64,000 nucleotides of DNA from Chloroflexota bacterium. Its GTDB lineage: Bacteria; Chloroflexota; Anaerolineae; Anaerolineales; UBA4823. The notes under the pieces are model-generated. The model was not told where the DNA came from and did not search any database. It saw nothing but the letters and a program-made list of their open reading frames with translations. Made by a program: the position numbers and the translations under genes. Numbering within the stretch: position 1 is the stretch's first letter; each line of letters starts with the position of its first letter. The stretch covers positions 1 to 64,000 of the forward strand of contig JAAYXE010000173.1 of the NCBI GenBank assembly GCA_012516075.1, written 5' to 3'. Below are positions 1-64,000 of the stretch, in pieces.

Positions 1-1234
1 CCGTTGGGGTGACTGTGGGTGTAGGCAGCTGGAGCCCGGCTTCCGTGAACACCAGATTGACAACCTCCCCAAATGAGCCCATCGGACCCAGGTCCTGCTG
101 GTTAAAGTAAAGCTGTAAAGCTCCCCCATTTCCGGTCAGAATTTCAATCTGTTCGTCTCCGGCAAATGAATAAGCGCTGCCGGGAAGGACACGTCCCTCG
201 AGTTCAACTTCACCATCGACCAGCACGCGAACCCATGCTCGCTGGTTCACCGTCATGTAGATCTGCACGGCCTGCGAGCCGGAGGCTGGCGGCGCCACAT
301 CGGCCGTTGATTGGGTTTCGCTCAGCTCAGGTTGGGTAGGGAAAGCGGCCTGAGATTCACTTTCGGGAGATGAGGTGACGGGCTCAGGCGTGATGGTAGG
401 CGATGGGCTGGGCGTGGCGAGCAGCACCTCTGCAATGGGAGGGGCAGTGGGGGCCGGCGTTTCTTCTGCCCGAATGGTAAAGATGCGGATCGACCCCCAG
501 ACGGCAAAAGCGACCAGCGACGCGCCCAGGAACACCCCGATCAGGAGGTCGGAGGACAGCAGGCGCCGCAGTGGTAAAGGCAGGGAAATACGCGGCAGAG
601 AACGTCGTTTTCGCTCTGGTTGGGCAGCTCCGGCATCTGGCGTTTGCGTTCCAGCTGCTGTTTTTCGCATCGCCAGGCGTGCCTGAAGCCCATCGGCAAA
701 CTGCAGCAGCAGGGGTTCGGGATCCAGACCGAGGAAGGCAGCGTAGTTTTTCAACATTCCCCGGCCCTGCACCGGCGAGGGTAGTCCGTTTAAATTCCCA
801 GATTCCAGCGCCTGCAGGTAATGCCTCTTCAGGTGTGTATGGCGGACGACATCGTCCAGTGACAGCCCGAGAAGCTCGCGCTGGTGGCGGATCTTTTGTC
901 CGATATCGGCAAAAATTGCGCTGGCTTCCTGATCGGCAGGATTCGGTTTCGTTTGAGGCTGGGGGTGGGCCGGTGCAGGGGGCAGTTCATCAGGCTGGCC
1001 CTGATGGCTGCGATTCAAGATATCCAGCAGCGGTTCTGGATCGAGGTCGAGGAAGCGTGCATAGGTGCGCAGAAAACCTCTCGCCTGTGTCATCGAAGGC
1101 ATGGCCTCGAAATTGCCCTCTTCCATTGCCCTGATGTAGTGCAGGCGCATGTGAGTGGCCCGGGCTACCTGTTCGATGCTGAGCGAACGCTTCTCTCTGG
1201 CCTGGCGGAGCTGCTGGCCTACCGTCTCTTTCAT
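1..1234 (-). CDS. RodZ-like protein with two HTH domains, 3' end beyond window
   Basis: The reading frame starts at ATG 1234 and stays open to the left edge, so the C-terminus is missing. In order it encodes an Xre/RodZ-type helix-turn-helix (about residues 7-70, beginning VGQQLRQAREKRSLS), a second similar one (about 110-175, IGQKIRHQRELLGLSLDD), a basic stretch, one membrane helix (about 226-250), a Pro/Thr/Ser-rich linker, and a domain resembling the DUF4115 C-terminus of RodZ (WVRVLVDGEVELEGRVLPG, then a GNGGALQLYFN segment). RodZ links MreB to the cell-wall elongation machinery; here that is inference from family. Standard RodZ has one HTH, so the duplication is unusual. A membrane-bound transcriptional regulator is the alternative. 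Confidence 0.8.
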   Translation of the reverse strand, partial: MKETVGQQLRQAREKRSLSIEQVARATHMRLHYIRAMEEGNFEAMPSMTQARGFLRTYARFLDLDPEPLLDILNRSHQGQPDELPPAPAHPQPQTKPNPADQEASAIFADIGQKIRHQRELLGLSLDDVVRHTHLKRHYLQALESGNLNGLPSPVQGRGMLKNYAAFLGLDPEPLLLQFADGLQARLAMRKTAAGTQTPDAGAAQPERKRRSLPRISLPLPLRRLLSSDLLIGVFLGASLVAFAVWGSIRIFTIRAEETPAPTAPPIAEVLLATPSPSPTITPEPVTSSPESESQAAFPTQPELSETQSTADVAPPASGSQAVQIYMTVNQRAWVRVLVDGEVELEGRVLPGSAYSFAGDEQIEILTGNGGALQLYFNQQDLGPMGSFGEVVNLVFTEAGLQLPTPTVTPT

Positions 1235-1384
1235 AACGTCAATTATAGTGCTTCTCTGGCAGTGGAAAACCAACCGGCCCGGGTATTAGAGGGTGAAGGA
1301 GCAATGTCCCTCGCCGCTGAACCCAGGCCGGCTGCTTTCAATGCTAGGCGCTCGATTCAGTGAAACGAGCCTCTTCCTTTATTA

Positions 1385-1939
1385 TTAAGGTTCGACCTCT
1401 TCGGTCTGTGCTTCCGGCCCGGTCTCTTCGACAGCCTCAGCGCTCTCTTCCGCTTCTGGCGCTTCTTCTTCAAAAGCGGCCAGGTTCACCGTCTCGCCTT
1501 CGCGATGGACGATGACAGTCACCTCAGGGATCAGGTCCATGGTCAGGCGCACGCGGACCTTGTATTCACCCAGGTTGCGGATCGGCTCGGAGTCAATCTG
1601 GCGGCGGTCGACCTCTGCACCCGTGCGCTCGCGGATGGCATCTGCGATCATCTGATTGGTAATCGACCCGTACAATTTGCCGGTTTCACCCGCTCGAGCG
1701 GGGAAGGCGAGCACCAGATCTTTGAGCGCTTCGGCGACGCCGCTCATTTCCTTGTTCAAAACTTCTCGCTGCGCGGCAGCCCTGGCGCGAATATGATCAG
1801 CCTGCTTCAGCGCGCCCGGCGTGGCCAGCACAGCCAGCCCCTGCGGCAGCAGGTAGTTGCGGCCGTATCCATCAGCAACCCGCTTGACATCACCGGCGCG
1901 CCCCAATTTGTACACATCTTTGAGGAGTAAGACCTTCAT
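1385..1939 (-). CDS. rplI: 50S ribosomal protein L9
   Basis: This is the large-subunit protein L9, which binds 23S rRNA near the L1 stalk base. The N-terminus [20 protein letters not shown] and the [13 protein letters not shown] segment are the family signature, followed by the long connecting helix and the C-terminal domain ([12 protein letters not shown]). At 184 residues it is longer than the usual 148 or so. The excess is an acidic tail rich in Glu (from about residue 152), which bacterial L9 normally lacks. It stands alone, without rpsF/rpsR next to it, and faces away from recO. Confidence 0.97.
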
Positions 1940-2043
1940 TTTTCAAGCCCTTTCAAAATTTGGTGGAATGATGCGCATTCTCGCGCTATCGCCCGGGCGA
2001 AGGGTACAACGCACCGGGCCCGCTGATTTTACCACCAGGGAGG

Positions 2044-2086
2044 GTTGACGTCAACTCGCACATTCATTGACGGTTAAAGATATAAT
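2044..2086 (+). promoter_or_regulatory. recO promoter region (leaderless start) with upstream palindrome
   Basis: A consensus -10 box TATAAT lies at 2081-2086 and the recO ATG begins at 2093, only six bases later. There is no Shine-Dalgarno sequence in the 20 bases before the ATG, so the transcript probably begins at or next to the start codon. No good -35 box is visible at the right spacing. A perfect 12-base palindrome GTTGACGTCAAC at 2044-2055 lies just upstream and could be a protein-binding site. That role is inference. Confidence 0.5.
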
Positions 2087-2092
2087 TAGAAC

Positions 2093-2896
2093 ATGCCTTC
2101 TAGAGAACGCTCTTTTCGCGCCGAAGCGGTTGTCCTGCGCCACAGTGATTGGGGGGAAGCCGATCGTTTGCTGGTCCTTTTTACTGCAGCGATGGGCAAA
2201 GTGCGCGCGGTTGCTAAGGGAGTACGCAAACTGCGCTCACGGAAAGCCGGCCATCTGGAGCCATTTACCCGGGTGAATCTGCTTCTGGCGCGCGGGCGCG
2301 ATTTGCTGATCGTCACCCAGGCCGAGACGCTTGATGCTTATATGCCGCTGCGTGAGGGCCTGCTGCTGCCCACGTACGGCGCCTATATCCTGGAAGTTGT
2401 CGACCGGTTTACCTTCGAAGAAGAGGAAAACCGGGGCCTTTACCGCCTGCTCGTCGATACCCTGGCGCGTTTGAGCAGTTCTCCGCACCCCGAGCTGGTG
2501 GTGCGCTATTTTGAAATCCGCCTGCTGGACCTGATTGGGTTTCGCCCCCAGCTGTTTCAATGCACAAACTGCGGTGAGCAGATCAAGGCTGAGGACCAGT
2601 ATTTTTCCGCCGAACAGGGCGGCGTCCTGTGCCCGCGCTGTGGGGAACCGCGTGCGAATCTGGCCAACCAGACACAAATTACCGTGCGCAGCGTCTCGAT
2701 GAATGCGTTGAAGTATTTGCGCCATCTGCAGCGCAGCCGCTATGAGGAAGTGGCCAACATCTCCCTTTCACCGACTCTGAACCGGGAAATGGAGAACCTG
2801 ATGCAGTATTACCTGACCTATTTGCTGGAGAGAAAGCTGAACACTCCGCCATTCCTGCGCCATGTACGCGGGCAGGTCGCGGGGGATGGTCAGTGA
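2093..2896 (+). CDS. recO: DNA repair protein RecO
   Basis: RecO works with RecF and RecR to load RecA on SSB-coated single strands and anneals complementary strands. The 267-residue product begins with the OB-fold (RAEAVVLRHSDWGEADRLL, then LFTAAMGKVRAVAKG), has the helical middle domain, and carries a four-cysteine zinc site (CTNCGE at about residue 157 and CPRCGE about 24 residues on). Length and order match the family. The ATG at 2093 is chosen because the frame begins there and the -10 box fits a leaderless transcript. Confidence 0.95.
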   Translation: MPSRERSFRAEAVVLRHSDWGEADRLLVLFTAAMGKVRAVAKGVRKLRSRKAGHLEPFTRVNLLLARGRDLLIVTQAETLDAYMPLREGLLLPTYGAYILEVVDRFTFEEEENRGLYRLLVDTLARLSSSPHPELVVRYFEIRLLDLIGFRPQLFQCTNCGEQIKAEDQYFSAEQGGVLCPRCGEPRANLANQTQITVRSVSMNALKYLRHLQRSRYEEVANISLSPTLNREMENLMQYYLTYLLERKLNTPPFLRHVRGQVAGDGQ

Positions 2897-2918
2897 CCGG
2901 CGGAGTTTTTACAGCGTC

Positions 2919-3794
2919 CTACGCTTCCTGCTGCTCGTAATAACGGCGTGTCTCGGTCTCCCGGCCGCGCACCACCCGCTTCCCCTTCAGTGGTCCGCTG
3001 ACTTCGGTGACCACCGTAGACTGGCTCTCCTCCCCGTCCCCTTTCCGGTAGTAAATCACAACCCAGTCCTGAGTTTTCTTCAACTCATGAGCCTTGGCGG
3101 TGTTGGAAAACAAGGCCGTGAATTCCCAGCCCTCCCGCCGGACGTTGTACACGGGCAGCCAGGCTTCTTTGTTCGGGTTGAAGCGTCTGGGAGCAATTTT
3201 GCGGAGTTCATTGGCAGCCGCTTTCTCCCGGTATTCACGGTCGACGGCAAGCAGCAGATGAACTGGGGGCCGGCTGCTCGCCTGTGCCTGCCTTCCCTGT
3301 TCTGCCCGCCGCCGGCTGGCCGCGGTCAGCCGCTCCGCCAGACTGGCGCTAATGCCCTCGATGCGGCGTGGGCCCAACCCGGGGACCTGCTCCAGACGGC
3401 CGTCATGTGCAGCCTGTTCCAGCTCTTCCAGGGTGTGAATATCCAGTTCGGTCGCGATCCTTTCAGCCAGCTCCGGTCCCACGCCGGGGATCTGCATAAA
3501 CACAGCCCCGGGCGAGCTCTCCGCGCGCAGCTCGTCCAGCAGGTTCGACCTGCCAGTCTCGACGACTTCGGTGATGACGGCGGCCAGCCGCTCTCCAATT
3601 CCCGGCAGCTCGATCAACCGGTCTGTTTTTCCCTGCCTGATCAGGCCGGCAGCCTGTTCACCTGCCTGGAGAAGGCTCTCAGCACCCTGGCGGTATGCGC
3701 GCACACGGTGAGGGTTGGCGCCCTGCGCTTCCAGGAGTTCCGCGATCTGTTCCAGAATCCGGGCGATATCCTGATTGGTTGGATCTGCCATCAT
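2919..3794 (-). CDS. Helix-hairpin-helix protein related to the PolX N-terminal region
   Basis: The product has 291 residues. Residues 1-75 resemble the 8-kDa-type domain of family X DNA polymerases (NQDIARILEQIAELLEAQG, then a GIGERLAAVITEVV hairpin). Two further helix-hairpin-helix motifs follow (IPGVGPELAERIATEL and VPGLGPRRIEGI), then a C-terminal beta-rich part of unknown type (about 175-291). No polymerase nucleotidyl-transfer motif or PHP exonuclease domain is present, so it is not a complete PolX. It is probably a DNA-binding protein; its exact role is unknown. The start is supported by GGGAGGA seven bases before ATG 3794. It converges on recO. Confidence 0.7.
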   Translation of the reverse strand: MMADPTNQDIARILEQIAELLEAQGANPHRVRAYRQGAESLLQAGEQAAGLIRQGKTDRLIELPGIGERLAAVITEVVETGRSNLLDELRAESSPGAVFMQIPGVGPELAERIATELDIHTLEELEQAAHDGRLEQVPGLGPRRIEGISASLAERLTAASRRRAEQGRQAQASSRPPVHLLLAVDREYREKAAANELRKIAPRRFNPNKEAWLPVYNVRREGWEFTALFSNTAKAHELKKTQDWVVIYYRKGDGEESQSTVVTEVSGPLKGKRVVRGRETETRRYYEQQEA

Positions 3795-3879
3795 TATCCT
3801 CCCTGCAGCAGTTGATTTTCCGCTTCTAGATTATCATAAGATTTTCATTTTTAGAGACCAGAAATTAGAGCGGACCCAG

Positions 3880-4276
3880 ATGGTCAAATCTGAACTGGTG
3901 AGGAAACTGCGCATACAGCCCGGGCAGCGGATTTTATTCGTCAACGCTCCCGAGGGTTATCTGGAGCAGTTATAGACCCTGCCGGAGGGCGTTATGCTTT
4001 CTCAGGTGGTAGAGGGGGAACACGACTTCGCGCAGTTTTTTGTTCATAACGCGACCGAACTGCGCGAACCGGCGCCTCAAATCATACAGGCCGTCAAATT
4101 TGACGGCCTGATGTGGTTCTCGTATCCCAAACGCAGCTCTAAGGTTAAAACGGACATCGCGCGATCACGGCTGGGAGCCGGTCCAGGAAGCGGGACTGAA
4201 GACAGCAAGCCAGATCTCCATTGGTGAAACCTGGTCTGCTCTGCGCTTCCGTCCTTCCGAGCGGGTTGGAAAATGA
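3880..4276 (+). pseudogene. Broken DUF3052-like gene (in-frame TAG plus frameshift)
   Basis: The frame from ATG 3880 reads KLRIQPGQRILFVNAPEGYL, stops at TAG 3973-3975, and continues in the same frame with LPEGVMLSQVVEGEHDFAQF, then VKFDGLMWFSYPKRSSKVKT. Near 4159-4163 one base is missing; restoring it gives DHGWEPVQEAGLKTASQISI and ETWSALRFRP up to TGA 4274-4276. The order (NAPEGY, LPEGV, DF.Q.F, GLLWISYPKKSSKVKTDI, DxTWSALRFRP) matches the DUF3052 family as I know it; its function is unknown. Two independent lesions argue for decay, or for poor sequence here. Confidence 0.8.
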
Positions 4277-4318
4277 ACGCTCTGCGTAACCAATTATCCG
4301 TTCGAGAAAATCGAGGGA

Positions 4319-4612
4319 TTAAATCTTCACCCAAACAAGACGCGCCAGATCTCGCTCCAGAGCCAGTTCAATATTCTCAACCTGGATAATGGTCACCGGT
4401 GTGGGCTGCACAACGCTGAGCGGGTGTCCGGGGATGACACCGTAGGACTGCAGCTGCGCCCGGCGGTCCGGAGAAATCCTGTTCGAAAAGCCGGTGACTG
4501 TGGCCGTTTTGCCTGGTGAAAGGTCTGCGAGGGTCATTTCCTGGGTGGCCTGGTGCGATACTGCGGGGGTAGGTTGGGGAACTGCGCTAACTTGGATACC
4601 GAGAATTGCCAT
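4319..4612 (-). CDS. feoA: FeoA-domain protein
   Basis: FeoA is a small SH3-like cytoplasmic partner of the ferrous iron transporter FeoB. The core begins at MTLADLSPGKTATVTGFSN and continues with RRAQLQSYGVIPGHPLSVV and a final beta strand. The start is set at ATG 4612, nine bases after the purine run AAGGAAAA; ATG 4621 is possible but sits too close to it. This leaves about 25 extra residues before the FeoA core. It is the last gene of the fur-feoB-zinc ribbon-feoA run, which is the reverse of the common feoA-feoB order. Confidence 0.85.
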   Translation of the reverse strand: MAILGIQVSAVPQPTPAVSHQATQEMTLADLSPGKTATVTGFSNRISPDRRAQLQSYGVIPGHPLSVVQPTPVTIIQVENIELALERDLARLVWVKI

Positions 4613-4661
4613 AATCGTCATTTTCCTTCAGCAGTGATTGGATAATCCTTTGCAATGCAGA

Positions 4662-4895
4662 TCAGGGTACCGCGTGCGTACCTCCTTCGGGCTTGGAGGC
4701 AGGGCTGAAGCGTGAGAACAACCGGGTGGCAAGGTTCGCCAGCCTGGACTGCCGTGTGTTGACGGTTTCAAAGCCGCAGGTGGGACAGCGGGTCAGCAGG
4801 CAGCCTTTGTGGAGCGGGCAGGACTGGCAGGCTGCGTTTTCGTTGGGGTCAAACAGGCTGCCGCAGACGGGGCAGGTGATCAGTAAATCGTTCAT
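4662..4895 (-). CDS. Small zinc-ribbon protein of the feo operon
   Basis: A 77-residue protein with two clusters of paired cysteines (CPVCGSLFD, then CQSCPLHKGCLLTRCPTCGF), i.e. seven Cys in the first 45 residues, suggesting one zinc site plus a further metal or Fe-S site. The ATG at 4895 overlaps the feoB stop as ATGA and has AGGATGGGG in front; ATG 4904 in the same frame is the alternative. Small Cys-rich proteins between feoB and feoA are often annotated as FeoC-like, but this one has no winged-helix pattern, so I leave it unnamed. The overlap suggests coupled translation with FeoB. Confidence 0.75.
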   Translation of the reverse strand: MNDLLITCPVCGSLFDPNENAACQSCPLHKGCLLTRCPTCGFETVNTRQSRLANLATRLFSRFSPASKPEGGTHAVP

Positions 4896-6865
4896 AAGCC
4901 CCATCCTGCGAGCATCAGCCCGCGCTGCAGAAGACCACCGACCAGGAAGGCCAGCGGCATGATCAGGACCAGCATCCCCAGCGATGCCTTCCAGCCGCGT
5001 TCCTTTGCGATCATCAGAACGCTGGCAATGCAGGGGATAAAGAGCGTGATGGTGACCATGGCGACCACTACCTGCAGGGGTGAAAGCAGTCCATGGGATT
5101 CCATTACGAACAGACCGGTTGCACCGAAATCACGGCGCAGGAAACCCATCAGAAACGCCGCACTGGCTTCTGCTGGAAGGCCCAGCCAGCCGGTTACCAG
5201 TGGTTCGGTCAGGCGGATCAGTGCAGCGAGGATACCGGTTTTATCAAGGGCGAACATGAGCGCTGCGCCAATCAGAAATAAAGGCACGACTTCCTTGACA
5301 TACCATTCCAGGCGGGTGAGGGTCTTCAGTAAAACATTCGAGATTAGCGGCAGGCGCATCGGGGGCAGTTCTACCAGCAGGTTGGTGCGTTCACCGGGCA
5401 TCAGGCGAGCGGCTAACCAGCCTACGACGAGCAGCACCAGCAGGACCACCGCTCCCCAGATGATGGCTGCGGTCAGCGAAATTCCGGCCAGCAAGCCCAT
5501 CACCACGCCTAACTGTGCAGAGCAGGGGATCGCCAGGGCCAGCAGGAGCGTCACCAGCAAACGCTCACGCTTGCTTTCCAGCACCCGGGTTGTGACCGTT
5601 GCCATGGTGACACAGCCCAGGCCCAGCACCATCGGCAGAACGGCTTTGCCGTTCAACCCCAGGAACTGGAACAGACGGTTGCTCAACGCTGCCAGACGGG
5701 GCAGATAGCCGGAGTCTTCCAGAATCGAGAAAGCCAGGAAGAAGGTAGTGACAATCGGAAGGATCAGCGCCAGGGCGTAGGTGATGCCCATGGTCCACAA
5801 TCCATATTCACCTACCAGGAAGTCAGCGATCAGCGTTGACGGGATCAGGTTGTATGCCAGATCAATTATGGCGGGATTGACGATCTCTCCGAACAGATTC
5901 TCTTCAAGCAGGTCAACCAGTGTGCCGGCTCCAAAAACCCCCACAAACCAGTAAAGACCATAGAGGACTGCAGCAAGGATAAACAGGCCCCAGACCGGGT
6001 GAGTGGTCAGCCGGCCGAGCTGTGCAGAAAATCCCTGCTTACCGGTCTGTTTGACCTTCAGTACCTCCCGAGTTGTTTGATCGACAAACTCCAAACGCAC
6101 CTGCTGGATTACCACGGACAGCGGTTCGGCGAAGGACTGCTGCAGAGTATCGCGCTGTGCGCACAGCTCCTGGTAAACATCCTGATCCAGGTTTGCCTTC
6201 ATCCAGGTCTCGCTGACGGGATCCCTGCTCAACCACATCAACGCCAGGGAGCGCGGTGAAATGGGCGTGTCGTTCAGGCGGGCGCTGATCGCTGTGACCG
6301 CACTTTCCACCGGCTCGGGATAATCCAGGTGCAGGTCAGGGGTGCTGGCGGTGCGTACAGCGGCGATTATTTCGTTCACCCCCTGCCCGTGCACCGCGGT
6401 GGTGGGTATTACATGGCAGCTCAGCCGTTCACTCAATAAAGGCATGTTGATGGTTACACCCCGGGACTGGGCTTCGTCCATCATGTTCAAGGCTACGATC
6501 ATGGGTAGGCCCATCTCGGCGAGCTGTACGGTCAGAAGCAGGGTGCGGCGCAGATTCTTAGCGTCGCCAACCTGAAGGATGGCTTTCAACCGCTCATTAA
6601 AAAGCACACGAGCGGTTACCTGTTCATCCTCCGAGTGCGGGGGAAAGGTGACCACTCCGGGGGTATCCACCAGGGCGAGGTCAGGAAGTTCACGGATGGT
6701 GCCGCGCGCAATCTCAACCGTTGTCCCTGGATAATTTGACACCGCCACGCGCTGCCCGGTCAGGTGATGAAAAATGACCGACTTACCAACATTTGGGTGT
6801 CCTACCAGCGCAATACTACCGCTGCCAATATGATTGATCGTAGTTCCAGAGTTATGACACTGCAT
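4892..6865 (-). CDS. feoB: Ferrous iron transport protein B
   Basis: FeoB imports Fe2+ across the cytoplasmic membrane, with a GTPase domain at its N-terminus. Visible are the G1 loop GHPNVGKS (residues 22-29), NYPGTTVE (G2), DTPG (G3) and NMMDEA (G4), then a helical insulator, the two Gate repeats and about ten membrane helices ending near residue 657. Length is normal. It follows fur by nine bases and overlaps the zinc-ribbon gene, so the group is one operon, probably repressed by Fur through the operator at 7346-7370. Confidence 0.97.
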   Translation of the reverse strand: MQCHNSGTTINHIGSGSIALVGHPNVGKSVIFHHLTGQRVAVSNYPGTTVEIARGTIRELPDLALVDTPGVVTFPPHSEDEQVTARVLFNERLKAILQVGDAKNLRRTLLLTVQLAEMGLPMIVALNMMDEAQSRGVTINMPLLSERLSCHVIPTTAVHGQGVNEIIAAVRTASTPDLHLDYPEPVESAVTAISARLNDTPISPRSLALMWLSRDPVSETWMKANLDQDVYQELCAQRDTLQQSFAEPLSVVIQQVRLEFVDQTTREVLKVKQTGKQGFSAQLGRLTTHPVWGLFILAAVLYGLYWFVGVFGAGTLVDLLEENLFGEIVNPAIIDLAYNLIPSTLIADFLVGEYGLWTMGITYALALILPIVTTFFLAFSILEDSGYLPRLAALSNRLFQFLGLNGKAVLPMVLGLGCVTMATVTTRVLESKRERLLVTLLLALAIPCSAQLGVVMGLLAGISLTAAIIWGAVVLLVLLVVGWLAARLMPGERTNLLVELPPMRLPLISNVLLKTLTRLEWYVKEVVPLFLIGAALMFALDKTGILAALIRLTEPLVTGWLGLPAEASAAFLMGFLRRDFGATGLFVMESHGLLSPLQVVVAMVTITLFIPCIASVLMIAKERGWKASLGMLVLIMPLAFLVGGLLQRGLMLAGWGL

Positions 6866-6874
6866 ATGGTTATC

Positions 6875-7336
6875 TCAATCTGGCTGTTCCGCCGCGAATA
6901 TTTGCTTTCGGCAGTCAGCACAGGTTCCATACAGCACTACCGACCCACTTTCAACCTGCGCTCCGGAGTGCAGCTCAAACTGTGCTTTGATGGTGTTGAC
7001 GAGCAGAGTATCGAACTCGATGACTTTTTTACAGGAATTGCACATGAAGTGATAGTGCTCATTGTGATCCGTGGCGTCAAACCGCTCCTGGCGCCGTTCA
7101 TCATCGAATAAGCGAGAAGCGATCAGCCCTTCCTGTTCCAGCCAGCGCAGCGTACGGTATACGGTGGACAGGTGCAGCGTGCTGTCTTTTTCCCTGGCAA
7201 TCCGATACACCTCTTCGGCTGTGGGGTGGGTGTCGAGAGAACTGAGGGTTTCGACAATCAGCCGGCGCTGCGCCGTCATGCGGCCGCCCTGAGCCCTGAG
7301 GTGTTTTTTCGATTTTTCCAGGAGTACGCTTTTCAT
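6875..7336 (-). CDS. Fur-family metalloregulator (iron operon)
   Basis: A 153-residue Fur-type repressor: winged helix (MTAQRRLIVETL, HPTAEEVYRIAREK, STVYRTLRWLEQEGLI), then the metal-binding dimer domain with HNEHYHFMCNSC (Cys99, Cys102) and CADC (Cys139, Cys142), the structural zinc site. It heads the feoB operon, which argues for iron sensing, although PerR or Zur specificity cannot be excluded from sequence. The ATG at 7336 lies ten bases from an operator-like dyad, so autoregulation is likely. Confidence 0.93.
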   Translation of the reverse strand: MKSVLLEKSKKHLRAQGGRMTAQRRLIVETLSSLDTHPTAEEVYRIAREKDSTLHLSTVYRTLRWLEQEGLIASRLFDDERRQERFDATDHNEHYHFMCNSCKKVIEFDTLLVNTIKAQFELHSGAQVESGSVVLYGTCADCRKQIFAAEQPD

Positions 7337-7345
7337 CGGGGCCTT

Positions 7346-7374
7346 CTTATTGCAAATGATTTGCAGTAATCATA
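7346..7374 (-). promoter_or_regulatory. Fur-type operator and -10 box of the fur-feoB operon
   Basis: On the minus strand the half-sites TTACTGCAA and TTGCAATAAG are separated by five bases (7346-7370), with a perfect GCAAAT/ATTTGC core. A -10 box TATGAT (7374-7369) overlaps its upstream edge; no good -35 box is seen. Nine bases separate the site from the ATG. The same half-sites, four bases apart, stand at 19347-19370 before the second Fur-family gene, again nine bases from the ATG. Binding by a Fur protein is inference. Confidence 0.7.
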
Positions 7375-7497
7375 CCGCTTCTACCCAAATTGCACATGTG
7401 ATATTTGTAACATTTGCGCATGACAGAATTCCCAACATTTAAAAAGCAGGGTGAAAAAGTTCCAAAATTCACAAAGAAGGGAAAAGAGAGGAACATT

Positions 7498-7517
7498 GTC
7501 CCTATTGAATCAGGGAC
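7498..7517. promoter_or_regulatory. Dyad upstream of the DoxX gene
   Basis: GTCCCT and AGGGAC form a 6-bp inverted repeat with an eight-base spacer about 100 bases before the DoxX-type gene, in an AT-rich divergent intergenic region (7371-7615). It may be an operator or a small hairpin. No clear promoter pair could be fixed nearby. Confidence 0.3.
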
Positions 7518-7615
7518 GGGTGTATCTGATAAATAGGACAATAATTCGTAGAATAGGGAGCAGCTGGAATAAATTCTTCTGGTTACAGTTCTAGATTTTC
7601 TAAAAGGAGAACAGG

Positions 7616-8230
7616 ATGTCCGCAGTTATCGATCGCTCTGGAAAAGTTATTCAGGATCCCCCGATTGTTCAGAAGCTGCTCAATGACACCCGCGCAGCCT
7701 GGATCTGGCTGTTCCTGCGGGTCTGGCTCGGATGGCAGTGGATCGAGGCCGCCTCTCACAAAGTAACCAACCCTGCCTGGGTGAACGGCGGTGAGGCCCT
7801 GAAAGGCTTCTGGACAGGAGCCGTTGCTATCCCGGAAAGCGGTCGCCCGGCAATTGCCTTCGATTGGTACCGTGCTTTCATCCAGACACTGCTGGATGCT
7901 GAAGCCTACACCTGGTTTGGCAAAGTCATTGCTTATGGTGAACTCCTGGTTGGTATTGGACTGGTCCTCGGTGCATTCACCGGAATTGCCGCTTTCTTCA
8001 GCGGCTTAATGAACTGGAACTTTATGATGGCCGGCTCTGCCAGCACCAACCCCCTGCTCTTTGTCGTGGCGGTGGCTCTGATCCTGGCCTGGAAGGTGGC
8101 CGGTTATATCGGCGCCGATTACTTCCTTCTGCGCTGGCTGAGCACACCATGGCAGGCGTTCGGCCGGAAGGCTGAACGACCGGCCCCCATTGCGGGAGTG
8201 CCTTTTGCGGAACCTTCGACGGGTGACTAG
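7616..8230 (+). CDS. DoxX/DoxD-type membrane protein
   Basis: A 204-residue integral membrane protein with about four hydrophobic helices (around residues 30-50, 95-120, 125-145 and 147-170). The GWQWIEAASHKVTNPAW and GELLVGIGLVLGAFTG segments are typical of the DoxX family, which includes the DoxD thiosulfate:quinone oxidoreductase subunit. Whether this protein acts on thiosulfate is unknown. AAAAGGAG lies seven bases before the ATG. It is monocistronic, closed by the strong terminator at 8251. Confidence 0.8.
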   Translation: MSAVIDRSGKVIQDPPIVQKLLNDTRAAWIWLFLRVWLGWQWIEAASHKVTNPAWVNGGEALKGFWTGAVAIPESGRPAIAFDWYRAFIQTLLDAEAYTWFGKVIAYGELLVGIGLVLGAFTGIAAFFSGLMNWNFMMAGSASTNPLLFVVAVALILAWKVAGYIGADYFLLRWLSTPWQAFGRKAERPAPIAGVPFAEPSTGD

Positions 8231-8250
8231 GCCCATCACCCTCTGATGAA

Positions 8251-8284
8251 AACGGGTGCGCAGACTTCTGCGCACCCGTTTTTT
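8251..8284 (+). terminator. Rho-independent terminator after the DoxX gene
   Basis: A 14-bp stem (AACGGGTGCGCAGA with its complement) is followed by six T. It ends the DoxX transcript before the convergent response-regulator gene. Confidence 0.92.
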
Positions 8285-8299
8285 CTTTAATGATCTCGA

Positions 8300-8968
8300 T
8301 CAGGGGGAGTGGCGGTCTAGTTTTTCAAACAAATGATGTTCGACCGCATAAGTGGCCAGTTCGATGCGGTTGTTCAGCTGCAGTTTTTCCAGGATATTGC
8401 TGACGTAGTTGCGCACGGTTTTTTCACTCAGATTGAGTATTTCCCCAATTTCGGCATTGGTTTTTCCTCGCGCCACTTCCGCCAGAACTTCGATTCCGCG
8501 CTCGGAAAGTTCGCGGAAAGCATCATCCTCGGCTTTGCGCTCTGCATCTCGCATCCGTGAAAGCAGTCGTGAGGTCACGGTTGGATCCAGCAGGGCTTCA
8601 CCCCGGGCGGCTGCCCGGATTCCGCGCAGCAGTTCTTCGTTCCCCACCTGTTTCAACACATACCCTGCCGCGCCGGCTCGCACAGCGCTCACAACCAGTT
8701 CATCATACGCAAATGAAGTCACCATAACGACTTTTGTATCCGGGAAGCGGCTGGTGATTTTGCGCGTGGCTTCAATTCCACCTTCACCGGGCAGGCGAAT
8801 GTCCATCAACACCACCTGTGGGCGCAGTTTTTCGATCGCTTTAAGCGCCTCACCTGTCGTGCCGGCCTCCCCGACGACCTCCATATCCGGCTGGTCGTTG
8901 ATCAGCGTGCTCAGCCCCAGGCGGACAATCTCATGATCGTCCACCAGAAAAACTTTGATTTTTGTCAT
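8300..8968 (-). CDS. NarL/LuxR-family response regulator
   Basis: A 222-residue two-component regulator. The receiver domain has the acidic pair near residues 10-11, phospho-acceptor Asp56 (VVLMDIRLPG), and the conserved Thr/Lys region. A LuxR-type helix-turn-helix follows (ELSERGIEVLAEVARGKTN, LNLSEKTVRNYVSNIL), of the DevR/LiaR type. The start overlaps the kinase stop by four bases (ATGA), so the two are translated together and the upstream kinase is almost certainly its partner. Targets are unknown. Confidence 0.95.
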   Translation of the reverse strand: MTKIKVFLVDDHEIVRLGLSTLINDQPDMEVVGEAGTTGEALKAIEKLRPQVVLMDIRLPGEGGIEATRKITSRFPDTKVVMVTSFAYDELVVSAVRAGAAGYVLKQVGNEELLRGIRAAARGEALLDPTVTSRLLSRMRDAERKAEDDAFRELSERGIEVLAEVARGKTNAEIGEILNLSEKTVRNYVSNILEKLQLNNRIELATYAVEHHLFEKLDRHSP

Positions 8969-10365
8969 CGTTCGTCCTTCCAGGGGATGTTGAGTTCTAC
9001 AATGCTTCCTTTTCCGTTCACAGACGAGATTTCAATACTTCCGCCCAGCAGCCGAGCACGGTCACGCATGTTTCGTAAACCGTAACCCGTTTTTCTCTGG
9101 TTCTGCATTCCGATTCCATTGTCGATAATGCGCAGGATTAACCTTCCGGCTTCCTCGCGGGCCTGAATTGAAACCCGGGTGGCGCGCGCATGCCGGACCA
9201 CATTCGACAGCGCTTCATGTACGATTGCCATAAGATGATCGACCCGCACAGGTGCCATTTCTTCTTTTCCGTTGAAATGGATTTCCGTGTTGATCTCGAT
9301 CAGAGAGTGGTAGCGCGGATCATCCGTCAGGGACTGCAGCGCGTCGATCAGGCTGGTCTCTTCTTCTCGATGCTCATAAAGCTCTTCAAGGTTGCGCCGC
9401 AGATCTCCGATGGCGTCATTGAGCACAGTTTCCGCTTTCTGCAGGCGGGAACTGAGCAGTTCTGGGTCACCGGGAGGCAGCTTGCGCGCCGATTCCAGGA
9501 GCAGGCCGGCGGTGTATACCTTCTGAATGGCGCCGTCGTGCAGATTGCGAGCGATGCGGTTCCGTTCTGCCGCCAGGATCTGCTGCTGCTCCATGGCTTC
9601 AATGCGGCGTTCCGTTTCGACATTAAAAATCTCCAGGGCGCGAATAATGGCCAGCACCAGGATCAGGCCTACGATGGAGAGGATCACCGCGGGTGGTGCG
9701 ACAAACATCTCTTCGAATGAACTTTCATTGAGCAGGCTGCCCGGGAAGAAGGACACTCGTGGAGGGATCAAACCACCCAGAAAGGCATAAATCCCCAGCA
9801 TGATCCCGGAAATTTTAAGCATGCGGGTAATGTGCGGCACTTTCAACGGCGCGATGCGTTCCATTGTATGCTTGCGCAGCGCATACCCTGCCAGGAGTGC
9901 GCCGGTGAACCCGATCATGTAGCGGGCGAGCGCGTTCGATGTCGCCTGCCATGCAGTCCAATCAGCCTGAGGATCCAGCACGACGAAGGTGATCAGTAAC
10001 CAGGTGATCAGAAGGCACAGGGTTAGAGCCTGCAGCCAGCGATAGAACCTGCTGGGCTTGATTAATGCGACACCGAAATAGAAAAGAAATGTGTACGAGA
10101 CGGCCAGCAGGATCAGGTGCAGCACGTGCAGTCCATTGATGACCACCTCAGGTAGATAAGCCTGCTGGATGGGGATGAACAGATAGCCCCAAATATAGAA
10201 GGCATGCGTGAAGCCAAAAGCTGCCAGCCAGCGCAGGCTGCGGGCCAGCTCCAGCCGTGAGTAACTGCGCGACTGGAGAGCAATCGACAGTCCCAGAATG
10301 AAAAATACCAGCCCGTGAGCGAAGACGATTAATTCTCGATGGAGCTCAAAAAAAGTTCTTATCAT
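8965..10365 (-). CDS. Sensor histidine kinase (HisKA_3/HATPase) with membrane sensor
   Basis: A 466-residue kinase. Residues 10-245 hold about seven membrane helices forming an intramembrane-type sensor; a short coiled coil leads to the dimerisation domain with phospho-acceptor His276 in RNLHDGAIQK. The ATPase domain has the N-box (HEALSNVVRHARA), the DNGIG G1 box and GLRNMRDRARLLGG. It belongs to the NarX/DesK class and is followed directly by its regulator. The signal is unknown; a sensor made almost entirely of helices suggests a membrane or lipid-soluble cue. Confidence 0.93.
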   Translation of the reverse strand: MIRTFFELHRELIVFAHGLVFFILGLSIALQSRSYSRLELARSLRWLAAFGFTHAFYIWGYLFIPIQQAYLPEVVINGLHVLHLILLAVSYTFLFYFGVALIKPSRFYRWLQALTLCLLITWLLITFVVLDPQADWTAWQATSNALARYMIGFTGALLAGYALRKHTMERIAPLKVPHITRMLKISGIMLGIYAFLGGLIPPRVSFFPGSLLNESSFEEMFVAPPAVILSIVGLILVLAIIRALEIFNVETERRIEAMEQQQILAAERNRIARNLHDGAIQKVYTAGLLLESARKLPPGDPELLSSRLQKAETVLNDAIGDLRRNLEELYEHREEETSLIDALQSLTDDPRYHSLIEINTEIHFNGKEEMAPVRVDHLMAIVHEALSNVVRHARATRVSIQAREEAGRLILRIIDNGIGMQNQRKTGYGLRNMRDRARLLGGSIEISSVNGKGSIVELNIPWKDER

Positions 10366-11017
10366 GGTCTTTTTGTGCCCAATAAATTTTACCTTTTTAT
10401 ATCTAAATTGGCACGACCTTTCATCTCGAATTAATCCTGTGCAGCGATGAAAACCCGGATTTGAAAACGAATCAGGTTGGCAGGGGTTGCTGTTAAAGTA
10501 CCGTGGAATGCAGGCAGTCGATGGATAAAGTTTGCGAACGCTCCAACGCTCACATCTTCAATTCTGAAGGTAAGCCCTCTGGCAATTATAAGGCGAACAT
10601 CCAGTCCGGATAGAGAAGTAGCGGGTCTCACGAAAGCAGGTTATTTATGCGGGGAACAGGGGCTGTCCCCCGGAGATGCCGTCCCCCACGCGTCAAGGTG
10701 CACGATGCGCAGCAAGCAGCGGTGGTGATGTCGCGGCATTTACCGGGAGAAAATTACCGGCTCTCGCTGCAGCGCCGTGTCCTTAAGGCAATTTTTCTTA
10801 TGGAACGACCTGTAACAGTACAACCATTTACGCATAGCGCCAGGTATCGCATGTCGTGTGCTTCAGGCCGCGCTATGCCTGCGATGAAAATCAGGAAATT
10901 ACGGCTGCCTGCAGGGTTCGAATGATAAGCCTGAGCTTGACAGGATCACCAGGGGTGGAAAATGGCTTTGGTAAAATCGAGTGAAAATCTGTGACCTGGG
11001 GGAGGAGACGGTTGGGA
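10366..11017. other. 650-base region without a supported gene
   Basis: AT-rich near 10370-10420, where TATAAA/TAAAAT-like -10 boxes could serve the kinase gene on the minus strand. A 66-codon minus-strand frame at 10431-10631 (LIIARGLTFRIEDVSVGAF, ending FIAAQD) has protein-like composition but no recognised family and no clear ribosome site; it may be a gene remnant. A small hairpin with stem halves GGGGAACAG and CTGTCCCC lies at 10651-10670, followed by more C/G blocks to about 10690, like a degenerate intergenic palindromic repeat. Nothing else stands out. Confidence 0.35.
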
Positions 11018-11809
11018 ATGAATTTACACGATCGTGTCGTGGTTGTTACCGGAGCTTCGAGTGGGATTGGCCGTGCAGCGGCGATAGCACTGGCGCGCCG
11101 CGGCGCCAGGCTGGCGCTCGCCTCGCGTACCACCGGCGCGCTGGAGACTCTGTCCGCTGAGCTGCGCCCCCTCGGGGTTGAACATTTTTATGAATCCATT
11201 GATGTGAGCCGTCACGACCAGGTGCAGTCCTTTATCGAGCACGTCCTTGAGCACTGGGGCCGGGTGGATATCCTGATCTGCAGCGCCGGCCAGTATATCC
11301 GTTCTCCCATTGCTCAACTGACGACCGATCAGCTTGAGCGCTCAATGGCGGTGAACTTCTACGGCAGCGTATTCCCCATTCTGGCTGTGCTTCCCCAGAT
11401 GCGCTCCCAGCACGACGGTCACATCGTGGTGGTATCTTCAATGGACGCCAAAAAAGGCATTCCCCCAGATGCCCCTTATGCTGCCGCCAAGTTTGCCATC
11501 TCCGGTTTCTGTGAAGTGCTGCGGCAGGAACTATCCGGCAGCGGTGTCAGAGTTACGACAGTCTTCCCGGGGCGGGTAGACACACCCATGATCCAAAACC
11601 TGAAGGTCCCCTGGATCTCGGCCAAAATCTCGCCGGATGCCGTGGCGCGGGCGATCCTGCGGGCGCTGGACACCGGCCAGCCTGAAGTGATCCTGCCGCC
11701 CCAGGCGCGCCTGCTTTATTACCTGAACGTGATTTCGCCCCGGCTGGCAGACCTGGCGGTACGCTTCTTTCGTCTGCAGGGAGAAGAAGCGGCGCCAGCC
11801 AGGCTGTGA
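11018..11809 (+). CDS. Short-chain dehydrogenase/reductase
   Basis: An NAD(P)-dependent oxidoreductase of the classical SDR type, 263 residues. The Rossmann motif TGASSGIG is near residue 13, the LICSAG strand (equivalent to NNAG) near 85, catalytic Ser in VVSSMDAKKG, and the active-site Tyr-x-x-x-Lys as YAAAK. The C-terminus has a hydrophobic stretch (LLYYLNVISPRLADLAVRFF) often seen in membrane-associated members of the DltE/YqjQ-like group. ATG 11018 is preferred over 10991 because GGGGGAGGAG precedes it. Substrate unknown. Confidence 0.9.
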   Translation: MNLHDRVVVVTGASSGIGRAAAIALARRGARLALASRTTGALETLSAELRPLGVEHFYESIDVSRHDQVQSFIEHVLEHWGRVDILICSAGQYIRSPIAQLTTDQLERSMAVNFYGSVFPILAVLPQMRSQHDGHIVVVSSMDAKKGIPPDAPYAAAKFAISGFCEVLRQELSGSGVRVTTVFPGRVDTPMIQNLKVPWISAKISPDAVARAILRALDTGQPEVILPPQARLLYYLNVISPRLADLAVRFFRLQGEEAAPARL

Positions 11810-11872
11810 TCAGGCTGCCTGGCTGCAGAAGTGGAGCGAGAAACGTCTCCAAACGCAAAATGAGGAGGAGGG

Positions 11873-13366
11873 ATGGAAACTCAGATCGAAAAGTTTATTG
11901 TTAATACAACCATCGATCCCCGCAACATTCATTCCTGGCTGCGCAGACAGACGATCAGCTTTGTACCCGGAGCGCTCACACCGCTCCTGGAGAATTTTTC
12001 GCAACAGCTCCTGTGTACCCTGGAGAAGCAGGGCCATCACATCGTTCCGGAACCCGAACCTCAGGTGGATGTGCTGCTGACGACGGCAGTTTTTGGCCAG
12101 CCGGTGAACTGGCGAGAATCATTACTGCTCACCGCCCGGCGGCGCTACAGGCTGGATAAGAAACCGGTGGTGTTCACACTGCTGGGAGTAACCCCACAGC
12201 AGTTACAGGCCTGCCTGGAGCATTTCCAGAAGGCCTTATCCAGACCAGAGCCCGATCCGGCGGAGTTTTCATTTCCGGGGTTGACAGAGCGAGCTTATCA
12301 CACCCTGTATGAGCAGGGCCGCCGCGGTGGCCCTATGCTCTCCCTGGTGCGCCTGGCACAGTCACAGGCCATGTGCATTCGCCTGATACTGGTGGTTGGT
12401 GATGACCGGCCCCAGGAGGCGTACACCTTTGATCTGGTGGGCGCCCACCCGCGTACCTCAGCAGAAGATGAAGAGATGTTTTATGAAGACCTGGCCCTGC
12501 GGATCGTTACGGCAGCCAGCACGTTTGAAATCACCGATCATCAGGTGGAGGGGCAACCGGTGCCGCATTCCCTCTGGAAGAGCCTGGAGACTCCATCTGA
12601 CATGATCCAGGCCGGGAGGGAGCTGGGCGCCCGCAGGTTTTTCACCGAAATGGTCCAGGTGGCGAACCTGGTTAACGCGCCGGCCGTGCATGATGCCGTC
12701 TCCAGCCAGTACAGTGAAGGCTGTTATGCAACCTGGGATGCGAAGCTGGGTGCGCTTGTAGCAACCATCACGGGGAGCGCCCGCCCGGTTGAGAAAGACC
12801 GGTTGACGGAAGATGAGCTGGCGGTGATTTCTGGTGTGCGTACCGACCGGCGCGGCGCCCTGGTGCGTGAAGTGCAGGGGAAGCGTAACGACCCGCCGTC
12901 ATCGGAGGCGGTGGAATTATTTGCCATGGACGAGCCGCTGCCGCGCATTGTGGTGAATGGCAGCCTGGGACAGGTCCCGGTGGCGCGCTCCAAGCTCCAC
13001 GGTCACCGGGGGGTGAAGAGCTATGACCCGCGCCGGGTAGAGCATGTGTACCTCGACCGGCCTTACTACTATTATCCTGTTTCCTGTTCCACAGACGCCC
13101 AGGCGCGCGCCGTCCAGGCTGCTTTTTCACGTTCGGAAGCATTAAACAATCCACACGATCCCCGTCAGGTGGTGTTCAGCGTCCTGCCAGGGCACGGGAT
13201 TGTGATCGTCGAAAAATGGGTAGCCGGGAAGCGGCCCTTCCAGGTCATCTGGGAGTGTATGGACAGCGGCGCGCTGCAAATTGATACCCATGTCCCCCAG
13301 GGACCGTTCCGGTACACGGAGGACGCTCAGGGGATGATGGTGCTGAGGAGGTTTGAGGTCGCCTAG
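11873..13366 (+). CDS. Conserved-looking protein of unknown function (497 aa)
   Basis: I do not recognise this family. The protein is soluble, without signal peptide or membrane helix, rich in proline-flanked turns and hydrophobic strands. A GGAGGAGGG ribosome site directly precedes the ATG. Recognisable pieces are LRLPSRA-like absences only: there is no Walker, Rossmann or metal motif. Short segments such as VYLDRPYYYYPVSCSTDAQA and VVFSVLPGHGIVIVEKW suggest beta-rich domains in the last third. Its stop overlaps the stop of the convergent PAP2-like gene by four bases. It follows the SDR gene by 63 bases and may share its transcript. Confidence 0.7.
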   Translation: METQIEKFIVNTTIDPRNIHSWLRRQTISFVPGALTPLLENFSQQLLCTLEKQGHHIVPEPEPQVDVLLTTAVFGQPVNWRESLLLTARRRYRLDKKPVVFTLLGVTPQQLQACLEHFQKALSRPEPDPAEFSFPGLTERAYHTLYEQGRRGGPMLSLVRLAQSQAMCIRLILVVGDDRPQEAYTFDLVGAHPRTSAEDEEMFYEDLALRIVTAASTFEITDHQVEGQPVPHSLWKSLETPSDMIQAGRELGARRFFTEMVQVANLVNAPAVHDAVSSQYSEGCYATWDAKLGALVATITGSARPVEKDRLTEDELAVISGVRTDRRGALVREVQGKRNDPPSSEAVELFAMDEPLPRIVVNGSLGQVPVARSKLHGHRGVKSYDPRRVEHVYLDRPYYYYPVSCSTDAQARAVQAAFSRSEALNNPHDPRQVVFSVLPGHGIVIVEKWVAGKRPFQVIWECMDSGALQIDTHVPQGPFRYTEDAQGMMVLRRFEVA

Positions 13367-14025
13367 TAGAGAGGCCCGCTCAGAGGAGAAAAACCATATG
13401 CGTACAGCACGCCGAATGTGATGGCAAGGGAGAGCAGCGCCCCGACTATCGTCTGCCCGATATCGTGACCTTTGGCTGCCACACGCGCCCAGGTGACCAG
13501 CGGCAGCAGGGCGAGCAGCGGCGCAGCAATCAGGCCGTAGAAATAGATCATCGCCCCCACCGGTCCGGCTACTCCGGCCGCGTGTCCGCTGGCTTTGTAG
13601 CGCAGCAGCAGGTTAAAGACGATCAGGCCCAGCGTTACCAGCGTGTAGGTGATGGCAATGGCCCGGAAGATTTTAGGCGCATCCACCAGTTCCAGGATGA
13701 GAAAACCGACCGGGTAGCTGATGAGCATAAAAACGAAACTGGCCGTCCGCTGGCGCTTAATGATGCGCTTCCAGTCCTTAACCTTCCCGGGGATATAGAA
13801 AAGCAGACTTAAGAGGGGGATCAGCGACAGGAACAGCAGCGCCCAGCCGAATCCCTCCAGCCGCTTGGGGATATCGGTCGGAAGCTGAAAGAATAGAAAA
13901 GTGATCATGGCGCCCGAGAGGATCGGCGCGTTCAGAGCCTGTGAAATCACTTCTCCCACCACGCGCAGCCGCCGGCGAGCTCTGAGGCGGACCTCATCGA
14001 ATCGATCGTTTCTTTGAGTGTTCAC
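13363..14025 (-). CDS. PAP2-like membrane protein
   Basis: A 220-residue membrane protein with about six helices. The C-terminal half has YKASGHAAG and then WARVAAKGHDIGQTIVG, matching the second and third motifs of the type 2 phosphatidic acid phosphatase superfamily (SGH; R-x5-H-x3-D, here with Gln for the last Asp). The first motif (K-x6-RP) is not evident, so catalysis is uncertain. Family members remove phosphate from lipid phosphates such as undecaprenyl pyrophosphate. GTG 14025 is preferred because GGGAGGG lies eight bases before it; an upstream ATG at 14064 lacks such a site. Confidence 0.65.
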   Translation of the reverse strand: MNTQRNDRFDEVRLRARRRLRVVGEVISQALNAPILSGAMITFLFFQLPTDIPKRLEGFGWALLFLSLIPLLSLLFYIPGKVKDWKRIIKRQRTASFVFMLISYPVGFLILELVDAPKIFRAIAITYTLVTLGLIVFNLLLRYKASGHAAGVAGPVGAMIYFYGLIAAPLLALLPLVTWARVAAKGHDIGQTIVGALLSLAITFGVLYAYGFSPLSGPLY

Positions 14026-14384
14026 GTATGTTTCCCTCCCAATATCAGGCCTGCATATTTTCATTATATCGAATGTGAGGGAGGGAATCCTTAAAAGAGA
14101 GAAGTAGAAGCGCTGCAGGCCATTTTTTACGATACGGCAGTTTGCGCAGGCATTGGCAAGCTGCCGTGTGGATTTAATATAAAATTTGGACCCTTACAAT
14201 CCAGATAGGTTCCCTTTCAAAGGGTCACAATTTGTGCTTTACTACGTTATTGTTAACGCCCGGATCTCTTTCCACCTGAAATACCCAGAAAGTTAGATCT
14301 GGCACGACACGTTAGGAGTTGGAATTTTGAATGAATTCCAGCTTTATTTACTGTTGAGAATCAAACGGTATCAAGGAAAACTTA
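14026..14384. other. Intergenic region with a 12-bp hairpin
   Basis: Between the divergent PAP2-like and PHP genes. A hairpin at 14134-14167 (ACGGCAGTTTGC pairing with GCAAGCTGCCGT, one G-U pair, 10-base loop) lies just before an AT-rich TTTAATATAAAAT stretch that could contain a -10 box for the PHP gene. No T-tract follows, so an operator or RNA leader element is as likely as a terminator. No gene seen. Confidence 0.35.
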
Positions 14385-15131
14385 ATGGGACTTGCTGATC
14401 TTCACATTCACACTACCTGGAGTGTTGATGGTACCTGTTCAGTAGCGGAGGTATTACAACAGGCTGCCGGTTTCACTTCCCTGACGATGGTCGCAATTAC
14501 CGACCATGACGAAATTCGCGGCGCCCTGGAGGCAATGGAGCTGGCGCCCAACTATGGCATTGACGTGGTGCCAGGCATGGAGATTACGACCGCCGAAGGA
14601 CACCTCCTGGCGCTGTATATCGATTCTCCGGTGCCATCACACCGGCCGTTAATGGAAACACTCCTGAGAGTTGGAGAACAGGGAGGGATCTGCATTGCAG
14701 CTCACCCGATGGCGTTGGGCCTGAGCAGTCTTAACGCCCGGTCGATTCTTGCAGCTCTCGATGACCCGGACGCAGCCCGGGTGCTGGTGGGGATTGAGAG
14801 CTTTAACGCCGGGATCGTGATCGAGCGTTCCAACCGCAAGGCGCACCAACTGGCCAGCAGGCTGCACCTTGCCCAGGTGGGCGGCAGCGATGCACATGTT
14901 TCCTGGATGATTGGCTCGGGCGCCACCTGGTTCCCCGGATCTGCCCCAGCCGACCTGCGTAACGCCCTGGAAAATGGAAAAACCTGCGTGACTGCCGGGC
15001 AGCCGGTGAACCCCGTGCGCATGATGGGGAGCTGGCTGTCTCGCTATACGCTGCGCCGCCTCGGCGGGATCACCGGCAGGCCTGAACCTCAAATGCCGCT
15101 GCAGATAGGCCGTCCCGGAAGCTGGGATTAA
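14385..15131 (+). CDS. PHP-domain phosphoesterase-like protein
   Basis: A 248-residue protein of the polymerase and histidinol phosphatase fold, a trinuclear metal-dependent phosphoesterase family. Metal ligands visible in order are the DLHIHT motif (residues 5-10), TDHD (about 43-46), Glu in GMEITT, HP in AAHPMAL, and GSDAH near residue 166. AAGGAAAA precedes the ATG. The likely activity is hydrolysis of a small phosphate ester or nucleotide; the substrate is unknown. It is monocistronic, ending at the hairpin at 15161. Confidence 0.85.
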   Translation: MGLADLHIHTTWSVDGTCSVAEVLQQAAGFTSLTMVAITDHDEIRGALEAMELAPNYGIDVVPGMEITTAEGHLLALYIDSPVPSHRPLMETLLRVGEQGGICIAAHPMALGLSSLNARSILAALDDPDAARVLVGIESFNAGIVIERSNRKAHQLASRLHLAQVGGSDAHVSWMIGSGATWFPGSAPADLRNALENGKTCVTAGQPVNPVRMMGSWLSRYTLRRLGGITGRPEPQMPLQIGRPGSWD

Positions 15132-15160
15132 TTTACCCCGTACAATTAGATCTCTGCTAG

Positions 15161-15197
15161 AACAGGGCCGGCATCGAACCAGGCCCTGTTCATTTTT
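15161..15197 (+). terminator. Terminator after the PHP gene
   Basis: The 9-bp stem AACAGGGCC/GGCCCTGTT with a 12-base loop is followed by CATTTTT. Confidence 0.85.
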
Positions 15198-15326
15198 AAG
15201 ACGGGCACTTGCGCACACCGGATGGCTGGAATACAATTCACCGCAGGTGAACGATCCGGTTTCTTTACTCTGGTGCTCGCCTGGTCCATGCGAACACCAG
15301 CAATTATTTCCAGGGGTCAGACCTGC

Positions 15327-16250
15327 ATGCAAATCGAGAAGATAACCTATCAGGGATGGGAGAACAGCGTCCGCCTGAGCAACGGTATCGCGGATCTGGT
15401 GATCACCACGGCTGTCGGCCCGCGGATCATCCGCTTTGGGTTTGTGGGCGAGCCAAACATATTCTGTGAAATGCCGGACCAGATGGGGCTGACGGATGGC
15501 GCACAGTGGCGCATCTACGGAGGACACCGGCTGTGGCATGCGCCGGAAAGCATCCCCCGGACCTATTACCCCGATAACCAGCCGGTGAAGGTCGAAATAA
15601 GCGCGGGATTTGTGCGCACCATACAGGAAACTGAACCCACGACCGGCATCCAGAAAGAGATGGATATCTCCCTGGATGCACAGGCTGCACGGGTCGTGGT
15701 GACTCACCGGCTGCGTAACCAGGGCCTGTGGGCGGTTGACCTGGCTCCGTGGGCGCTGTCGGTGATGGCCCCTGGAGGCACTGCCGTGATCCCGCTTCCG
15801 CCGCGCCAGAGCCATGATGAGAACCTGCTGCCTGTTAACCGGCTGGTGATGTGGGCTTACACGGACTTTTCCGACCCGCGCTGGACATTCGGTAAGCGCT
15901 GGATTTTGCTGCGCCAGGATGCGGCCTGCAGCGGGCCGCAAAAAATTGGCGTTTCTGTTCCTGATGGCTGGGCTGCGTATGCCGTGTTGGGCAACCTGTT
16001 CGTCAAGCAGGCTCGCTACCAGGCCGGCGCATGCTATCCGGATATGGGATCCTCTATCGAAGTGTACACGGATGCGCAGATAACCGAACTGGAAACCCTG
16101 GGCCCGCTGACACGGCTGGAGCCCGGGGAAGCTGTAGAGCATGTGGAGCACTGGTCGCTCTTTCGCGATGTGCCTGTGCCCGAAAATGACGACGATGTGC
16201 TCGAAACCGTGCTGCCAAACATTCTGACACTGCCTGAGCTGGAACCCTGA
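15327..16250 (+). CDS. DUF4380-like protein (aldose-epimerase-like fold)
   Basis: A 307-residue protein beginning MQIEKITYQGWENSVRLSNG. The segments LVITTAVGPRIIRFGFVG and YGGHRLWHAPES follow the pattern of the DUF4380 family, which resembles galactose mutarotase folds (sugar-binding beta sandwich). ATG 15327 is preferred to the in-frame ATG at 15222, because the family-like sequence begins there. Probable role: binding or isomerising a sugar; this is inference from fold only. No neighbour points to a pathway. Confidence 0.65.
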   Translation: MQIEKITYQGWENSVRLSNGIADLVITTAVGPRIIRFGFVGEPNIFCEMPDQMGLTDGAQWRIYGGHRLWHAPESIPRTYYPDNQPVKVEISAGFVRTIQETEPTTGIQKEMDISLDAQAARVVVTHRLRNQGLWAVDLAPWALSVMAPGGTAVIPLPPRQSHDENLLPVNRLVMWAYTDFSDPRWTFGKRWILLRQDAACSGPQKIGVSVPDGWAAYAVLGNLFVKQARYQAGACYPDMGSSIEVYTDAQITELETLGPLTRLEPGEAVEHVEHWSLFRDVPVPENDDDVLETVLPNILTLPELEP

Positions 16251-16277
16251 TTTGTGATCTTCCTGGTCAGTAGAAAC

Positions 16278-16312
16278 GCAGGAGCCCTGGTCGCTGCGAC
16301 CAGGGCTCCTGC
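16278..16312. terminator. Strong hairpin between convergent genes
   Basis: A 17-bp perfect stem (GCAGGAGCCCTGGTCGC and its complement, one-base centre). It lacks a T-tract on either side but sits between the ends of the DUF4380-like and flotillin genes, so it probably terminates or stabilises both transcripts. Confidence 0.7.
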
Positions 16313-16336
16313 TTAGAGCTTCAGGTATTCGATGAG

Positions 16337-17779
16337 CTAGTTATCGGACGTGCTGATGGTCAGGTCAGGCTGGTTTGAATCGATCTGTCCAGAGCTGCTG
16401 TCTTTCTGCAGTTTCCCGAAGAATTCCGGCAGTTCCACACCAGCCATGGCGGCCACTTCCTGCAGTGGGGGCAGCGCTTTCACCAGCCCGGCAATGAAAT
16501 TTGATGTCGTGGTGCTTCCGTTGCTTGCGCCCGAATCCCAGACGGTGATCTTGTCGATCTTCAGATTGCTGATGGCGTCCATCTGAGCTTTGACGATGTC
16601 GCTCAGTTTTTCGATCATCAGCAGGGTAGAGGCAGCCTGAGCATCGCCGCCGACGCTGTCGATGAGAGAGCGGTAACCCTGGGCTTTGGCTTCCAGCAGC
16701 TTCTGCAGACCCTGTGCTTCTGCCTGATATTTCATCAGAATTGCATCTGCTTCGCCTTTCGCCTCCCGGCGGATCCGCTCGGCGTTCGCCTCGGCTTCAA
16801 TCTCCAGCTTGGTCTTGTTGATCTCCTCCTGAGCAACTTCTTCCGCCCGCAGCTTGGCCAGGTTCTTCTCGTATTCGGCGATCTCAATCGCTTTCTGTGC
16901 TTCGCGCAGAGCTACCTCGGCACGCTGCAGCGCTGCGGCCCTGCGGATTTCCAGCTCGGCATTCGACTCGGCTATATCGGCCTGGGCCTTATTTTCTCCG
17001 ATAACGGCCTCAGCTTCTTTTTGCTGGACGTAGATACGCTGGTCGGACAGGGCGGCTGTGCGTCCCTTCTCAGCCTGCGCCATGTTTTCAGCCACACGAA
17101 TGGCTTCTTCGCGTTTGGCTTCCGCCTCACCGATGGCGCCGAATTTCGACTGCTGGGCCACGTCCACGCGAGCTTTGTTCACCGCTTCGGCGGCGGCTTT
17201 CTTACCGATGCTCTCGATATAGTCGCTCTCATCTGTGATATCGGTGATGTTCACGTTGATGAGATACAGGCCGATCTTGTTGAGCTCAGGTTCCACATTC
17301 TTACGAACGGCTTCCAGGAAGCTCTCGCGGTCCTGGTTGATCTGCTCAATGGTGAGCGATGCCACGGTCAGACGAAGCTGGCCAAAGATGATTTCCTTGG
17401 CCATGTCTTCGATCCTGGCGGGGGGCAGACCCAGCAGGCGCTCAGCCGCATTTGCCATAATGTCGGGCTGCGTGCTGATACCCACAGTGAATGTGCTGGG
17501 AACATTAATGCGAATGTTCTGCAGCGAGAGCGCATTCTGCAGTGGGATGCTGATCGTCATGGGAGTCAGGCTCAGGTAGCGGTACTCCTGGATGATCGGC
17601 CAGACAAAAGCGCCTCCACCGTGCAGACATTTCGCCGGCGCGCCTTTCCCGACGCGTCCTGAAATCACCAGGATCTTGTCGGACGGGCAGCGCTTGAAGC
17701 GGCTGAGCATAAACATCGCCGCAAAGAAAAGGATGACGATGAAGACGATGACTGCTAAAAGCAGCAGTGGTGAGTCCAT
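16337..17779 (-). CDS. Flotillin-like SPFH protein
   Basis: A 480-residue membrane scaffold protein of the FloT/YuaG type. One N-terminal membrane helix (about 5-27) is followed by an SPFH/band-7 domain (KILVISGRVG to about residue 200) and a long alpha-helical, Ala/Glu-rich coiled coil (about 200-380) with repeated EAEA motifs; the tail is Gly/Ser-rich. Flotillins organise ordered membrane patches. The gene follows an NfeD-like gene by six bases, the standard floT-yuaF pairing. Length is close to other bacterial flotillins. Confidence 0.93.
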   Translation of the reverse strand: MDSPLLLLAVIVFIVILFFAAMFMLSRFKRCPSDKILVISGRVGKGAPAKCLHGGGAFVWPIIQEYRYLSLTPMTISIPLQNALSLQNIRINVPSTFTVGISTQPDIMANAAERLLGLPPARIEDMAKEIIFGQLRLTVASLTIEQINQDRESFLEAVRKNVEPELNKIGLYLINVNITDITDESDYIESIGKKAAAEAVNKARVDVAQQSKFGAIGEAEAKREEAIRVAENMAQAEKGRTAALSDQRIYVQQKEAEAVIGENKAQADIAESNAELEIRRAAALQRAEVALREAQKAIEIAEYEKNLAKLRAEEVAQEEINKTKLEIEAEANAERIRREAKGEADAILMKYQAEAQGLQKLLEAKAQGYRSLIDSVGGDAQAASTLLMIEKLSDIVKAQMDAISNLKIDKITVWDSGASNGSTTTSNFIAGLVKALPPLQEVAAMAGVELPEFFGKLQKDSSSGQIDSNQPDLTISTSDN

Positions 17780-17785
17780 ATACTC

Positions 17786-18397
17786 TTACCCTCCCGAAAT
17801 CGTTGATGGTTGGTTAATGGATAGCGGCTCTACGACAAGCACTTTGCCAGCAGTGATGCCGGTCACGCGAATGACTTCCCCGGTTGGGATCCTCTGCCCG
17901 TTTCCCGAAACGGCGTCGAACTGGCGTAAAGCCCCCTGGACGGTCACCATGACCACACCGCTGCCCTTTTCAGGGATGGTGAGGTATACCGTACCCTGCT
18001 GGCCGATGGCGTTGGTGATGACCAGATTGCCCGAGGACTGCAGCCGCTGCAGGTTGAGGACGATCATGGTGGTGGCCCAGGCCGTCACCCCGCCGGCTGC
18101 CAGCGCCCCAACGAGGCTTAAAACCGGGCTGGCATTGATCTCCAGCAGCCCCATGCCGACGAGCCCGAACATAGTGAAAAAGCCCGAAAGCGACTGGATC
18201 GAGACGAAATTCGCTCCTGCTCCCGGCTCTCCCGCGTCATGGCCACCGAAATCGGCATCTACGCCGGCATCCAGATCTGTGGGAATATCGGATACATCAT
18301 CGCCCCCTCCGAAACCGGTGATCATTAACAGCAGGCGTAAAACAAGGACTGTTCCTCCGGCTACGGCACAGACCAGGTAAATTGTGTTTAAATCCAT
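17786..18397 (-). CDS. NfeD/YuaF-like membrane protein
   Basis: A 203-residue protein with an N-terminal helix (about 5-27), an acidic Gly/Asp-rich loop, two central helices (about 70-115) and a C-terminal OB-fold of the NfeD type (NAIGQQGTVYLTIPEKGSG, then GEVIRVTGITAGKVLVV). Proteins of this kind accompany flotillins and modulate membrane fluidity or flotillin assembly. It is the first gene of the two-gene operon on the minus strand. Confidence 0.85.
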   Translation of the reverse strand: MDLNTIYLVCAVAGGTVLVLRLLLMITGFGGGDDVSDIPTDLDAGVDADFGGHDAGEPGAGANFVSIQSLSGFFTMFGLVGMGLLEINASPVLSLVGALAAGGVTAWATTMIVLNLQRLQSSGNLVITNAIGQQGTVYLTIPEKGSGVVMVTVQGALRQFDAVSGNGQRIPTGEVIRVTGITAGKVLVVEPLSINQPSTISGG

Positions 18398-18523
18398 GCA
18401 GCGCTCCTGGATTCTGGATTTTTGGCTGTTTAGACGGGTGATATCCGATGCCGTTTGTATTATATACGATCCGGATGCCTTGCAGGTCGCGGGCAGGAGT
18501 TCGATTCAGGGAAAAATCCTGTG

Positions 18524-18556
18524 AAAAAGATGGTCGATATTATCGACCATCTTTTT
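18524..18556. terminator. Perfect 16-bp inverted repeat, bidirectional terminator-like
   Basis: AAAAAGATGGTCGATA and its exact complement flank a single T, giving A and T runs on both sides as in a bidirectional terminator. It lies between the tRNA-Lys gene and the NfeD gene, both read leftwards, and would insulate the flotillin operon from the tRNA. Confidence 0.75.
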
Positions 18557-18611
18557 GATGCTGTCACGCACTGTGGAGCGGGGATCTCTCGCTCGCGGAA
18601 GCTGCGAAAAT

Positions 18612-18632
18612 AAAAAAACCGCCGTGAGGCAG
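18612..18632 (-). terminator. Terminator of the tRNA-Lys transcript
   Basis: On the minus strand CTGCC-TCAC-GGCGG (five pairs, one G-U) is followed by seven T, about 55 bases past the tRNA 3' end. Confidence 0.65.
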
Positions 18633-18686
18633 TTTTGGGAAGAAAACCCCTTGATCGCTTTGCTGAGCAGTCAAGGGAAGAAAGTG

Positions 18687-18758
18687 TGAGCGCGCTGGGA
18701 TTCGAACCCAGAACCAATGGCTTAAAAGGCCACTGCTCTGCCGTTGAGCTACGCGCCC
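18687..18758 (-). tRNA. tRNA-Lys (anticodon UUU)
   Basis: The 72-base minus-strand sequence folds into a full cloverleaf: acceptor GGGCGCG with CGCGCTC (one G-U), D-stem GCTC/GAGC with a seven-base loop, anticodon stem GTGGC/GCCAT around loop CTTTTAA (anticodon TTT), short variable loop and T-arm CTGGG-TTCGAAT-CCCAG, then discriminator A. No CCA is encoded, so it must be added by the nucleotidyltransferase. Confidence 0.96.
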
Positions 18759-18787
18759 ATGATTGTTCGGCTGAGATTGCGGAGTGC

Positions 18788-18816
18788 ATTCTATCACGCA
18801 ACCGGTAGAACGTCAA
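18788..18816 (-). promoter_or_regulatory. Promoter of tRNA-Lys
   Basis: On the minus strand TTGACG (18816-18811), a 17-base spacer and TAGAAT (18793-18788), about 30 bases before the tRNA 5' end. Confidence 0.8.
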
Positions 18817-18875
18817 CAAAAGGCTTTCCATTGTTCTGCCAGACAGAATTGTAAAATCAGGTGAGCCTGCAACCC

Positions 18876-18903
18876 TTGACTTATACAGCCCCGGTGTTAC
18901 GAT
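18876..18903 (+). promoter_or_regulatory. Promoter of the thioredoxin gene
   Basis: TTGACT, a 16-base spacer and TACGAT, about 36 bases before the ATG, which has GGAGGAAG just upstream. Confidence 0.65.
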
Positions 18904-18939
18904 TACCTGGCGGGAACCATCGTACCACACGGAGGAAGA

Positions 18940-19263
18940 ATGAGCGATATCAAGCAAGTTTCCGAGGCGTCGTTTGAGAGTGAAGTGCTGAAGGCAGAGC
19001 AGCCGGTGCTGGTGGACTTCACCGCCGTCTGGTGCGGGCCGTGCAGAATGCTCGAGCCCGTAGTTAAAGAGCTGGCCCAGTCCTGGACGGGGAAGGTAAA
19101 GATTGTCAAACTGGACGTGGACGACAGCCCGAACCTGGCGAGTGATTACGGTGTGATGGGGGTGCCCACGCTGATGTTATTCAAGGATGGCGAGCCGGTC
19201 CAGCGGGTTTCCGGTTACCAGCCGAAAGACCGCCTGGTGCAGAAGTTCGCCCCCTATTTCTAA
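18940..19263 (+). CDS. trxA: Thioredoxin
   Basis: A 107-residue cytoplasmic disulfide reductase. The active site is WCGPC (Cys32, Cys35), with the conserved Asp in LVDFTAVW, KLDVDDSPNLASDYGV and the cis-proline in GVPTLMLF. Length is standard. It is monocistronic, from its own promoter to the terminator at 19281, and stands back to back with tRNA-Lys. Confidence 0.96.
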   Translation: MSDIKQVSEASFESEVLKAEQPVLVDFTAVWCGPCRMLEPVVKELAQSWTGKVKIVKLDVDDSPNLASDYGVMGVPTLMLFKDGEPVQRVSGYQPKDRLVQKFAPYF

Positions 19264-19280
19264 AATCATTGAGTGCATTC

Positions 19281-19315
19281 GTCCCCGGTCCGATCGACCA
19301 GACCGGGGACTTTTT
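19281..19315 (+). terminator. Terminator after trxA
   Basis: A 10-bp stem GTCCCCGGTC/GACCGGGGAC with ten-base loop, followed by TTTTT. Confidence 0.93.
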
Positions 19316-19316
19316 A

Positions 19317-19370
19317 TTGTGCTCCGGTTTCTTATTGATATAATTTCTTACTGCAATAAGTTGCAATAAG
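19317..19370 (+). promoter_or_regulatory. Promoter and operator of the second Fur-family gene
   Basis: A -10 box TATAAT (19339-19344) has a weak TTGTGC -35 box 16 bases upstream (19317-19322). Immediately after it lies the operator-like dyad TTACTGCAA, four bases, TTGCAATAAG (19348-19370). The site covers the expected start of transcription and is nine bases from the ATG. The half-sites are the same as those before the fur-feoB operon. Confidence 0.7.
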
Positions 19371-19379
19371 GGTGGCGCT

Positions 19380-19796
19380 ATGGACGATACATACCTCAAG
19401 GATCTGCGCGCAAAGGGATTCCGGCTGACTCCCCAGCGCCTGGCGATCTTACGAATTCTGGAAGCAAACGGGGGGCATCTCACGCCGCTGCAGATTTACC
19501 AGCAGGCAGTTCAGCAGATCCCCGGCCTTACGGAAGCCACCGTATACCGCAACTTAACCTTTCTGGCAGAACAGGGAATGGTGCTGGCCGCACATGTGGG
19601 CAGCGGGCAGCTGGTCTACGAGATTGCCGGGCACGATCACCACCACCTGATCTGCCGTATCTGCGGGCAGTCCTGTGAAGTTGAGCATTCTCTGCTGCAG
19701 GACCTGATTCAGCGTTTCTACGAGCAGACCGGTTTTCAGGTCGATACACCGCACGTGACCTTTTTCGGCCTGTGCCCGGGCTGTCAGGGAAAATAA
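19380..19796 (+). CDS. Fur-family metalloregulator (Ni/Co importer neighbour)
   Basis: A 138-residue Fur-type repressor: winged helix (RLTPQRLAILRILE, TEATVYRNLTFLAEQGMV), then GHDHHHLICRICG with Cys92 and Cys95 and the C-terminal pair CPGC (Cys132, Cys135), the structural zinc site. Directly downstream is cbiMQO, so a Ni- or Co-responsive role (Nur-like) is plausible; zinc (Zur) is the main alternative. It shares an operator type with the iron-operon Fur, raising cross-regulation. The operator at 19347 suggests it represses itself and probably the importer. Confidence 0.92.
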   Translation: MDDTYLKDLRAKGFRLTPQRLAILRILEANGGHLTPLQIYQQAVQQIPGLTEATVYRNLTFLAEQGMVLAAHVGSGQLVYEIAGHDHHHLICRICGQSCEVEHSLLQDLIQRFYEQTGFQVDTPHVTFFGLCPGCQGK

Positions 19797-19882
19797 CAGC
19801 CCCTGGCAGCCGCTGTTCCAGTGTAAACCGGTACTCGTGAAGCGTTGAATGAGATACATTTTCCATCCCCAGGAGGTATTCT

Positions 19883-20839
19883 ATGCATTATTCACCTGCG
19901 CCCATGCATATACCGGATGGATTCCTGTCTGTACTGGTTTCGGTCATCTTATGGGTGATTTCTGCGCCGGTCGTGGCTTATGCGCTGAAGCGCGTGGGCC
20001 AGGATATGGGAGAACGCCAGGTGCCCATGATGGGTGTGCTGGCAGCCGCGATCTTTGCCGGCCAGATGCTTAATTTCACCGTCGCCGGGGGCACCTCCGG
20101 GCACCTGATGGGTGCCGCGCTCGCAACGATCCTGTCAGGCCCCTGGGCCGCCGTGCTGGTGATGACCAGCGTGGTCAGCATTCAGGCCCTGATCTTTCAG
20201 GACGGCGGGCTGCTGGTGCTGGGGGCGAATATCTTCAATATGGGGATCGTGGGCGTGGCGGTCTCCTATGCTGTCTTTCACCTGCTGCGGCGGCTTCCCG
20301 GCGGCCGGACGATGAAGCTGCTCATTCCCGGGTTTATCTCCGCCTGGGCTTCCATCGTCGCCTCTGCCCTGGCTGTCAGCCTGCAGCTGGCCATTTCAGG
20401 TACCACGCCGGCCAGTCTGGCCATTCCCGCCATGGCTGGCGTCCATGCCCTGATCGGGATTGGGGAAGGCCTGATCACAGTGGGAGCGCTGGCCTTTCTG
20501 GCCGCGACCCGGCCGGATCTGCTCCAGCCTGGGCGTGAAGGAGCCCCAGCCGGCCGTGCTGTGTGGTTTTTTGGTCTCCTGCTGGCAGCCGGCCTGGCTG
20601 TGCTCTCTCCGCTGGCTTCTTCCAATCCGGATGGCCTGGAGGCGGTGGCCGAGCGGCTGGGCTTTATCGAAACTGCCCGCGAGCCGCTGTACAGGCTTAT
20701 CCCCGATTATCTGTTCCCGGGTATCTCCAATGAAGCCCTGGCAACCATCGCGGCCGGAATTGTGGGCATACTGCTGGTCTGTGGTGTGATCCTGGCTGCA
20801 GGTCATATACGCCGCGGCCCCGAAGCTTCGAACAGGTAG
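19883..20839 (+). CDS. cbiM: Nickel/cobalt ECF transporter component CbiM fused to a PDGLE domain
   Basis: The substrate-binding membrane subunit of a group I ECF importer. The N-terminal MHIPDGFLS (after seven extra residues) is the CbiM signature, where the N-terminus and His bind the metal; about seven helices follow to residue 215. The C-terminal 90 residues hold the PDGLE-type domain (SNPDGLEAVAERLGF, one helix at each end), the equivalent of CbiN/NikN, here fused. The start has CAGGAGG seven bases upstream. Ni2+ versus Co2+ cannot be decided; no cobalamin synthesis genes are in the window. Confidence 0.92.
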   Translation: MHYSPAPMHIPDGFLSVLVSVILWVISAPVVAYALKRVGQDMGERQVPMMGVLAAAIFAGQMLNFTVAGGTSGHLMGAALATILSGPWAAVLVMTSVVSIQALIFQDGGLLVLGANIFNMGIVGVAVSYAVFHLLRRLPGGRTMKLLIPGFISAWASIVASALAVSLQLAISGTTPASLAIPAMAGVHALIGIGEGLITVGALAFLAATRPDLLQPGREGAPAGRAVWFFGLLLAAGLAVLSPLASSNPDGLEAVAERLGFIETAREPLYRLIPDYLFPGISNEALATIAAGIVGILLVCGVILAAGHIRRGPEASNR

Positions 20840-20841
20840 GC

Positions 20842-21645
20842 GTGCACATCCACTTTCTCGATCCTTACCGTCCGCTGCGCAGCCCGGTGCACGCGCTGGA
20901 TCCGCGTGTGAAGCTGGTGCTGACGCTGGCTTTTATTCTCACGACTGCGCTCACCCCGCAGGGCGCATGGCCGGTATATATTCTGCTATTATCGCTGGCA
21001 CTTTCGGTGCAGGTGCTCTCCGGGCTGGGTGTGGGTTATGTGCAAAAGCGTGCCGGGCTGGCGCTGCCGTTTGTGCTGGCAGCCCTGCCGCTGCTCTTTA
21101 CTGTGGAAGGGCCGGCACTGTTCAATTTTCAGCTCGGCTTGTGGCGTTTCGCTCTCACTTCCAGCGGGCTGGAACGCTTTGCCGGTGTTGCCATTAAATC
21201 CTGGATATCGGTACAAGCGGCTGTGGTACTGGCTTCGAGCACTTCGTTCCCCGATCTGCTGGTCGCTATGCGGGCCATCCGGATACCGAAGCTGCTGGTT
21301 GCCATCTTTGGGCTGATGTGGCGTTATTTGTTCGTATTTGGCGATGAGGCTCTGAGGCTGCTGCGCGCCCGGGCTGCCCGCAGTGGACAGGCCGTGGACA
21401 ACGCCCTCAAACCGGGCGGAAGCCTGGCCTGGCGGGCACGCGTGACCGGCGGAATGGCAGGGAGCCTGTTCCTGCGTGCCTTCGATCGCAGTGACCGCAT
21501 ATACTCCGCCATGCTCTCACGAGGCTACGACGGCGAAGTCCGAAGTCTGCCGCTGCCGCCTCTGCAGCCCCGGCACACGCTGATCCTGGCGACAGGCCTG
21601 GTCCTGCTGATCGGGCTGCTTTCTCTGGCTTATCTCCTTCAGTAG
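20842..21645 (+). CDS. cbiQ: ECF transporter transmembrane component CbiQ
   Basis: The coupling membrane subunit of the importer, 267 residues, with about five helices. The family motif is seen as LLRARAARSG and the second Ala-Arg coupling segment as AMLSRGYDGEV. It starts at GTG 20842, two bases after the cbiM stop. It transmits ATP hydrolysis by CbiO to CbiM. Confidence 0.93.
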   Translation: MHIHFLDPYRPLRSPVHALDPRVKLVLTLAFILTTALTPQGAWPVYILLLSLALSVQVLSGLGVGYVQKRAGLALPFVLAALPLLFTVEGPALFNFQLGLWRFALTSSGLERFAGVAIKSWISVQAAVVLASSTSFPDLLVAMRAIRIPKLLVAIFGLMWRYLFVFGDEALRLLRARAARSGQAVDNALKPGGSLAWRARVTGGMAGSLFLRAFDRSDRIYSAMLSRGYDGEVRSLPLPPLQPRHTLILATGLVLLIGLLSLAYLLQ

Positions 21646-21651
21646 GTTGAT

Positions 21652-22362
21652 ATGCACCATTCCATCGAAGTTGAGAATCTTTCCTTTACATATCCCGATG
21701 GCCGTCAGGCCCTGCGGGACGTGACACTCTGCATTCAGCCGGATGAGAAAGTAGCCCTGGTGGGCCCGAACGGGGCCGGAAAATCCACACTGCTGCTGCA
21801 TTTGAATGGGATCCTGCGCGGCGAGGGACGGGTGAAAGTTTGCGGACTGGAGGTCAACGACAGGAACGTGAAACACATCCGGGCGCGCGTGGGAATGGTA
21901 TTCCAGTCCCCGGATGACCAGTTATTCTCACCCCGGGTTTATGATGATGTCGCTTTTGGCCCCCTTTATATGGGGCTGCCGGTGGATGAGGTGGATGCCC
22001 GGGTGCACGATGCCCTGGAGGCCGTCGGGATGGGCGGCTACGAAGAGCGGACCTCGCATCACCTGAGTGTGGGGGAGAAAAAGCGCATCGCCATTGCCAC
22101 AGTCCTTTCGATGAAGCCTGAAGTGCTGGTTCTGGACGAACCCACGGCCGGCCTGGACCCGCGCGCCCGGAGGTCACTGATCCAGCTGCTGCGCGAGCTT
22201 CCCCTGACTATGCTGGTTTCCACCCACGACATGCGTATGGTGGAGGAATTGTTCCCCCGCATGGTGATCATGGATGAGGGCCGTGTTGTGGTCGACGGCC
22301 CCACCGGGCAGCTGATGTCTGATGAAAAACTGCTGGAGGCGCACGGCCTGGAGCGGTATTAA
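21652..22362 (+). CDS. cbiO: ECF transporter ATPase CbiO
   Basis: The ABC ATPase of the importer, 236 residues. Walker A GPNGAGKST (about residues 38-46), Q-loop VFQSPDDQLF, signature LSVGEKKR, Walker B VLVLDEPT and the switch His in STHDMRM are all intact. It follows cbiQ by six bases and closes the fur-cbiMQO group. A single CbiO implies a homodimeric ATPase. Confidence 0.94.
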   Translation: MHHSIEVENLSFTYPDGRQALRDVTLCIQPDEKVALVGPNGAGKSTLLLHLNGILRGEGRVKVCGLEVNDRNVKHIRARVGMVFQSPDDQLFSPRVYDDVAFGPLYMGLPVDEVDARVHDALEAVGMGGYEERTSHHLSVGEKKRIAIATVLSMKPEVLVLDEPTAGLDPRARRSLIQLLRELPLTMLVSTHDMRMVEELFPRMVIMDEGRVVVDGPTGQLMSDEKLLEAHGLERY

Positions 22363-22367
22363 CGAAA

Positions 22368-22399
22368 TCGGCCGCTGTCCTGTTAGAGACAGCGGCCGA
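22368..22399. terminator. Hairpin between convergent cbiO and metK
   Basis: A perfect 12-bp stem TCGGCCGCTGTC/GACAGCGGCCGA with an eight-base loop. No T-tract follows, but its position between two converging genes suggests a bidirectional terminator. Confidence 0.7.
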
Positions 22400-22429
22400 T
22401 ATCAATTACCGGAAAAACTACCTTACGGC

Positions 22430-23674
22430 TCAGTCCGCGGCAGCGGAGGTCTCTTCCACTTCCACGAGGCCGGCAGCCGCGCGCAGGGCAGCGACACGGT
22501 CGGTGCGCTCCCAGGGCAGATCCAGGTCGTCGCGGCCGAAGTGGCCGTAAGTGGCGGTCTGGCGGTAAATGGGCCGGCGCAGGTCCAGGTCACGGATGAT
22601 CGCGCCGGGGCGCAGATCGAAGTTTTCCGTGATCAGGCGGGAGATCTCCTCATCCGGAATTACACCGGTGCCGAAGGTCTCCACATTGACGCTCAGCGGA
22701 TGGGCGACGCCGATGGCGTATGCGACCTGGATCTCGCAGCGCTCGGCAAGGCCAGCAGCCACCACGTTCTTGGCCGCCCAGCGGGCTGCGTATGCCGCAG
22801 AGCGGTCGACTTTCGTCGGGTCTTTACCGCTGAATGCGCCGCCGCCGTGACGTCCCATCCCGCCGTACGTGTCGACAATAATCTTGCGGCCGGTCAGCCC
22901 GGAGTCACCCTGCGGTCCGCCGATCACAAAGCGCCCGGTCGGGTTGACGAAAATTTTCAGCCTGTCGTCCACCATCTCGGGCGGGAGCACCGGTTTGATC
23001 ACATGTTCGATGATGGCCTGGCGGATCTCTTCATGGGTTACGTCAGGGTCGTGCTGAGTGCTGATCAGCACAGTTTCCACCCGCTTGGGCTTGCCGTACT
23101 CGTATTCGACGGTTACCTGGCTCTTGCCATCCGGTCGCAGCCAGGGCAGGGTTTTGTCCTTGCGCACTTCGGCCAGGCGGCGTGAAAGGCGGTGCGCCAG
23201 ATAAATGGGCATCGGCATCAGCACAGGGGTCTCGTTGCAGGCATAGCCAAACATCATTCCCTGGTCGCCGGCGCCGATGGCTTCCACTTCTGCGTCGCTC
23301 ATCCTGCCGTCCTTGGCCTCCAGCGCCTTATCGACGCCCATGGCAATATCGCCGGACTGCTGAGAAATGGCAACCAGCACGCCGCAGCTGTTTCCATCAA
23401 ACCCCTTGAGGCTGCTGTCGTAGCCGATCTCATTCACAACGCGCCGTACCAGCTCGTCATATTCAATTTGGGCACGTGTCGTGATTTCACCGAGCAGGAC
23501 AACAAACCCTGTCTTCGCAGCAGTCTCGCAGGCCACGCGGGAATAGGGGTCCTGTTCCAGACAGGCGTCCAGCACAGCATCGCTGATCTGATCGCAAAGC
23601 TTGTCCGGATGTCCCTCGGTCACCGATTCCGAGGTAAACAAAAGGCTGGGTGCGTTCATAAATGTCGTGTTCAT
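22430..23674 (-). CDS. metK: S-adenosylmethionine synthetase
   Basis: Makes S-adenosylmethionine from ATP and methionine, 414 residues. The signatures are [32 protein letters not shown] (hexapeptide motif) and [19 protein letters not shown] (the P-loop-like nonapeptide). GGAGG precedes the ATG by eleven bases. Its product is the ligand of the riboswitch in its own leader, giving feedback control. It lies downstream of cdsA but has its own promoter. Confidence 0.97.
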
Positions 23675-23702
23675 GCGTAACTTTTACCTCCGTATAATGG
23701 AA

Positions 23703-23730
23703 ACTGCCCCTTCTGGTCAGAAAGGGCAGT
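23703..23730 (-). terminator. Expression-platform hairpin of the metK riboswitch
   Basis: On the minus strand ACTGCCCTTTCT-GACC-AGAAGGGGCAGT, a 12-bp stem with one mismatch/wobble, lies between the riboswitch aptamer and metK. Only three T follow, so termination would be weak; a translational effect is possible since the ribosome site is about 10 bases beyond. Confidence 0.65.
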
Positions 23731-23750
23731 GTACGCATGACACCAACGCC

Positions 23751-23869
<119 letters not shown>

Positions 23870-23900
23870 CCGTTCAGGGGCTATTCAATTAATTATCGGG

Positions 23901-23929
23901 ATCATACCATGAGGCAGGCAAGCTGTCAA
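23901..23929 (-). promoter_or_regulatory. metK promoter inside the end of cdsA
   Basis: On the minus strand TTGACA (23929-23924), a 17-base spacer and TATGAT (23906-23901). The -35 box overlaps the cdsA stop codon. The start of transcription should fall about 30 bases before the riboswitch P1. Confidence 0.9.
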
Positions 23930-24750
23930 TTCGGGAGAAAGATCCAGGTGATGAGATAATACCCGATCACCCCGGCCCACAGCCAGGAGTCAATGCGATC
24001 AAACACACCGCCGTGACCGGGGAGCAGTTTTCCTGAATCTTTTGCTCCTACCTGCCGTTTAATCATACTTTCGCCCAGATCGCCCAGGGGGGTGAGAAGG
24101 GCGAGGACCAGGCCGAGCTGGGCGCCCTTAATAACGGTGATGCCTGTATCGGGTCCTCCGAGTGCCAGCCATACCGCCGCAAGGGCTGCACCGCCGGCCG
24201 TTCCGCTCAAGATACCACCCAGATAGCCTTCCCAGGTCTTGTTCGGGCTGGTGCGAGGGGCCATCGGATGGCGGCCGAACAGATGCCCGAATAGATATGC
24301 GCCGACATCGGCTACCCAGACTGAAGGCAGCACCAGGAGGAACCACCACATTCCGTCTGTCAGATCACGCAGGGAAATCAGGTAAGAACCGATCCAGCCC
24401 AGATAAAAAAAACCGCCCAGGGTGGCGCTGAAATTCGTCGCGGACCCTTCGCTGCCCCGTTCGAAATCGACCACATGGTAGGCCATACTGCTTAAGATCA
24501 GGATGCTGGCGATCCAGGGTGCGCTGTTAAACCCGTTGATGGCGCGTCCGGCAGCAAACAACACAGTCCCCCCTACAACAAGCGCACCAGCGGGTTTCAA
24601 CCCGCCGGCGCGCAGAAGGCGAACATATTCCCAGGCGGCTATCGCCAGCGTCAGTGTGATTGCGGCGGCGAAAACCGGTTCCCCGGCGATGATTGCGGCC
24701 AGCCCGATGGGCAGGAGGATGAGGGCAACGGCGATCCGCTTAGCGAGCAT
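23926..24750 (-). CDS. cdsA: Phosphatidate cytidylyltransferase
   Basis: Makes CDP-diacylglycerol from phosphatidic acid and CTP in the membrane, the first committed step of phospholipid head-group synthesis. About eight helices precede the family signature near the C-terminus ([18 protein letters not shown], then [14 protein letters not shown]) with the metal-binding Asp residues. ATG 24750 is taken as start; a TTG at 24771 in frame is possible. Either way it overlaps the end of uppS, implying coupling. Confidence 0.94.
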
Positions 24751-25492
24751 GCTGCGCGATGTTATCTTCAACGGGGGAGATTCGCCCGTATCGGCGTTCG
24801 CGGTGACTGAACTCCTGCAGCGCTAACAGCAGCTGTTCCCGGTCGAAATCGGGCCAGTAGGTTGGAGTGAAGTACCACTCGCAGTAGGCCCCCTGCCAGA
24901 TCAGAAAGTTGCTGCCGCGCAGCTCGCCAGATGTGCGGATAATCAGGTCTGGATCGGGTACGCCAGCGGTGAAGAGATAGCCGCTGACCAGTTCATCTGT
25001 TACGGCCTCGGCCGGAATGCCGTCGCGAATGATGCGCTGGATTGCGCAGACAATCTCATCACGCCCGCCGTAGTTAAATGCAACGTTCAAAATCAGGCGG
25101 TCATTGTTCTTGGTGTATTCGATCGCATGCAGGACTTTTTCCCGCAGCGCCGGGCTCAAACGGTCCAACCGGCCGATATGGTGCAGCTGGACCCCCTGGT
25201 CGTGCAGTTCCTGGAGCTCGCGGTTGATGACATCCTCCAGGATCTGCATTAAGCCCTGCACCTCTTCCTCGGGCCGGCCCCAGTTCTCAGTCGAAAAGGC
25301 GTAAATCGTTAAGTAGCGGATACCAAACTCGATGCAGGCTTCGATCACCCGGCGCAGGTTTTCCGTCCCTGCCCGGTGACCGGCCAGGCGCGGTAGTCCG
25401 CGCGACAAAGCCCAGCGGCCATTACCATCCATGATAATGGCGATGTGGGTGGGAATTTTCTCAGGCAGCTCGGTTTTTGCGTTATTTTCCAT
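24740..25492 (-). CDS. uppS: Isoprenyl (undecaprenyl) diphosphate synthase
   Basis: A cis-prenyltransferase making the undecaprenyl carrier for cell-wall synthesis, 250 residues. The catalytic loop [10 protein letters not shown] (Asp near residue 21), the [11 protein letters not shown] segment, FSTENWGRP, and [15 protein letters not shown] are all present. It lies between frr and cdsA in the widely conserved order of the rpsB-tsf-pyrH-frr-uppS-cdsA block. Confidence 0.96.
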
Positions 25493-25560
25493 AGGCTGGT
25501 TACCTTCCCGGCCGCAAAAACAGACAGGCAGCAGATTCAGGTTCCCGGGAAGGAAGGTGA

Positions 25561-26118
25561 TTAAACTTCAAGAATCTCCTTTTCCTTGCGTTCCCCAACC
25601 TTGTTGACTTCTTCAATGTACCGGTCGGTGATCTTCTGCAGTTCTTCTTCGCCGCGTTTGCGCTCATCTTCGGAGATCATTTTCTCCTCTTCGAACTCGC
25701 GCAGGTCTTTCATGGTATCGCGGCGGACATTCCTCACGGCAACGCGTGCTTCTTCCACCCGGTTGTGCACCAGTTTCACCAGGTTTCTGCGCCGCTCTTC
25801 TGTGAGGGGAGGAAGATTCAGGCGTATCGATTTGCCGTCATTGTTCGGCGTCAATCCCAGGTCCGATGTCTGGATGGCACGCTCGACGGCTTTCAGGGTG
25901 GATGCATCAAATGGACGGATCAGCAGCGAGCGGGGCTCAGGAACGCTGATGCTGGCAAGTTGATTTAACGGGGTTGGGACGCCATAGTATTCAACCGGCA
26001 GCTTTTCCACCAGAGCTGGATGCGCGCGACCGGTGCGGATGCCAGCCAGGTCTTCCTGCAGTGCTTCGACCGCACCCTTCATGCGCGCTTCGGCTTCTTT
26101 GTAAACTTCTTTCAGCAT
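25561..26118 (-). CDS. frr: Ribosome recycling factor
   Basis: Splits post-termination ribosomes with EF-G. The 185-residue product has the family start ([20 protein letters not shown]), [20 protein letters not shown] and the C-terminal helices ([20 protein letters not shown]). ATG 26118 is preferred over GTG 26130 because GGAGG lies five bases before it and it gives the standard length. Confidence 0.97.
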
Positions 26119-26224
26119 GAATGCCTCCACTCCAGGATCATTTGTGGGTTTGATGCATTCCCTATAGGATAACCTAAAAATCTTAGAGAGGAAAGGGGCA
26201 AAATAGCCGCAGTTAACAAACTTA

Positions 26225-26947
<723 letters not shown>

Positions 26948-27004
26948 CTAACGTCTCCTCACATTTGAAGCATTATCCAAAAATAAAAATTTTTCTTTAG
27001 AAAA

Positions 27005-27029
27005 AGGGCCAACCTTTCGGGTTGGCCCT
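27005..27029 (-). terminator. Terminator after tsf
   Basis: Read on the minus strand, a 10-bp stem AGGGCCAACC/GGTTGGCCCT with five-base loop runs into TTTTC. It separates rpsB-tsf from pyrH. Confidence 0.93.
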
Positions 27030-27041
27030 GAAACACTACGC

Positions 27042-27650
27042 CTATTCTTCTCGCGTGCTTTCGCCTAGCTCCCAGCGCACGAAGCGCCGGATGACAATAT
27101 TTTCACCGATCGAGCCGACATTCTGCATGAGAAGCTGCTCGATGGTGATGTCTTCGTTGCGGATATAGGGCTGGCGCAGCAGCACGACCTCGTCTTTGAA
27201 CTTTTCGATGCGGCCTTCAACGATCCGCTCGATAATGTTCTCGGGCTTGCCTTCCTGGCGGGCGCGAGAGCGCGCGATCTCACGCTCGTGCTCCAGCACG
27301 CTTTCAGGAATGTCCTCATCCCGGATATAGCGTGGAGACGAGGCAGCAATCTGCAGCGCTACTTCGTGAGCAAACTCGCGGAAAGCCTCTGAGCGAGCCA
27401 CAAAGTCGGTCTCGCAGTTAACCTCAACCATAACACCCACGCGGCCGTTTCCGTGCGAGTACAGCTCAACAACACCTTCGGACGCTTCACGGTCGGCGCG
27501 TTTTGCAGCGGTTGCCAGACCCTTCTCTCGCAGGTAATCAACTGCCTTGTCGAAATCGCCGTTGGCCTGCTCTAAAGCTTTCCGGCAGTCCAGGATACCG
27601 GCCCCCGTTGCTGCACGAAGTTCTTTGATCTGTTCAGTGGTGATTGCCAT
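27042..27650 (-). CDS. tsf: Elongation factor Ts (short form)
   Basis: The nucleotide exchange factor of EF-Tu. The N-terminal UBA-like region (EQIKELRAATGAGILDCRKA) and the core (REASEGVVELYSHGNGRVGV, VEVNCETDFVARSEAF) are intact. At 202 residues it is the short form with one core subdomain, unlike the 283-residue enterobacterial protein. It follows rpsB by three bases. Confidence 0.97.
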   Translation of the reverse strand: MAITTEQIKELRAATGAGILDCRKALEQANGDFDKAVDYLREKGLATAAKRADREASEGVVELYSHGNGRVGVMVEVNCETDFVARSEAFREFAHEVALQIAASSPRYIRDEDIPESVLEHEREIARSRARQEGKPENIIERIVEGRIEKFKDEVVLLRQPYIRNEDITIEQLLMQNVGSIGENIVIRRFVRWELGESTREE

Positions 27651-27653
27651 GGA

Positions 27654-28586
27654 TTATTCCTCGTCGTCAACGCTTTCTACAATCGCTTCTTCTACATCAT
27701 CGCCGGTTTCTTCTTCTTCGGTTACAACCTCGTCGTCACCGGTGCCTTCAGCGGCGATCTCCTCCTCGACGTCATCTGCCACAGGTCGAGAAATTTTGGC
27801 GAGCGTAGCAGCGCCGAGCAGTTCTTCATCGGAAAGTTCTTCTTCGTACTCAGGGGCGGTATGGATCGCTTCAGCCACCCCGGTTTCGACATCCTCTTCC
27901 TTGCGCAGCGCGCGGCCTTCAATCGCGGCGTCTGCGATTTTGCCAACCAGCAGTTTGATGGCGCGAATGGCATCGTCGTTCGAGGGGATGACGTAATCGA
28001 TCTGGCGCGGATCACAGTTCGTGTCCACCAGCGCGATGACCGGGATCTTCAACAGATTGGCTTCGTGGATCGCAGTGTCCTCACGGCGTACGTCGACCAC
28101 GAACAGCAGTTCCGGCGGCTTGGTCATATTGCGGATACCGCCGAGCAGCATTTCCAGGCGCTCGATTTTGCGGGCGAGGATCAGGCCTTCTTTCTTGGTG
28201 ATGCGATCGAAGTCGCCGCGATCGCGCATGCGCTCCAGGCGTTCGAGCTCGTTGATGCGCTGGCGGATGGTGCGCCAGTTGGTGAGCATTCCGCCCAGCC
28301 AGCGAGCCGTTACGTAGGGCATCCCGGCGCGCTGGGCCTCTGCCTGGACCGTCTCCTGCGCCTGGCGCTTGGTGCCCACGAACAAGATGGTGCCGCCCTC
28401 GGCAACGGTGTCGCGCACGACGTTGTAGGCCTGTTCCAGTGCTTTGACGGTTTTCTGCAGGTCAATGATGTGGATGCTGTTGCGTTCGGTGAAAATATAG
28501 GGCTTCATCGCCGGGTGCCATTTGTGGGTCCGGTGACCGAAATGGACACCGCTTTCGAGAAGCGCTTTCATAGAAATGATGGCCAT
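27654..28586 (-). CDS. rpsB: 30S ribosomal protein S2 with acidic extension
   Basis: The family start [20 protein letters not shown], the GTKRQAQ segment, [13 protein letters not shown] and [12 protein letters not shown] are all present. The S2 core ends around residue 230; about 80 further residues form an acidic tail (blocks such as [12 protein letters not shown] and [12 protein letters not shown]) that typical S2 lacks. It leads the rpsB-tsf operon, with a structured leader upstream. Confidence 0.97.
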
Positions 28587-28697
28587 GTTAATTCAACTCC
28601 TTCTGCGTTATCCTTCCGCTTTCGTCACCCCCAGCCGACACCTCGGCCAAGGCACGCACGGCTGAGTCAGAAAGCGTGTATGATGGATGGGGATTAT

Positions 28698-28752
28698 TGC
28701 CCGGATGGGCAGCCCATCTGCGGGCACAACTGCTCCCGCCAGGGGCGGGAGC
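28698..28752 (-). ncRNA. Structured leader of rpsB (candidate S2-binding r-leader)
   Basis: Between the rpsB promoter and start codon the RNA folds into two adjacent hairpins. One has a 9-bp stem GCTCCCGCC/GGCGGGAGC with a three-base loop (28732-28752). The other has stem TGCCCG/CGGGCA closing an inner GATGGGC/GCCCATC helix with a CA bulge (28698-28726). Autoregulatory leaders binding S2 are known in several phyla; membership in that class is inference. Confidence 0.5.
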
Positions 28753-28759
28753 GCGTCCA

Positions 28760-28789
28760 AGTATAACATAACAAAGAAGAAAATGTCTA
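28760..28789 (-). promoter_or_regulatory. rpsB promoter
   Basis: On the minus strand TAGACA (28789-28784), 18 bases, TATACT (28765-28760), giving a leader of about 165 bases. Confidence 0.65.
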
Positions 28790-28907
28790 TTCTTTCTTCA
28801 AATTTTTCTGAACCGGGCCGAATCCCCTTCTCCAGCAATATGCTTCATACCCTTTAGTGCAGGCACCACCCAACAAATCTATAGGGTGATGAATGGCGCT
28901 CGCGAGG

Positions 28908-28913
28908 TAGAAT
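28908..28913 (+). promoter_or_regulatory. -10 box of birA, leaderless geometry
   Basis: TAGAAT ends six bases before the birA ATG at 28920, the same geometry as recO. The nearest purine run is too far upstream to act as a ribosome site. No convincing -35 box. Confidence 0.45.
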
Positions 28914-28919
28914 TCGAAT

Positions 28920-29753
28920 ATGGATGCCGGCCAGATTGAGAAAGCGCTGGAAGGGCTGCCGGTAGGTCCGGTGCGTTATTTTGAGCAAACCGGCTCGACC
29001 AACGATGAGGCAGCGCACTGGGTTGATGAAGGCGCACCAGACCTTGCCCTGGTGATCGCCAACGAACAGCGCGCCGGAAGAGGACGCCTCAACCGCCGCT
29101 GGTTTACACCGCCTGATTCAGCCCTGGCCGTCAGCGTGATCCTGCGCCCGACCAGCCAGACGGAGCGCTCCGCGAACATCCTGCGCATTACCGCCCTCGC
29201 CTCGCTGGCCCTGTGCGGCGCCCTGCAGGACGAATACCGTTTGCAGGCGGAGATCAAGTGGCCCAATGATGTGCTCATAAATGGCCGTAAGGCAGCCGGG
29301 ATCCTGGTCGAAGCCCAGTGGGATGGTGAATATCCATCGGCTTTTATCCTGGGGATTGGTGTGAATGCCTCTCCGGCGGCGCTGCCTCCCGAAGATGAAC
29401 TGCTCTTCCCGGCGATCAGCGTAGAAGAAGCCGCCGGATCCGCCGTCGACCGTCTGCGGCTCCTGCGCGCGCTGCTGGCTCATATGATCCACTGGCGAGG
29501 GCTGCTGCACAGCCAGGCATTCCTGCAGGCGTGGGAAGCACGGCTGGCTTTTCGCGGGGAGCGCGTCCGGGTCTGGGGGGCGGGCCTGCCGGTAAAGAAC
29601 CAGACCTCCGCGCAGGAATTTTTGGAAGCAGAACTGCTCGGACTGGATGAACGCGGTGGGCTTCGGCTGCGAGATGATCTGGGTAAAGTTATCTCCATCC
29701 ACAGCGGCGAGATCAGGCTGCGCCCTGCACCACCTGCAAAAGAAAACCTTTAA
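28920..29753 (+). CDS. birA: Biotin--[acetyl-CoA-carboxylase] ligase
   Basis: Activates biotin as biotinyl-AMP and attaches it to the biotin carboxyl carrier protein. Seen are FEQTGSTNDEA, the adenylate-binding loop GRGRLNRRWFTPP, KWPNDVLINGRKAAGILVEA, GIGVNAS, and the small C-terminal SH3-like domain. There is no N-terminal winged helix, so this is the monofunctional type that does not repress biotin genes. Length (277) fits a protein without the DNA-binding domain. Confidence 0.95.
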   Translation: MDAGQIEKALEGLPVGPVRYFEQTGSTNDEAAHWVDEGAPDLALVIANEQRAGRGRLNRRWFTPPDSALAVSVILRPTSQTERSANILRITALASLALCGALQDEYRLQAEIKWPNDVLINGRKAAGILVEAQWDGEYPSAFILGIGVNASPAALPPEDELLFPAISVEEAAGSAVDRLRLLRALLAHMIHWRGLLHSQAFLQAWEARLAFRGERVRVWGAGLPVKNQTSAQEFLEAELLGLDERGGLRLRDDLGKVISIHSGEIRLRPAPPAKENL

Positions 29754-29809
29754 GCCGGTGATCCGGCTGTTGTGCTGCACCGGCAGCACCGAGGAATCAG
29801 GAGTAATTT

Positions 29810-30031
29810 ATGCTTGAAGAACTGCGTGCACAGGCTGCTGAATTTGTGTTTGAAGATGAACCTGAGGATGATGACGCGCTTCAGGTGGAATACGATACGG
29901 AGCCAAAGAAATATTTCCTGGGGATGGCGCCCTGGCAGCGCTTTATCGTTTCACTGCTGCTGTTCGTCATCGTCTTTTTAACCGGCGTGTTCGCACTGCT
30001 GATCACCGAAAGAATTTATCTGGCTATTTAA
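29810..30031 (+). CDS. Small single-helix membrane protein
   Basis: A 73-residue protein: an acidic cytoplasmic-looking N-terminus (residues 12-30 rich in Glu/Asp), a linker YFLGMAPWQRF, and one hydrophobic helix (about 45-67). CAGGAGTAA precedes the ATG. It follows birA by 56 bases and ends just before a hairpin. No family recognised; it could assist a membrane complex. Confidence 0.65.
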   Translation: MLEELRAQAAEFVFEDEPEDDDALQVEYDTEPKKYFLGMAPWQRFIVSLLLFVIVFLTGVFALLITERIYLAI

Positions 30032-30036
30032 ATATC

Positions 30037-30061
30037 AAAGGGGCGGTAAACCCGCCCCTTT
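30037..30061. terminator. Terminator between convergent small membrane protein gene and gyrA
   Basis: A perfect 10-bp stem AAAGGGGCGG/CCGCCCCTTT with a five-base loop. The A/T ends provide short U-rich tails in both directions. Confidence 0.85.
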
Positions 30062-30088
30062 AAAAATCCCCATAAGTCATACGTCAAT

Positions 30089-32569
30089 TTACTCGGCAGC
30101 GCCCACCTGGCGCAGGTCCGCATCGGCGGTACGGGCAAGCGAGGCCACCGTGTCGCCGTCGTGCATGCTGATGATCCTGACGCCGCGCGTGATGCGCCCG
30201 GAGCGCGAAATCGTGCTGACCTTTGTGCGCAGCACGACGCCGCTGGACGTGATGATGGTCAGATCATCGGCATCCTGAACAACACGTGCGGCGGCAATTT
30301 TTCCGACCTTGTCGATAGCATTTTTGTCGATGGTTTGAACGCCCTGGGTTGCACGGCCCCTGAGGGGGTACTCACTGAGCGGCGTGCGTTTACCAAATCC
30401 CTGCGTGGTAATCACCAGCAGATCGCCGCCAGGTTCGACGACTTCCATGCCAGTAACATAGTCCCCTTCAGTAAGACGGATTCCGGTTACGCCAGCAGCC
30501 ATCCGTCCCATGGGACGCACCTGATTCTCGTTGAAGCGCAGCGCCTGACCGCGCTCCGTAACCAGGATCACATCATCTTTGCCCTGCGTCCGCCGCGCCC
30601 AGCGCAGTTCGTCGTCTTCATCCAGGGTAATGGCGATCAGGCCCGAGGGACGTACAGAAGCGAATTCCGACAGTGCCACCCGTTTGACACGCCCCTTGCG
30701 GGTGGCCATGATCATATACTGGGCCTCTTCAAATTTGGGTACGGCCAGGGCCGCGGTGATGGTTTCTTTGGGATCCAGCGAAAGCACGTTGACGATGGGG
30801 ATGCCTTTGGCAGTCCGGTCGGCGTCTGGAATCTGGTAGGCTTTTTCAGAATAAACTTTGCCTTTGTTTGAGAAGAAAAGCACTGTGTCCAGCGTGCGCG
30901 CGGGGACGATCATGAGCACTTCATCTTCGTCACGGGTGGTATGCCCGGAGACGCCGCGCCCGCCTCGCCGCTGGGCCCGGAACACCTTCGACGCCGTGCG
31001 TTTAATATAGCCGCGCGCGGTGAGGGTAATCAGGCAGGCTTCGTCCGGCACCAGGTCTTCTTCGCGGATGTCCTCATTCGCTTCGTAAGCGATGTGCGTG
31101 CGTCGTTCGTCTCCGTATTTTTCGGCCACGTCGATCAGATCTTCTTTGATAACGGCCAGGATTTTGTGGGGGCTGGCCAGCAGGTCTTCCAGATAGGCGA
31201 TGCGCTCCAGTGTCTGGCGGTGTTCATCCTCGATCTTCTGGCGTTCCAGGGCGGCCAGACGGCGGAGCTGCAGGTCCAGGATCGCCTGAGCCTGGCGTTC
31301 GCTGAGGTTGAAGCGCTCCATCAAGCGATCTCGCGCTGCGTCAGCATCCGGAGCCCGGCGGATGGTCTCGATCACGTCATCCAGGTGTGCCAGTGCGATC
31401 AGCAGACCCTCTAAAATATGTGCCCGTTCGCGCGCTTTTTTCAGTTCGAACTCCGAACGGCGGGTGATGATCGTACGGCGGTGCTCGATGAAAAGCTGCA
31501 GGGCGCGTTTGAGAGTCAGCAGGCGGGGCTCGTCATCGACCAGGGCCAGCATCTGCACGCCAAAGGTGGACTGCAGCGGCGTGTATTTATACAGCTGGTT
31601 GAGGATTTTCTTCGGCTGAGCACCCCGGCGAAGTTCAATGATAATGCTCATACCGCGCCGGTCCGATTCGTCGCGCAGATCGCTGATGCCGTCGATCTTG
31701 CCGCTGCGCACGAGTTCGGCGATGCGTTCGATCAGGGATGATTTGTTTAACTGGTATGGGATTTCAGTAATCACGATGCGGAAGCGGCCGCCGCTCATTT
31801 CTTCGATATGGGCCAGGCCGCGCAGTACGATGCGCCCTTTGCCCGTCACATAGGCCTGTAATATCCCCTCGGTTCCCACGATCACGCCCCCGGTGGGGAA
31901 GTCCGGGCCCGGCATGCGTTTAATTAACTCTTCGACGGGGATGTCTTCTACATGGTCGTAGTTATCGATCATGTAGGTGAGGGCATCGACCAGTTCACGG
32001 AGGTTGTGTGGGGGGATATTGGTGGCCATGCCCACGGCAATGCCGGCTGAGCCGTTCATCAGCAGATTGGGCAGGCGCGAGGGCAGCACGGTTGGCTCCT
32101 GCAGGGAGCCGTCGAAGTTATCCGTAAAGTCAACCGTATCTTTATCGATATCCGCCAGCATTTCTTCCGCCATGCGTGCCATGCGAGCTTCTGTGTAGCG
32201 CATGGCAGCAGGCGCGTCGCCGTCAATGGAACCGAAGTTACCCTGCCCGTCAACCAGGGGATAGCGCATTGAAAAATCCTGCGCGAGACGCGCCATGGCA
32301 TCATAGACAGCCGAATCGCCGTGGGGGTGATACTTACCCAGCACCTCGCCTACAATACGAGCGGACTTTTTATAGGGCGACGAAGCGCGGATACCCATGT
32401 CGTGCATGGCATACAGGATGCGCCGGTGAACCGGCTTCAGCCCGTCGCGTGCATCGGGGAGTGCGCGTGCCACGATGACGCTCATTGCGTAATCGAGATA
32501 AGCAGAGCGCATCTGCTCATCAATATCGACGTGTTGAATAGAACCGTTTTGAATGGAACCGTTATCCAT
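30089..32569 (-). CDS. gyrA: DNA gyrase subunit A
   Basis: The breakage-reunion subunit of gyrase, 826 residues. The quinolone-determining region reads [20 protein letters not shown] and the catalytic Tyr lies in [10 protein letters not shown]. The C-terminal beta-pinwheel has the GyrA box as QRRGGRG, which supports GyrA rather than ParC. Residues equivalent to E. coli Ser83 and Asp87 are Ser and Tyr-Asp context (DSAVYDA), the common sensitive form. gyrB is not in the window. Confidence 0.97.
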
Positions 32570-32766
32570 AACTAATCCTTCGAATAGGTAACCCGCGGTG
32601 TTGAACAGGCTCCGTGGTCGTGATCCTCAGCCCTGTATTACCCCTGGGCTGATGATGCTCCATCCATCAGGGACAAAAACCAGGAACGGTTAGCCGCAAA
32701 AAAGGATTGCTTTTCTCTCTTCGCCTGCATAAAAATGGACGTTAAATGAAGCAGACACGAACTCTT

Positions 32767-32801
32767 ATTATACCCCATCCCCGGGATAACGTCCGTTATC
32801 C
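32767..32801 (-). promoter_or_regulatory. gyrA promoter with a 7-4-7 inverted repeat over the -35 position
   Basis: On the minus strand a consensus TATAAT (32772-32767) is preceded by a perfect inverted repeat GGATAAC-4-GTTATCC (32784-32801) that occupies the -35 region. No consensus -35 is visible, so an activator or repressor may bind the repeat. The leader to gyrA is about 190 bases. Confidence 0.55.
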
Positions 32802-32806
32802 TTTAC

Positions 32807-32852
32807 ATAAAACAACATGGGCGCCCCCATCAGGGCGCCCATGTTGTTTTAT
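32807..32852 (-). terminator. Strong terminator after the GltD-like gene
   Basis: A perfect 20-bp stem (ATAAAACAACATGGGCGCCC and its complement) with a six-base loop; the T-rich 3' arm serves the minus-strand gene ending at 32885. Confidence 0.9.
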
Positions 32853-32884
32853 TCAGAGAAAGCAAGTCTGCAGGTTTGCCAGGT

Positions 32885-34321
32885 TTACCCTTTTTGTGAC
32901 AGGTAGGCATTGATGCCGGCTGCCGCACGCCGCCCGGCTACCATTGCGGTGACGACCAGGTCAGGCCCGGTGACCGCGTCGCCCCCGGCGAAGACTTCCG
33001 GCCGGGTTGTGGCGCCGGTCTCCGGGTCGACAACGATCAGCCCCCATTTGCGGGTTTCAAGGCCAGGGGTTGTTTCCCCGATCACCGGATCGGGCCAGTA
33101 GCCCAGAGCCAGCACTGCGGTGTCGGCTTCTACGATGAAGTTGGACCCTTCAATCGGGACCGGTCTGCGGCGTCCCTTCTCGTCGGGCTCGCCCAGTTCC
33201 ATGCGAATGCACTCTACCTGGGCCAGCCGCCCGTCAGGGCCGGCGATAAAGCGAACGGGCTGGGTCAGGAACTGGTATTTTGCGCCTTCTTCGCGCGCCA
33301 GCTCGCGATCTTTCTTCCCACCCGGCATTTCTTTTTCGGTCCGGCGGTACAGACAGGTGACCTCTTCGGCGCCCAGGCGGATGGCGCTGCGCAGGCAGTC
33401 TGAAGCCGTGTCGCCACCGCCAATCACAACCACTTTGCGTCCTACCTCCGGCCGTCCCTGCATACCGGCAGGCAGCAGGTCCAGGGCGACATTAGCTCGC
33501 ATCAGGAATTCTGTCGCTTTGTACACGCCGGGCAGATCTTCTCCAGGGATGTTCATCGGGGCGTCGATACCGGTCCCAACGCCCACATATACGGCGTCAT
33601 ATCCTTCGGCCAGCAGGTCGTCGATAGTCCTGTCTTTACCAATGGTCGTGCTGCCAACATATTCAACCCCCGCGCGTTCCAGATCTTCCCAGCGGGCGAA
33701 GACCACTTCTTTGGGGAGTTTGAAATTAGGGATACCATAAACCAGCAGCCCGCCGGGCGCCGGGTTCTTATCAAAAATTGTAACCCGGTGACCCATCTGC
33801 ACGAGTTGTTCGGCGCAGGCCAGCCCGGATGGTCCCGCTCCGACAACGGCGACGCGTTTTCCGCTCGGTTCCCCAACCGGAATGTGAACACCGCCGTGCC
33901 GGCGCTCGTAATCGGCGACGAAGGCTTCAAGCTGGCCGGTCAGTACAGGGTCGTGATGTTTGACGTGCACACAGGAGCCCTGGCAGAGCTGTTCATACGG
34001 GCAAACCCGGCCGCAGATCTCGGGCATGGAGCTGGTCTGGCGGTAAAGCTGCGCTGCCTCGAGAAATTTACCCTGTTCGATCAGCCACATGGCTGACGGG
34101 ATATCGTTATGAGCCGGGCATGCCAGGTGGCAGGGAGCCGGATCAGGGCAGTGGATGCAGCGAGATGCTTCATACATCGCTCTTTCTGCATCGAATGGAA
34201 TGGTCACGTCATCAAAATCGTGGATGCGTTCCTCCGCAGGACGGCGCTCAATGTCCTTGGATGGAGTCCAAGCACGTTCTTTGCGATCGATAGCGAGAAA
34301 ACCACTGGGTATGGCTTGCAC
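32885..34321 (-). CDS. GltD-like NAD(P)H/FAD oxidoreductase with N-terminal Fe-S domain
   Basis: A 478-residue protein of the glutamate synthase small-subunit family. The N-terminal cysteine-rich domain (CIHCPDPAPCHLACPAHNDI, then CGRVCPYEQLCQGSC) binds Fe-S clusters, followed by an FAD Rossmann motif VVGAGPSGLACAEQL, a second NAD(P) motif VVIGGGDTASDC, and the closing FAGGDAVTGPDLVV. No large GltB subunit lies near, so it may pair with a distant partner or act as an NfnB/ferredoxin-NADP reductase type. The start is GTG 34321 with GGAGGTG five bases upstream. Confidence 0.88.
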   Translation of the reverse strand: MQAIPSGFLAIDRKERAWTPSKDIERRPAEERIHDFDDVTIPFDAERAMYEASRCIHCPDPAPCHLACPAHNDIPSAMWLIEQGKFLEAAQLYRQTSSMPEICGRVCPYEQLCQGSCVHVKHHDPVLTGQLEAFVADYERRHGGVHIPVGEPSGKRVAVVGAGPSGLACAEQLVQMGHRVTIFDKNPAPGGLLVYGIPNFKLPKEVVFARWEDLERAGVEYVGSTTIGKDRTIDDLLAEGYDAVYVGVGTGIDAPMNIPGEDLPGVYKATEFLMRANVALDLLPAGMQGRPEVGRKVVVIGGGDTASDCLRSAIRLGAEEVTCLYRRTEKEMPGGKKDRELAREEGAKYQFLTQPVRFIAGPDGRLAQVECIRMELGEPDEKGRRRPVPIEGSNFIVEADTAVLALGYWPDPVIGETTPGLETRKWGLIVVDPETGATTRPEVFAGGDAVTGPDLVVTAMVAGRRAAAGINAYLSQKG

Positions 34322-34700
34322 GACAGCACCTCCTATTACCAGCTATTACCAATCATACTGGGACTCGAAATTCTCAATTAGTCTCAGTTGTCACGTTTTT
34401 TTCTGACGGTTGTCATGCCTCAATTGGTGAAATCTTAGATCAGCGTGACTTGATAGTTAAGGAAACGCTTAAAAAAACAAGCTGGTTTGTAACGCTCGGG
34501 GACAGACAGGTGGTAGGATGGCAGAGTAGATTATGGGATACAATCTCCTGCTGGAGAGAAACCTTTTCGCTTTTCGGGCGTACGAAGAGTAAACAGCGCA
34601 GCTCCGAAACGCTGAAAGGTTTAATACCGGAAGTTCGAAACGGTTTGCTACGAAAAAGACGGGCGGGAGAGCAAAGCCCGCCCTTAGCAGGAAGCGCGTT
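34322..34700. other. Divergent intergenic region between the GltD-like and adaptor genes
   Basis: A 379-base gap with no supported gene. A minus-strand TATGAT box near 34360 may serve the GltD-like gene. A 7-bp hairpin GGGCGGG/CCCGCCC (34661-34683) lies directly before the GTG start of the first adaptor; it could slow initiation or terminate leftward reading, since T-rich sequence follows on the minus strand. Confidence 0.4.
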
Positions 34701-36317
34701 GTGAAAAGAAATCGATTAATCGCGGCAGGTTTCATCCTGATCATAGTGATCATCTTCGGTGCACTGATTTACCGGACGCGTTCACTGGCTGCCGATATGC
34801 CGGAAGTCAGCACGGTAACGGCTGAACTCGGGGATCTTACGGTCACCGTTGCGGCAGATGGGACAGTGCGCAGCAATCAATCCGCGCTGATGGTGTGGAA
34901 CACATCCGGGACTGTTGCCAGGGTGCATGTCAAAACAGGGGACCGGGTGCAGAAGGGCGACGTGCTGGCTGAACTTGATCCTGAATCGCTGCCACCGCAG
35001 GTTGTGCTGGCTCAGGCGGAGTTGATTCAGGCTCGCAGAGCCCTTGATGATCTGCTGCAGTCCAGGGCGCGCAGCGCAGAGGCCTTGAAAGCGGTAGAGT
35101 CAGCCAGGAAAGCGCTTGAAGATGCCCGCAGCCCGGGTAAAGCCCGGGGAGAGGCGCAGCAGTCTCTTGCGGAAGCTGAAGCTGCGTTAGAAGATGCGCA
35201 AATGCGCTACGAGATTGCTGTCAGGCCGGCCTCACAGGCTGCCATTGAGCAGGCTTATTCTTCTTTGCTGCTGGCGGAGAATGCGCTGAACAAACACCTG
35301 GAAGAGATCGCGCGAGTGGAGAAAAAGCTGAAAAGGCCTGAGAGCGCGTATTCCTTCTGGGAATCGAAGGGTCTGTACCAGCGTATTCTGGATGCGCTCG
35401 AACTGCAGCTTCCTCAAAAGCAGATCGCTTATGAAGAAGCGCTGCAGCGCTACCAGCGGCTGCAGCAGCCACCCGATCCCAATGATGTAGCCCGGGCAGA
35501 GGCAGAGCTGGCGCTGGCACAGGCCCAGGTAGAACAGGCCCGGCGCCGTTACGAGCGGGTGAAGGATGGGGCCAGCGCAGGTGAGTTGGCGGTGCTGCAG
35601 GCTGAGCTGGAAGATGCGGAGCGTGAGTATGCACGCTGGAAAGACGGCCCGAGCGAAGATGAAATCCTGGCGGCTGAGGCACGCATCGCTGCGGCGGAAG
35701 CTTTACTCGAAGCGACTCGCATTACGGCTACTTTTGACGGTGTCGTAACGCAGGTGCACGTTCAACCGGGCGACCGGGTGGATCCGGGCACAGCAGCTTT
35801 TCGGGTGGATGATCTTTCACGTTTTATTGTCGAAGCTCAGGTTTCCGAGGTCGATATTAATAAAGTCAAACCCGGGCAGAAAGTACTGCTCAGGTTCGAT
35901 GCTGTTGACTCGACACTGCTCGGTGAGGACGCCGCGGCTCCATCCACGGGCACAGTATCACCTGGAACTTACACCGGTGAGGTTGTCCAGGTTGTACCGG
36001 TGGGACAGGTGACCGGGGGGACCACTACGTATACCGTGCGGACAGAACTGGTAGCAGACGACGGACTGGTCCGCCCTGGCATGACGGCCGAGATTTCCAT
36101 CGTGATCGAGGAGCTGCAGGATGTTCTGCTGGTTCCCAGCCAGGCGATTCGCTTCGAAAACGGCAGACGGGTTGTCTATATATTGAAAGGAAGCGAAATG
36201 GTGCCGGTAGAAATTACGCTGGGCGCCACCTCACGCGATTTCAGCCAGGTTCTTGCCGGAGATATCCGGCCGGGAGACCCGGTTGTCGTTTCGTTATCAC
36301 AAAATCCTGAAAGGTAG
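34701..36317 (+). CDS. MacA/HlyD-like adaptor protein 1
   Basis: A 538-residue membrane-anchored adaptor for an ABC exporter. One N-terminal helix (about 5-24) anchors it; a split lipoyl-like domain (GTVARVHVKTGDRVQKGDVL, and later GVVTQVHVQPGDRVDPGT) flanks a long coiled coil (about 95-340), then beta-barrel and C-terminal domains (VLLVPSQAIRFENGRRVVYI). Start GTG 34701, with AGGAAG eight bases upstream. It is followed by a paralogue and by ATPase and permease genes, so all four should form one exporter operon. Confidence 0.88.
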   Translation: MKRNRLIAAGFILIIVIIFGALIYRTRSLAADMPEVSTVTAELGDLTVTVAADGTVRSNQSALMVWNTSGTVARVHVKTGDRVQKGDVLAELDPESLPPQVVLAQAELIQARRALDDLLQSRARSAEALKAVESARKALEDARSPGKARGEAQQSLAEAEAALEDAQMRYEIAVRPASQAAIEQAYSSLLLAENALNKHLEEIARVEKKLKRPESAYSFWESKGLYQRILDALELQLPQKQIAYEEALQRYQRLQQPPDPNDVARAEAELALAQAQVEQARRRYERVKDGASAGELAVLQAELEDAEREYARWKDGPSEDEILAAEARIAAAEALLEATRITATFDGVVTQVHVQPGDRVDPGTAAFRVDDLSRFIVEAQVSEVDINKVKPGQKVLLRFDAVDSTLLGEDAAAPSTGTVSPGTYTGEVVQVVPVGQVTGGTTTYTVRTELVADDGLVRPGMTAEISIVIEELQDVLLVPSQAIRFENGRRVVYILKGSEMVPVEITLGATSRDFSQVLAGDIRPGDPVVVSLSQNPER

Positions 36318-36355
36318 CAGAAGGCACTGCTGCTTAAAAGGGCCTGGAGGTAAGG

Positions 36356-37891
36356 ATGAGAAAAAGGGTTATAGCGGTAATTGTCATTGTCGTCGTGGCT
36401 GCGCTCGGTTTCCTGATCTGGCAGGGCCGCGCACAGAGCCGGGATGCAGTGAGCTCAAATTATCAAACCGTAGAAATAAAACGTGGTCCGCTGGTTGCTA
36501 CCATCGGCGCCACCGGGGTTGTGCGGGCCAACCAGACCGCTGTTCTCGCCTGGCAAACATCCGGGACGGTAGGATCAATTCATGCAGCGGTTGGAGATCT
36601 GGTATCCGCCGGGGATGTGCTGGCGTCCCTGCAGTCGACCTCACTGCCGCAGCAGGTGATCCTGGCGCAGGCGGAACTGGTGGAAGCCCAGCGCGCGCTG
36701 GAAGATCTGTTGAATTCGGATCTGCAGAGGGCGACAGCTTTGAAGGCTGTTGAAGATGCCCGCAGGGCCCTGGAGGATGCGCGTGACTCTGGATTGAGCG
36801 AGGCAGAAGCTCAAAAAGCGGTGGCCGATGCTCAGAAAGCAGTACAGGAAGCAGAACGCCGGCTGCGGAATGCCCAATCACCTGCCAGTCAGAGTTACAT
36901 CGATGAAGCCGAAGCCCAGGTTGTTCTGGCCCGGGATGCTCTGGAGAGGGCACAGGAAAGGTTCCGGCCTTATGCCGATAAACCCGAAGATAACCTGACA
37001 CGCGCCCGGCTGCAGACCGAGCTGGCTGCAGCTCAGCAGCAGTACGACGCTGCGGTGCGCTATCTGAACAGTCTGAAGGGAACGACCAATGATACCGACC
37101 TGGCCGTTCTGCAGGCCGACCTGGAGGCTGCACGCGCCCAGCTTGCTGCAGCCGAACGGGAGTATGAACGAATAAAAAGCGGGGCTGCAGACGCGGATAT
37201 CGCGCTGCTCGAAGCGCAGCTTGCCGATGCGGAGCGTGAATATGAACGCCTGAAAAATGGCACACCTGAAGAAGACATCCTGGCCGCTCAGGCGCGTGTA
37301 GATGCGGCCCAGGCGACTCTGAATCAGGCCTATTTGATCGCACCTTTCGATGCAGTAGTCACGGATGTGACCAGCATGGTAGGCGACCAGGTCACGCCGG
37401 GGACCGTGGGGATGCGGCTGGATGATCTCTCGCGCCTGCTGCTGGATGTACAGGTGTCGGAGGTGGATGTCAATTTTATTCAGGTGGGCCAGGACGTCTC
37501 CCTTTCCTTCGATGCCATCCAGGATCGTGAATATCAGGGGAGAGTCGTCGAGGTTGCTCTGGTAGGAACTTCGAATCAGGGAGTGGTCGATTTTACCGTG
37601 ACCGTCGAACTGACCGACCCGGATGAAAATGTCCGTCCGGGGATGACGGCCGCGGTGAACATCATCACACGCGAGCTGGAAGATGTGCTCCTGGTGCCCA
37701 ACCGCGCCGTTCGCATCCTGGACGGTAAAAGGGTGGTCTATGTCCTGGAGAACGGGACGCTGACGCCGGTTACCATCACCCTTGGGGCATCCTCAGAGCT
37801 GGAAAGCCAGATTCTGGAAGGAGATCTGGCAGAAGGCGACCTGGTGGTTACCAATCCGCCGGCATTTCAGGGCGGACAGTTTGGTTTCTAA
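36356..37891 (+). CDS. MacA/HlyD-like adaptor protein 2
   Basis: A 511-residue paralogue of the preceding adaptor with the same order: membrane helix (about 5-22), GTVGSIHAAVGDLVSAGDVL half-lipoyl segment, coiled coil (about 95-320), AVVTDVTSMVGDQVTPGT, barrel, and VLLVPNRAVRILDGKRVVYV. The pair aligns along its whole length, so it arose by tandem duplication; the two may form a mixed hexamer. GGAGG lies seven bases before the ATG. Confidence 0.88.
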   Translation: MRKRVIAVIVIVVVAALGFLIWQGRAQSRDAVSSNYQTVEIKRGPLVATIGATGVVRANQTAVLAWQTSGTVGSIHAAVGDLVSAGDVLASLQSTSLPQQVILAQAELVEAQRALEDLLNSDLQRATALKAVEDARRALEDARDSGLSEAEAQKAVADAQKAVQEAERRLRNAQSPASQSYIDEAEAQVVLARDALERAQERFRPYADKPEDNLTRARLQTELAAAQQQYDAAVRYLNSLKGTTNDTDLAVLQADLEAARAQLAAAEREYERIKSGAADADIALLEAQLADAEREYERLKNGTPEEDILAAQARVDAAQATLNQAYLIAPFDAVVTDVTSMVGDQVTPGTVGMRLDDLSRLLLDVQVSEVDVNFIQVGQDVSLSFDAIQDREYQGRVVEVALVGTSNQGVVDFTVTVELTDPDENVRPGMTAAVNIITRELEDVLLVPNRAVRILDGKRVVYVLENGTLTPVTITLGASSELESQILEGDLAEGDLVVTNPPAFQGGQFGF

Positions 37892-37927
37892 TCGCTGGTG
37901 TGCAGTGAGCAGTACGTGGAGCCTGTA

Positions 37928-38608
37928 ATGTCGGATCTGGTAATTGAAGCGAAAGACCTCACCAAGGTGTACAAAATGGGTGAAGTCGAGGTGCATGCCC
38001 TGCGCGGCGTCTCGATGACCGTGGAACGCGGCGAGGTGGTCTCCATTATGGGGCCCTCAGGATCTGGAAAATCTACTCTGATGAATATCATTGGATGTCT
38101 GGACCGCCCCACATCCGGGGAGTATGTGCTGGATGGGGAAAAGGTATCGAACCTGAAAGACGACCAGCTCGCTGTGATCCGCAACCGCAAGGTAGGTTTT
38201 ATTTTTCAGAGTTTTAACCTGCTTTCGCGAACCACTGCCCTGGCCAATGTTGAACTGCCCATGCGCTACGCGGGAGTTGGACGGGAGCGCAGAGAACGGG
38301 CGCGCAAGGCGCTGGAAGCGGTGGGGCTGGGTGACCGAATTCACCACCGGCCGAATGAACTCTCCGGCGGCCAGCAGCAGCGGGTCGCGATCGCTCGAGC
38401 ACTGGTGAACGATCCAGCGATTATCATGGCGGATGAGCCAACCGGAAACCTGGACAGCAAAGCCGGTGAAGAGATCATGCAGCTCCTGTTGAACCTGAAC
38501 CGGGAGCGAGGCACCACCCTGTTGATCGTGACCCACGATCCCGATGTCGCAGCTCTGACACACCGCATTATCCGCATACGAGACGGAAAAATCGAGGAGG
38601 GGGGATGA
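37928..38608 (+). CDS. MacB/LolD-type ABC transporter ATPase
   Basis: A 226-residue ATPase. Walker [11 protein letters not shown]-loop FIFQSFNLL, signature [15 protein letters not shown], Walker [13 protein letters not shown] and switch VTHDPDV are intact. It belongs to the MacB/LolD mechanotransmission group. ATG 37928 is preferred because GGAG precedes it; the in-frame ATG at 37898 lacks a site. Its stop overlaps the permease start by four bases (ATGA). Confidence 0.94.
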
Positions 38609-39831
38609 ACGTCGGGCAGTCATTTCTGGAGGCACTGGAAAGCCTCTCGGCCAACAAGCTGCGCTCTTCCCTGACCATCCTGGGCATTGTGATCGGTGTG
38701 GCAGCCGTGATCGCGATGATTTCGATCGGTCGTGGTGCGGAGAATCAGATTACCGGCTCGATTCAGGGAATTGGGACCAACCTGCTCTTTGTGTTCAGCA
38801 GACGCGGCGAAGAGGTTCGCAACCCAGAACCAATCACACTCAATGATGCCAGCGCAATCGCCGATCCCTTCCAGGCGCCCTCTGTTGCCGGCGTAGCGCC
38901 GGTCCTGCAGGGGAATGCGAGCGTTTCTTATGCCGGCGAAAGTACGATCACCGTATTATCCGGCGTAACGCCTGAATACCAGCAGGTGCGCAATATCGAG
39001 CTGGACGAAGGCGAATTTATTACCACCGAGCATCTGCTTGGTCGTGCTTCGGTGGTGCTGCTGGGAACCGATGTGGCAGAAGCATTGTTCGGCCGCACTG
39101 CGGGCCTGGTAGGAGAAACGGTGCGCGTGGAGAACCAGCCTTTCCGGGTGATCGGTGTGCTCTCCCCGCGCGGCGGATCGGGCCTCACCAGCGAGGATGA
39201 CCAGATCATCATCCCGCTGAGCACTGCGCAGACACGCCTGCTGCGCCGCTCTGACCGTGATGAAGTGGATATGCTCCTGGTGCAGGCGGTGAGCGCCAGC
39301 GCCGTACCGCAGGCGACCGAAGAAATTGCCCAGATCCTGCGCACCCGGCACCGCACCGAAATCGGTGCCGATGATTTCACCATTCTCTCTCAGCAGGATT
39401 TCCTGAACACCGCCGCGACCATCACCAACGTGCTGACAATTTTCCTGGGTGGGATCGCCGCAATCTCCCTGCTGGTAGGCGGCATCGGGATCATGAACAT
39501 TATGCTGGTTTCGGTTACCGAGCGCACCCGCGAAATCGGGCTGCGCAAAGCGCTGGGAGCACGGCGCATGGATATCCTGATCCAGTTCCTGACTGAATCG
39601 GCTGTGTTGAGCGGTATCGGCGGCGTGATTGGGATTGCTCTGGGGTGGACGATCTCTTATGTGGTCGGCCGCATAGCTGCAGCCAGCGGCACCCCCATCG
39701 AGCCGGCGATAAGCCTGGATATCATACTGCTGGCCACGCTGTTTTCTACCGCCGTGGGGCTGTTCTTCGGGCTGTATCCGGCGAACCGGGCTGCCAGTCT
39801 GGAGCCGGTTGAAGCGCTGCGATACGAATAA
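38605..39831 (+). CDS. MacB-like permease (FtsX family)
   Basis: A 408-residue permease with an N-terminal helix ([20 protein letters not shown]), a large extracytoplasmic MacB_PCD domain (about 45-265) and three C-terminal helices, with [18 protein letters not shown] in the conserved cytoplasmic loop. With the preceding ATPase and adaptors it resembles B. subtilis YknXYZ and MacAB, which export peptides or toxins. The cargo is unknown. Confidence 0.92.
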
Positions 39832-39837
39832 ACTGCG

Positions 39838-42804
39838 TCACCACTCTGCCAGTTTCCAGATTTCAGGCCGAGCGCTGCCGGATTCATCCCCAATCTCGGT
39901 AAAGATGACCACGGCTTCCTTGAGCAGCGCCATTGCTTTTTCCGCCTGTCCGTCTGCATGATACAGGTCGGCCAGATTGTTGCGCAGGGCAGCTTCCAGG
40001 TGGCGGTCTCCGATCCGCACGCACAGGTCCAGAGCGGACTGCGTCAATTCGATTGCTCGAGGCAGGTCTCCCTGTCCGGCGCGCACCAGGGCCAGGTTGT
40101 TGCGGGCTGCAATGCGCGCGCTGGGATCGGTCATTTTCTCTGCCAGGGCAAGGCTCTCCTGCAGGTGGCGAGCTGCCGCTTCCAGATCGGCGCGGCTGCG
40201 AGCCAGGACGCCGAGAATGTTATGGGCCTGGGCCAGTGAGCGTGCATCTCCGGCCGTTTCCGCCAGTTTCAGCGCCTGTGTGGCCAGATCCTGAGCGCGG
40301 TCAGCCTGACCCTGGCGGTGGGCAGTGCGGCTCCAATCGGCGAAAATTCTAGCGCACTCCGCCTGGCTGCCGGAGCTGCCGAGCATATCCAGCGCAGACT
40401 GAAAATGGTTTTCGGCCTGGGCCCACTCTCCCATGCGGTAGTAGACATCTCCAATTTTGTGTTCAATTTCGCCCAGCCGCTCGCCTGGCTCCGATACCAG
40501 CGCGGCAGCTGCCTCAAAGCGCTCCAGGGCTGCTGCATACGCGCCTCGAAGGGTGTGCAGCTCACCAAGGGCTTCGTTGAGTTCGGTCCGGTCCGGATGG
40601 CCAAGAGCGAGAGCCGCTTCAAAATGTCCGATCGCTTCGGCGTTCGCGTACAGGCTGCGGGCGTGCTCACCTGCCATCCGGTAGTATGCGGCGGCCTCGG
40701 ATGCCTGACCGGCCGATTTATAGTGCTGGGCAATGCGCCCGGCCAGAGATGGTAAGTCCTGACGGGTGCGGCCCCAGGCTGCCAGGGCTTCGGCCACGCG
40801 GCGGTGCAGCAGCCGCCGGCGCGCCAGGCTGGTGTCGCTGTATACCAGGGAGCGCATTTTGTCATGGCTGAAGTCGTAAACCGGGCCGCGGCGTGCATCG
40901 GGGCTGGACTGCAGTTCGCGCAGCAGCCCGCGTCCGACCAGCTCCTCCACGGCCAGAACGGTTTCATCCTCGCTTCGGCCGCTGGCCTCTTTCAAGATCT
41001 CGAATGGAAACGAGCGCCCGATCACGGCCCCTGTTTGCAGAAGCTGTAAGCCTGCCTCACTGACTTCAGACAGACGTGAGTGGAGCAGATCGCGCACACT
41101 GGCGGGCATGGGCCATTCTTCGGCGTTGATCCCGCCCCTCACGCCTTCGATGTTTTGCCCCAGGGATGTCAGATACTCCACCACAAAAAATGCCGATCCT
41201 TCGGTCTCCTCGTACAGCCGCTGGCCCAGCTCATGGGCTTCTGCGGCCAGTTCAGGCTGCATGGAGCGTATCAGGGTTTTCACCGCTTCGAGGCTCAGGC
41301 GTGAGAGCGTGAGCAGTGCCCCGTTCCCTGTCCGGCGCGCCTCAGCCATCAGCCGGCGCAGGCGGTGATCGGAAGGCAGATCTTCCCCGCGCCAGGTGCC
41401 CAGGATTAAAAGGTGCTGGTCGTGCAGCCTTCTCACCATAAACGTGAGCAGATCCAGCGATGATTCATCGGCCCACTGCAGGTCGTCAAAAAAGAGGACA
41501 CCCGGAGGGCTGGAGTTCCCGTTGGCTGCCGGTTGGGCGCAGACAGCAGCCAATACCTGGCTGATGCCGGTAAAAAAGCGAGCCTGTGCCCCCGGGGTTT
41601 CGAGCGGCGGCGGCTGGGGTAGATGAGGCCGCAGACTTTCGATTTCGGGAGCCAATCGAGCTGCTTCGCTCAGCCATTCATCTTCGACGCGATCCAGCCA
41701 GTCGGGCTGACTTTTGGATGCCAGCGCTTCCCTCAGGATTTCAACATACGCCCCGTAGGCCAGATTGCCCTCCCCCTGGTAAAAACGCGCTGTTAGCGTG
41801 ACCGATCCGCCGCTGCGAGCCTGCGCCAGAAATTCTTCCGCCAGCCGCGTCTTCCCGATACCGGCTTCTCCTTCCAGCACAACCCAGTTTCCTTCACCCC
41901 GGGCAGAGGAATCGTAGGCCTGCTCCAGTACAGTCCATTCGTCGGTTCGGCCCACGAGCGGATACGGCCGGGTAGAAGCAGCCTGGCTCACCGGTCTGCG
42001 AACCGGGATTTCCACATTGAACTGACGCGGCTGACGCGGCTGCAGCCGGTTTTCCTTGATTTCCTCGTACAGCGCGCGGGTCTCGTCCAGCGGTTCTACC
42101 CCCAGTTCCTGGTCCAAAATGCGCACGCATTCCTGGTACTGGCGCAGCGCTGCGTTACGCTGGCCGTTCCAGGCGTAAAGCAGCATCAGCCAGCGGTGAG
42201 CGTCTTCTCGCAGGCTGTCCAGCGCCAGCCAGCGGCGGGCGCAGGGGATGGCTTTTTCATACTCCCCCAGGTCGCTGTATCCCCGGACAAGCTTTTCTAA
42301 GGTGTCGGCAAAATCCTGGCGCAGAGTCTCGCTTTGAAAGAACTGCCAGTCATCAAAGGTGGAACTGTCGCGCAGGCTGAAGCCAGCCATGAAATCATCG
42401 CGATACAGGCGCACAGCCTCCTCGAGCGCCGGCACGCATTCTGTGCATACCTGGCTGACTGGATGGCCGTGGGTTCCGCACCTGGCACGTGCCTCATAGA
42501 AACGGTGGATATCGAACTCCCAGTTTGCCTGCGGAGAAATACCCAGCTTATCCCCCTGGCTTTCTATGAAATTCTTTCCCAGAGCGCTGTTGAGCGTGGA
42601 AAGGGTGCGCCGCAGAGCCGCTCGGGCGTTCGTCTGGGGCGAGTCGGGCCAGAGCAAGGCAGCCAGCGCATCGCGGGTATGGTACGTTCCGGCAACCGCC
42701 AGATAGGCCAGCAGCGCGGTCGCCTTGCGGGTGTCGAACTCGATGTTTTTGCCGTCTCGCTCGATGTAGGGTGTACCAAGCAGGTAAAGTGAGATGGACT
42801 GCAA
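39838..42804 (-). CDS. BTAD/AAA/TPR transcriptional regulator
   Basis: A 988-residue SARP-like activator. Residues 1-95 form an OmpR-type winged helix, about 95-245 the bacterial transcriptional activation domain (BTAD), about 275-560 an AAA-type ATPase with Walker A GEAGIGKT and Walker B VLFFDDLQWAD, and the C-terminal third is a series of TPR repeats (for example YYRMAGEHARSLYANAEAIG). A Cys/His insert (CGTHGHPVSQVCTEC) within BTAD could bind zinc. It points at the exporter operon from the other strand, six bases from its end, but the link is only positional. Confidence 0.9.
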   Translation of the reverse strand: MQSISLYLLGTPYIERDGKNIEFDTRKATALLAYLAVAGTYHTRDALAALLWPDSPQTNARAALRRTLSTLNSALGKNFIESQGDKLGISPQANWEFDIHRFYEARARCGTHGHPVSQVCTECVPALEEAVRLYRDDFMAGFSLRDSSTFDDWQFFQSETLRQDFADTLEKLVRGYSDLGEYEKAIPCARRWLALDSLREDAHRWLMLLYAWNGQRNAALRQYQECVRILDQELGVEPLDETRALYEEIKENRLQPRQPRQFNVEIPVRRPVSQAASTRPYPLVGRTDEWTVLEQAYDSSARGEGNWVVLEGEAGIGKTRLAEEFLAQARSGGSVTLTARFYQGEGNLAYGAYVEILREALASKSQPDWLDRVEDEWLSEAARLAPEIESLRPHLPQPPPLETPGAQARFFTGISQVLAAVCAQPAANGNSSPPGVLFFDDLQWADESSLDLLTFMVRRLHDQHLLILGTWRGEDLPSDHRLRRLMAEARRTGNGALLTLSRLSLEAVKTLIRSMQPELAAEAHELGQRLYEETEGSAFFVVEYLTSLGQNIEGVRGGINAEEWPMPASVRDLLHSRLSEVSEAGLQLLQTGAVIGRSFPFEILKEASGRSEDETVLAVEELVGRGLLRELQSSPDARRGPVYDFSHDKMRSLVYSDTSLARRRLLHRRVAEALAAWGRTRQDLPSLAGRIAQHYKSAGQASEAAAYYRMAGEHARSLYANAEAIGHFEAALALGHPDRTELNEALGELHTLRGAYAAALERFEAAAALVSEPGERLGEIEHKIGDVYYRMGEWAQAENHFQSALDMLGSSGSQAECARIFADWSRTAHRQGQADRAQDLATQALKLAETAGDARSLAQAHNILGVLARSRADLEAAARHLQESLALAEKMTDPSARIAARNNLALVRAGQGDLPRAIELTQSALDLCVRIGDRHLEAALRNNLADLYHADGQAEKAMALLKEAVVIFTEIGDESGSARPEIWKLAEW

Positions 42805-42986
42805 TTAATTTTCCCTCCTGATATGCGTTCATTTTACCCCCGAACCGGTATTTCGTAACGGTTTCCGTAACGCTGGCGGTATGCCTGTTCTTTAGAATGA
42901 AGAAAAGCCTGCCGGGGAATGGACCTGGGCGGGTGAAAAACTGCTTCAATAAGCTGCTGGACATATTCAGGTGGAGGATTCAGCGC

Positions 42987-43478
42987 ATGACGGACAATAT
43001 CAACGGGTTTGATAACCACCGCTCGCAGGCCGGTGACGCCGCTGTCGACGGTCTTTTTTACGGCTTTCAGGCTGGCCTGGCAATGGCGCTCTATCTGCTG
43101 CTGGCCGCGCTGCTGAGCGGAGACCAGCCCGGCCGGACGATGGAATGGTTCGTTTTTTCCAATGCCGGCGATATGCTCCACGCAGCACTGCTGCATCTAG
43201 GGGTTTCGGGGATTTTCGGGACGCTGTACGGAGTTGGCCTGTGGGCGGCGGTGTACCGCCGGAACGTGGTCCTGACCTGGCCGATTGTGGTACTCAGCAG
43301 CCTTTTATACAGCACTTTTCTTCTTTTATTCGCATGGTTTTTGATCCTTCCGCTGGAGAACAGTCCATTTCCCCGCGTTCCTTTCCTGCACCTGTCGGCT
43401 GCGTATCTGTTGTTCGGCGCTGTCCTGGGGCTGTTCGCATACCGGGGTGGTTTGCGCACCCGGCGCAGTAGGGACTGA
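42987..43478 (+). CDS. Four-helix membrane protein of unknown function
   Basis: A 163-residue protein with hydrophobic helices at about residues 22-40, 62-80, 90-115 and 128-148. ATG 42987 is taken because GGTGGAGG lies ten bases upstream; an ATG at 42897 in frame would add 30 polar residues. It is not a family I recognise. It precedes the larger membrane protein and may be co-transcribed with it. Confidence 0.6.
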   Translation: MTDNINGFDNHRSQAGDAAVDGLFYGFQAGLAMALYLLLAALLSGDQPGRTMEWFVFSNAGDMLHAALLHLGVSGIFGTLYGVGLWAAVYRRNVVLTWPIVVLSSLLYSTFLLLFAWFLILPLENSPFPRVPFLHLSAAYLLFGAVLGLFAYRGGLRTRRSRD

Positions 43479-43672
43479 AAACAGCTGCCTTCCCATTCAG
43501 GATGGAAAATCATATAAATCGGATATAATTTGCTCAAGTATTCGACCTGATTATCGTGGGGGCTTGATAAGTTATTTCCCAGTCTATAGGACAGGTAGAT
43601 ACAGGTTTGTCTGCGCTTCTGTCATCGCTTTGAGGCAGGAACGGGGGCGCAGGGTCAACCTTTAAATGCGAT

Positions 43673-45040
43673 ATGGAAAGCTCTCTGAAATCTCCTGTAA
43701 AAGGGCGGCAGCGTTCGCTTAGTTCCGGCGCGGCCGGCGCTGTCTGGGTTGTCAATGCGCTCTTCTGGTTCGCAGCACTGGGGCTCAGTATGCCCGTTTA
43801 TTTTCGCCAGGCAGTGCAGTTGAACACCAGTGCGCATGGCTCGAGGGTGGACCCAGCCGCGCTGCGCGCCGGCCTGGAAGGCCTGGGTCTTTCCACCCGG
43901 TTCTATGCCGTCTACAGCACCGGGCTGGTTCTTCTTTTTGCACTGACATACATCACCGTTGGAGCGCTCATTTTCTGGAAAAAATCCGCCGATCCCATGG
44001 CCTTCCGGGTGTCGATCTGGATGGTGATCTTTGGGGCCAGCTTTCCTCCGGCGGTTTCCTACCTTCCCCAGGCCCTGCCCGCCGCCGGCTGGCCCGGTGA
44101 AGCCGGCACGCTGGCCCTGACCGTGGTGCGCAGTCTTTCATTTACCTTCTTCTTCCTGCTGCTGTATATCTTCCCGGACGGACGCTTTGTCCCGGGCTGG
44201 ACGGTGATACCGGCCGCCCTGTTTCTTTTCCTGTCACTCATCGCGGCGATCTTCCCTAATACCGTCTTTGATACAAGTTCCTGGCCTTTTCCCTACAGCC
44301 TGCTGGTGATGCTGCTTTTCTTTGCCACCATGGTGTTTGCGCAGGTTTACCGCTACCGGCATGTCTCGAATCCGGTTCAACGCCAGCAGACTAAATGGGT
44401 GATGTTTGGCATGCTGGTTGCTGTTTCCGGCTTCGTGCTGGGGGCCCTGGGTTTAGAACTCTCTCGGATACAGGGAGAGTCGAACCTGTTCACCCTTGCG
44501 CTGGACCTGCTCTACGGCGTGGACCGGCTGTTTTCATTCGTCCTGCTGCCGCTGGCACTGGGGATTTCGATCCTGCGTTACCGCCTGTATGATATCGACC
44601 TGATCGTCAACCGCACCCTGGTCTATGCTGTGCTGACGGCGATGCTGGGTCTGCTTTACTTCGGCAGCGTGGTTCTACTGCAGACCGGATTCCAGATTGC
44701 CACAGGCCAGGAGGAATCTGTTCCGGTGGTGACCGTGCTTTCCACGCTGGTGATTGCCGCCATGTTTGGCCCGCTGCGGCAGCGCGTTCAGGAGATGATC
44801 GACCGGCGCTTCTACCGCCAGCGCTATGACGCGGCACGGGAACTGTCCGCATTCAGCGCCTCGCTGCGCGATGAACTCGATCTCAATCAGTTATGCCAGC
44901 GCCTGCTCACCGCGGTCGAAGATACCATGCAGCCTGAGCAGGTTTCCCTTTGGCTGATCCGGAAAGCAAATGCGGCAGGTGGGGAAAACGCTTCATCTCG
45001 TAACGCCAGCGGTAACGATCACAGGACTCCCGGTGGGTAA
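43673..45040 (+). CDS. Seven-helix membrane sensor protein ending in a partial GAF domain
   Basis: A 455-residue protein with about eight hydrophobic helices (residues 20-365), a short cytoplasmic amphipathic segment (RFYRQRYDAARELSAFSASL) and the first part of a GAF-like domain (LRDELDLNQLCQRLLTAVEDTMQPEQ) where it stops. Such proteins in related bacteria usually continue into a kinase or SpoIIE domain; here those activities are on a separate gene 1.6 kb downstream. It has no clear ribosome site. Probable role: membrane signal input to the partner-switch group. Confidence 0.65.
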   Translation: MESSLKSPVKGRQRSLSSGAAGAVWVVNALFWFAALGLSMPVYFRQAVQLNTSAHGSRVDPAALRAGLEGLGLSTRFYAVYSTGLVLLFALTYITVGALIFWKKSADPMAFRVSIWMVIFGASFPPAVSYLPQALPAAGWPGEAGTLALTVVRSLSFTFFFLLLYIFPDGRFVPGWTVIPAALFLFLSLIAAIFPNTVFDTSSWPFPYSLLVMLLFFATMVFAQVYRYRHVSNPVQRQQTKWVMFGMLVAVSGFVLGALGLELSRIQGESNLFTLALDLLYGVDRLFSFVLLPLALGISILRYRLYDIDLIVNRTLVYAVLTAMLGLLYFGSVVLLQTGFQIATGQEESVPVVTVLSTLVIAAMFGPLRQRVQEMIDRRFYRQRYDAARELSAFSASLRDELDLNQLCQRLLTAVEDTMQPEQVSLWLIRKANAAGGENASSRNASGNDHRTPGG

Positions 45041-45157
45041 AAATAGTAAAGAAAGACCCTGTGTGCGGCTGCCGCAGGGAGATCGTAACTGGTATGGACA
45101 ATGGCCCCGGAGGAGGGCGTAACTCGCTCCGGCGGGGTCGAGATTGGGAGGGAAAAG

Positions 45158-46606
45158 ATGTACGATGTGATTGTGATCGGCGGCGGGCCGGCGGGTGTCA
45201 CGGCTGCTCTGCGTTCCAGTGAACTGGGGGCGCGCGTTGCACTGATTGAGCGGTCCAACCTGGGCGGAACCTGTACGAATGACGGCTGCGTCCCCACGCG
45301 TGTGCTGGCGAAAGCCGCGCGGCTGATGCGCGATGCCGAGCAGCTGGATGATTAGGGAATTCACGCCTCTTCTACTTCCCTCGATTTTGCCAGCCTTATG
45401 TCTCGAGTACAGCAGGTGGTTTACCAGATCCACGAAAAAAAGCAAATGATCAACCACCTGAAGGAACTGGGAGTGGATGTCTTCACTCGCAGCGGCGAAG
45501 CGCATTTTGTCGATGCACAGACCATCGAACTGGAAAATGGACAGCAGCTTCAGGCACAGAAGTTTATTCTGTGTGCCGGCGGGCACGCCCGCCGTTTAAA
45601 TTTCCCCGGGGCTGAATATGCCCTGACTCACAGCGACGTCTGGTCATTGAAAGAACTGCCCCGTTCCGTCGTTATCCTGGGGGGTGCCGCCACCGGCTGC
45701 CAGCTCGCCTCGATCTTCGCTGCCTTTGGGGCACAGGTCACCGTCCTGGAAGTTGGTCCCCATCTGCTGGGTCGCGAAGATGAAATCATATCGAAAGCCA
45801 TCGGAGATGCATTCAACCGCCGGGGGATCCAGGTGATTACCGGCATCGGGGGTGTGGAACGGATTGATAAGGTGGACGATGGTCTGCAGTTCTGGTACCA
45901 GTACCAGGGAGAGCTGCGATCGATCCACACGCAGGCGGTGATGGTCTCTGTAGGCTGGGTTGGAAATATCGAATCGCTGAACCTGCCGGCTGCCGGCGTT
46001 GAGACCCAGCGCGGCTACGTTATCGTCAACGATGCTTTCCAGACCACGGCTCCTAACATTTTCGCTGCCGGCGATATTACCGGCCGCATGATGCTGGTTC
46101 AGAGCGGCACGTACGAAGGGCGCATGGCCGCAGAGAATGCGGTGCTGGGCGGCCAGCAGCCTTACCGGCATCTGATCGTGCCTCACGGCGGTTTCACCGA
46201 TCCGGAATATGGCAGCGTTGGCCTGACGGAGAAGGAGGCACGCACCCTTGAGCCAGAATGCGCCGTGGCCGTGGTCTCTTATGCTGAAATGGATCGTGCC
46301 GTGATCGACGGGCGCACAGAGGGCTACTGCAAGCTGATTGTGTCTCAGGAAAATCACCGCATTCTGGGCGCACATGTGGCGGGCGAACATGCTCTGGAGA
46401 TCATTCACCTGGTGGCTGCCGGCATGGCTGCCGATATGTGGGTAGAGCAGCTTGCCGAACTGGAAATTGCTTATCCGACATTCACTGCGGTTGTAGGTCT
46501 GGCGGCTCGCCGGATCATCCGCGATATGGGTGTGATCCCCCTCGCACCGCAGTGGCGCTCGCTTGGTCGTACCTATGCCGCAGAATGGGAGCGGTCAGAT
46601 CATTAG
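45158..46606 (+). pseudogene. NAD(P)/FAD disulfide-type oxidoreductase interrupted by in-frame TAG
   Basis: A pyridine nucleotide-disulfide oxidoreductase family gene (mercuric reductase/lipoamide dehydrogenase-like). The frame starts MYDVIVIGGGPAGVTAALRS (FAD motif) with the redox disulfide region GGTCTNDGCVPT, then hits TAG at 45353-45355. It continues in the same frame with GIHASSTSLDFASLMSRVQQ and stays intact to 46606: VVILGGAATGCQLASIF (NAD motif), FAAGDITGRMML, and the C-terminal dimer interface. The stop probably replaced a Tyr codon, as family members have Asp-Tyr-Gly here. Either a natural nonsense mutation or a sequence error; ATG 45398 would give a protein without the FAD-binding start. 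Confidence 0.85.
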
Positions 46607-46676
46607 GATGGGCACAAACGTGATGACCCGGGTTGACATGCTGGAACGCCGGAAAAACGGCGTGGAGATGGCCTGA

Positions 46677-48272
46677 ATGGCTTCATACTGGCAGAAATAC
46701 AGGGACTTTTTATTCCGGCGTGAGGTGGTAGAAGATGAACCTGCAGTCTCCGACCGGAAGCGAGCCGAAGCGGGGCAAACCCTGGAATTGGAGATCGCCC
46801 CGGACGATCCACTGATGGCCTATCTGCTGAAGATGCCGGGGATCGTGGATGTGGACGAGCTGCAGCTGGATTCCCCGGCGCTCCTCGCATTGAAGAAGGC
46901 CGGCGTAAAAATTTCGGTGCCTCTGGTCAGCCAGGGGGAGCTGATCGGCCTGTTAAACCTGGGTGCACGCCGTTCAGAACAGGAATATTCACTGGACGAC
47001 CGCCGGCTGCTGAGCAGTCTGGCAGCTCAGGCCGCTCCTGTACTGAGGGTGGCGCAGCTTGCACGGCAGCAGCAGGCAGAGGCGCGCAAGCGTGAGCGTA
47101 TTGAACATGAACTGCGGGTGGCACGCGTGATCCAGCAAACGCTGCTGCCCAAAGAACTGCCCAGTCTTCCCGGATGGGAGATTAAGGTGCACTGGCAGCC
47201 TGCGCAGGCGGTGAGCGGTGATTTCTATGATTTTGTCAAATTCTCCGATGGACGACTGGGGATCCTGATCGGCGATGTCACCGATAAGGGTGTGCCGGCA
47301 GCGCTGGTGATGGCAACCACACGCAGCGTGCTGCGCTCGGCCGCGGAACGTCAGGATTCGCCAGGAGCCGTGCTGCAGCAGGCGAATGATCTGCTCTGCC
47401 CTGATATCCCGGCAAATATGTATGTCACCTGCTTGTACGGAATCCTTGATCCCAGCACGGGACGGCTTGTTGTCGCCAACGCAGGGCACAATTTACCCTA
47501 TCGCTGCACGCCACGGGGGCTGATCGAATTACGCGCTACGGGGGTTCCGCTGGGATTAATGTCTGATGTGACTTATGAGGAGAAGGAAACCACGCTTTTC
47601 CCCGGGGAGAGCCTGGTCTTCTACAGTGACGGCCTGGTGGAAGCCCACAATCCCCAGGGTGAAATGTTTGGCTTTCCACGCCTGCGTTCGCTCTTAGACG
47701 CTTCTCCAGCCGGGGTAGCGCTGGTCGACTTCCTGGTCACCGAGCTGGAGCGCTTCACGGGGGCGGAATGGGAGCAGGAGGATGATGTCACCCTGATGGC
47801 AATCTCATATAACGGGACGCCGTTTGCGCAGGGAGGGGCGAACACGGATCAGGTTCTGGCCGAATTCGAGCTGAAAAGCCAGCCGGGAAATGAACGCCTG
47901 GCGATGGAGCAGGTAGCCGGCGCTGTGCGCTCGCTCAACCTGAGCCCGGACCGCCTGGAGCGCCTGAAAACGGCCGTTGCCGAGGGGACCATGAATGCTA
48001 TGGAGCACGGCAACCGCTACCGGGAGGAGCTTCCTGTTACCATCCGTGTTTCGGTCACTGACAATCATCTGCTGGTACAGATCACGGATTATGGAGGCGA
48101 CCAGCCGATTCCCGATCAACCCGAACCCGACCTGGAAGCAAAGCTGCATGGCCTGCAGTCGCCTCGTGGTTGGGGTCTGTTCCTGATAAAAAACATGGTC
48201 GATGAACTGCGCATCAAAACCGAGGAGCAGCGCCATACCCTTGAGCTGATCTTCCGGCTGGAAGGAGCATGA
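46677..48272 (+). CDS. Fused SpoIIE-type phosphatase and HATPase (RsbU-RsbW-like)
   Basis: A 531-residue regulator. Residues 40-140 resemble the later half of a GAF domain (KISVPLVSQGELIGLLNLGA), 150-385 are a PP2C/SpoIIE phosphatase (GDFYDFVKFSDGRLGILIGD, then NAGHNLPYR, VFYSDGLVEA, EDDVTLMAI), and 400-531 an anti-sigma-type kinase domain (AVAEGTMNAMEHGNRYRE N-box, ITDYGG, SPRGWGLFLIKNMVDE). Kinase and phosphatase in one chain could set the phosphorylation of the STAS proteins encoded directly downstream. The sigma factor or other output is not in the window. Confidence 0.92.
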   Translation: MASYWQKYRDFLFRREVVEDEPAVSDRKRAEAGQTLELEIAPDDPLMAYLLKMPGIVDVDELQLDSPALLALKKAGVKISVPLVSQGELIGLLNLGARRSEQEYSLDDRRLLSSLAAQAAPVLRVAQLARQQQAEARKRERIEHELRVARVIQQTLLPKELPSLPGWEIKVHWQPAQAVSGDFYDFVKFSDGRLGILIGDVTDKGVPAALVMATTRSVLRSAAERQDSPGAVLQQANDLLCPDIPANMYVTCLYGILDPSTGRLVVANAGHNLPYRCTPRGLIELRATGVPLGLMSDVTYEEKETTLFPGESLVFYSDGLVEAHNPQGEMFGFPRLRSLLDASPAGVALVDFLVTELERFTGAEWEQEDDVTLMAISYNGTPFAQGGANTDQVLAEFELKSQPGNERLAMEQVAGAVRSLNLSPDRLERLKTAVAEGTMNAMEHGNRYREELPVTIRVSVTDNHLLVQITDYGGDQPIPDQPEPDLEAKLHGLQSPRGWGLFLIKNMVDELRIKTEEQRHTLELIFRLEGA

Positions 48273-48273
48273 A

Positions 48274-48618
48274 ATGGCAGCCAACCCATTTGAAGTCAAT
48301 GTACAAAAACTGTCGGATCGAGTTCTGATGGAACTGCGGGGAGAAATGAACTCGTTTGCAGAGCAGGCGCTTTCAGCCGCATATTCGGAAGCAGAAGGGT
48401 TCGATCTGCCGATCATTCTCCTCGACTTCTCCAGGGTCACCTACATCAACAGCACCGGGATTGCCCTGATCGTTGGATTGATGAGCCGCGCCCAAAAAGC
48501 CGGCCGGCGCCTGGTCGTCTTTGGCCTGAGCGATCATTATCAGGAGATTTTCCAGATCACCCGCTTAGCGGATTACTTGAGCATTGTGCCAGATCAGGCC
48601 AGTGCGATGGCCGTGTAA
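48274..48618 (+). CDS. STAS-domain anti-sigma factor antagonist
   Basis: A 114-residue STAS protein of the RsbV/SpoIIAA type. The phosphorylatable Ser lies in the TYINSTGIALIVG motif. It starts one base after the phosphatase/kinase stop, with AAGGAG upstream, so its partner is almost certainly that protein. Confidence 0.93.
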   Translation: MAANPFEVNVQKLSDRVLMELRGEMNSFAEQALSAAYSEAEGFDLPIILLDFSRVTYINSTGIALIVGLMSRAQKAGRRLVVFGLSDHYQEIFQITRLADYLSIVPDQASAMAV

Positions 48619-48668
48619 TAACGAGAGAACGCGATACAGGTTCGTTTGCAGACACAGGAGGAAATGGA

Positions 48669-49040
48669 ATGTCTAAACCAGATGTGACCATGAATGTTCG
48701 CAAGGTTTCGGATACTGCCAGCGTGATCGATATCCGCGGTGAAATCAACGCCTTTGCAGAAAACGTGTTGATGGATGCCTATGCGGAAGCGAGCTCAGGC
48801 AACACCAACGCGATTGTGCTGAACTTTGAAGAGTTGAAATATATGAACAGTTCAGGGATCGGCCTGCTGGTGACGCTGCTGATTCGCGCTAACCGCCAGA
48901 AGCAGCGCCTGCTTGCCTGCGGCTTGAGCGATCACTACCGCCAGATCTTCGAACTGACGCGGCTGAATGAAGCCATCGCTATCTATCCCAGCGAAGCCGA
49001 GGCCCTGGCTGCAGCGAACGTCAAGCAGTCCGTCTCCTGA
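48669..49040 (+). CDS. STAS-domain anti-sigma factor antagonist, paralogue
   Basis: A 123-residue STAS protein, homologous to the preceding one along its length, with the Ser in KYMNSSGIGLLVTL. CAGGAGG precedes the ATG. Two STAS partners downstream of one kinase/phosphatase suggest competition or two outputs. Confidence 0.93.
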   Translation: MSKPDVTMNVRKVSDTASVIDIRGEINAFAENVLMDAYAEASSGNTNAIVLNFEELKYMNSSGIGLLVTLLIRANRQKQRLLACGLSDHYRQIFELTRLNEAIAIYPSEAEALAAANVKQSVS

Positions 49041-49186
49041 GGGTGGACGGCAGCGCGTCCAATCAGGATGCACCCCATGACCTGGCCGCTGAGGGTTGAA
49101 CGACCGGGATGGGAGGTCGGATGCCGGATCTGCGGTGAGCGAAACGACCTCCCCGCTGGCCAGGTCTGTGGAATCTGGAGGTAAAA

Positions 49187-49948
49187 ATGGCAGAAAATGG
49201 TGAAAACCTGCAGAAGGATCAGGAAGGTAACTGGGCCAGACCGGTCTCACGGTTGAAGGTGAAGGACATACCGCAGGGGGCAACCGGCATCAATCTGGAC
49301 GGCAGGCCTGTATACGGCGCTCTGCAGGGCTTTGGCAAGATGTGGCAGAAAACTTACCGGGTGCGCCTCAGCGGGGCGAATGTCACGCCTGAAGAGGTGA
49401 TGAAGGTGTGGAAGGAGAACTTTCCGAAATTCCAGCCTCCCGAAAACCACTTCTACCCGTCCATGGCCGGTGTAAAGCCGGGTGAAGTGCTCTTCATCAG
49501 CACCCGCCTGCCCGTACTGCCGGGCTTACCCGGGATTATCCCCTTCTCCAGTGGGGTCATGATCCTGTATGCCGACGATACCTCCTTTACCGTCATGACG
49601 CCAGAAGGGTTCCCGGATTATGGCTGGAACACCTTTTCCACTTACGATGACGACGGCACCACGGTTGCCCAGGTCCAGTCATTCGTGCGCGCTGCAGACC
49701 CGATCTACGAGTTCGGCAATTACTTCATGGGCGGCGCAGAGCTGCAGGAGCGCACATGGCAGCATGTCCTCTCTTCACTGGCCGAGTATTTTGGCGTGCG
49801 CGGTTACGTCCAGTTTTATAAAGTATGCCTGGATCCGAGGTTCCAGTGGTCCGAAGCAAGGCATATCTGGCGCAATGCCGCCATCCGCACCTTCTTTTAT
49901 GTGCTCAGTTCGCCGATTCGCTGGGTACAGAAACAGCTGCAGCGTTAG
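49187..49948 (+). CDS. Protein of unknown function, lipid-binding-like (253 aa)
   Basis: A soluble protein with a mixed alpha/beta pattern. The stretch FTVMTPEGFPDYGWNTFSTY followed by DGTTVAQVQSFVRAADPIYE faintly recalls SRPBCC/DUF1990-type ligand-binding proteins, but I cannot place it firmly. TGGAGG lies seven bases before the ATG. It follows the STAS genes by 146 bases and may belong to the same group. Its stop codon lies inside the terminator stem. Confidence 0.6.
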   Translation: MAENGENLQKDQEGNWARPVSRLKVKDIPQGATGINLDGRPVYGALQGFGKMWQKTYRVRLSGANVTPEEVMKVWKENFPKFQPPENHFYPSMAGVKPGEVLFISTRLPVLPGLPGIIPFSSGVMILYADDTSFTVMTPEGFPDYGWNTFSTYDDDGTTVAQVQSFVRAADPIYEFGNYFMGGAELQERTWQHVLSSLAEYFGVRGYVQFYKVCLDPRFQWSEARHIWRNAAIRTFFYVLSSPIRWVQKQLQR

Positions 49949-49961
49949 CGCTGCAGCTGTT
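49932..49961 (+). terminator. Hairpin at the end of the unknown gene, containing its stop codon
   Basis: A 13-bp stem AACAGCTGCAGCG/CGCTGCAGCTGTT with loop TTAG, part of the TAG stop at 49946-49948. TTCATTT follows. Confidence 0.75.
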
Positions 49962-49980
49962 CATTTCCCGGTATTGACCC

Positions 49981-51156
49981 TCAGGATTGGACCCGAACTG
50001 CCTGTTGAAGGGCGGTGCTCATCCGGATAAGCGCTTCTTCCAGGGTGCTGCGCGGACAGCCAAAATTCAGGCGCACGAACCCTTCTCCGCCGGCGCCAAA
50101 GATTTTTCCATCGTTCAGTGCTACCCGCCCCTGTTTGAGATAGAAATTGTAGGGATCCTGGCTGACCTCCTCCGCCGTCTGGCGGCAGTCCAGCCAGGCA
50201 AGATAGGTGCCTTCCGGTTTCACCATGCGAACGCCGGGCAGGTTTGCCTGTACGTATTCTGCCAGGTAGTCGCGATTCTCCTGCAGATAGGCGAGCAGGC
50301 CTTTCAGCCATTCGCCTCCACTCTCGTAGGCGGCCTTTGCGGCTGCCAGACCCATTACGTTCACCCAGCTTACCAGACCCTTTTTTGCATTGACATAGCG
50401 TGTGCGCAGCTCTTTGTTCGGGATCACGGCAAATGCACACTGCAGACCGGGCAGGTTGAATGTTTTACTGGGTGCCATCAGGGTAATGGACTGCTGTTCG
50501 ATTTCGGGCGCCAGCGAGGCGATGGGGATATGCCTGTGCCCCTCATAGATCAGGTCACCGTGAATCTCATCCGAACAGATCAACACATTACGGCGCAGGC
50601 AGATTTCCGCCATGCGCTGGAGTTCATCTTCACAAAATACCCGGCCAACCGGGTTGTGCGGGTTGCACAGGATGAACATGCGGGTGCGCCCGTCGATGGC
50701 CTGTTCAAAGGAATCCCAGTCGATATAATAGCTGCCGTTTTCATCCTGACAGAGCTGGCTTTCCTGGCGGACCATGTCCACGTGCTCATGCGCGTTCAGT
50801 ATAGGATGGTAAACCGGCGGCTGAACGAGCAGGCCGCCGCCAGGCTGGCCGAAGGCATGGCAGGCCAGATTAAAACCGGTGACCACACCTGGCAGGAATA
50901 CAATGGCCTCCGGCTGCACGCGCCATTGATACCGCTCTTCCAGGCGCGCCAGGATCACCTGGCGCAGCTCATCCGGATCGCACGGGTAGCCAAAAATCCC
51001 ATGCTCAACCCGTTCATGCAGGGCGCGCAGCACCGGCTCCGGAGCTCTGAAATCCATGTCCGCTACCCATAAAGGCAGCACATCGTCGCCGTAGGCTTTC
51101 CACTTGACACAATCCGTATTCTTACGCTCCGGAACCTGGTCGAAATATTCTCTCAT
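49981..51156 (-). CDS. PatB/MalY-type PLP-dependent C-S lyase
   Basis: A 391-residue fold-type I enzyme. The start MREYFDQVPERKNTDCVKW and LPLWVADMDFRAPEPV are PatB/MalY hallmarks; PLP residues are seen in CNPHNPVGR, SDEIHGDLIY and the Schiff-base Lys in LMAPSKTFNLPGL. Family members cleave cystathionine or cysteine to release a thiol, ammonia and a ketoacid. ATG 51156 overlaps the cutA stop as ATGA; an in-frame ATG at 51180 lies inside cutA. Coupled translation with cutA is likely. Confidence 0.88.
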   Translation of the reverse strand: MREYFDQVPERKNTDCVKWKAYGDDVLPLWVADMDFRAPEPVLRALHERVEHGIFGYPCDPDELRQVILARLEERYQWRVQPEAIVFLPGVVTGFNLACHAFGQPGGGLLVQPPVYHPILNAHEHVDMVRQESQLCQDENGSYYIDWDSFEQAIDGRTRMFILCNPHNPVGRVFCEDELQRMAEICLRRNVLICSDEIHGDLIYEGHRHIPIASLAPEIEQQSITLMAPSKTFNLPGLQCAFAVIPNKELRTRYVNAKKGLVSWVNVMGLAAAKAAYESGGEWLKGLLAYLQENRDYLAEYVQANLPGVRMVKPEGTYLAWLDCRQTAEEVSQDPYNFYLKQGRVALNDGKIFGAGGEGFVRLNFGCPRSTLEEALIRMSTALQQAVRVQS

Positions 51157-51479
51157 TCTGCAGTGCTCTCCTTTATCCATTTGAGGTAGCTTTCAGATCC
51201 GCTGGTGATTGGCAGGGCTACAATTTCTGGCACCTCATAAGGATGCACAGCTTTCACCTGCGGAATTAGTCGGGATTCAAAAAGGGCTGCCTGGGTCTTG
51301 ACGATGAGGAGAAATTCTTCATCTTCCTGAATCTCGTTCTCCCACCAGTAATGTGACTGGATGGGGCCCAGGATATTGACACAGGCGGCGGTGCGGTTTT
51401 CCAGCAGTGCTTTTGCTATCGTTTTTCCGGCTTCTGCGGAAGGGACAGTGATGAAGACAACAATCGCTTCAGAATCCAT
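51153..51479 (-). CDS. cutA: Divalent cation tolerance protein CutA
   Basis: A 108-residue ferredoxin-fold trimer protein. AENRTAACVN-type segment is seen as LLENRTAACVNILGPIQSHY and the end as YLKWI. Once linked to copper tolerance, its role is still poorly defined. It shares an operon with the PLP lyase. Confidence 0.93.
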   Translation of the reverse strand: MDSEAIVVFITVPSAEAGKTIAKALLENRTAACVNILGPIQSHYWWENEIQEDEEFLLIVKTQAALFESRLIPQVKAVHPYEVPEIVALPITSGSESYLKWIKESTAE

Positions 51480-51595
51480 TCCAGTTTCTCCTTATCCCGT
51501 TATCGATGAAGGTATTTAACCACTTTTTCGAGTAGAATCATTGAGTCCTTCTGGATTTGAGCTGCTCAGCCTTCATTCTGGAGTGGAGTGACCCT

Positions 51596-52537
51596 ATGCC
51601 TGACTGGAAAATTCTCATCGCTGATGGACTCGCTGAAAGCGGGAAAGCCATCTTGCAGTCCGCCGCGCAGGTGGATGATCGCACCGGGTTACCGGCCGAC
51701 GAACTGATGCAGATCATCTGTGATTATGATGCCCTGATTGTGCGCAGCCGGACCAAGGTGACTTCCGCCGTATTCAATGCCGCCCAACGGCTGCAGGTGG
51801 TGGGGCGTGCAGGTGTTGGGGTAGACAATATCGATCTGGCGGCAGCGGCCTCCAAAGGCGTGACGGTGGTCAATGCCCCGGTATCCACCACGCTGGCAGT
51901 GGCAGAACTGACCCTGGGTTTAATGCTGGCTCTGGCACGCTCCATTCCACGCGCCGATGCTGCCATGAAAACCGGGCAGTGGATAAAAAAGGAACTAATG
52001 GGCGTGGAAATCAGCGGGAAGGTGCTGGGCGTCCTGGGGATGGGCAATATTGGCAGCGCAGTAGCGCAGCGCGCAGCCGCACTGGGGATGACCGTAATTG
52101 GTTACGATCCGCTCCTGCACGAAGAACAGATTCGCGAGCGGGGTGCCGAACCGGTCTCCCTGCACGACCTCTACGCCCGTTCCGACTATATTACCATCCA
52201 TGTTCCCCTCACGCTGGAAACCCGCAAAATGATCAACGGGCAGGTGCTGGGCCTGATGAAGCGCGGTGTGCGTTTGATCTGCGCGGCGCGCGGCGGGATC
52301 ATTGATGAAACAGCTCTGCTGGGCGCGCTTGAATCGGGTCATGTGGCCGGCGCAGCTCTGGATGTATTTGCTGCCGAACCACCGGGACTGACCGCCCTGG
52401 TTTCACACCCGAATGTAATCGCCACACCTCATATCGGCGCCCAGACCGAAGAAGCACAGAGGCGCGCATCTGAGGATATTGCTGCGGAGGTTCTGGCAGC
52501 TCTGCGCAAGGAACCCCTGCGCTGGAAAGTGCTGTAA
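51596..52537 (+). CDS. D-3-phosphoglycerate dehydrogenase-like, short form
   Basis: A D-isomer specific 2-hydroxyacid dehydrogenase, 313 residues, without the C-terminal ACT domain. VVGRAGVGVDNIDLAAA, the NAD motif GVLGMGNIGSAVAQRA, the catalytic Arg in RLICAARGGIIDE, Glu in LDVFAAEPP and His in TPHIGAQTEE are all present. SerA activity (first step of serine synthesis) is likely from these motifs; hydroxypyruvate or glyoxylate reductase are alternatives. ATG 51596 has GGAGTGGAG upstream. Confidence 0.85.
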   Translation: MPDWKILIADGLAESGKAILQSAAQVDDRTGLPADELMQIICDYDALIVRSRTKVTSAVFNAAQRLQVVGRAGVGVDNIDLAAAASKGVTVVNAPVSTTLAVAELTLGLMLALARSIPRADAAMKTGQWIKKELMGVEISGKVLGVLGMGNIGSAVAQRAAALGMTVIGYDPLLHEEQIRERGAEPVSLHDLYARSDYITIHVPLTLETRKMINGQVLGLMKRGVRLICAARGGIIDETALLGALESGHVAGAALDVFAAEPPGLTALVSHPNVIATPHIGAQTEEAQRRASEDIAAEVLAALRKEPLRWKVL

Positions 52538-52599
52538 ACTGTCAGATCCGTTCCACGGGCTGTTCTGCTGATAGAAATTTAGATGAAAAGGATGATCGA

Positions 52600-54102
52600 A
52601 TGGAAGAAAAGTTGAAGCAACTGAAGGCCATTCTTGGCGAGGTCTCTGATATTAATAACGCCATCGCTCTGTTAGACTGGGACCAGCAGGTCAATATGCC
52701 TCCCGGTGGAGTGGAGGCGCGCGGTTACCAGATTGCCACCCTGAGCAATCTGGCGCATGTGAAGTTCACTTCGGATGAGGTTGGTAAGCTGCTCGATGAG
52801 TTCCAGCCGCTGGCTGAACAGCTGGATCCGGATTCAGATGATGCTCGTCTGTTGCGGGTTACAAAGCGCGAGTACGACAAGCAGACGCGCGTGCCCTCCG
52901 AGCTGGTGATCGAGTTCGCCCAGGTCACCAGCGTGGCGCACAACGCATGGCAGGAGGCGCGCGAAAAGAACGATTTCGCCAGCTTTGCGCCTTACCTGGA
53001 GAAGATTTTCGCCCTGCGCCGCCGCTATGCAGACCTGTTTGCCCCTTATGATCATGTTTACGACCCGCTGCTGGACGATTTTGAGCCGGGATTGAAGACC
53101 GCGGATGTGCTCGCCATCTTCAGTGAACTGCGAACCCAGCAGGTCGAGCTGCTCAAAGAGATTGCCAGCCGCCCGCAGGTGGACGATTCATTCCTGCGCC
53201 AGCCCTATGACGAGCAGAAGCAGTGGGATTTCGGCGTCGAAGTGATCTCGAAAATGGGTTACGACTGGAAACGCGGCCGGCAGGATCATTCGGCGCATCC
53301 TTTCACAACCAATTTCGACATCGATGATGTGCGCATCACCACGCGCATCCTGCCGGATTATGCCGCCTCGGCGTTCTTCAGCACGGTGCATGAGGCCGGT
53401 CACGCGATGTACGAGCAGGGGATCTCAAAAGCGCTGCGGCGCACCCCGCTGGCCGGTGGGGCCTCGCTGGCTGTCCACGAATCGCAGTCGCGCATGTGGG
53501 AGAATCTGATTGGCCGCTCCCTGCCCTTCTGGGAGCATTTCTACCCGCGCCTGCGGGAATTGTTCCCCGCCCAGTTAGGGAATGTCGATCTGCAAACCTT
53601 CTACAAAGGCATAAACAAGGTCGAGCCTTCGCTTATTCGCACCGAGGCGGACGAGGCTACTTACAACCTGCATGTGATGGTTCGTCTGGAACTGGAGATC
53701 GCCGTACTGGAAAACCGCCTGCAGGTGAAAGATCTGCCTGAGGCCTGGAACGAGAAGATGCGCGACTACCTGGGCATCACCCCTCCGAACGACAGCGAGG
53801 GTGTACTGCAGGACGTGCACTGGTCCGGCGGCTCGATCGGCTACTTCCCCACCTATGCCCTTGGGAATCTGATCTCCGTTCAACTCTGGGAGTGCATTCT
53901 GCAGGATATTCCGGATGTAAACGCCCAGATCCGCAGAGGAGAATTTGGCGAACTGCTGAACTGGCTGCGGGAGAAGATTCACCGCCATGGGGCGAAGTTC
54001 GAACCCCAGGAGCTGGTGCAGCGTGTGACCGGGACAAAGATCGACCCGGCGCCTTACCTGCGGTACCTGCGAACCAAGTACGGAGAGATCTACAACCTGT
54101 GA
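52600..54102 (+). CDS. Carboxypeptidase Taq (M32 metallopeptidase)
   Basis: A 500-residue zinc carboxypeptidase. The HEAGH site is in STVHEAGHAMYEQGI, with a further Glu ligand in HESQSRMWENLIGRS; DWDQQVNMPPGG and the C-terminal GSIGYFPTYALGN are M32 hallmarks. It removes C-terminal residues in the cytoplasm. Length is standard. It has its own terminator. Confidence 0.96.
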   Translation: MEEKLKQLKAILGEVSDINNAIALLDWDQQVNMPPGGVEARGYQIATLSNLAHVKFTSDEVGKLLDEFQPLAEQLDPDSDDARLLRVTKREYDKQTRVPSELVIEFAQVTSVAHNAWQEAREKNDFASFAPYLEKIFALRRRYADLFAPYDHVYDPLLDDFEPGLKTADVLAIFSELRTQQVELLKEIASRPQVDDSFLRQPYDEQKQWDFGVEVISKMGYDWKRGRQDHSAHPFTTNFDIDDVRITTRILPDYAASAFFSTVHEAGHAMYEQGISKALRRTPLAGGASLAVHESQSRMWENLIGRSLPFWEHFYPRLRELFPAQLGNVDLQTFYKGINKVEPSLIRTEADEATYNLHVMVRLELEIAVLENRLQVKDLPEAWNEKMRDYLGITPPNDSEGVLQDVHWSGGSIGYFPTYALGNLISVQLWECILQDIPDVNAQIRRGEFGELLNWLREKIHRHGAKFEPQELVQRVTGTKIDPAPYLRYLRTKYGEIYNL

Positions 54103-54112
54103 TTCTTACCCG

Positions 54113-54143
54113 AAAAAAGCTCACCTGCCTGGTGAGCTTTTTT
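54113..54143 (+). terminator. Terminator after the M32 peptidase gene
   Basis: A 13-bp stem AAAAAAGCTCACC/GGTGAGCTTTTTT with a five-base loop; the T-arm doubles as the tail. Confidence 0.95.
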
Positions 54144-54329
54144 CATGCTGGGAGATGTTCAACAATTAGAGAAATTTTAGTCAAAATGTCCCACTTTTCA
54201 TCTCCGTTGGGAAGAGCAGATGCCCTCCGGGCAGCATGGTAGAATACAGTGCTCGTACTTTCCAGCAGCGGTTTAACAACCTGGGACAGCGAATAATTAG
54301 AGGGGTAAATCCCAACCAGAAAGGTAGAA

Positions 54330-55433
54330 ATGGCGGAACGACTCGATTCTCCAAAAAAATCTACCATTGTTGTTATGCATGGAGACCAGACCGGTGAAGA
54401 ACTGCTCCAGCAGGCCCTGCGCGTTCTGGACCCTGCACTGCTGCGAGTAGAACTCTCTTTTATCCATTTTGACCTCAGCCTGGAGAACCGCCGGGCGACA
54501 GCCAACCAGGTAGTTTATGATGCTGCGCGTGCCATGTGCGAGACCGGCCTGGGGTTAAAAGCTGCCACAATCACACCTGAAAAACCAGGAGATGTCGGCA
54601 GCCCGAACGCCATCCTGCGTGATGAGATCGACGGGAAAGTGATCCTGCGTATCGGCCGCCGCCTGCCCCGGGTACACCCGATGGCCGGTGTGCACGCCCC
54701 CATTGCCGTTGTGCGCATGGCCGTTGACGATGCTTATGGGGCAAAGGAATGGCGGGAACAGACACCTGATGGGGATGAGATCGCCTACCGACTGTCCCAT
54801 ATCCGCCGCTCAACCTCTCGGGCCGTGGCAGAGTTTTCTTTCCAGCTTGCCGAGCGCATGGGAGCGCGCGTTTTTGGCGGCCCGAAATTCACCGTCAGCC
54901 CGATTTATGAAGGGATGTTCAAAGAAGACCTGGATGCGGCGGCTGCCCGTCATCCGAATGTCCCCTATGATCCCCAGTTGATTGATGCTACATTCGCCCT
55001 GTTATTAAAGACAGGCGGTGAGTCACTGGTCATCCCAACCCTCAACCGCGACGGAGACCTGCTTTCGGACATGGTGCTGCAGATGTTTGGCAGCATCGCC
55101 GGCTCGGAAAGCATGGTCCTGGCTTTCGATGAAGCCGACCAGATCCGTGTCGTGATGGCTGAAGCCCCGCATGGAACTGCTCCTACCCTGGAGGGCAAGA
55201 ACATCGCAAACCCAATGGCGATGATCCTGGCGGGAGCTGCGCTGCTTCCTTATACGTCCGACCCGCGCGCGGAGCGCGCCTCACGGGCGATTTATGAAGC
55301 TGTGTTTGAAGCGGTTCATGAAGGAAAAGCCACCGTTGATCTGGGAGGCAGCATGACCACGGTCGAATTTACCGATGAAGTCATTCGCCGGGTCGGCGCC
55401 AAGCTGGAAGTCTGGGAGGGGTTGGGAAGGTAA
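54330..55433 (+). CDS. Isocitrate/isopropylmalate dehydrogenase family protein
   Basis: A 367-residue beta-decarboxylating dehydrogenase. VVMHGDQTGEELLQ, the substrate motif GLKAATITPE with SPNAILRDEI, the metal-binding DLLSDMVLQMFGS and the cofactor loop EAPHGTAPTLEGKN are visible. The KxATITP and SPNxxxR motifs resemble type II NADP-isocitrate dehydrogenases, but the protein is shorter and diverged around the substrate loop, so isocitrate is probable but not certain. AGAAAGG lies close before the ATG. Confidence 0.78.
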   Translation: MAERLDSPKKSTIVVMHGDQTGEELLQQALRVLDPALLRVELSFIHFDLSLENRRATANQVVYDAARAMCETGLGLKAATITPEKPGDVGSPNAILRDEIDGKVILRIGRRLPRVHPMAGVHAPIAVVRMAVDDAYGAKEWREQTPDGDEIAYRLSHIRRSTSRAVAEFSFQLAERMGARVFGGPKFTVSPIYEGMFKEDLDAAAARHPNVPYDPQLIDATFALLLKTGGESLVIPTLNRDGDLLSDMVLQMFGSIAGSESMVLAFDEADQIRVVMAEAPHGTAPTLEGKNIANPMAMILAGAALLPYTSDPRAERASRAIYEAVFEAVHEGKATVDLGGSMTTVEFTDEVIRRVGAKLEVWEGLGR

Positions 55434-55460
55434 TTACTTTCCTTCTGCAGCGGAAATCCT

Positions 55461-55838
55461 ATGGCTCTGATACTGTTCATCGATGATGATCCGCTGGCTC
55501 TGGAGACAATGACGAAAGCCGTTCAGGTCTTCGGGCATCAGGCGCTGAATGCAAGCAGCGGTCAGCAGGGGCTTGAGCTGGCTGCACAGCAGCGGCCGGA
55601 CATCATCTTTATCGACATGCGCCTGCCGGATATGGATGGCCTGACCCTGCTGAAGAGGCTCAAGGAGCAGCCCGCCTCCGCCGGCATTCCGATACTGGTG
55701 CTCTCTGCGGGGCCAGAACTGGATGCCGCCGAACGGGTGACCGCCGCAGGCGCGCGCGCCTATCTTTGCAAGCCTATTCGTCTGCAGACCCTGATCGATA
55801 CCATTCAACAATACACCTCGGGCGAACCGAACCCCTGA
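55461..55838 (+). CDS. Single-domain response regulator
   Basis: A 125-residue CheY-like receiver without output domain. ILFIDDDPLAL (acidic pair), phospho-acceptor Asp in IIFIDMRLPDMDG, ILVLSAG and the Lys in YLCKPIRLQ are present. No kinase is adjacent. It is followed within five bases by the lipoprotein gene. Confidence 0.9.
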   Translation: MALILFIDDDPLALETMTKAVQVFGHQALNASSGQQGLELAAQQRPDIIFIDMRLPDMDGLTLLKRLKEQPASAGIPILVLSAGPELDAAERVTAAGARAYLCKPIRLQTLIDTIQQYTSGEPNP

Positions 55839-55842
55839 ACGG

Positions 55843-56841
55843 GTGATCGCGGCATTGATGAGGGTTTTGCGCTGTTTACCCGTTTTGCTTTTGTTTACCC
55901 TGGCGTCCGCCTGTGGGGACTATCAGAGTCCATTCCTGCCAACACCACTGGCGGAGGACTATCTGCCTACCGCCATCGCGCTCACGGTAGAAGCCGGGGT
56001 AACCCCTCTGCCTCCCGCAGAGACCCCTCCTCCGCCAGACACTGAAGGTATGGAAACCGGCGAGACCCCCGTCCAGGGGGATCCGACCGCAACGCCATCG
56101 CCAACGCTCCGCCCCACGCTGCCGGAAGCGACCCCTGCCCCTGTCACGCCGGCCATCACGCCGACCCCAACGCCCGATTTCCCTGACGATGCAATTGAAA
56201 TCTACAATCCGGGCGAACTATCCAAAATCATCTCGCCCTTCCACCTGTATGCATATATGCGGCCGCGCGCCGGCAGGCTGGCGCGCATCGAGCTGTTCGG
56301 GGAGGACGGCCGGCTGCTGGTGCGCCAGATCAAAGAGTACGAATTCGACAGCGGGGCCTGGGCAAATCTCTCGCTGGACATCGATTTTGAAATTTCAGCT
56401 ACAGCCGAGATGGGCCGCCTGGTGATCAGCGTTGAGGATGAGTACGGCCGCCTGGTGGCAGTAAATTCGGTTGATCTGGTGCTGCTTTCGCTCGGGACGG
56501 CAGACCTGAACCCTTCGGACAGCGTGCTGGAGCGCATCCTGATCCAGGATCCGCGGCCGAAAGCGCTGATCCAGGGTCAGCAGGTGCAGGTATCCGGGCT
56601 GGCTCGACGGGAGGACGGCACCCAGCTTATTGGCCAGTTAATCGATGAAGAGGGGAAAGTGATCGGGCTCCGCGTGTTTGGCGTCTCGCGTACGGAGCAG
56701 GACCCTTACGGCACCTTTTCGGCAGAGATTCCTTATGAGGTGGATGACCTGACCGCGGTGCGGCTGGTGGTATTCGAAAGTGGGGAACCGGTCTCACCGG
56801 TCCGCTACCTGTCAAGCGTTGAAATCCTGCTCAGCCCGTAG
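55843..56841 (+). CDS. Lipoprotein with Pro/Thr linker
   Basis: A 332-residue exported lipoprotein. The signal peptide (LPVLLLFTLASAC) ends in a lipobox with Cys near residue 24; a Pro/Thr-rich linker (about 45-118) follows, then a beta-rich domain (about 118-332). GTG 55843 sits four bases after the preceding stop and suggests coupling; ATG 55858 in frame is equally possible. Function unknown; similar linkers occur in cell-surface proteins of this kind of bacterium. Confidence 0.7.
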   Translation: MIAALMRVLRCLPVLLLFTLASACGDYQSPFLPTPLAEDYLPTAIALTVEAGVTPLPPAETPPPPDTEGMETGETPVQGDPTATPSPTLRPTLPEATPAPVTPAITPTPTPDFPDDAIEIYNPGELSKIISPFHLYAYMRPRAGRLARIELFGEDGRLLVRQIKEYEFDSGAWANLSLDIDFEISATAEMGRLVISVEDEYGRLVAVNSVDLVLLSLGTADLNPSDSVLERILIQDPRPKALIQGQQVQVSGLARREDGTQLIGQLIDEEGKVIGLRVFGVSRTEQDPYGTFSAEIPYEVDDLTAVRLVVFESGEPVSPVRYLSSVEILLSP

Positions 56842-57088
56842 GTGCTGGTTGTCGTACAGCGGCCGGTACAAGGGGAAATCCAGCCGGTACTAACCACCGT
56901 CACATAGTAAAATAATTCTGAAAATCGAGGTGAGCAAAACCGCTGCAGCCCCGCCGTGTTTGTGATCTCTCCTGCATAGTTATTATCATTTTATACTATT
57001 GATAGAGCGGGGTTCCCTCATCCAACCATGACCTGTCCGGCATCAACAGTGGTTGATCAACGGGCATGGCTGCCCTAAGGAGAAAAAC

Positions 57089-58477
57089 ATGCCGAATTTG
57101 CCTTTTCCATCTAAAAGAGCACCAATTTATCAGGATGTGCCCGATGACAAGTGGTACAACTGGCGCTGGCAGTTGAGCAACCGCATCAACACGCCCGAAG
57201 AGTTTGAAAAGGTAATTCCACTTACTGAGGGTGAGCGCAAAGCGCTTTCGGCCGCACATCTCTTCCGTGTCGATATCACCCCTTATTTTATTTCATTGAT
57301 CGATCCGGAAGATCCGAATGACCCTATCCGCAAACAGGTGGTGCCCACCGCCGAAGAACTGGTGCCTTTTACGGCAATGATGGAAGATTCGCTGGCCGAA
57401 GACCGCCACTCCCCCGTCCCCGGACTGGTGCACCGCTACCCCGACCGGGTTTTGATGCTGGTAACCACGCAGTGTGCCTCTTACTGCCGCTACTGCACCC
57501 GGTCGCGTATTGTGGGCGATCCCTCGGCGACCTTCTCACGCTCCGAATTTGATATGCAGATCGAGTACCTGAAGCGAACCCCTCAGGTGCGCGACGTTCT
57601 GCTTTCCGGCGGTGACCCGCTGGTCCTGGCCCCCAGGATACTGGAGGAGATTCTCAGCCGCCTGCGCGAAATTCCGCACATTGAGATCATCCGCATCGGC
57701 TCGCGCGTCCCGGTATTCCTGCCCATGCGCGTGACGGATGAGCTGACCGATATGCTGCAGAAGTATCACCCGCTGTGGATGAATATCCACGTCAACCATC
57801 CGAACGAGATCACTGCCGAGCTGGCCGAAGCCTGCGACCGCCTGACCCGCGCCGGCATCCCGCTGGGCAACCAGTCGGTGCTGCTGGCTGGTGTGAATGA
57901 TAATGTGCACGTACAGCGCCAGCTTGTGCACGACCTGGTGCGCATCCGCGTACGCCCGTACTACCTCTACCAGTGCGATCTGGTGGAAGGCGCCGGTCAC
58001 TTCCGCACCCCGATCGCCAAGGGCATTGAAATTATGGAGGGGCTGCGCGGGCACACCTCTGGTTACGCCGTGCCGACGTATGTGGTCGATGCCCCCGGCG
58101 GCGGTGGGAAGATCCCCGTGCTGCCGCAGTACCTGATCAGCATGTCGGACCACAAGGTGGTGCTGCGCAACTTCGAAGGTTTCATAACCACCTATGAGGA
58201 GCCCATCCATTACGACCCCGATAAGGCGGCCAAACCGCAGATCCGCCGGCCCGAGCCGGGGCAAACCGGCGTGTTCGGCCTGCTGGAAGGCGAATCGATG
58301 TTCATCAAGCCGGAAGGCTTCGATGAACTGCATGATCGCGGCGGTATCCAGCACCGCCTGAAAGACGAGCACAAATGGGTGCCCCTGGGAATTGGCGATG
58401 GCAGCAGGATTTCCGTAGAAGGGGATGACGCGCCGCCTGCGGGGAACGCTCCGCAAACCCCGTCTGACGCGGGTTGA
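57089..58477 (+). CDS. kamA: Lysine 2,3-aminomutase-type radical SAM enzyme
   Basis: A 462-residue KamA-family protein. The radical SAM cluster motif is CASYCRYC (Cys129, Cys133, Cys136), with RYPDRVLMLVTTQ before and DVLLSGGDPLVL after; PLP/substrate regions YQCDLVEGAGHFRTP and TYVVDAPGGGGKIP follow, and the last 70 residues extend the core. The enzyme converts lysine to beta-lysine; a glutamate or EpmB-like substrate is less likely at this length. ATG 57089 has AAGGAG upstream. It stands alone between a 250-base gap and a strong terminator. Confidence 0.9.
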   Translation: MPNLPFPSKRAPIYQDVPDDKWYNWRWQLSNRINTPEEFEKVIPLTEGERKALSAAHLFRVDITPYFISLIDPEDPNDPIRKQVVPTAEELVPFTAMMEDSLAEDRHSPVPGLVHRYPDRVLMLVTTQCASYCRYCTRSRIVGDPSATFSRSEFDMQIEYLKRTPQVRDVLLSGGDPLVLAPRILEEILSRLREIPHIEIIRIGSRVPVFLPMRVTDELTDMLQKYHPLWMNIHVNHPNEITAELAEACDRLTRAGIPLGNQSVLLAGVNDNVHVQRQLVHDLVRIRVRPYYLYQCDLVEGAGHFRTPIAKGIEIMEGLRGHTSGYAVPTYVVDAPGGGGKIPVLPQYLISMSDHKVVLRNFEGFITTYEEPIHYDPDKAAKPQIRRPEPGQTGVFGLLEGESMFIKPEGFDELHDRGGIQHRLKDEHKWVPLGIGDGSRISVEGDDAPPAGNAPQTPSDAG

Positions 58478-58500
58478 TCTCAAGTCCGAGAAATCCGTAT

Positions 58501-58540
58501 AAAAGAAGGCGCCCTGCTGTCACACAGGGCGCCTTCTTTT
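58501..58540 (+). terminator. Terminator after the aminomutase gene
   Basis: A 16-bp perfect stem AAAAGAAGGCGCCCTG/CAGGGCGCCTTCTTTT with an eight-base loop. Confidence 0.96.
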
Positions 58541-58623
58541 GCAGGTACATTTTTGCAGCTGTCGATCCCATGCAATTCTTCTGCGTAAGGGAATGCGGGT
58601 AGTGGATTCTGGCAAGCTGGTTC

Positions 58624-58651
58624 TTGACAGACGCCGCGCGCGGTTTATAAT
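58624..58651 (+). promoter_or_regulatory. Promoter of the cysteine-synthesis operon
   Basis: TTGACA, a 16-base spacer and TATAAT, both full consensus. Transcription should begin near 58658, giving a leader of about 250 bases before the first start codon at 58909. Confidence 0.9.
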
Positions 58652-58731
58652 AACCGTGTAATTTGTAGTTAAATTGTCGTATTTGGTGTGAACGCCAGGA
58701 GTAAACTCATGGTTCACTGCATCTGTCTGGG

Positions 58732-58849
58732 GCGGGGTAGGTAATCACCCTCCTCGTCGCAGCAGCGTAAAGATCAACGCTCCGGGAAAGCCGGGTAACG
58801 ATCCAACACAAGAAGAAGGGTGATTGCAGCCCCGCATGCGAGGTTTTTT
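58732..58849 (+). ncRNA. Structured leader RNA of unassigned class (candidate riboswitch)
   Basis: The leader closes with a long helix: GCGGGG (58732-58737) pairs with CCCCGC (58830-58835) and AATCACCC (58743-58750) with GGGTGATT (58818-58825), an internal loop (TAGGT/GCAG) between. Inside are AGCGT/ACGCT and CCGG/CCGG hairpins and unpaired A-rich strands. CCCCGCATGCGAGG followed by six T (58844-58849) could form a competing short terminator, as the CCCCGC strand belongs to both. An extra GTGAAC/GTTCAC hairpin lies upstream (58688-58717). I could not match it to S-box, TPP, cobalamin or T-box consensus; a molybdenum-cofactor-type element is not excluded. Confidence 0.6.
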
Positions 58850-58908
58850 AGTGTCGGGTGTGCAGCACTCTTTTTTGCTGGTTGGATCGTTTTCGTTTAA
58901 GGGGTCAT

Positions 58909-59862
58909 ATGATTGAAATACCTGTTGAGAGACAAATTCGGAATAATGCCTCTGGTCGTGTGGGTGAGATCGAGGCGCTGGTGGGGAACACCCCGCTGAT
59001 CAGGCTGCACCGCATCGCCAGCGAACTGGCGCCCGGGGTGGAACTGCTGGCCAAAGCGGAATGGTACAACCCCGGCGGTTCGGTTAAGGACCGCCCGGTC
59101 CTGAACATCATGCTTAAGGCCCTCGAATCAGGCCGCCTGGCTCCGGGGATGCGCTTGCTGGATGCCACCTCGGGCAACACCGGCATCGCCTACGCGACCT
59201 TCGGCGCGGCGCTGGGGGTTCCGGTCACCCTGACAATGCCCGCCAACGCCAGCGCGGAGCGCATCCGCCTGCTGCGTGTGCTGGGAGCGGAGCTGATCCT
59301 GACCGACCCGCTGGAGGGGATCGACGGAGCCATCCGCAAAGCGCATGCCCTCAAAACCGGGCGGCCCGATCTGTACTATCACGCCAACCAGTACGATAAT
59401 CCGGCGAATTGGCAGGCGCATGAGCAGACCACCGGGCCGGAGATCTGGGCTCAGACACAGGGCCGGGTGACGCATTTTGTCGCCGGTCTGGGGACGGCCG
59501 GAACCCTGACCGGAGTGGCTCACTTCCTGCGGCGCTGCCGCCCGGATGTACAGATCATCGCTGTGCAGCCGGATGCTCCACTGCACGGCCTGGAAGGGCT
59601 GAAGCATATGCCCAGTCAGATCCGGCCGGGCATTTACGACCCCAGCCTGCCCGACCGGGTGGTGGAAGTCAACACCGAGGACGCCTACGAGATGGTCCGG
59701 CGACTGGCGCGAGAGGAAGGCCTGTTCACCGGCATCTCATCAGGCGCCAACCTGCTGGCCGCCCTGCGCGTGGCGCAGGAACTGGAACAGGGGGTTGTGG
59801 TGACGATCTTTCCGGATGCCGGTTACCGGTATCTGAGCGAAACGGGGCTCTGGGGTGAATAA
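58909..59862 (+). CDS. cysM: Cysteine synthase (CysM-like, PLP-dependent)
   Basis: A 317-residue fold-type II enzyme. VGNTPLIRL, the PLP Lys60 in NPGGSVKDRP, TSGNTGIAYA, the GLGTAGTL phosphate loop and SSGANLLAAL are present. In the linked pathway of M. tuberculosis, CysM uses O-phosphoserine and a thiocarboxylated carrier protein; the genes directly downstream are that carrier system, so the same use is likely here. The start is ATG 58909 (AAGGGG upstream), not the GTG at 58858. Confidence 0.9.
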   Translation: MIEIPVERQIRNNASGRVGEIEALVGNTPLIRLHRIASELAPGVELLAKAEWYNPGGSVKDRPVLNIMLKALESGRLAPGMRLLDATSGNTGIAYATFGAALGVPVTLTMPANASAERIRLLRVLGAELILTDPLEGIDGAIRKAHALKTGRPDLYYHANQYDNPANWQAHEQTTGPEIWAQTQGRVTHFVAGLGTAGTLTGVAHFLRRCRPDVQIIAVQPDAPLHGLEGLKHMPSQIRPGIYDPSLPDRVVEVNTEDAYEMVRRLAREEGLFTGISSGANLLAALRVAQELEQGVVVTIFPDAGYRYLSETGLWGE

Positions 59863-59863
59863 G

Positions 59864-60307
59864 ATGACTATCTACCTTTCGCGTGAACTGCTGGCGGAAA
59901 TCCAGGCACACGGTGAACAGGCCTACCCGGAGGAGGGCGCCGGCCTGCTGCTGGGGCGTGTGGATGGAGAGCAGCGTCGAGTGCTGCAGATTATCAGCCT
60001 GCCCAACACCCGCGAGGACGGCGCCCGGCAGCGGCGCTACCTGATCTCTCCGGCGGACTACATTGCCGCTGAGGAGGCCGCCATCCAGGCCGGGCTGGAT
60101 GTGCTGGGCGTTTTCCACTCTCACCCGGACCATCCGGAACACCCCTCGGAGTACGACCGTGAGTGGGCGCTGCCCTGGTTTTCGTATCTCATCACCAGTG
60201 TACATCAAGGCAGGGCCTGGCGAACTCGCTCCTGGCGCCTGAGCGAAGACCGGAGTGAATTTTTGGAAGAAGCGGTTGAAACCATATCTGTACCAGTGAA
60301 GGAGTGA
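59864..60307 (+). CDS. JAMM/Mov34 metalloprotease (Mec-like)
   Basis: A 147-residue zinc isopeptidase. The motif is complete: Glu near residue 24 in PEEGAGLLLG, His85 and His87 in VFHSHPDHPEHPSEYD, and Asp98. In M. tuberculosis, Mec+ releases cysteine from the CysO-Cys adduct; QbsD of Pseudomonas trims the carrier QbsE to expose its Gly-Gly end. Either or both could apply here. ATG 59864 is one base after the cysM stop; a GTG at 59855 is possible. Confidence 0.92.
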   Translation: MTIYLSRELLAEIQAHGEQAYPEEGAGLLLGRVDGEQRRVLQIISLPNTREDGARQRRYLISPADYIAAEEAAIQAGLDVLGVFHSHPDHPEHPSEYDREWALPWFSYLITSVHQGRAWRTRSWRLSEDRSEFLEEAVETISVPVKE

Positions 60308-60310
60308 AAG

Positions 60311-60601
60311 ATGTCCCTTTATTTTGTCCGTCACCAGCACGATGAACAGACCTGCCCTGCGCGGGACCCTCAGGCTGGCGCCATGCTGCTGGCCCACATC
60401 AACCCGGCCAACGCTCGCCAGTTCGGTGTGAACATCCACGGAGATGCGGTCCTCGACGGGCAGCATACATTTGTACTGATCCTGGAGGCCGACTCGCAGG
60501 ATCAGGTTGAACAGTTTATGCAGCCCTTTAAGCAGGCCGGACCTGTAGAAGTCTGGCCTGCTTCGGCCTGCGAAACGGTCGTCGAACGCGCCGGATGTTG
60601 A
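60311..60601 (+). CDS. Small Cys/His protein of unknown function
   Basis: A 96-residue soluble protein, ferredoxin-like alpha/beta pattern (FVLILEADSQDQVEQFMQPF, then a strand and a conserved-looking C-terminus). Near the start RHQHDEQTCP groups two His and one Cys, and the end has two more Cys (ASACETVVERAGC), a plausible metal or persulfide site. GGAG precedes the ATG. It sits between the protease and the carrier protein gene, so a role in sulfur transfer is inference from place alone. I do not recognise the family. Confidence 0.75.
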   Translation: MSLYFVRHQHDEQTCPARDPQAGAMLLAHINPANARQFGVNIHGDAVLDGQHTFVLILEADSQDQVEQFMQPFKQAGPVEVWPASACETVVERAGC

Positions 60602-60621
60602 TAAAATTTAAGGAGATCAGA

Positions 60622-60897
60622 ATGCCCACTCTGCGAATACCTGCAGCGCTGCGCAGTTACACCGGGGGGCAGAGCGAAATCCCCATCGCCGGGGACACCG
60701 TATCTGCGGCCCTGAATAATCTGGTAAAACGCTATCCGGAGTTAATCCCGCACCTGGTTAACGAAGATGGTGAGCTGCGGCCCTACGTCAATGTCTTTCT
60801 GGGCAGCGAAAACATCCGGGAAATCCAGGGGTTGGACACACCGCTCCGGGAAGAAGACCGGCTGATGATCATTCCATCGATTGCCGGAGGAAGATAG
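60622..60897 (+). CDS. cysO: Sulfur-carrier protein (CysO/MoaD/ThiS family) ending Gly-Gly-Arg
   Basis: A 91-residue beta-grasp protein. The MoaD/CysO pattern is seen in PYVNVFLGSENIREIQGLDT and EEDRLMIIPSIAGG. The usual C-terminal Gly-Gly (residues 89-90), which is adenylated and thiocarboxylated, is here followed by one Arg (codon AGA before TAG). The neighbouring JAMM protease could remove it. ATG 60622 is chosen because AAGGAG lies six bases upstream; the in-frame ATG at 60595 lies within the preceding gene. Confidence 0.92.
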   Translation: MPTLRIPAALRSYTGGQSEIPIAGDTVSAALNNLVKRYPELIPHLVNEDGELRPYVNVFLGSENIREIQGLDTPLREEDRLMIIPSIAGGR

Positions 60898-60911
60898 AAA
60901 AACAGGTAAAC

Positions 60912-62066
60912 ATGCTGCCACAACTATCACATGCTGAAATTTTGCGCTATTCGCGCCACCTGCTGATCCCCGAGGTCGGTCTGGAAGGACAGCGCAAGTT
61001 GAAAGCCGCATCGGTGCTGGTAATCGGCACCGGCGGCCTGGGTTCTCCTGTCTCGCTGTATCTGGCGGCCGCGGGCGTGGGGCGCATTGGCCTGGTGGAC
61101 TACGACGTGGTCGATTATTCGAACCTTCAGCGCCAGGTGATCCACGGCACCGCCAGCCTGGGGAAGCTGAAGGTGGAATCGGCGCGCGATCGCATGCTCG
61201 ACATCAACCCGGATATCCACGTTGAGGTCTACAACGAGCCCTTCACTTCGGCCAACGCCATGCGTATTGCACAGGACTACGACATCATTATCGACGGCAC
61301 GGACAATTTCCCTACCCGCTATCTGAGTAATGATGTCGCTGTGCTGCTGGGGAAGCCGAATATCTACGGCTCCATTTACCGATTTGACGGGCAGGCCAGC
61401 GTATTCGACGCTCGCCGCGGGCCGTGCTACCGCTGCCTCTTCCCCGAACCGCCCCCACCAGGCCTGGTACCCACCTGCGCCGAAGGCGGCGTGCTGGGGG
61501 TGCTGCCGGGCACGATCGGTACCATTCAGGCTACGGAGGCTCTCAAACTGATCCTCGGCATCGGAGAGCCGCTGATCGGCCGCCTGCTGCTCTTCAACGC
61601 CCTGGATATGAGCTTTGAGTACGTGCGGCTGCGCAAGAACCCGAACTGCAAGATCTGCGGACCCAACCCCGAAGTGACCGAACTGATCGATTACGAGGCC
61701 TTCTGTGGGGTGCCGGGACACGATCATGATGTGGGTTCAGTGGGCGGCGGCTGGGACATTGAAGCGAAGGAACTGGCTGCCCGTCTGAAGAACGGAGGCA
61801 ACCTGCGCCTGATCGATGTGCGCGAGCCGCACGAACTGCAGATTTCTCGCATCGAGGGGGCCGAGCTGATTCCACTGGGGCAGCTCGCCGCACGCCTTTC
61901 AGAGCTGGACAGCGCCCAGGAGATGGTGGTCTTCTGCAAATCGGGGTCGCGCTCTGCGCGTGCTCTGGAACTGCTGGTCGGCGCTGGTTTTCGTAAGGTG
62001 AAAAACCTCAAGGGCGGGATCAACGCCTGGGCGCGTGAGGTCGACCCGACTCAACCCGTTTATTAA
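60912..62066 (+). CDS. MoeZ-type E1 activating enzyme fused to rhodanese
   Basis: A 384-residue protein that adenylates the C-terminus of the sulfur carrier and delivers sulfur. The ThiF/MoeB domain (1-270) has the ATP loop GTGGLGSP (39-46), IIDGTDNFPTRYL, Cys pairs CYRC and CKIC for zinc, and a Cys in VPTCAEGG. The rhodanese domain (about 285-384) has active-site Cys342 in CKSGSRS. The same fusion (MoeZ) serves CysO in M. tuberculosis. It closes the operon. Confidence 0.95.
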   Translation: MLPQLSHAEILRYSRHLLIPEVGLEGQRKLKAASVLVIGTGGLGSPVSLYLAAAGVGRIGLVDYDVVDYSNLQRQVIHGTASLGKLKVESARDRMLDINPDIHVEVYNEPFTSANAMRIAQDYDIIIDGTDNFPTRYLSNDVAVLLGKPNIYGSIYRFDGQASVFDARRGPCYRCLFPEPPPPGLVPTCAEGGVLGVLPGTIGTIQATEALKLILGIGEPLIGRLLLFNALDMSFEYVRLRKNPNCKICGPNPEVTELIDYEAFCGVPGHDHDVGSVGGGWDIEAKELAARLKNGGNLRLIDVREPHELQISRIEGAELIPLGQLAARLSELDSAQEMVVFCKSGSRSARALELLVGAGFRKVKNLKGGINAWAREVDPTQPVY

Positions 62067-62090
62067 ATAAATTCCCCCAGATTCTGTGTA

Positions 62091-62126
62091 AACACCTCCG
62101 CAGCATCATCGAGCTGCGGAGGTGTT
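62091..62126 (+). terminator. Terminator of the cysteine operon
   Basis: A 13-bp stem AACACCTCCGCAG/CTGCGGAGGTGTT with a ten-base loop, then CTTGTTT. Confidence 0.9.
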
Positions 62127-62207
62127 CTTGTTTATTCGCCGCGAGTTCATAGATGACCGGCTGCCGGCAGGGGGACCGCCAGAATCATCACTCACACCTT
62201 AAAAAGG

Positions 62208-62235
62208 GGCTGCGGCGTATCGGTACGCCGCAGCC
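62208..62235 (-). terminator. Terminator of the FecR-type gene
   Basis: Read on the minus strand, a 12-bp stem GGCTGCGGCGTA/TACGCCGCAGCC with a four-base loop is followed by CCTTTTT. Confidence 0.92.
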
Positions 62236-62260
62236 ATTTCAGGATGAGACAGCAGATCGT

Positions 62261-64000
62261 CTAGTTCCCTCCCTTACCCTTGTCCTTGGGCCCCTTACCG
62301 GGGTTGTTCTTTCCATTACCATTACCATTACTATTACCATTACCGTTGCCATTGCCGCTACCATTACCTTTGCCATTGCCGCTGCCATTACCATTACCTT
62401 TGCCATTGCCGGGGTTGTTCTTCGGATTCCCCTGCTGGCCTAACTGCTGCTTGATCTGTCCCCAGCCCATGCCGGAGGACTTCATCTGGAAGATTTCTTC
62501 CACCGGCACGCCAGTTTCCCGGCTCAGCGCGTAGGCCTGCTCAATCTCGCCGAAGCCGAACCCCTGGCAGAACCAGCCCATGATCTCTTCGTAGGGAACG
62601 CCGTACGTCTGTGCCAGGCGGGAGCCGACCGGGTGCGGCTGAGCGCCTGTGCAGCCGACCTCCTGCGTGGTTTCTGGTGTCGGTGTGACGGTTGCGGTGG
62701 GGGTCTCCGTAGGAGTGCCGGTGGGTGTTTCCGTCGGAGTTTCTGTCGCCGTCGGGGTCTCCGTTGGCGTTTCGGTGATCACAGGAGTCTCCGTAGGTTC
62801 TTCCGTTGCCGTCGGGGTAGGAGTTTCCGCAGGCTCTTCGGTCGGTTCGCCGGTTGTTCCGCAGTCTGACACCAGGGTGATGGTCAGGAAGCCCTCATGA
62901 CCTTCAGGGTTGTTGGTTTCCTCGGCCACAAACACACGCACCTGAACCACACCGTCTTCGACCGTCTGCCAGCTTTCCGCCAGCTCCAGATGGACGTTGA
63001 AGAGTACAGTACCGTCTGGCGTGATCGTCTCCCAGCTGGTGGGGGTGAGCTGCACCTGGTCGACGTATTCACCTCCGGCAGTCACCTGGTAGCCCAATTT
63101 GACATTGGCAGCGACATCCTTTTCCTCGACGCCCCGGTTGATCAATACACCGTTGAAATCATAAGCCAGGCCGGATTGTGCGGCGCATATGCGCTGGTCG
63201 AGTGTCTCCGGATCGAAGGCCAGGACCGGCAGGGCGTCAGGTTGCGGAGTCGGGGTGGGTTCTTCTCCAGATGACAGCGGCTGGATGCTGTCTGCCCGCC
63301 AGCGGCCGTCTTCCAGCAGGCTGAACGCTGCCTGTACAGGTTCACCAACCGTCAGGCCATCGCCCAGAATGGTGTTCTCGTCGACGATCACGGACCAGCC
63401 GCTGATCGTCCAGGTATCGCCATCCATTTCTTCCAGGATGCCGGTGAAGCTGGCCGTGGGCTCGCTGTCTTCAATGACCTCGATGCGATCGGCGATCCAT
63501 TCTCCGCCTTCCATAATGCGGCCGGCGACTTTGACCGTGCTGCCCACAGCCGGGCTCCCGACCAGTTCCGTCTCAGAGGTGACCGTGAAGGCCACGCCGG
63601 CTGCGATCCAGGTGCTGCCCTCCAGGCTGGTAACGGTTCCCTGCAGGTTGAACTGATAGGCGGGATCCTCCAGCACATCCTCTTCAACTGTGGTAGCCTG
63701 CCCGGAAGTCAGGAACACCTGTCCGACCTTATTGCTGACCAGCACTTTACCATGGTCCACGGCGAAGCGGGATTTCCCCTGACCGCCGACAGAGACCTGA
63801 AAGGCGGTGCCGTGCACGCTGGCCGCTCCGCTGGGGGTGTAGACGATGAAAGCGCTTTTCTTACCCTTCAGCGGTACCACACTGTGGTACGACTGGCCGG
63901 CGTTCTGGTGGAGCACCACCTGCAGCACTTTGCCCCAGTCGCCGTCGACCCGTGACAGGGTCACGTCGGAGTTAGGCGCCAGGGTGGTGCGGGTACCGTC
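62261..64000 (-). CDS. FecR-domain surface protein with TP linker and GN-rich tail, 5' end beyond window
   Basis: The frame is open through the right edge, and sequence upstream of the first internal Met (DGTRTTLAPNSDVTLSRVDG) already looks like a FecR domain, so the true start is outside. In order: FecR-like domain, two DUF5666-like beta repeats (GTVTSLEGSTWIAAGVAFTV; FTGILEEMDGDTWTISGWSV), an extracellular beta domain with two Cys, a Thr/Pro/Glu linker, a helical module (GVPYEEIMGWFCQGFGFGEI), and a Gly/Asn/Lys tail of about 50 residues ending in a basic Lys/Gly run. It is probably exported and wall-associated. Function unknown. Confidence 0.8.
   Translation of the reverse strand, partial: DGTRTTLAPNSDVTLSRVDGDWGKVLQVVLHQNAGQSYHSVVPLKGKKSAFIVYTPSGAASVHGTAFQVSVGGQGKSRFAVDHGKVLVSNKVGQVFLTSGQATTVEEDVLEDPAYQFNLQGTVTSLEGSTWIAAGVAFTVTSETELVGSPAVGSTVKVAGRIMEGGEWIADRIEVIEDSEPTASFTGILEEMDGDTWTISGWSVIVDENTILGDGLTVGEPVQAAFSLLEDGRWRADSIQPLSSGEEPTPTPQPDALPVLAFDPETLDQRICAAQSGLAYDFNGVLINRGVEEKDVAANVKLGYQVTAGGEYVDQVQLTPTSWETITPDGTVLFNVHLELAESWQTVEDGVVQVRVFVAEETNNPEGHEGFLTITLVSDCGTTGEPTEEPAETPTPTATEEPTETPVITETPTETPTATETPTETPTGTPTETPTATVTPTPETTQEVGCTGAQPHPVGSRLAQTYGVPYEEIMGWFCQGFGFGEIEQAYALSRETGVPVEEIFQMKSSGMGWGQIKQQLGQQGNPKNNPGNGKGNGNGSGNGKGNGSGNGNGNGNSNGNGNGKNNPGKGPKDKGKGGN
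62313..62410. repeat. Six-base repeat coding for Gly-Asn pairs
   Basis: About 16 degenerate copies of CCATTA/CCATTG-type hexamers on the plus strand encode the Gly-Asn/Gly-Lys tail on the other strand. Likely to vary in copy number. Confidence 0.85.
62671..62849. repeat. Degenerate repeat coding for a Thr-Pro-Glu linker
   Basis: Repeats of about 12 bases encoding ETPT-like units with a mixture of Val/Ala/Gly substitutions, forming the extended linker of the FecR-type protein. Confidence 0.75.

Follow-up and report, generated by a model that had tools for sequence, protein, structure and literature searches.

Two predicted Fur-family operators sharing a half-site and differing by one base of spacing, before fur1-feoB and fur2-cbiMQO of a Chloroflexota bacterium

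The textbook Fur box is GATAAT, and the classic 7-1-7 site reads TGATAAT-N-ATTATCA. Fur-family sites of the 7-1-7 type are already known, as are the control of feo and nickel importers and the half-site TTGCAA, a documented Fur-family target. The DNA of the Fur-feoAB1 co-crystal of Magnetospirillum gryphiswaldense, TTAATTGCAAATCATTTGCAATTGC, contains TTGCAAATCATTTGCAA and differs at three bases from the native operator TTAATCGCAACTCATTCGCAATTGC; one Fur dimer is bound, whose Tyr56 and Arg57 contact the half-site (PMC4506495). In Streptomyces, the Nur box reads tTGCaa-N5-ttGCAA (PMC3919588). Even-centred Fur-family motifs also have a precedent in the E. coli Zur motif TRWNAYRWTATAWYRTNWCA, an even palindrome of 20 positions (20 bp) bound as a dimer of dimers (PMC6103462). 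How Fur paralogues with look-alike operators find their own targets is a standing question in many bacteria.

The window analyzed here, a stretch of 64,000 nucleotides from a Chloroflexota genome (contig JAAYXE010000173.1, assembly GCA_012516075.1), contains an inverted repeat before each of two Fur-family genes, fur1 and fur2 (Table 1). A previous sequence-only reading had described the two repeats as the same operator. This is correct for the half-sites, since all 18 half-site positions are identical between site 1 and site 2, and incorrect for the spacers, which comprise five bases (N5) in site 1 and four bases (N4) in site 2. The half-site sequences, both gap lengths and the nine bases separating the sites from the ATG were confirmed by direct reading, and the sites do differ from the textbook GATAAT box, as that reading had pointed out.

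Site 1 is arranged on the minus strand as TATGAT-TACTGCAA-ATCAT-TTGCAATAAG and has the 7-1-7-type core TGCAAAT-C-ATTTGCA. The last T of TATGAT is the first base of the operator; this one-base overlap is the commonest layout among Fur1 orthologues (20 of 35). The operator is followed by G (7346), nine bases AAGGCCCCG and the fur1 ATG (7336). Site 2, an even-centred palindrome spanning 22 bp, has the plus-strand layout TATAAT-TTC-TTACTGCAA-TAAG-TTGCAATAAG and is followed by G (19370), nine bases GGTGGCGCT and the fur2 ATG (19380). The supposed contact with the -10 box is thus found at site 1, whereas at site 2 the hexamer lies three bases (TTC) away. Neither site 1 nor site 2 gave a sigma-70 -35/-10 pair in the consensus scan; therefore, assignment of the -10-like hexamers is based on reading and on orthologue positions.

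Table 1. Features of the two loci (positions in the window).
Feature	Position	Strand	Basis
N5 operator (site 1) TTACTGCAA-ATCAT-TTGCAATAA, before fur1-feoB	7347..7369	-	read directly
-10-like hexamer TATGAT	7369..7374	-	reading and orthologue positions
fur1, Fur-family regulator, Fur clade, 153 aa	6875..7336	-	Pfam FUR 95.1 bits
feoB, ferrous iron transporter, adjoins fur1 3' end	4892..6865	-	TIGR00437 404.9 bits, above cut-off
small Cys-rich ORF between feoB and feoA, 80 aa	4662..4904	-	no family match
feoA	4319..4621	-	Pfam FeoA 45.2 bits
N4 operator (site 2) TTACTGCAA-TAAG-TTGCAATAA, before fur2-cbiMQO	19348..19369	+	read directly
-10-like hexamer TATAAT	19339..19344	+	reading and orthologue positions
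fur2, Nur-like Fur-family regulator, 138 aa	19380..19796	+	PDB match and tree
cbiM/nikM-type ECF substrate component fused to PDGLE (CbiN/NikN-like) domain	19883..20839	+	Pfam CbiM 210.7, PDGLE 44.8 bits
cbiQ, ECF T component	20842..21645	+	TIGR02454 135.2 bits, above cut-off
cbiO, ECF ATPase	21652..22362	+	family searches

Fur1 is a FUR-domain protein (95.1 bits against the Pfam cut-off of 23.1), the closest solved structure of which is Campylobacter Fur. In the tree it is placed in a clade separate from Fur2/Nur (support 100/96). The feoB gene lies directly 3' of fur1 both in the window and in most orthologues. A FUR domain, a 7-1-7 repeat and an iron-uptake target are thus combined at fur1 and site 1, as would be expected for a predicted Fur with its operator. 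The small Cys-rich ORF of this operon has two CPxC-type motifs and gave no Pfam or NCBIfam match; possibly, it represents an extra Feo component.

The best PDB match of Fur2 (E 3.1e-25) is 3EYY, which is Nur of Streptomyces coelicolor (PMC7055735), and in the tree Fur2 and its relatives group with this protein (support 98/98). Relatives with at least 46% identity were found in the named-genome scan among Anaerolineales, Anaerolineae and Chloroflexi/Chloroflexota, together with a few MAGs labelled Chloroflexus and Herpetosiphon. The residues of the two Nur metal sites, which we take to be H33, H86, H88 and H90 in one and H70, H72 and H126 in the other, are partly retained: Fur2 keeps His33, His72, His125 and an HHH run at 87-89, and has Ala at position 70 (Nur His70) and Asp at position 86. 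The gene context suggests nickel or cobalt as the metal sensed by Fur2. A nickel requirement of this organism is plausible, because a search for the NiFe-hydrogenase large-subunit family gave matches in the genome.

Translation from the listed start of cbiM (19883) yields MHYSPAPMHIPDG, and from an inner ATG (19904) MHIPDG. The latter may be the real start, because the N-terminal Met-His of CbiM/NikM binds metal; orthologues at two loci (L218 and L229), however, also show a short leader.

The half-site alone occurs twice in the window against 0.28 copies expected, and 5 of 100 shuffles reach two, which is weak evidence against chance. The complete inverted repeats are not due to chance, because there is one per spacing in the genome, the controls gave no matches and both repeats are kept in relatives. 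In the 4.86-Mb genome, a scan for TTATTGCAA/TTGCAATAA with up to three mismatches in 18 positions found exactly one N5 and one N4 site and no control matches, although the reversed-pattern control used in these scans probably understates the background, because reversal creates CpG; three-mismatch sites were therefore not interpreted. This motif scan, proposed by the sequence-only reading, revealed no single shared regulon, since each spacing has only one site. The comparison of orthologous promoters, proposed there as well, showed that the motif is kept 5' of fur1 and fur2 orthologues.

The trailing AAG common to both sites merges with a purine run resembling a Shine-Dalgarno sequence; because of this, the extra G and the nine-base distance probably reflect constraints of the start site. 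In orthologues the distance from operator to start varies. The same merging, together with the weak over-representation of the half-site, could be taken to mean that the sites are accidental or are mere promoter and Shine-Dalgarno sequence. The probability of this is negligible, given their retention in more than 100 promoters at variable distances from the start codon and zero control matches in the whole-genome scans. The data support regarding both sites as conserved operator-like elements, each of which would overlap the promoter of a Fur-family gene heading a metal-import operon.

No riboswitch was found at either promoter by Rfam, and the terminator scan gave nothing at site 1 or site 2. 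Elsewhere in the window, a SAM riboswitch (RF00162, 89 bits, Rfam; 23751-23867, minus strand) is located 5' of a methionine-adenosyltransferase-like ORF (22430-23674, minus strand).

The gap difference, which the sequence-only reading treated as incidental, is what distinguishes site 1 from site 2 most consistently across relatives. Matches to TTATTGCAA and TTGCAATAA were scored in the orthologue promoters with every spacer length between 0 and 12. The first set had 5 as the best spacer in 16 of 18 Fur1 rows and 4 in all 30 Fur2 rows; in the two most distant Fur1 rows (L027, L028) an overlapping 11-base arrangement scored best and 5 next best. A further 77 Fur2-type loci, taken from named genomes, scored best with 4 in 67 cases and with 5 in no case. 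In the class-wide Fur1 set the best spacer was mostly 5, sometimes 11 and never 4. In a head-to-head count limited to spacers 4 and 5 and to promoters scoring at least 14/18 (8 promoters in each clade set fell below this threshold and were left uncounted), the Anaerolineae have 35 N5 and 0 N4 promoters in the Fur1 clade and 0 N5 and 93 N4 in the Fur2 clade; the five-base spacing of the Nur box is hence absent from all 93 scorable Fur2 sites. The corresponding Fisher p of 3e-32 for spacing versus paralogue is descriptive only, as the rows share descent and independence is overstated. In the eleven genomes that have both paralogues, each promoter shows the spacing of its own clade. The four-base spacer recurs at several Nur-like genes of other Chloroflexota groups, and others are without a recognizable site. 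The preferred N5 spacer is A-T-S-A-T (S, C or G). In the weakly conserved N4 spacers, the preference is for W-A at the second and third bases (W, A or T). Upstream of one Fur1 orthologue (G097, L026) there are tandem N5 sites (G097:C5:605636-605658 and 605660-605682).

N4 operators are present in six genomes that yielded no Fur1-clade gene (G023, G042, G048, G061, G073, G095). N5 operators, in turn, are present without a close Fur2 in two genomes (G050, G089) and also in three less complete ones (G027, G035, G077). Since each operator persists without the other paralogue, the latter is unlikely to be the sole reader.

When 251 genomes of the order were scanned for the N4 or N5 pattern with up to one mismatch, N4 was found in 41 genomes and N5 in 16, always as a single copy, and neither pattern gave control matches. 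N4 sites precede fur2 and/or cbiM in 37 of the 41 cases: 34 lie before a Fur2-like gene and cbiM, one before a Fur2-like gene alone and two directly before cbiM with no regulator alongside. The N5 sites lie before a Fur gene in all 16 cases, 15 of them with feoB next and one with the Fur gene alone. No crossover (an N4 site by feoB or an N5 site by cbiM) was observed in the 251 genomes. The four N4 matches located elsewhere (L219, L220, L221, L230) are likely due to chance; all but L220 are apparently inside open reading frames.

Both cbiM-only sites (L218, L229) are perfect N4 sites directly 5' of cbiM, with no fur gene adjoining. Because of these two cases, the importer operon itself, besides the regulator, appears to be an N4 target. 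They also suggest that cbiM could be regulated in trans there, after loss or relocation of the regulator.

The sequence-only reading had concluded from the identity of the half-sites that one repressor controls both operons or that control is mutual. According to this explanation, Fur1 and/or Fur2 would bind both sites, a spacer of four or five bases would be tolerated, and iron and Ni/Co import would be co-regulated. It could draw on the 18 identical half-site positions and on the Tyr-Arg pair of the recognition helix, which is invariant in alignments of both the Fur1 and Fur2 clades. The strict paralogue-specific spacing across Anaerolineae, the lack of crossover in the motif-first scan and the persistence of each operator without the other paralogue nevertheless speak against it, and we regard this explanation as improbable, a single shared repressor being unlikely. 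Residual cross-binding between the sites is plausible, because all 18 half-site positions are shared in this genome.

With good though not full confidence, we favour a model of two distinct autorepressor circuits, both metal-dependent, in which odd half-site spacing in one and even spacing in the other would prevent mixing. Fur1, as a Fur, would repress fur1-feoB(-feoA) when iron is sufficient, through the N5 operator, TTATTGCAAAT-N-ATTTGCAATAA, a 7-1-7-type site over the -10/start region. Fur2, of the Nur clade, would repress fur2-cbiMQO through the N4 operator, TTATTGCAA-N4-TTGCAATAA, when nickel or cobalt is sufficient. The same TTGCAA half-site could be read by both regulators through the conserved Tyr-Arg pair, and the fit of the dimer would depend on the central bases and on the spacing (11 versus 10 bp centre to centre, with an odd centre in N5 and an even one in N4). 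One added base in B-DNA displaces the half-sites relative to each other by about 3.4 angstroms and turns them by about 34 degrees, and a dimer of fixed geometry would sense such a shift. Both sites cover the interval that separates the -10 hexamer from the ribosome-binding site, and a repressor bound there would block RNA polymerase. Repression by the metal-loaded form is presumed by analogy with what is known of Fur and Nur, and binding, the metals sensed and spacing as the discriminator are likewise inferred.

Alternatively, each regulator could have its own operator, with discrimination realized by stoichiometry or central bases: N5 would accept one dimer, and N4 overlapping dimers, in the manner suggested for E. 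coli Zur. The even-centred, 20-bp Zur motif with its dimer of dimers (PMC6103462), the different central bases of N5 and N4 spacers and the palindromic nature of TTGCAA itself are consistent with such a model. The N4 operator, however, is only 22 bp long with a weakly conserved spacer and offers no clear second dimer site, which makes this alternative rather doubtful, if a possible one.

Two further Fur-family proteins are encoded in this genome (four in all), at loci L003 and L004 on contigs C136 and C132 of G000. One of these fur genes precedes a P-type metal ATPase gene and has an AT-rich palindromic stretch 5' (TTATAATCATTCTATATTTATAATGGTTATTATTTAAG); the other ends a znuBC-like zinc transporter operon. 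A third regulator, either one of these proteins or an unrelated factor, could bind one or both sites in principle. It is a very unlikely candidate given the neighbourhoods of the two genes, the AT-rich region in front of the fur gene in L003, which is without TTGCAA, and the fact that the sites track the fur1 and fur2 orthologues themselves.

Returning to two separate circuits, their likely meaning is insulation and not shared control. On balance, we lean slightly towards the view that a one-base spacing difference insulates two Fur paralogues in one Chloroflexota cell, and that N4 is a distinct operator architecture, split from the Streptomyces N5 type with the half-site unchanged. The loci provide a near-minimal natural pair within one genome, with the same half-sites and promoter position, one base apart, class-wide. 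The motif could also serve for predictions of iron and Ni/Co regulation in Chloroflexota, few of which are tractable. A search of the open library, an incomplete survey of the literature, gave no account of Fur-family control through this motif in the phylum; the four-base, even-centred operator of the Nur-like clade and the strict separation of Fur paralogues by one base look new.

Among the described systems, site 1 resembles the Magnetospirillum co-crystal DNA, in which TTGCAAATCATTTGCAA is one base from the window site: the half-sites, the five-base spacer, the ATCAT centre and the feo target are the same. Unlike feoAB1 of Magnetospirillum, the window locus has its regulator gene within the operon, and its outer arms reach as far as TTA/TAA. 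As in the classic Fur box, N5 is a 7-1-7 inverted repeat, TGCAAAT-N-ATTTGCA, over an iron-uptake promoter, whereas its arms have CA for AT at positions 3-4; the N4 operator does not fit the 7-1-7 scheme. Fur2 groups with S. coelicolor Nur, which is its best structural match; the half-site is TTGCAA in both, and the fur2 gene precedes a predicted Ni/Co importer. Fur2 differs in Ala at Nur His70, in an importer of the ECF CbiMQO type instead of NikABCDE and in the Chloroflexota spacer of four bases instead of five. Spacing is thus not fixed across the wider Nur family, because Streptomyces Nur, the nearest characterized relative of Fur2, is reported with N5.
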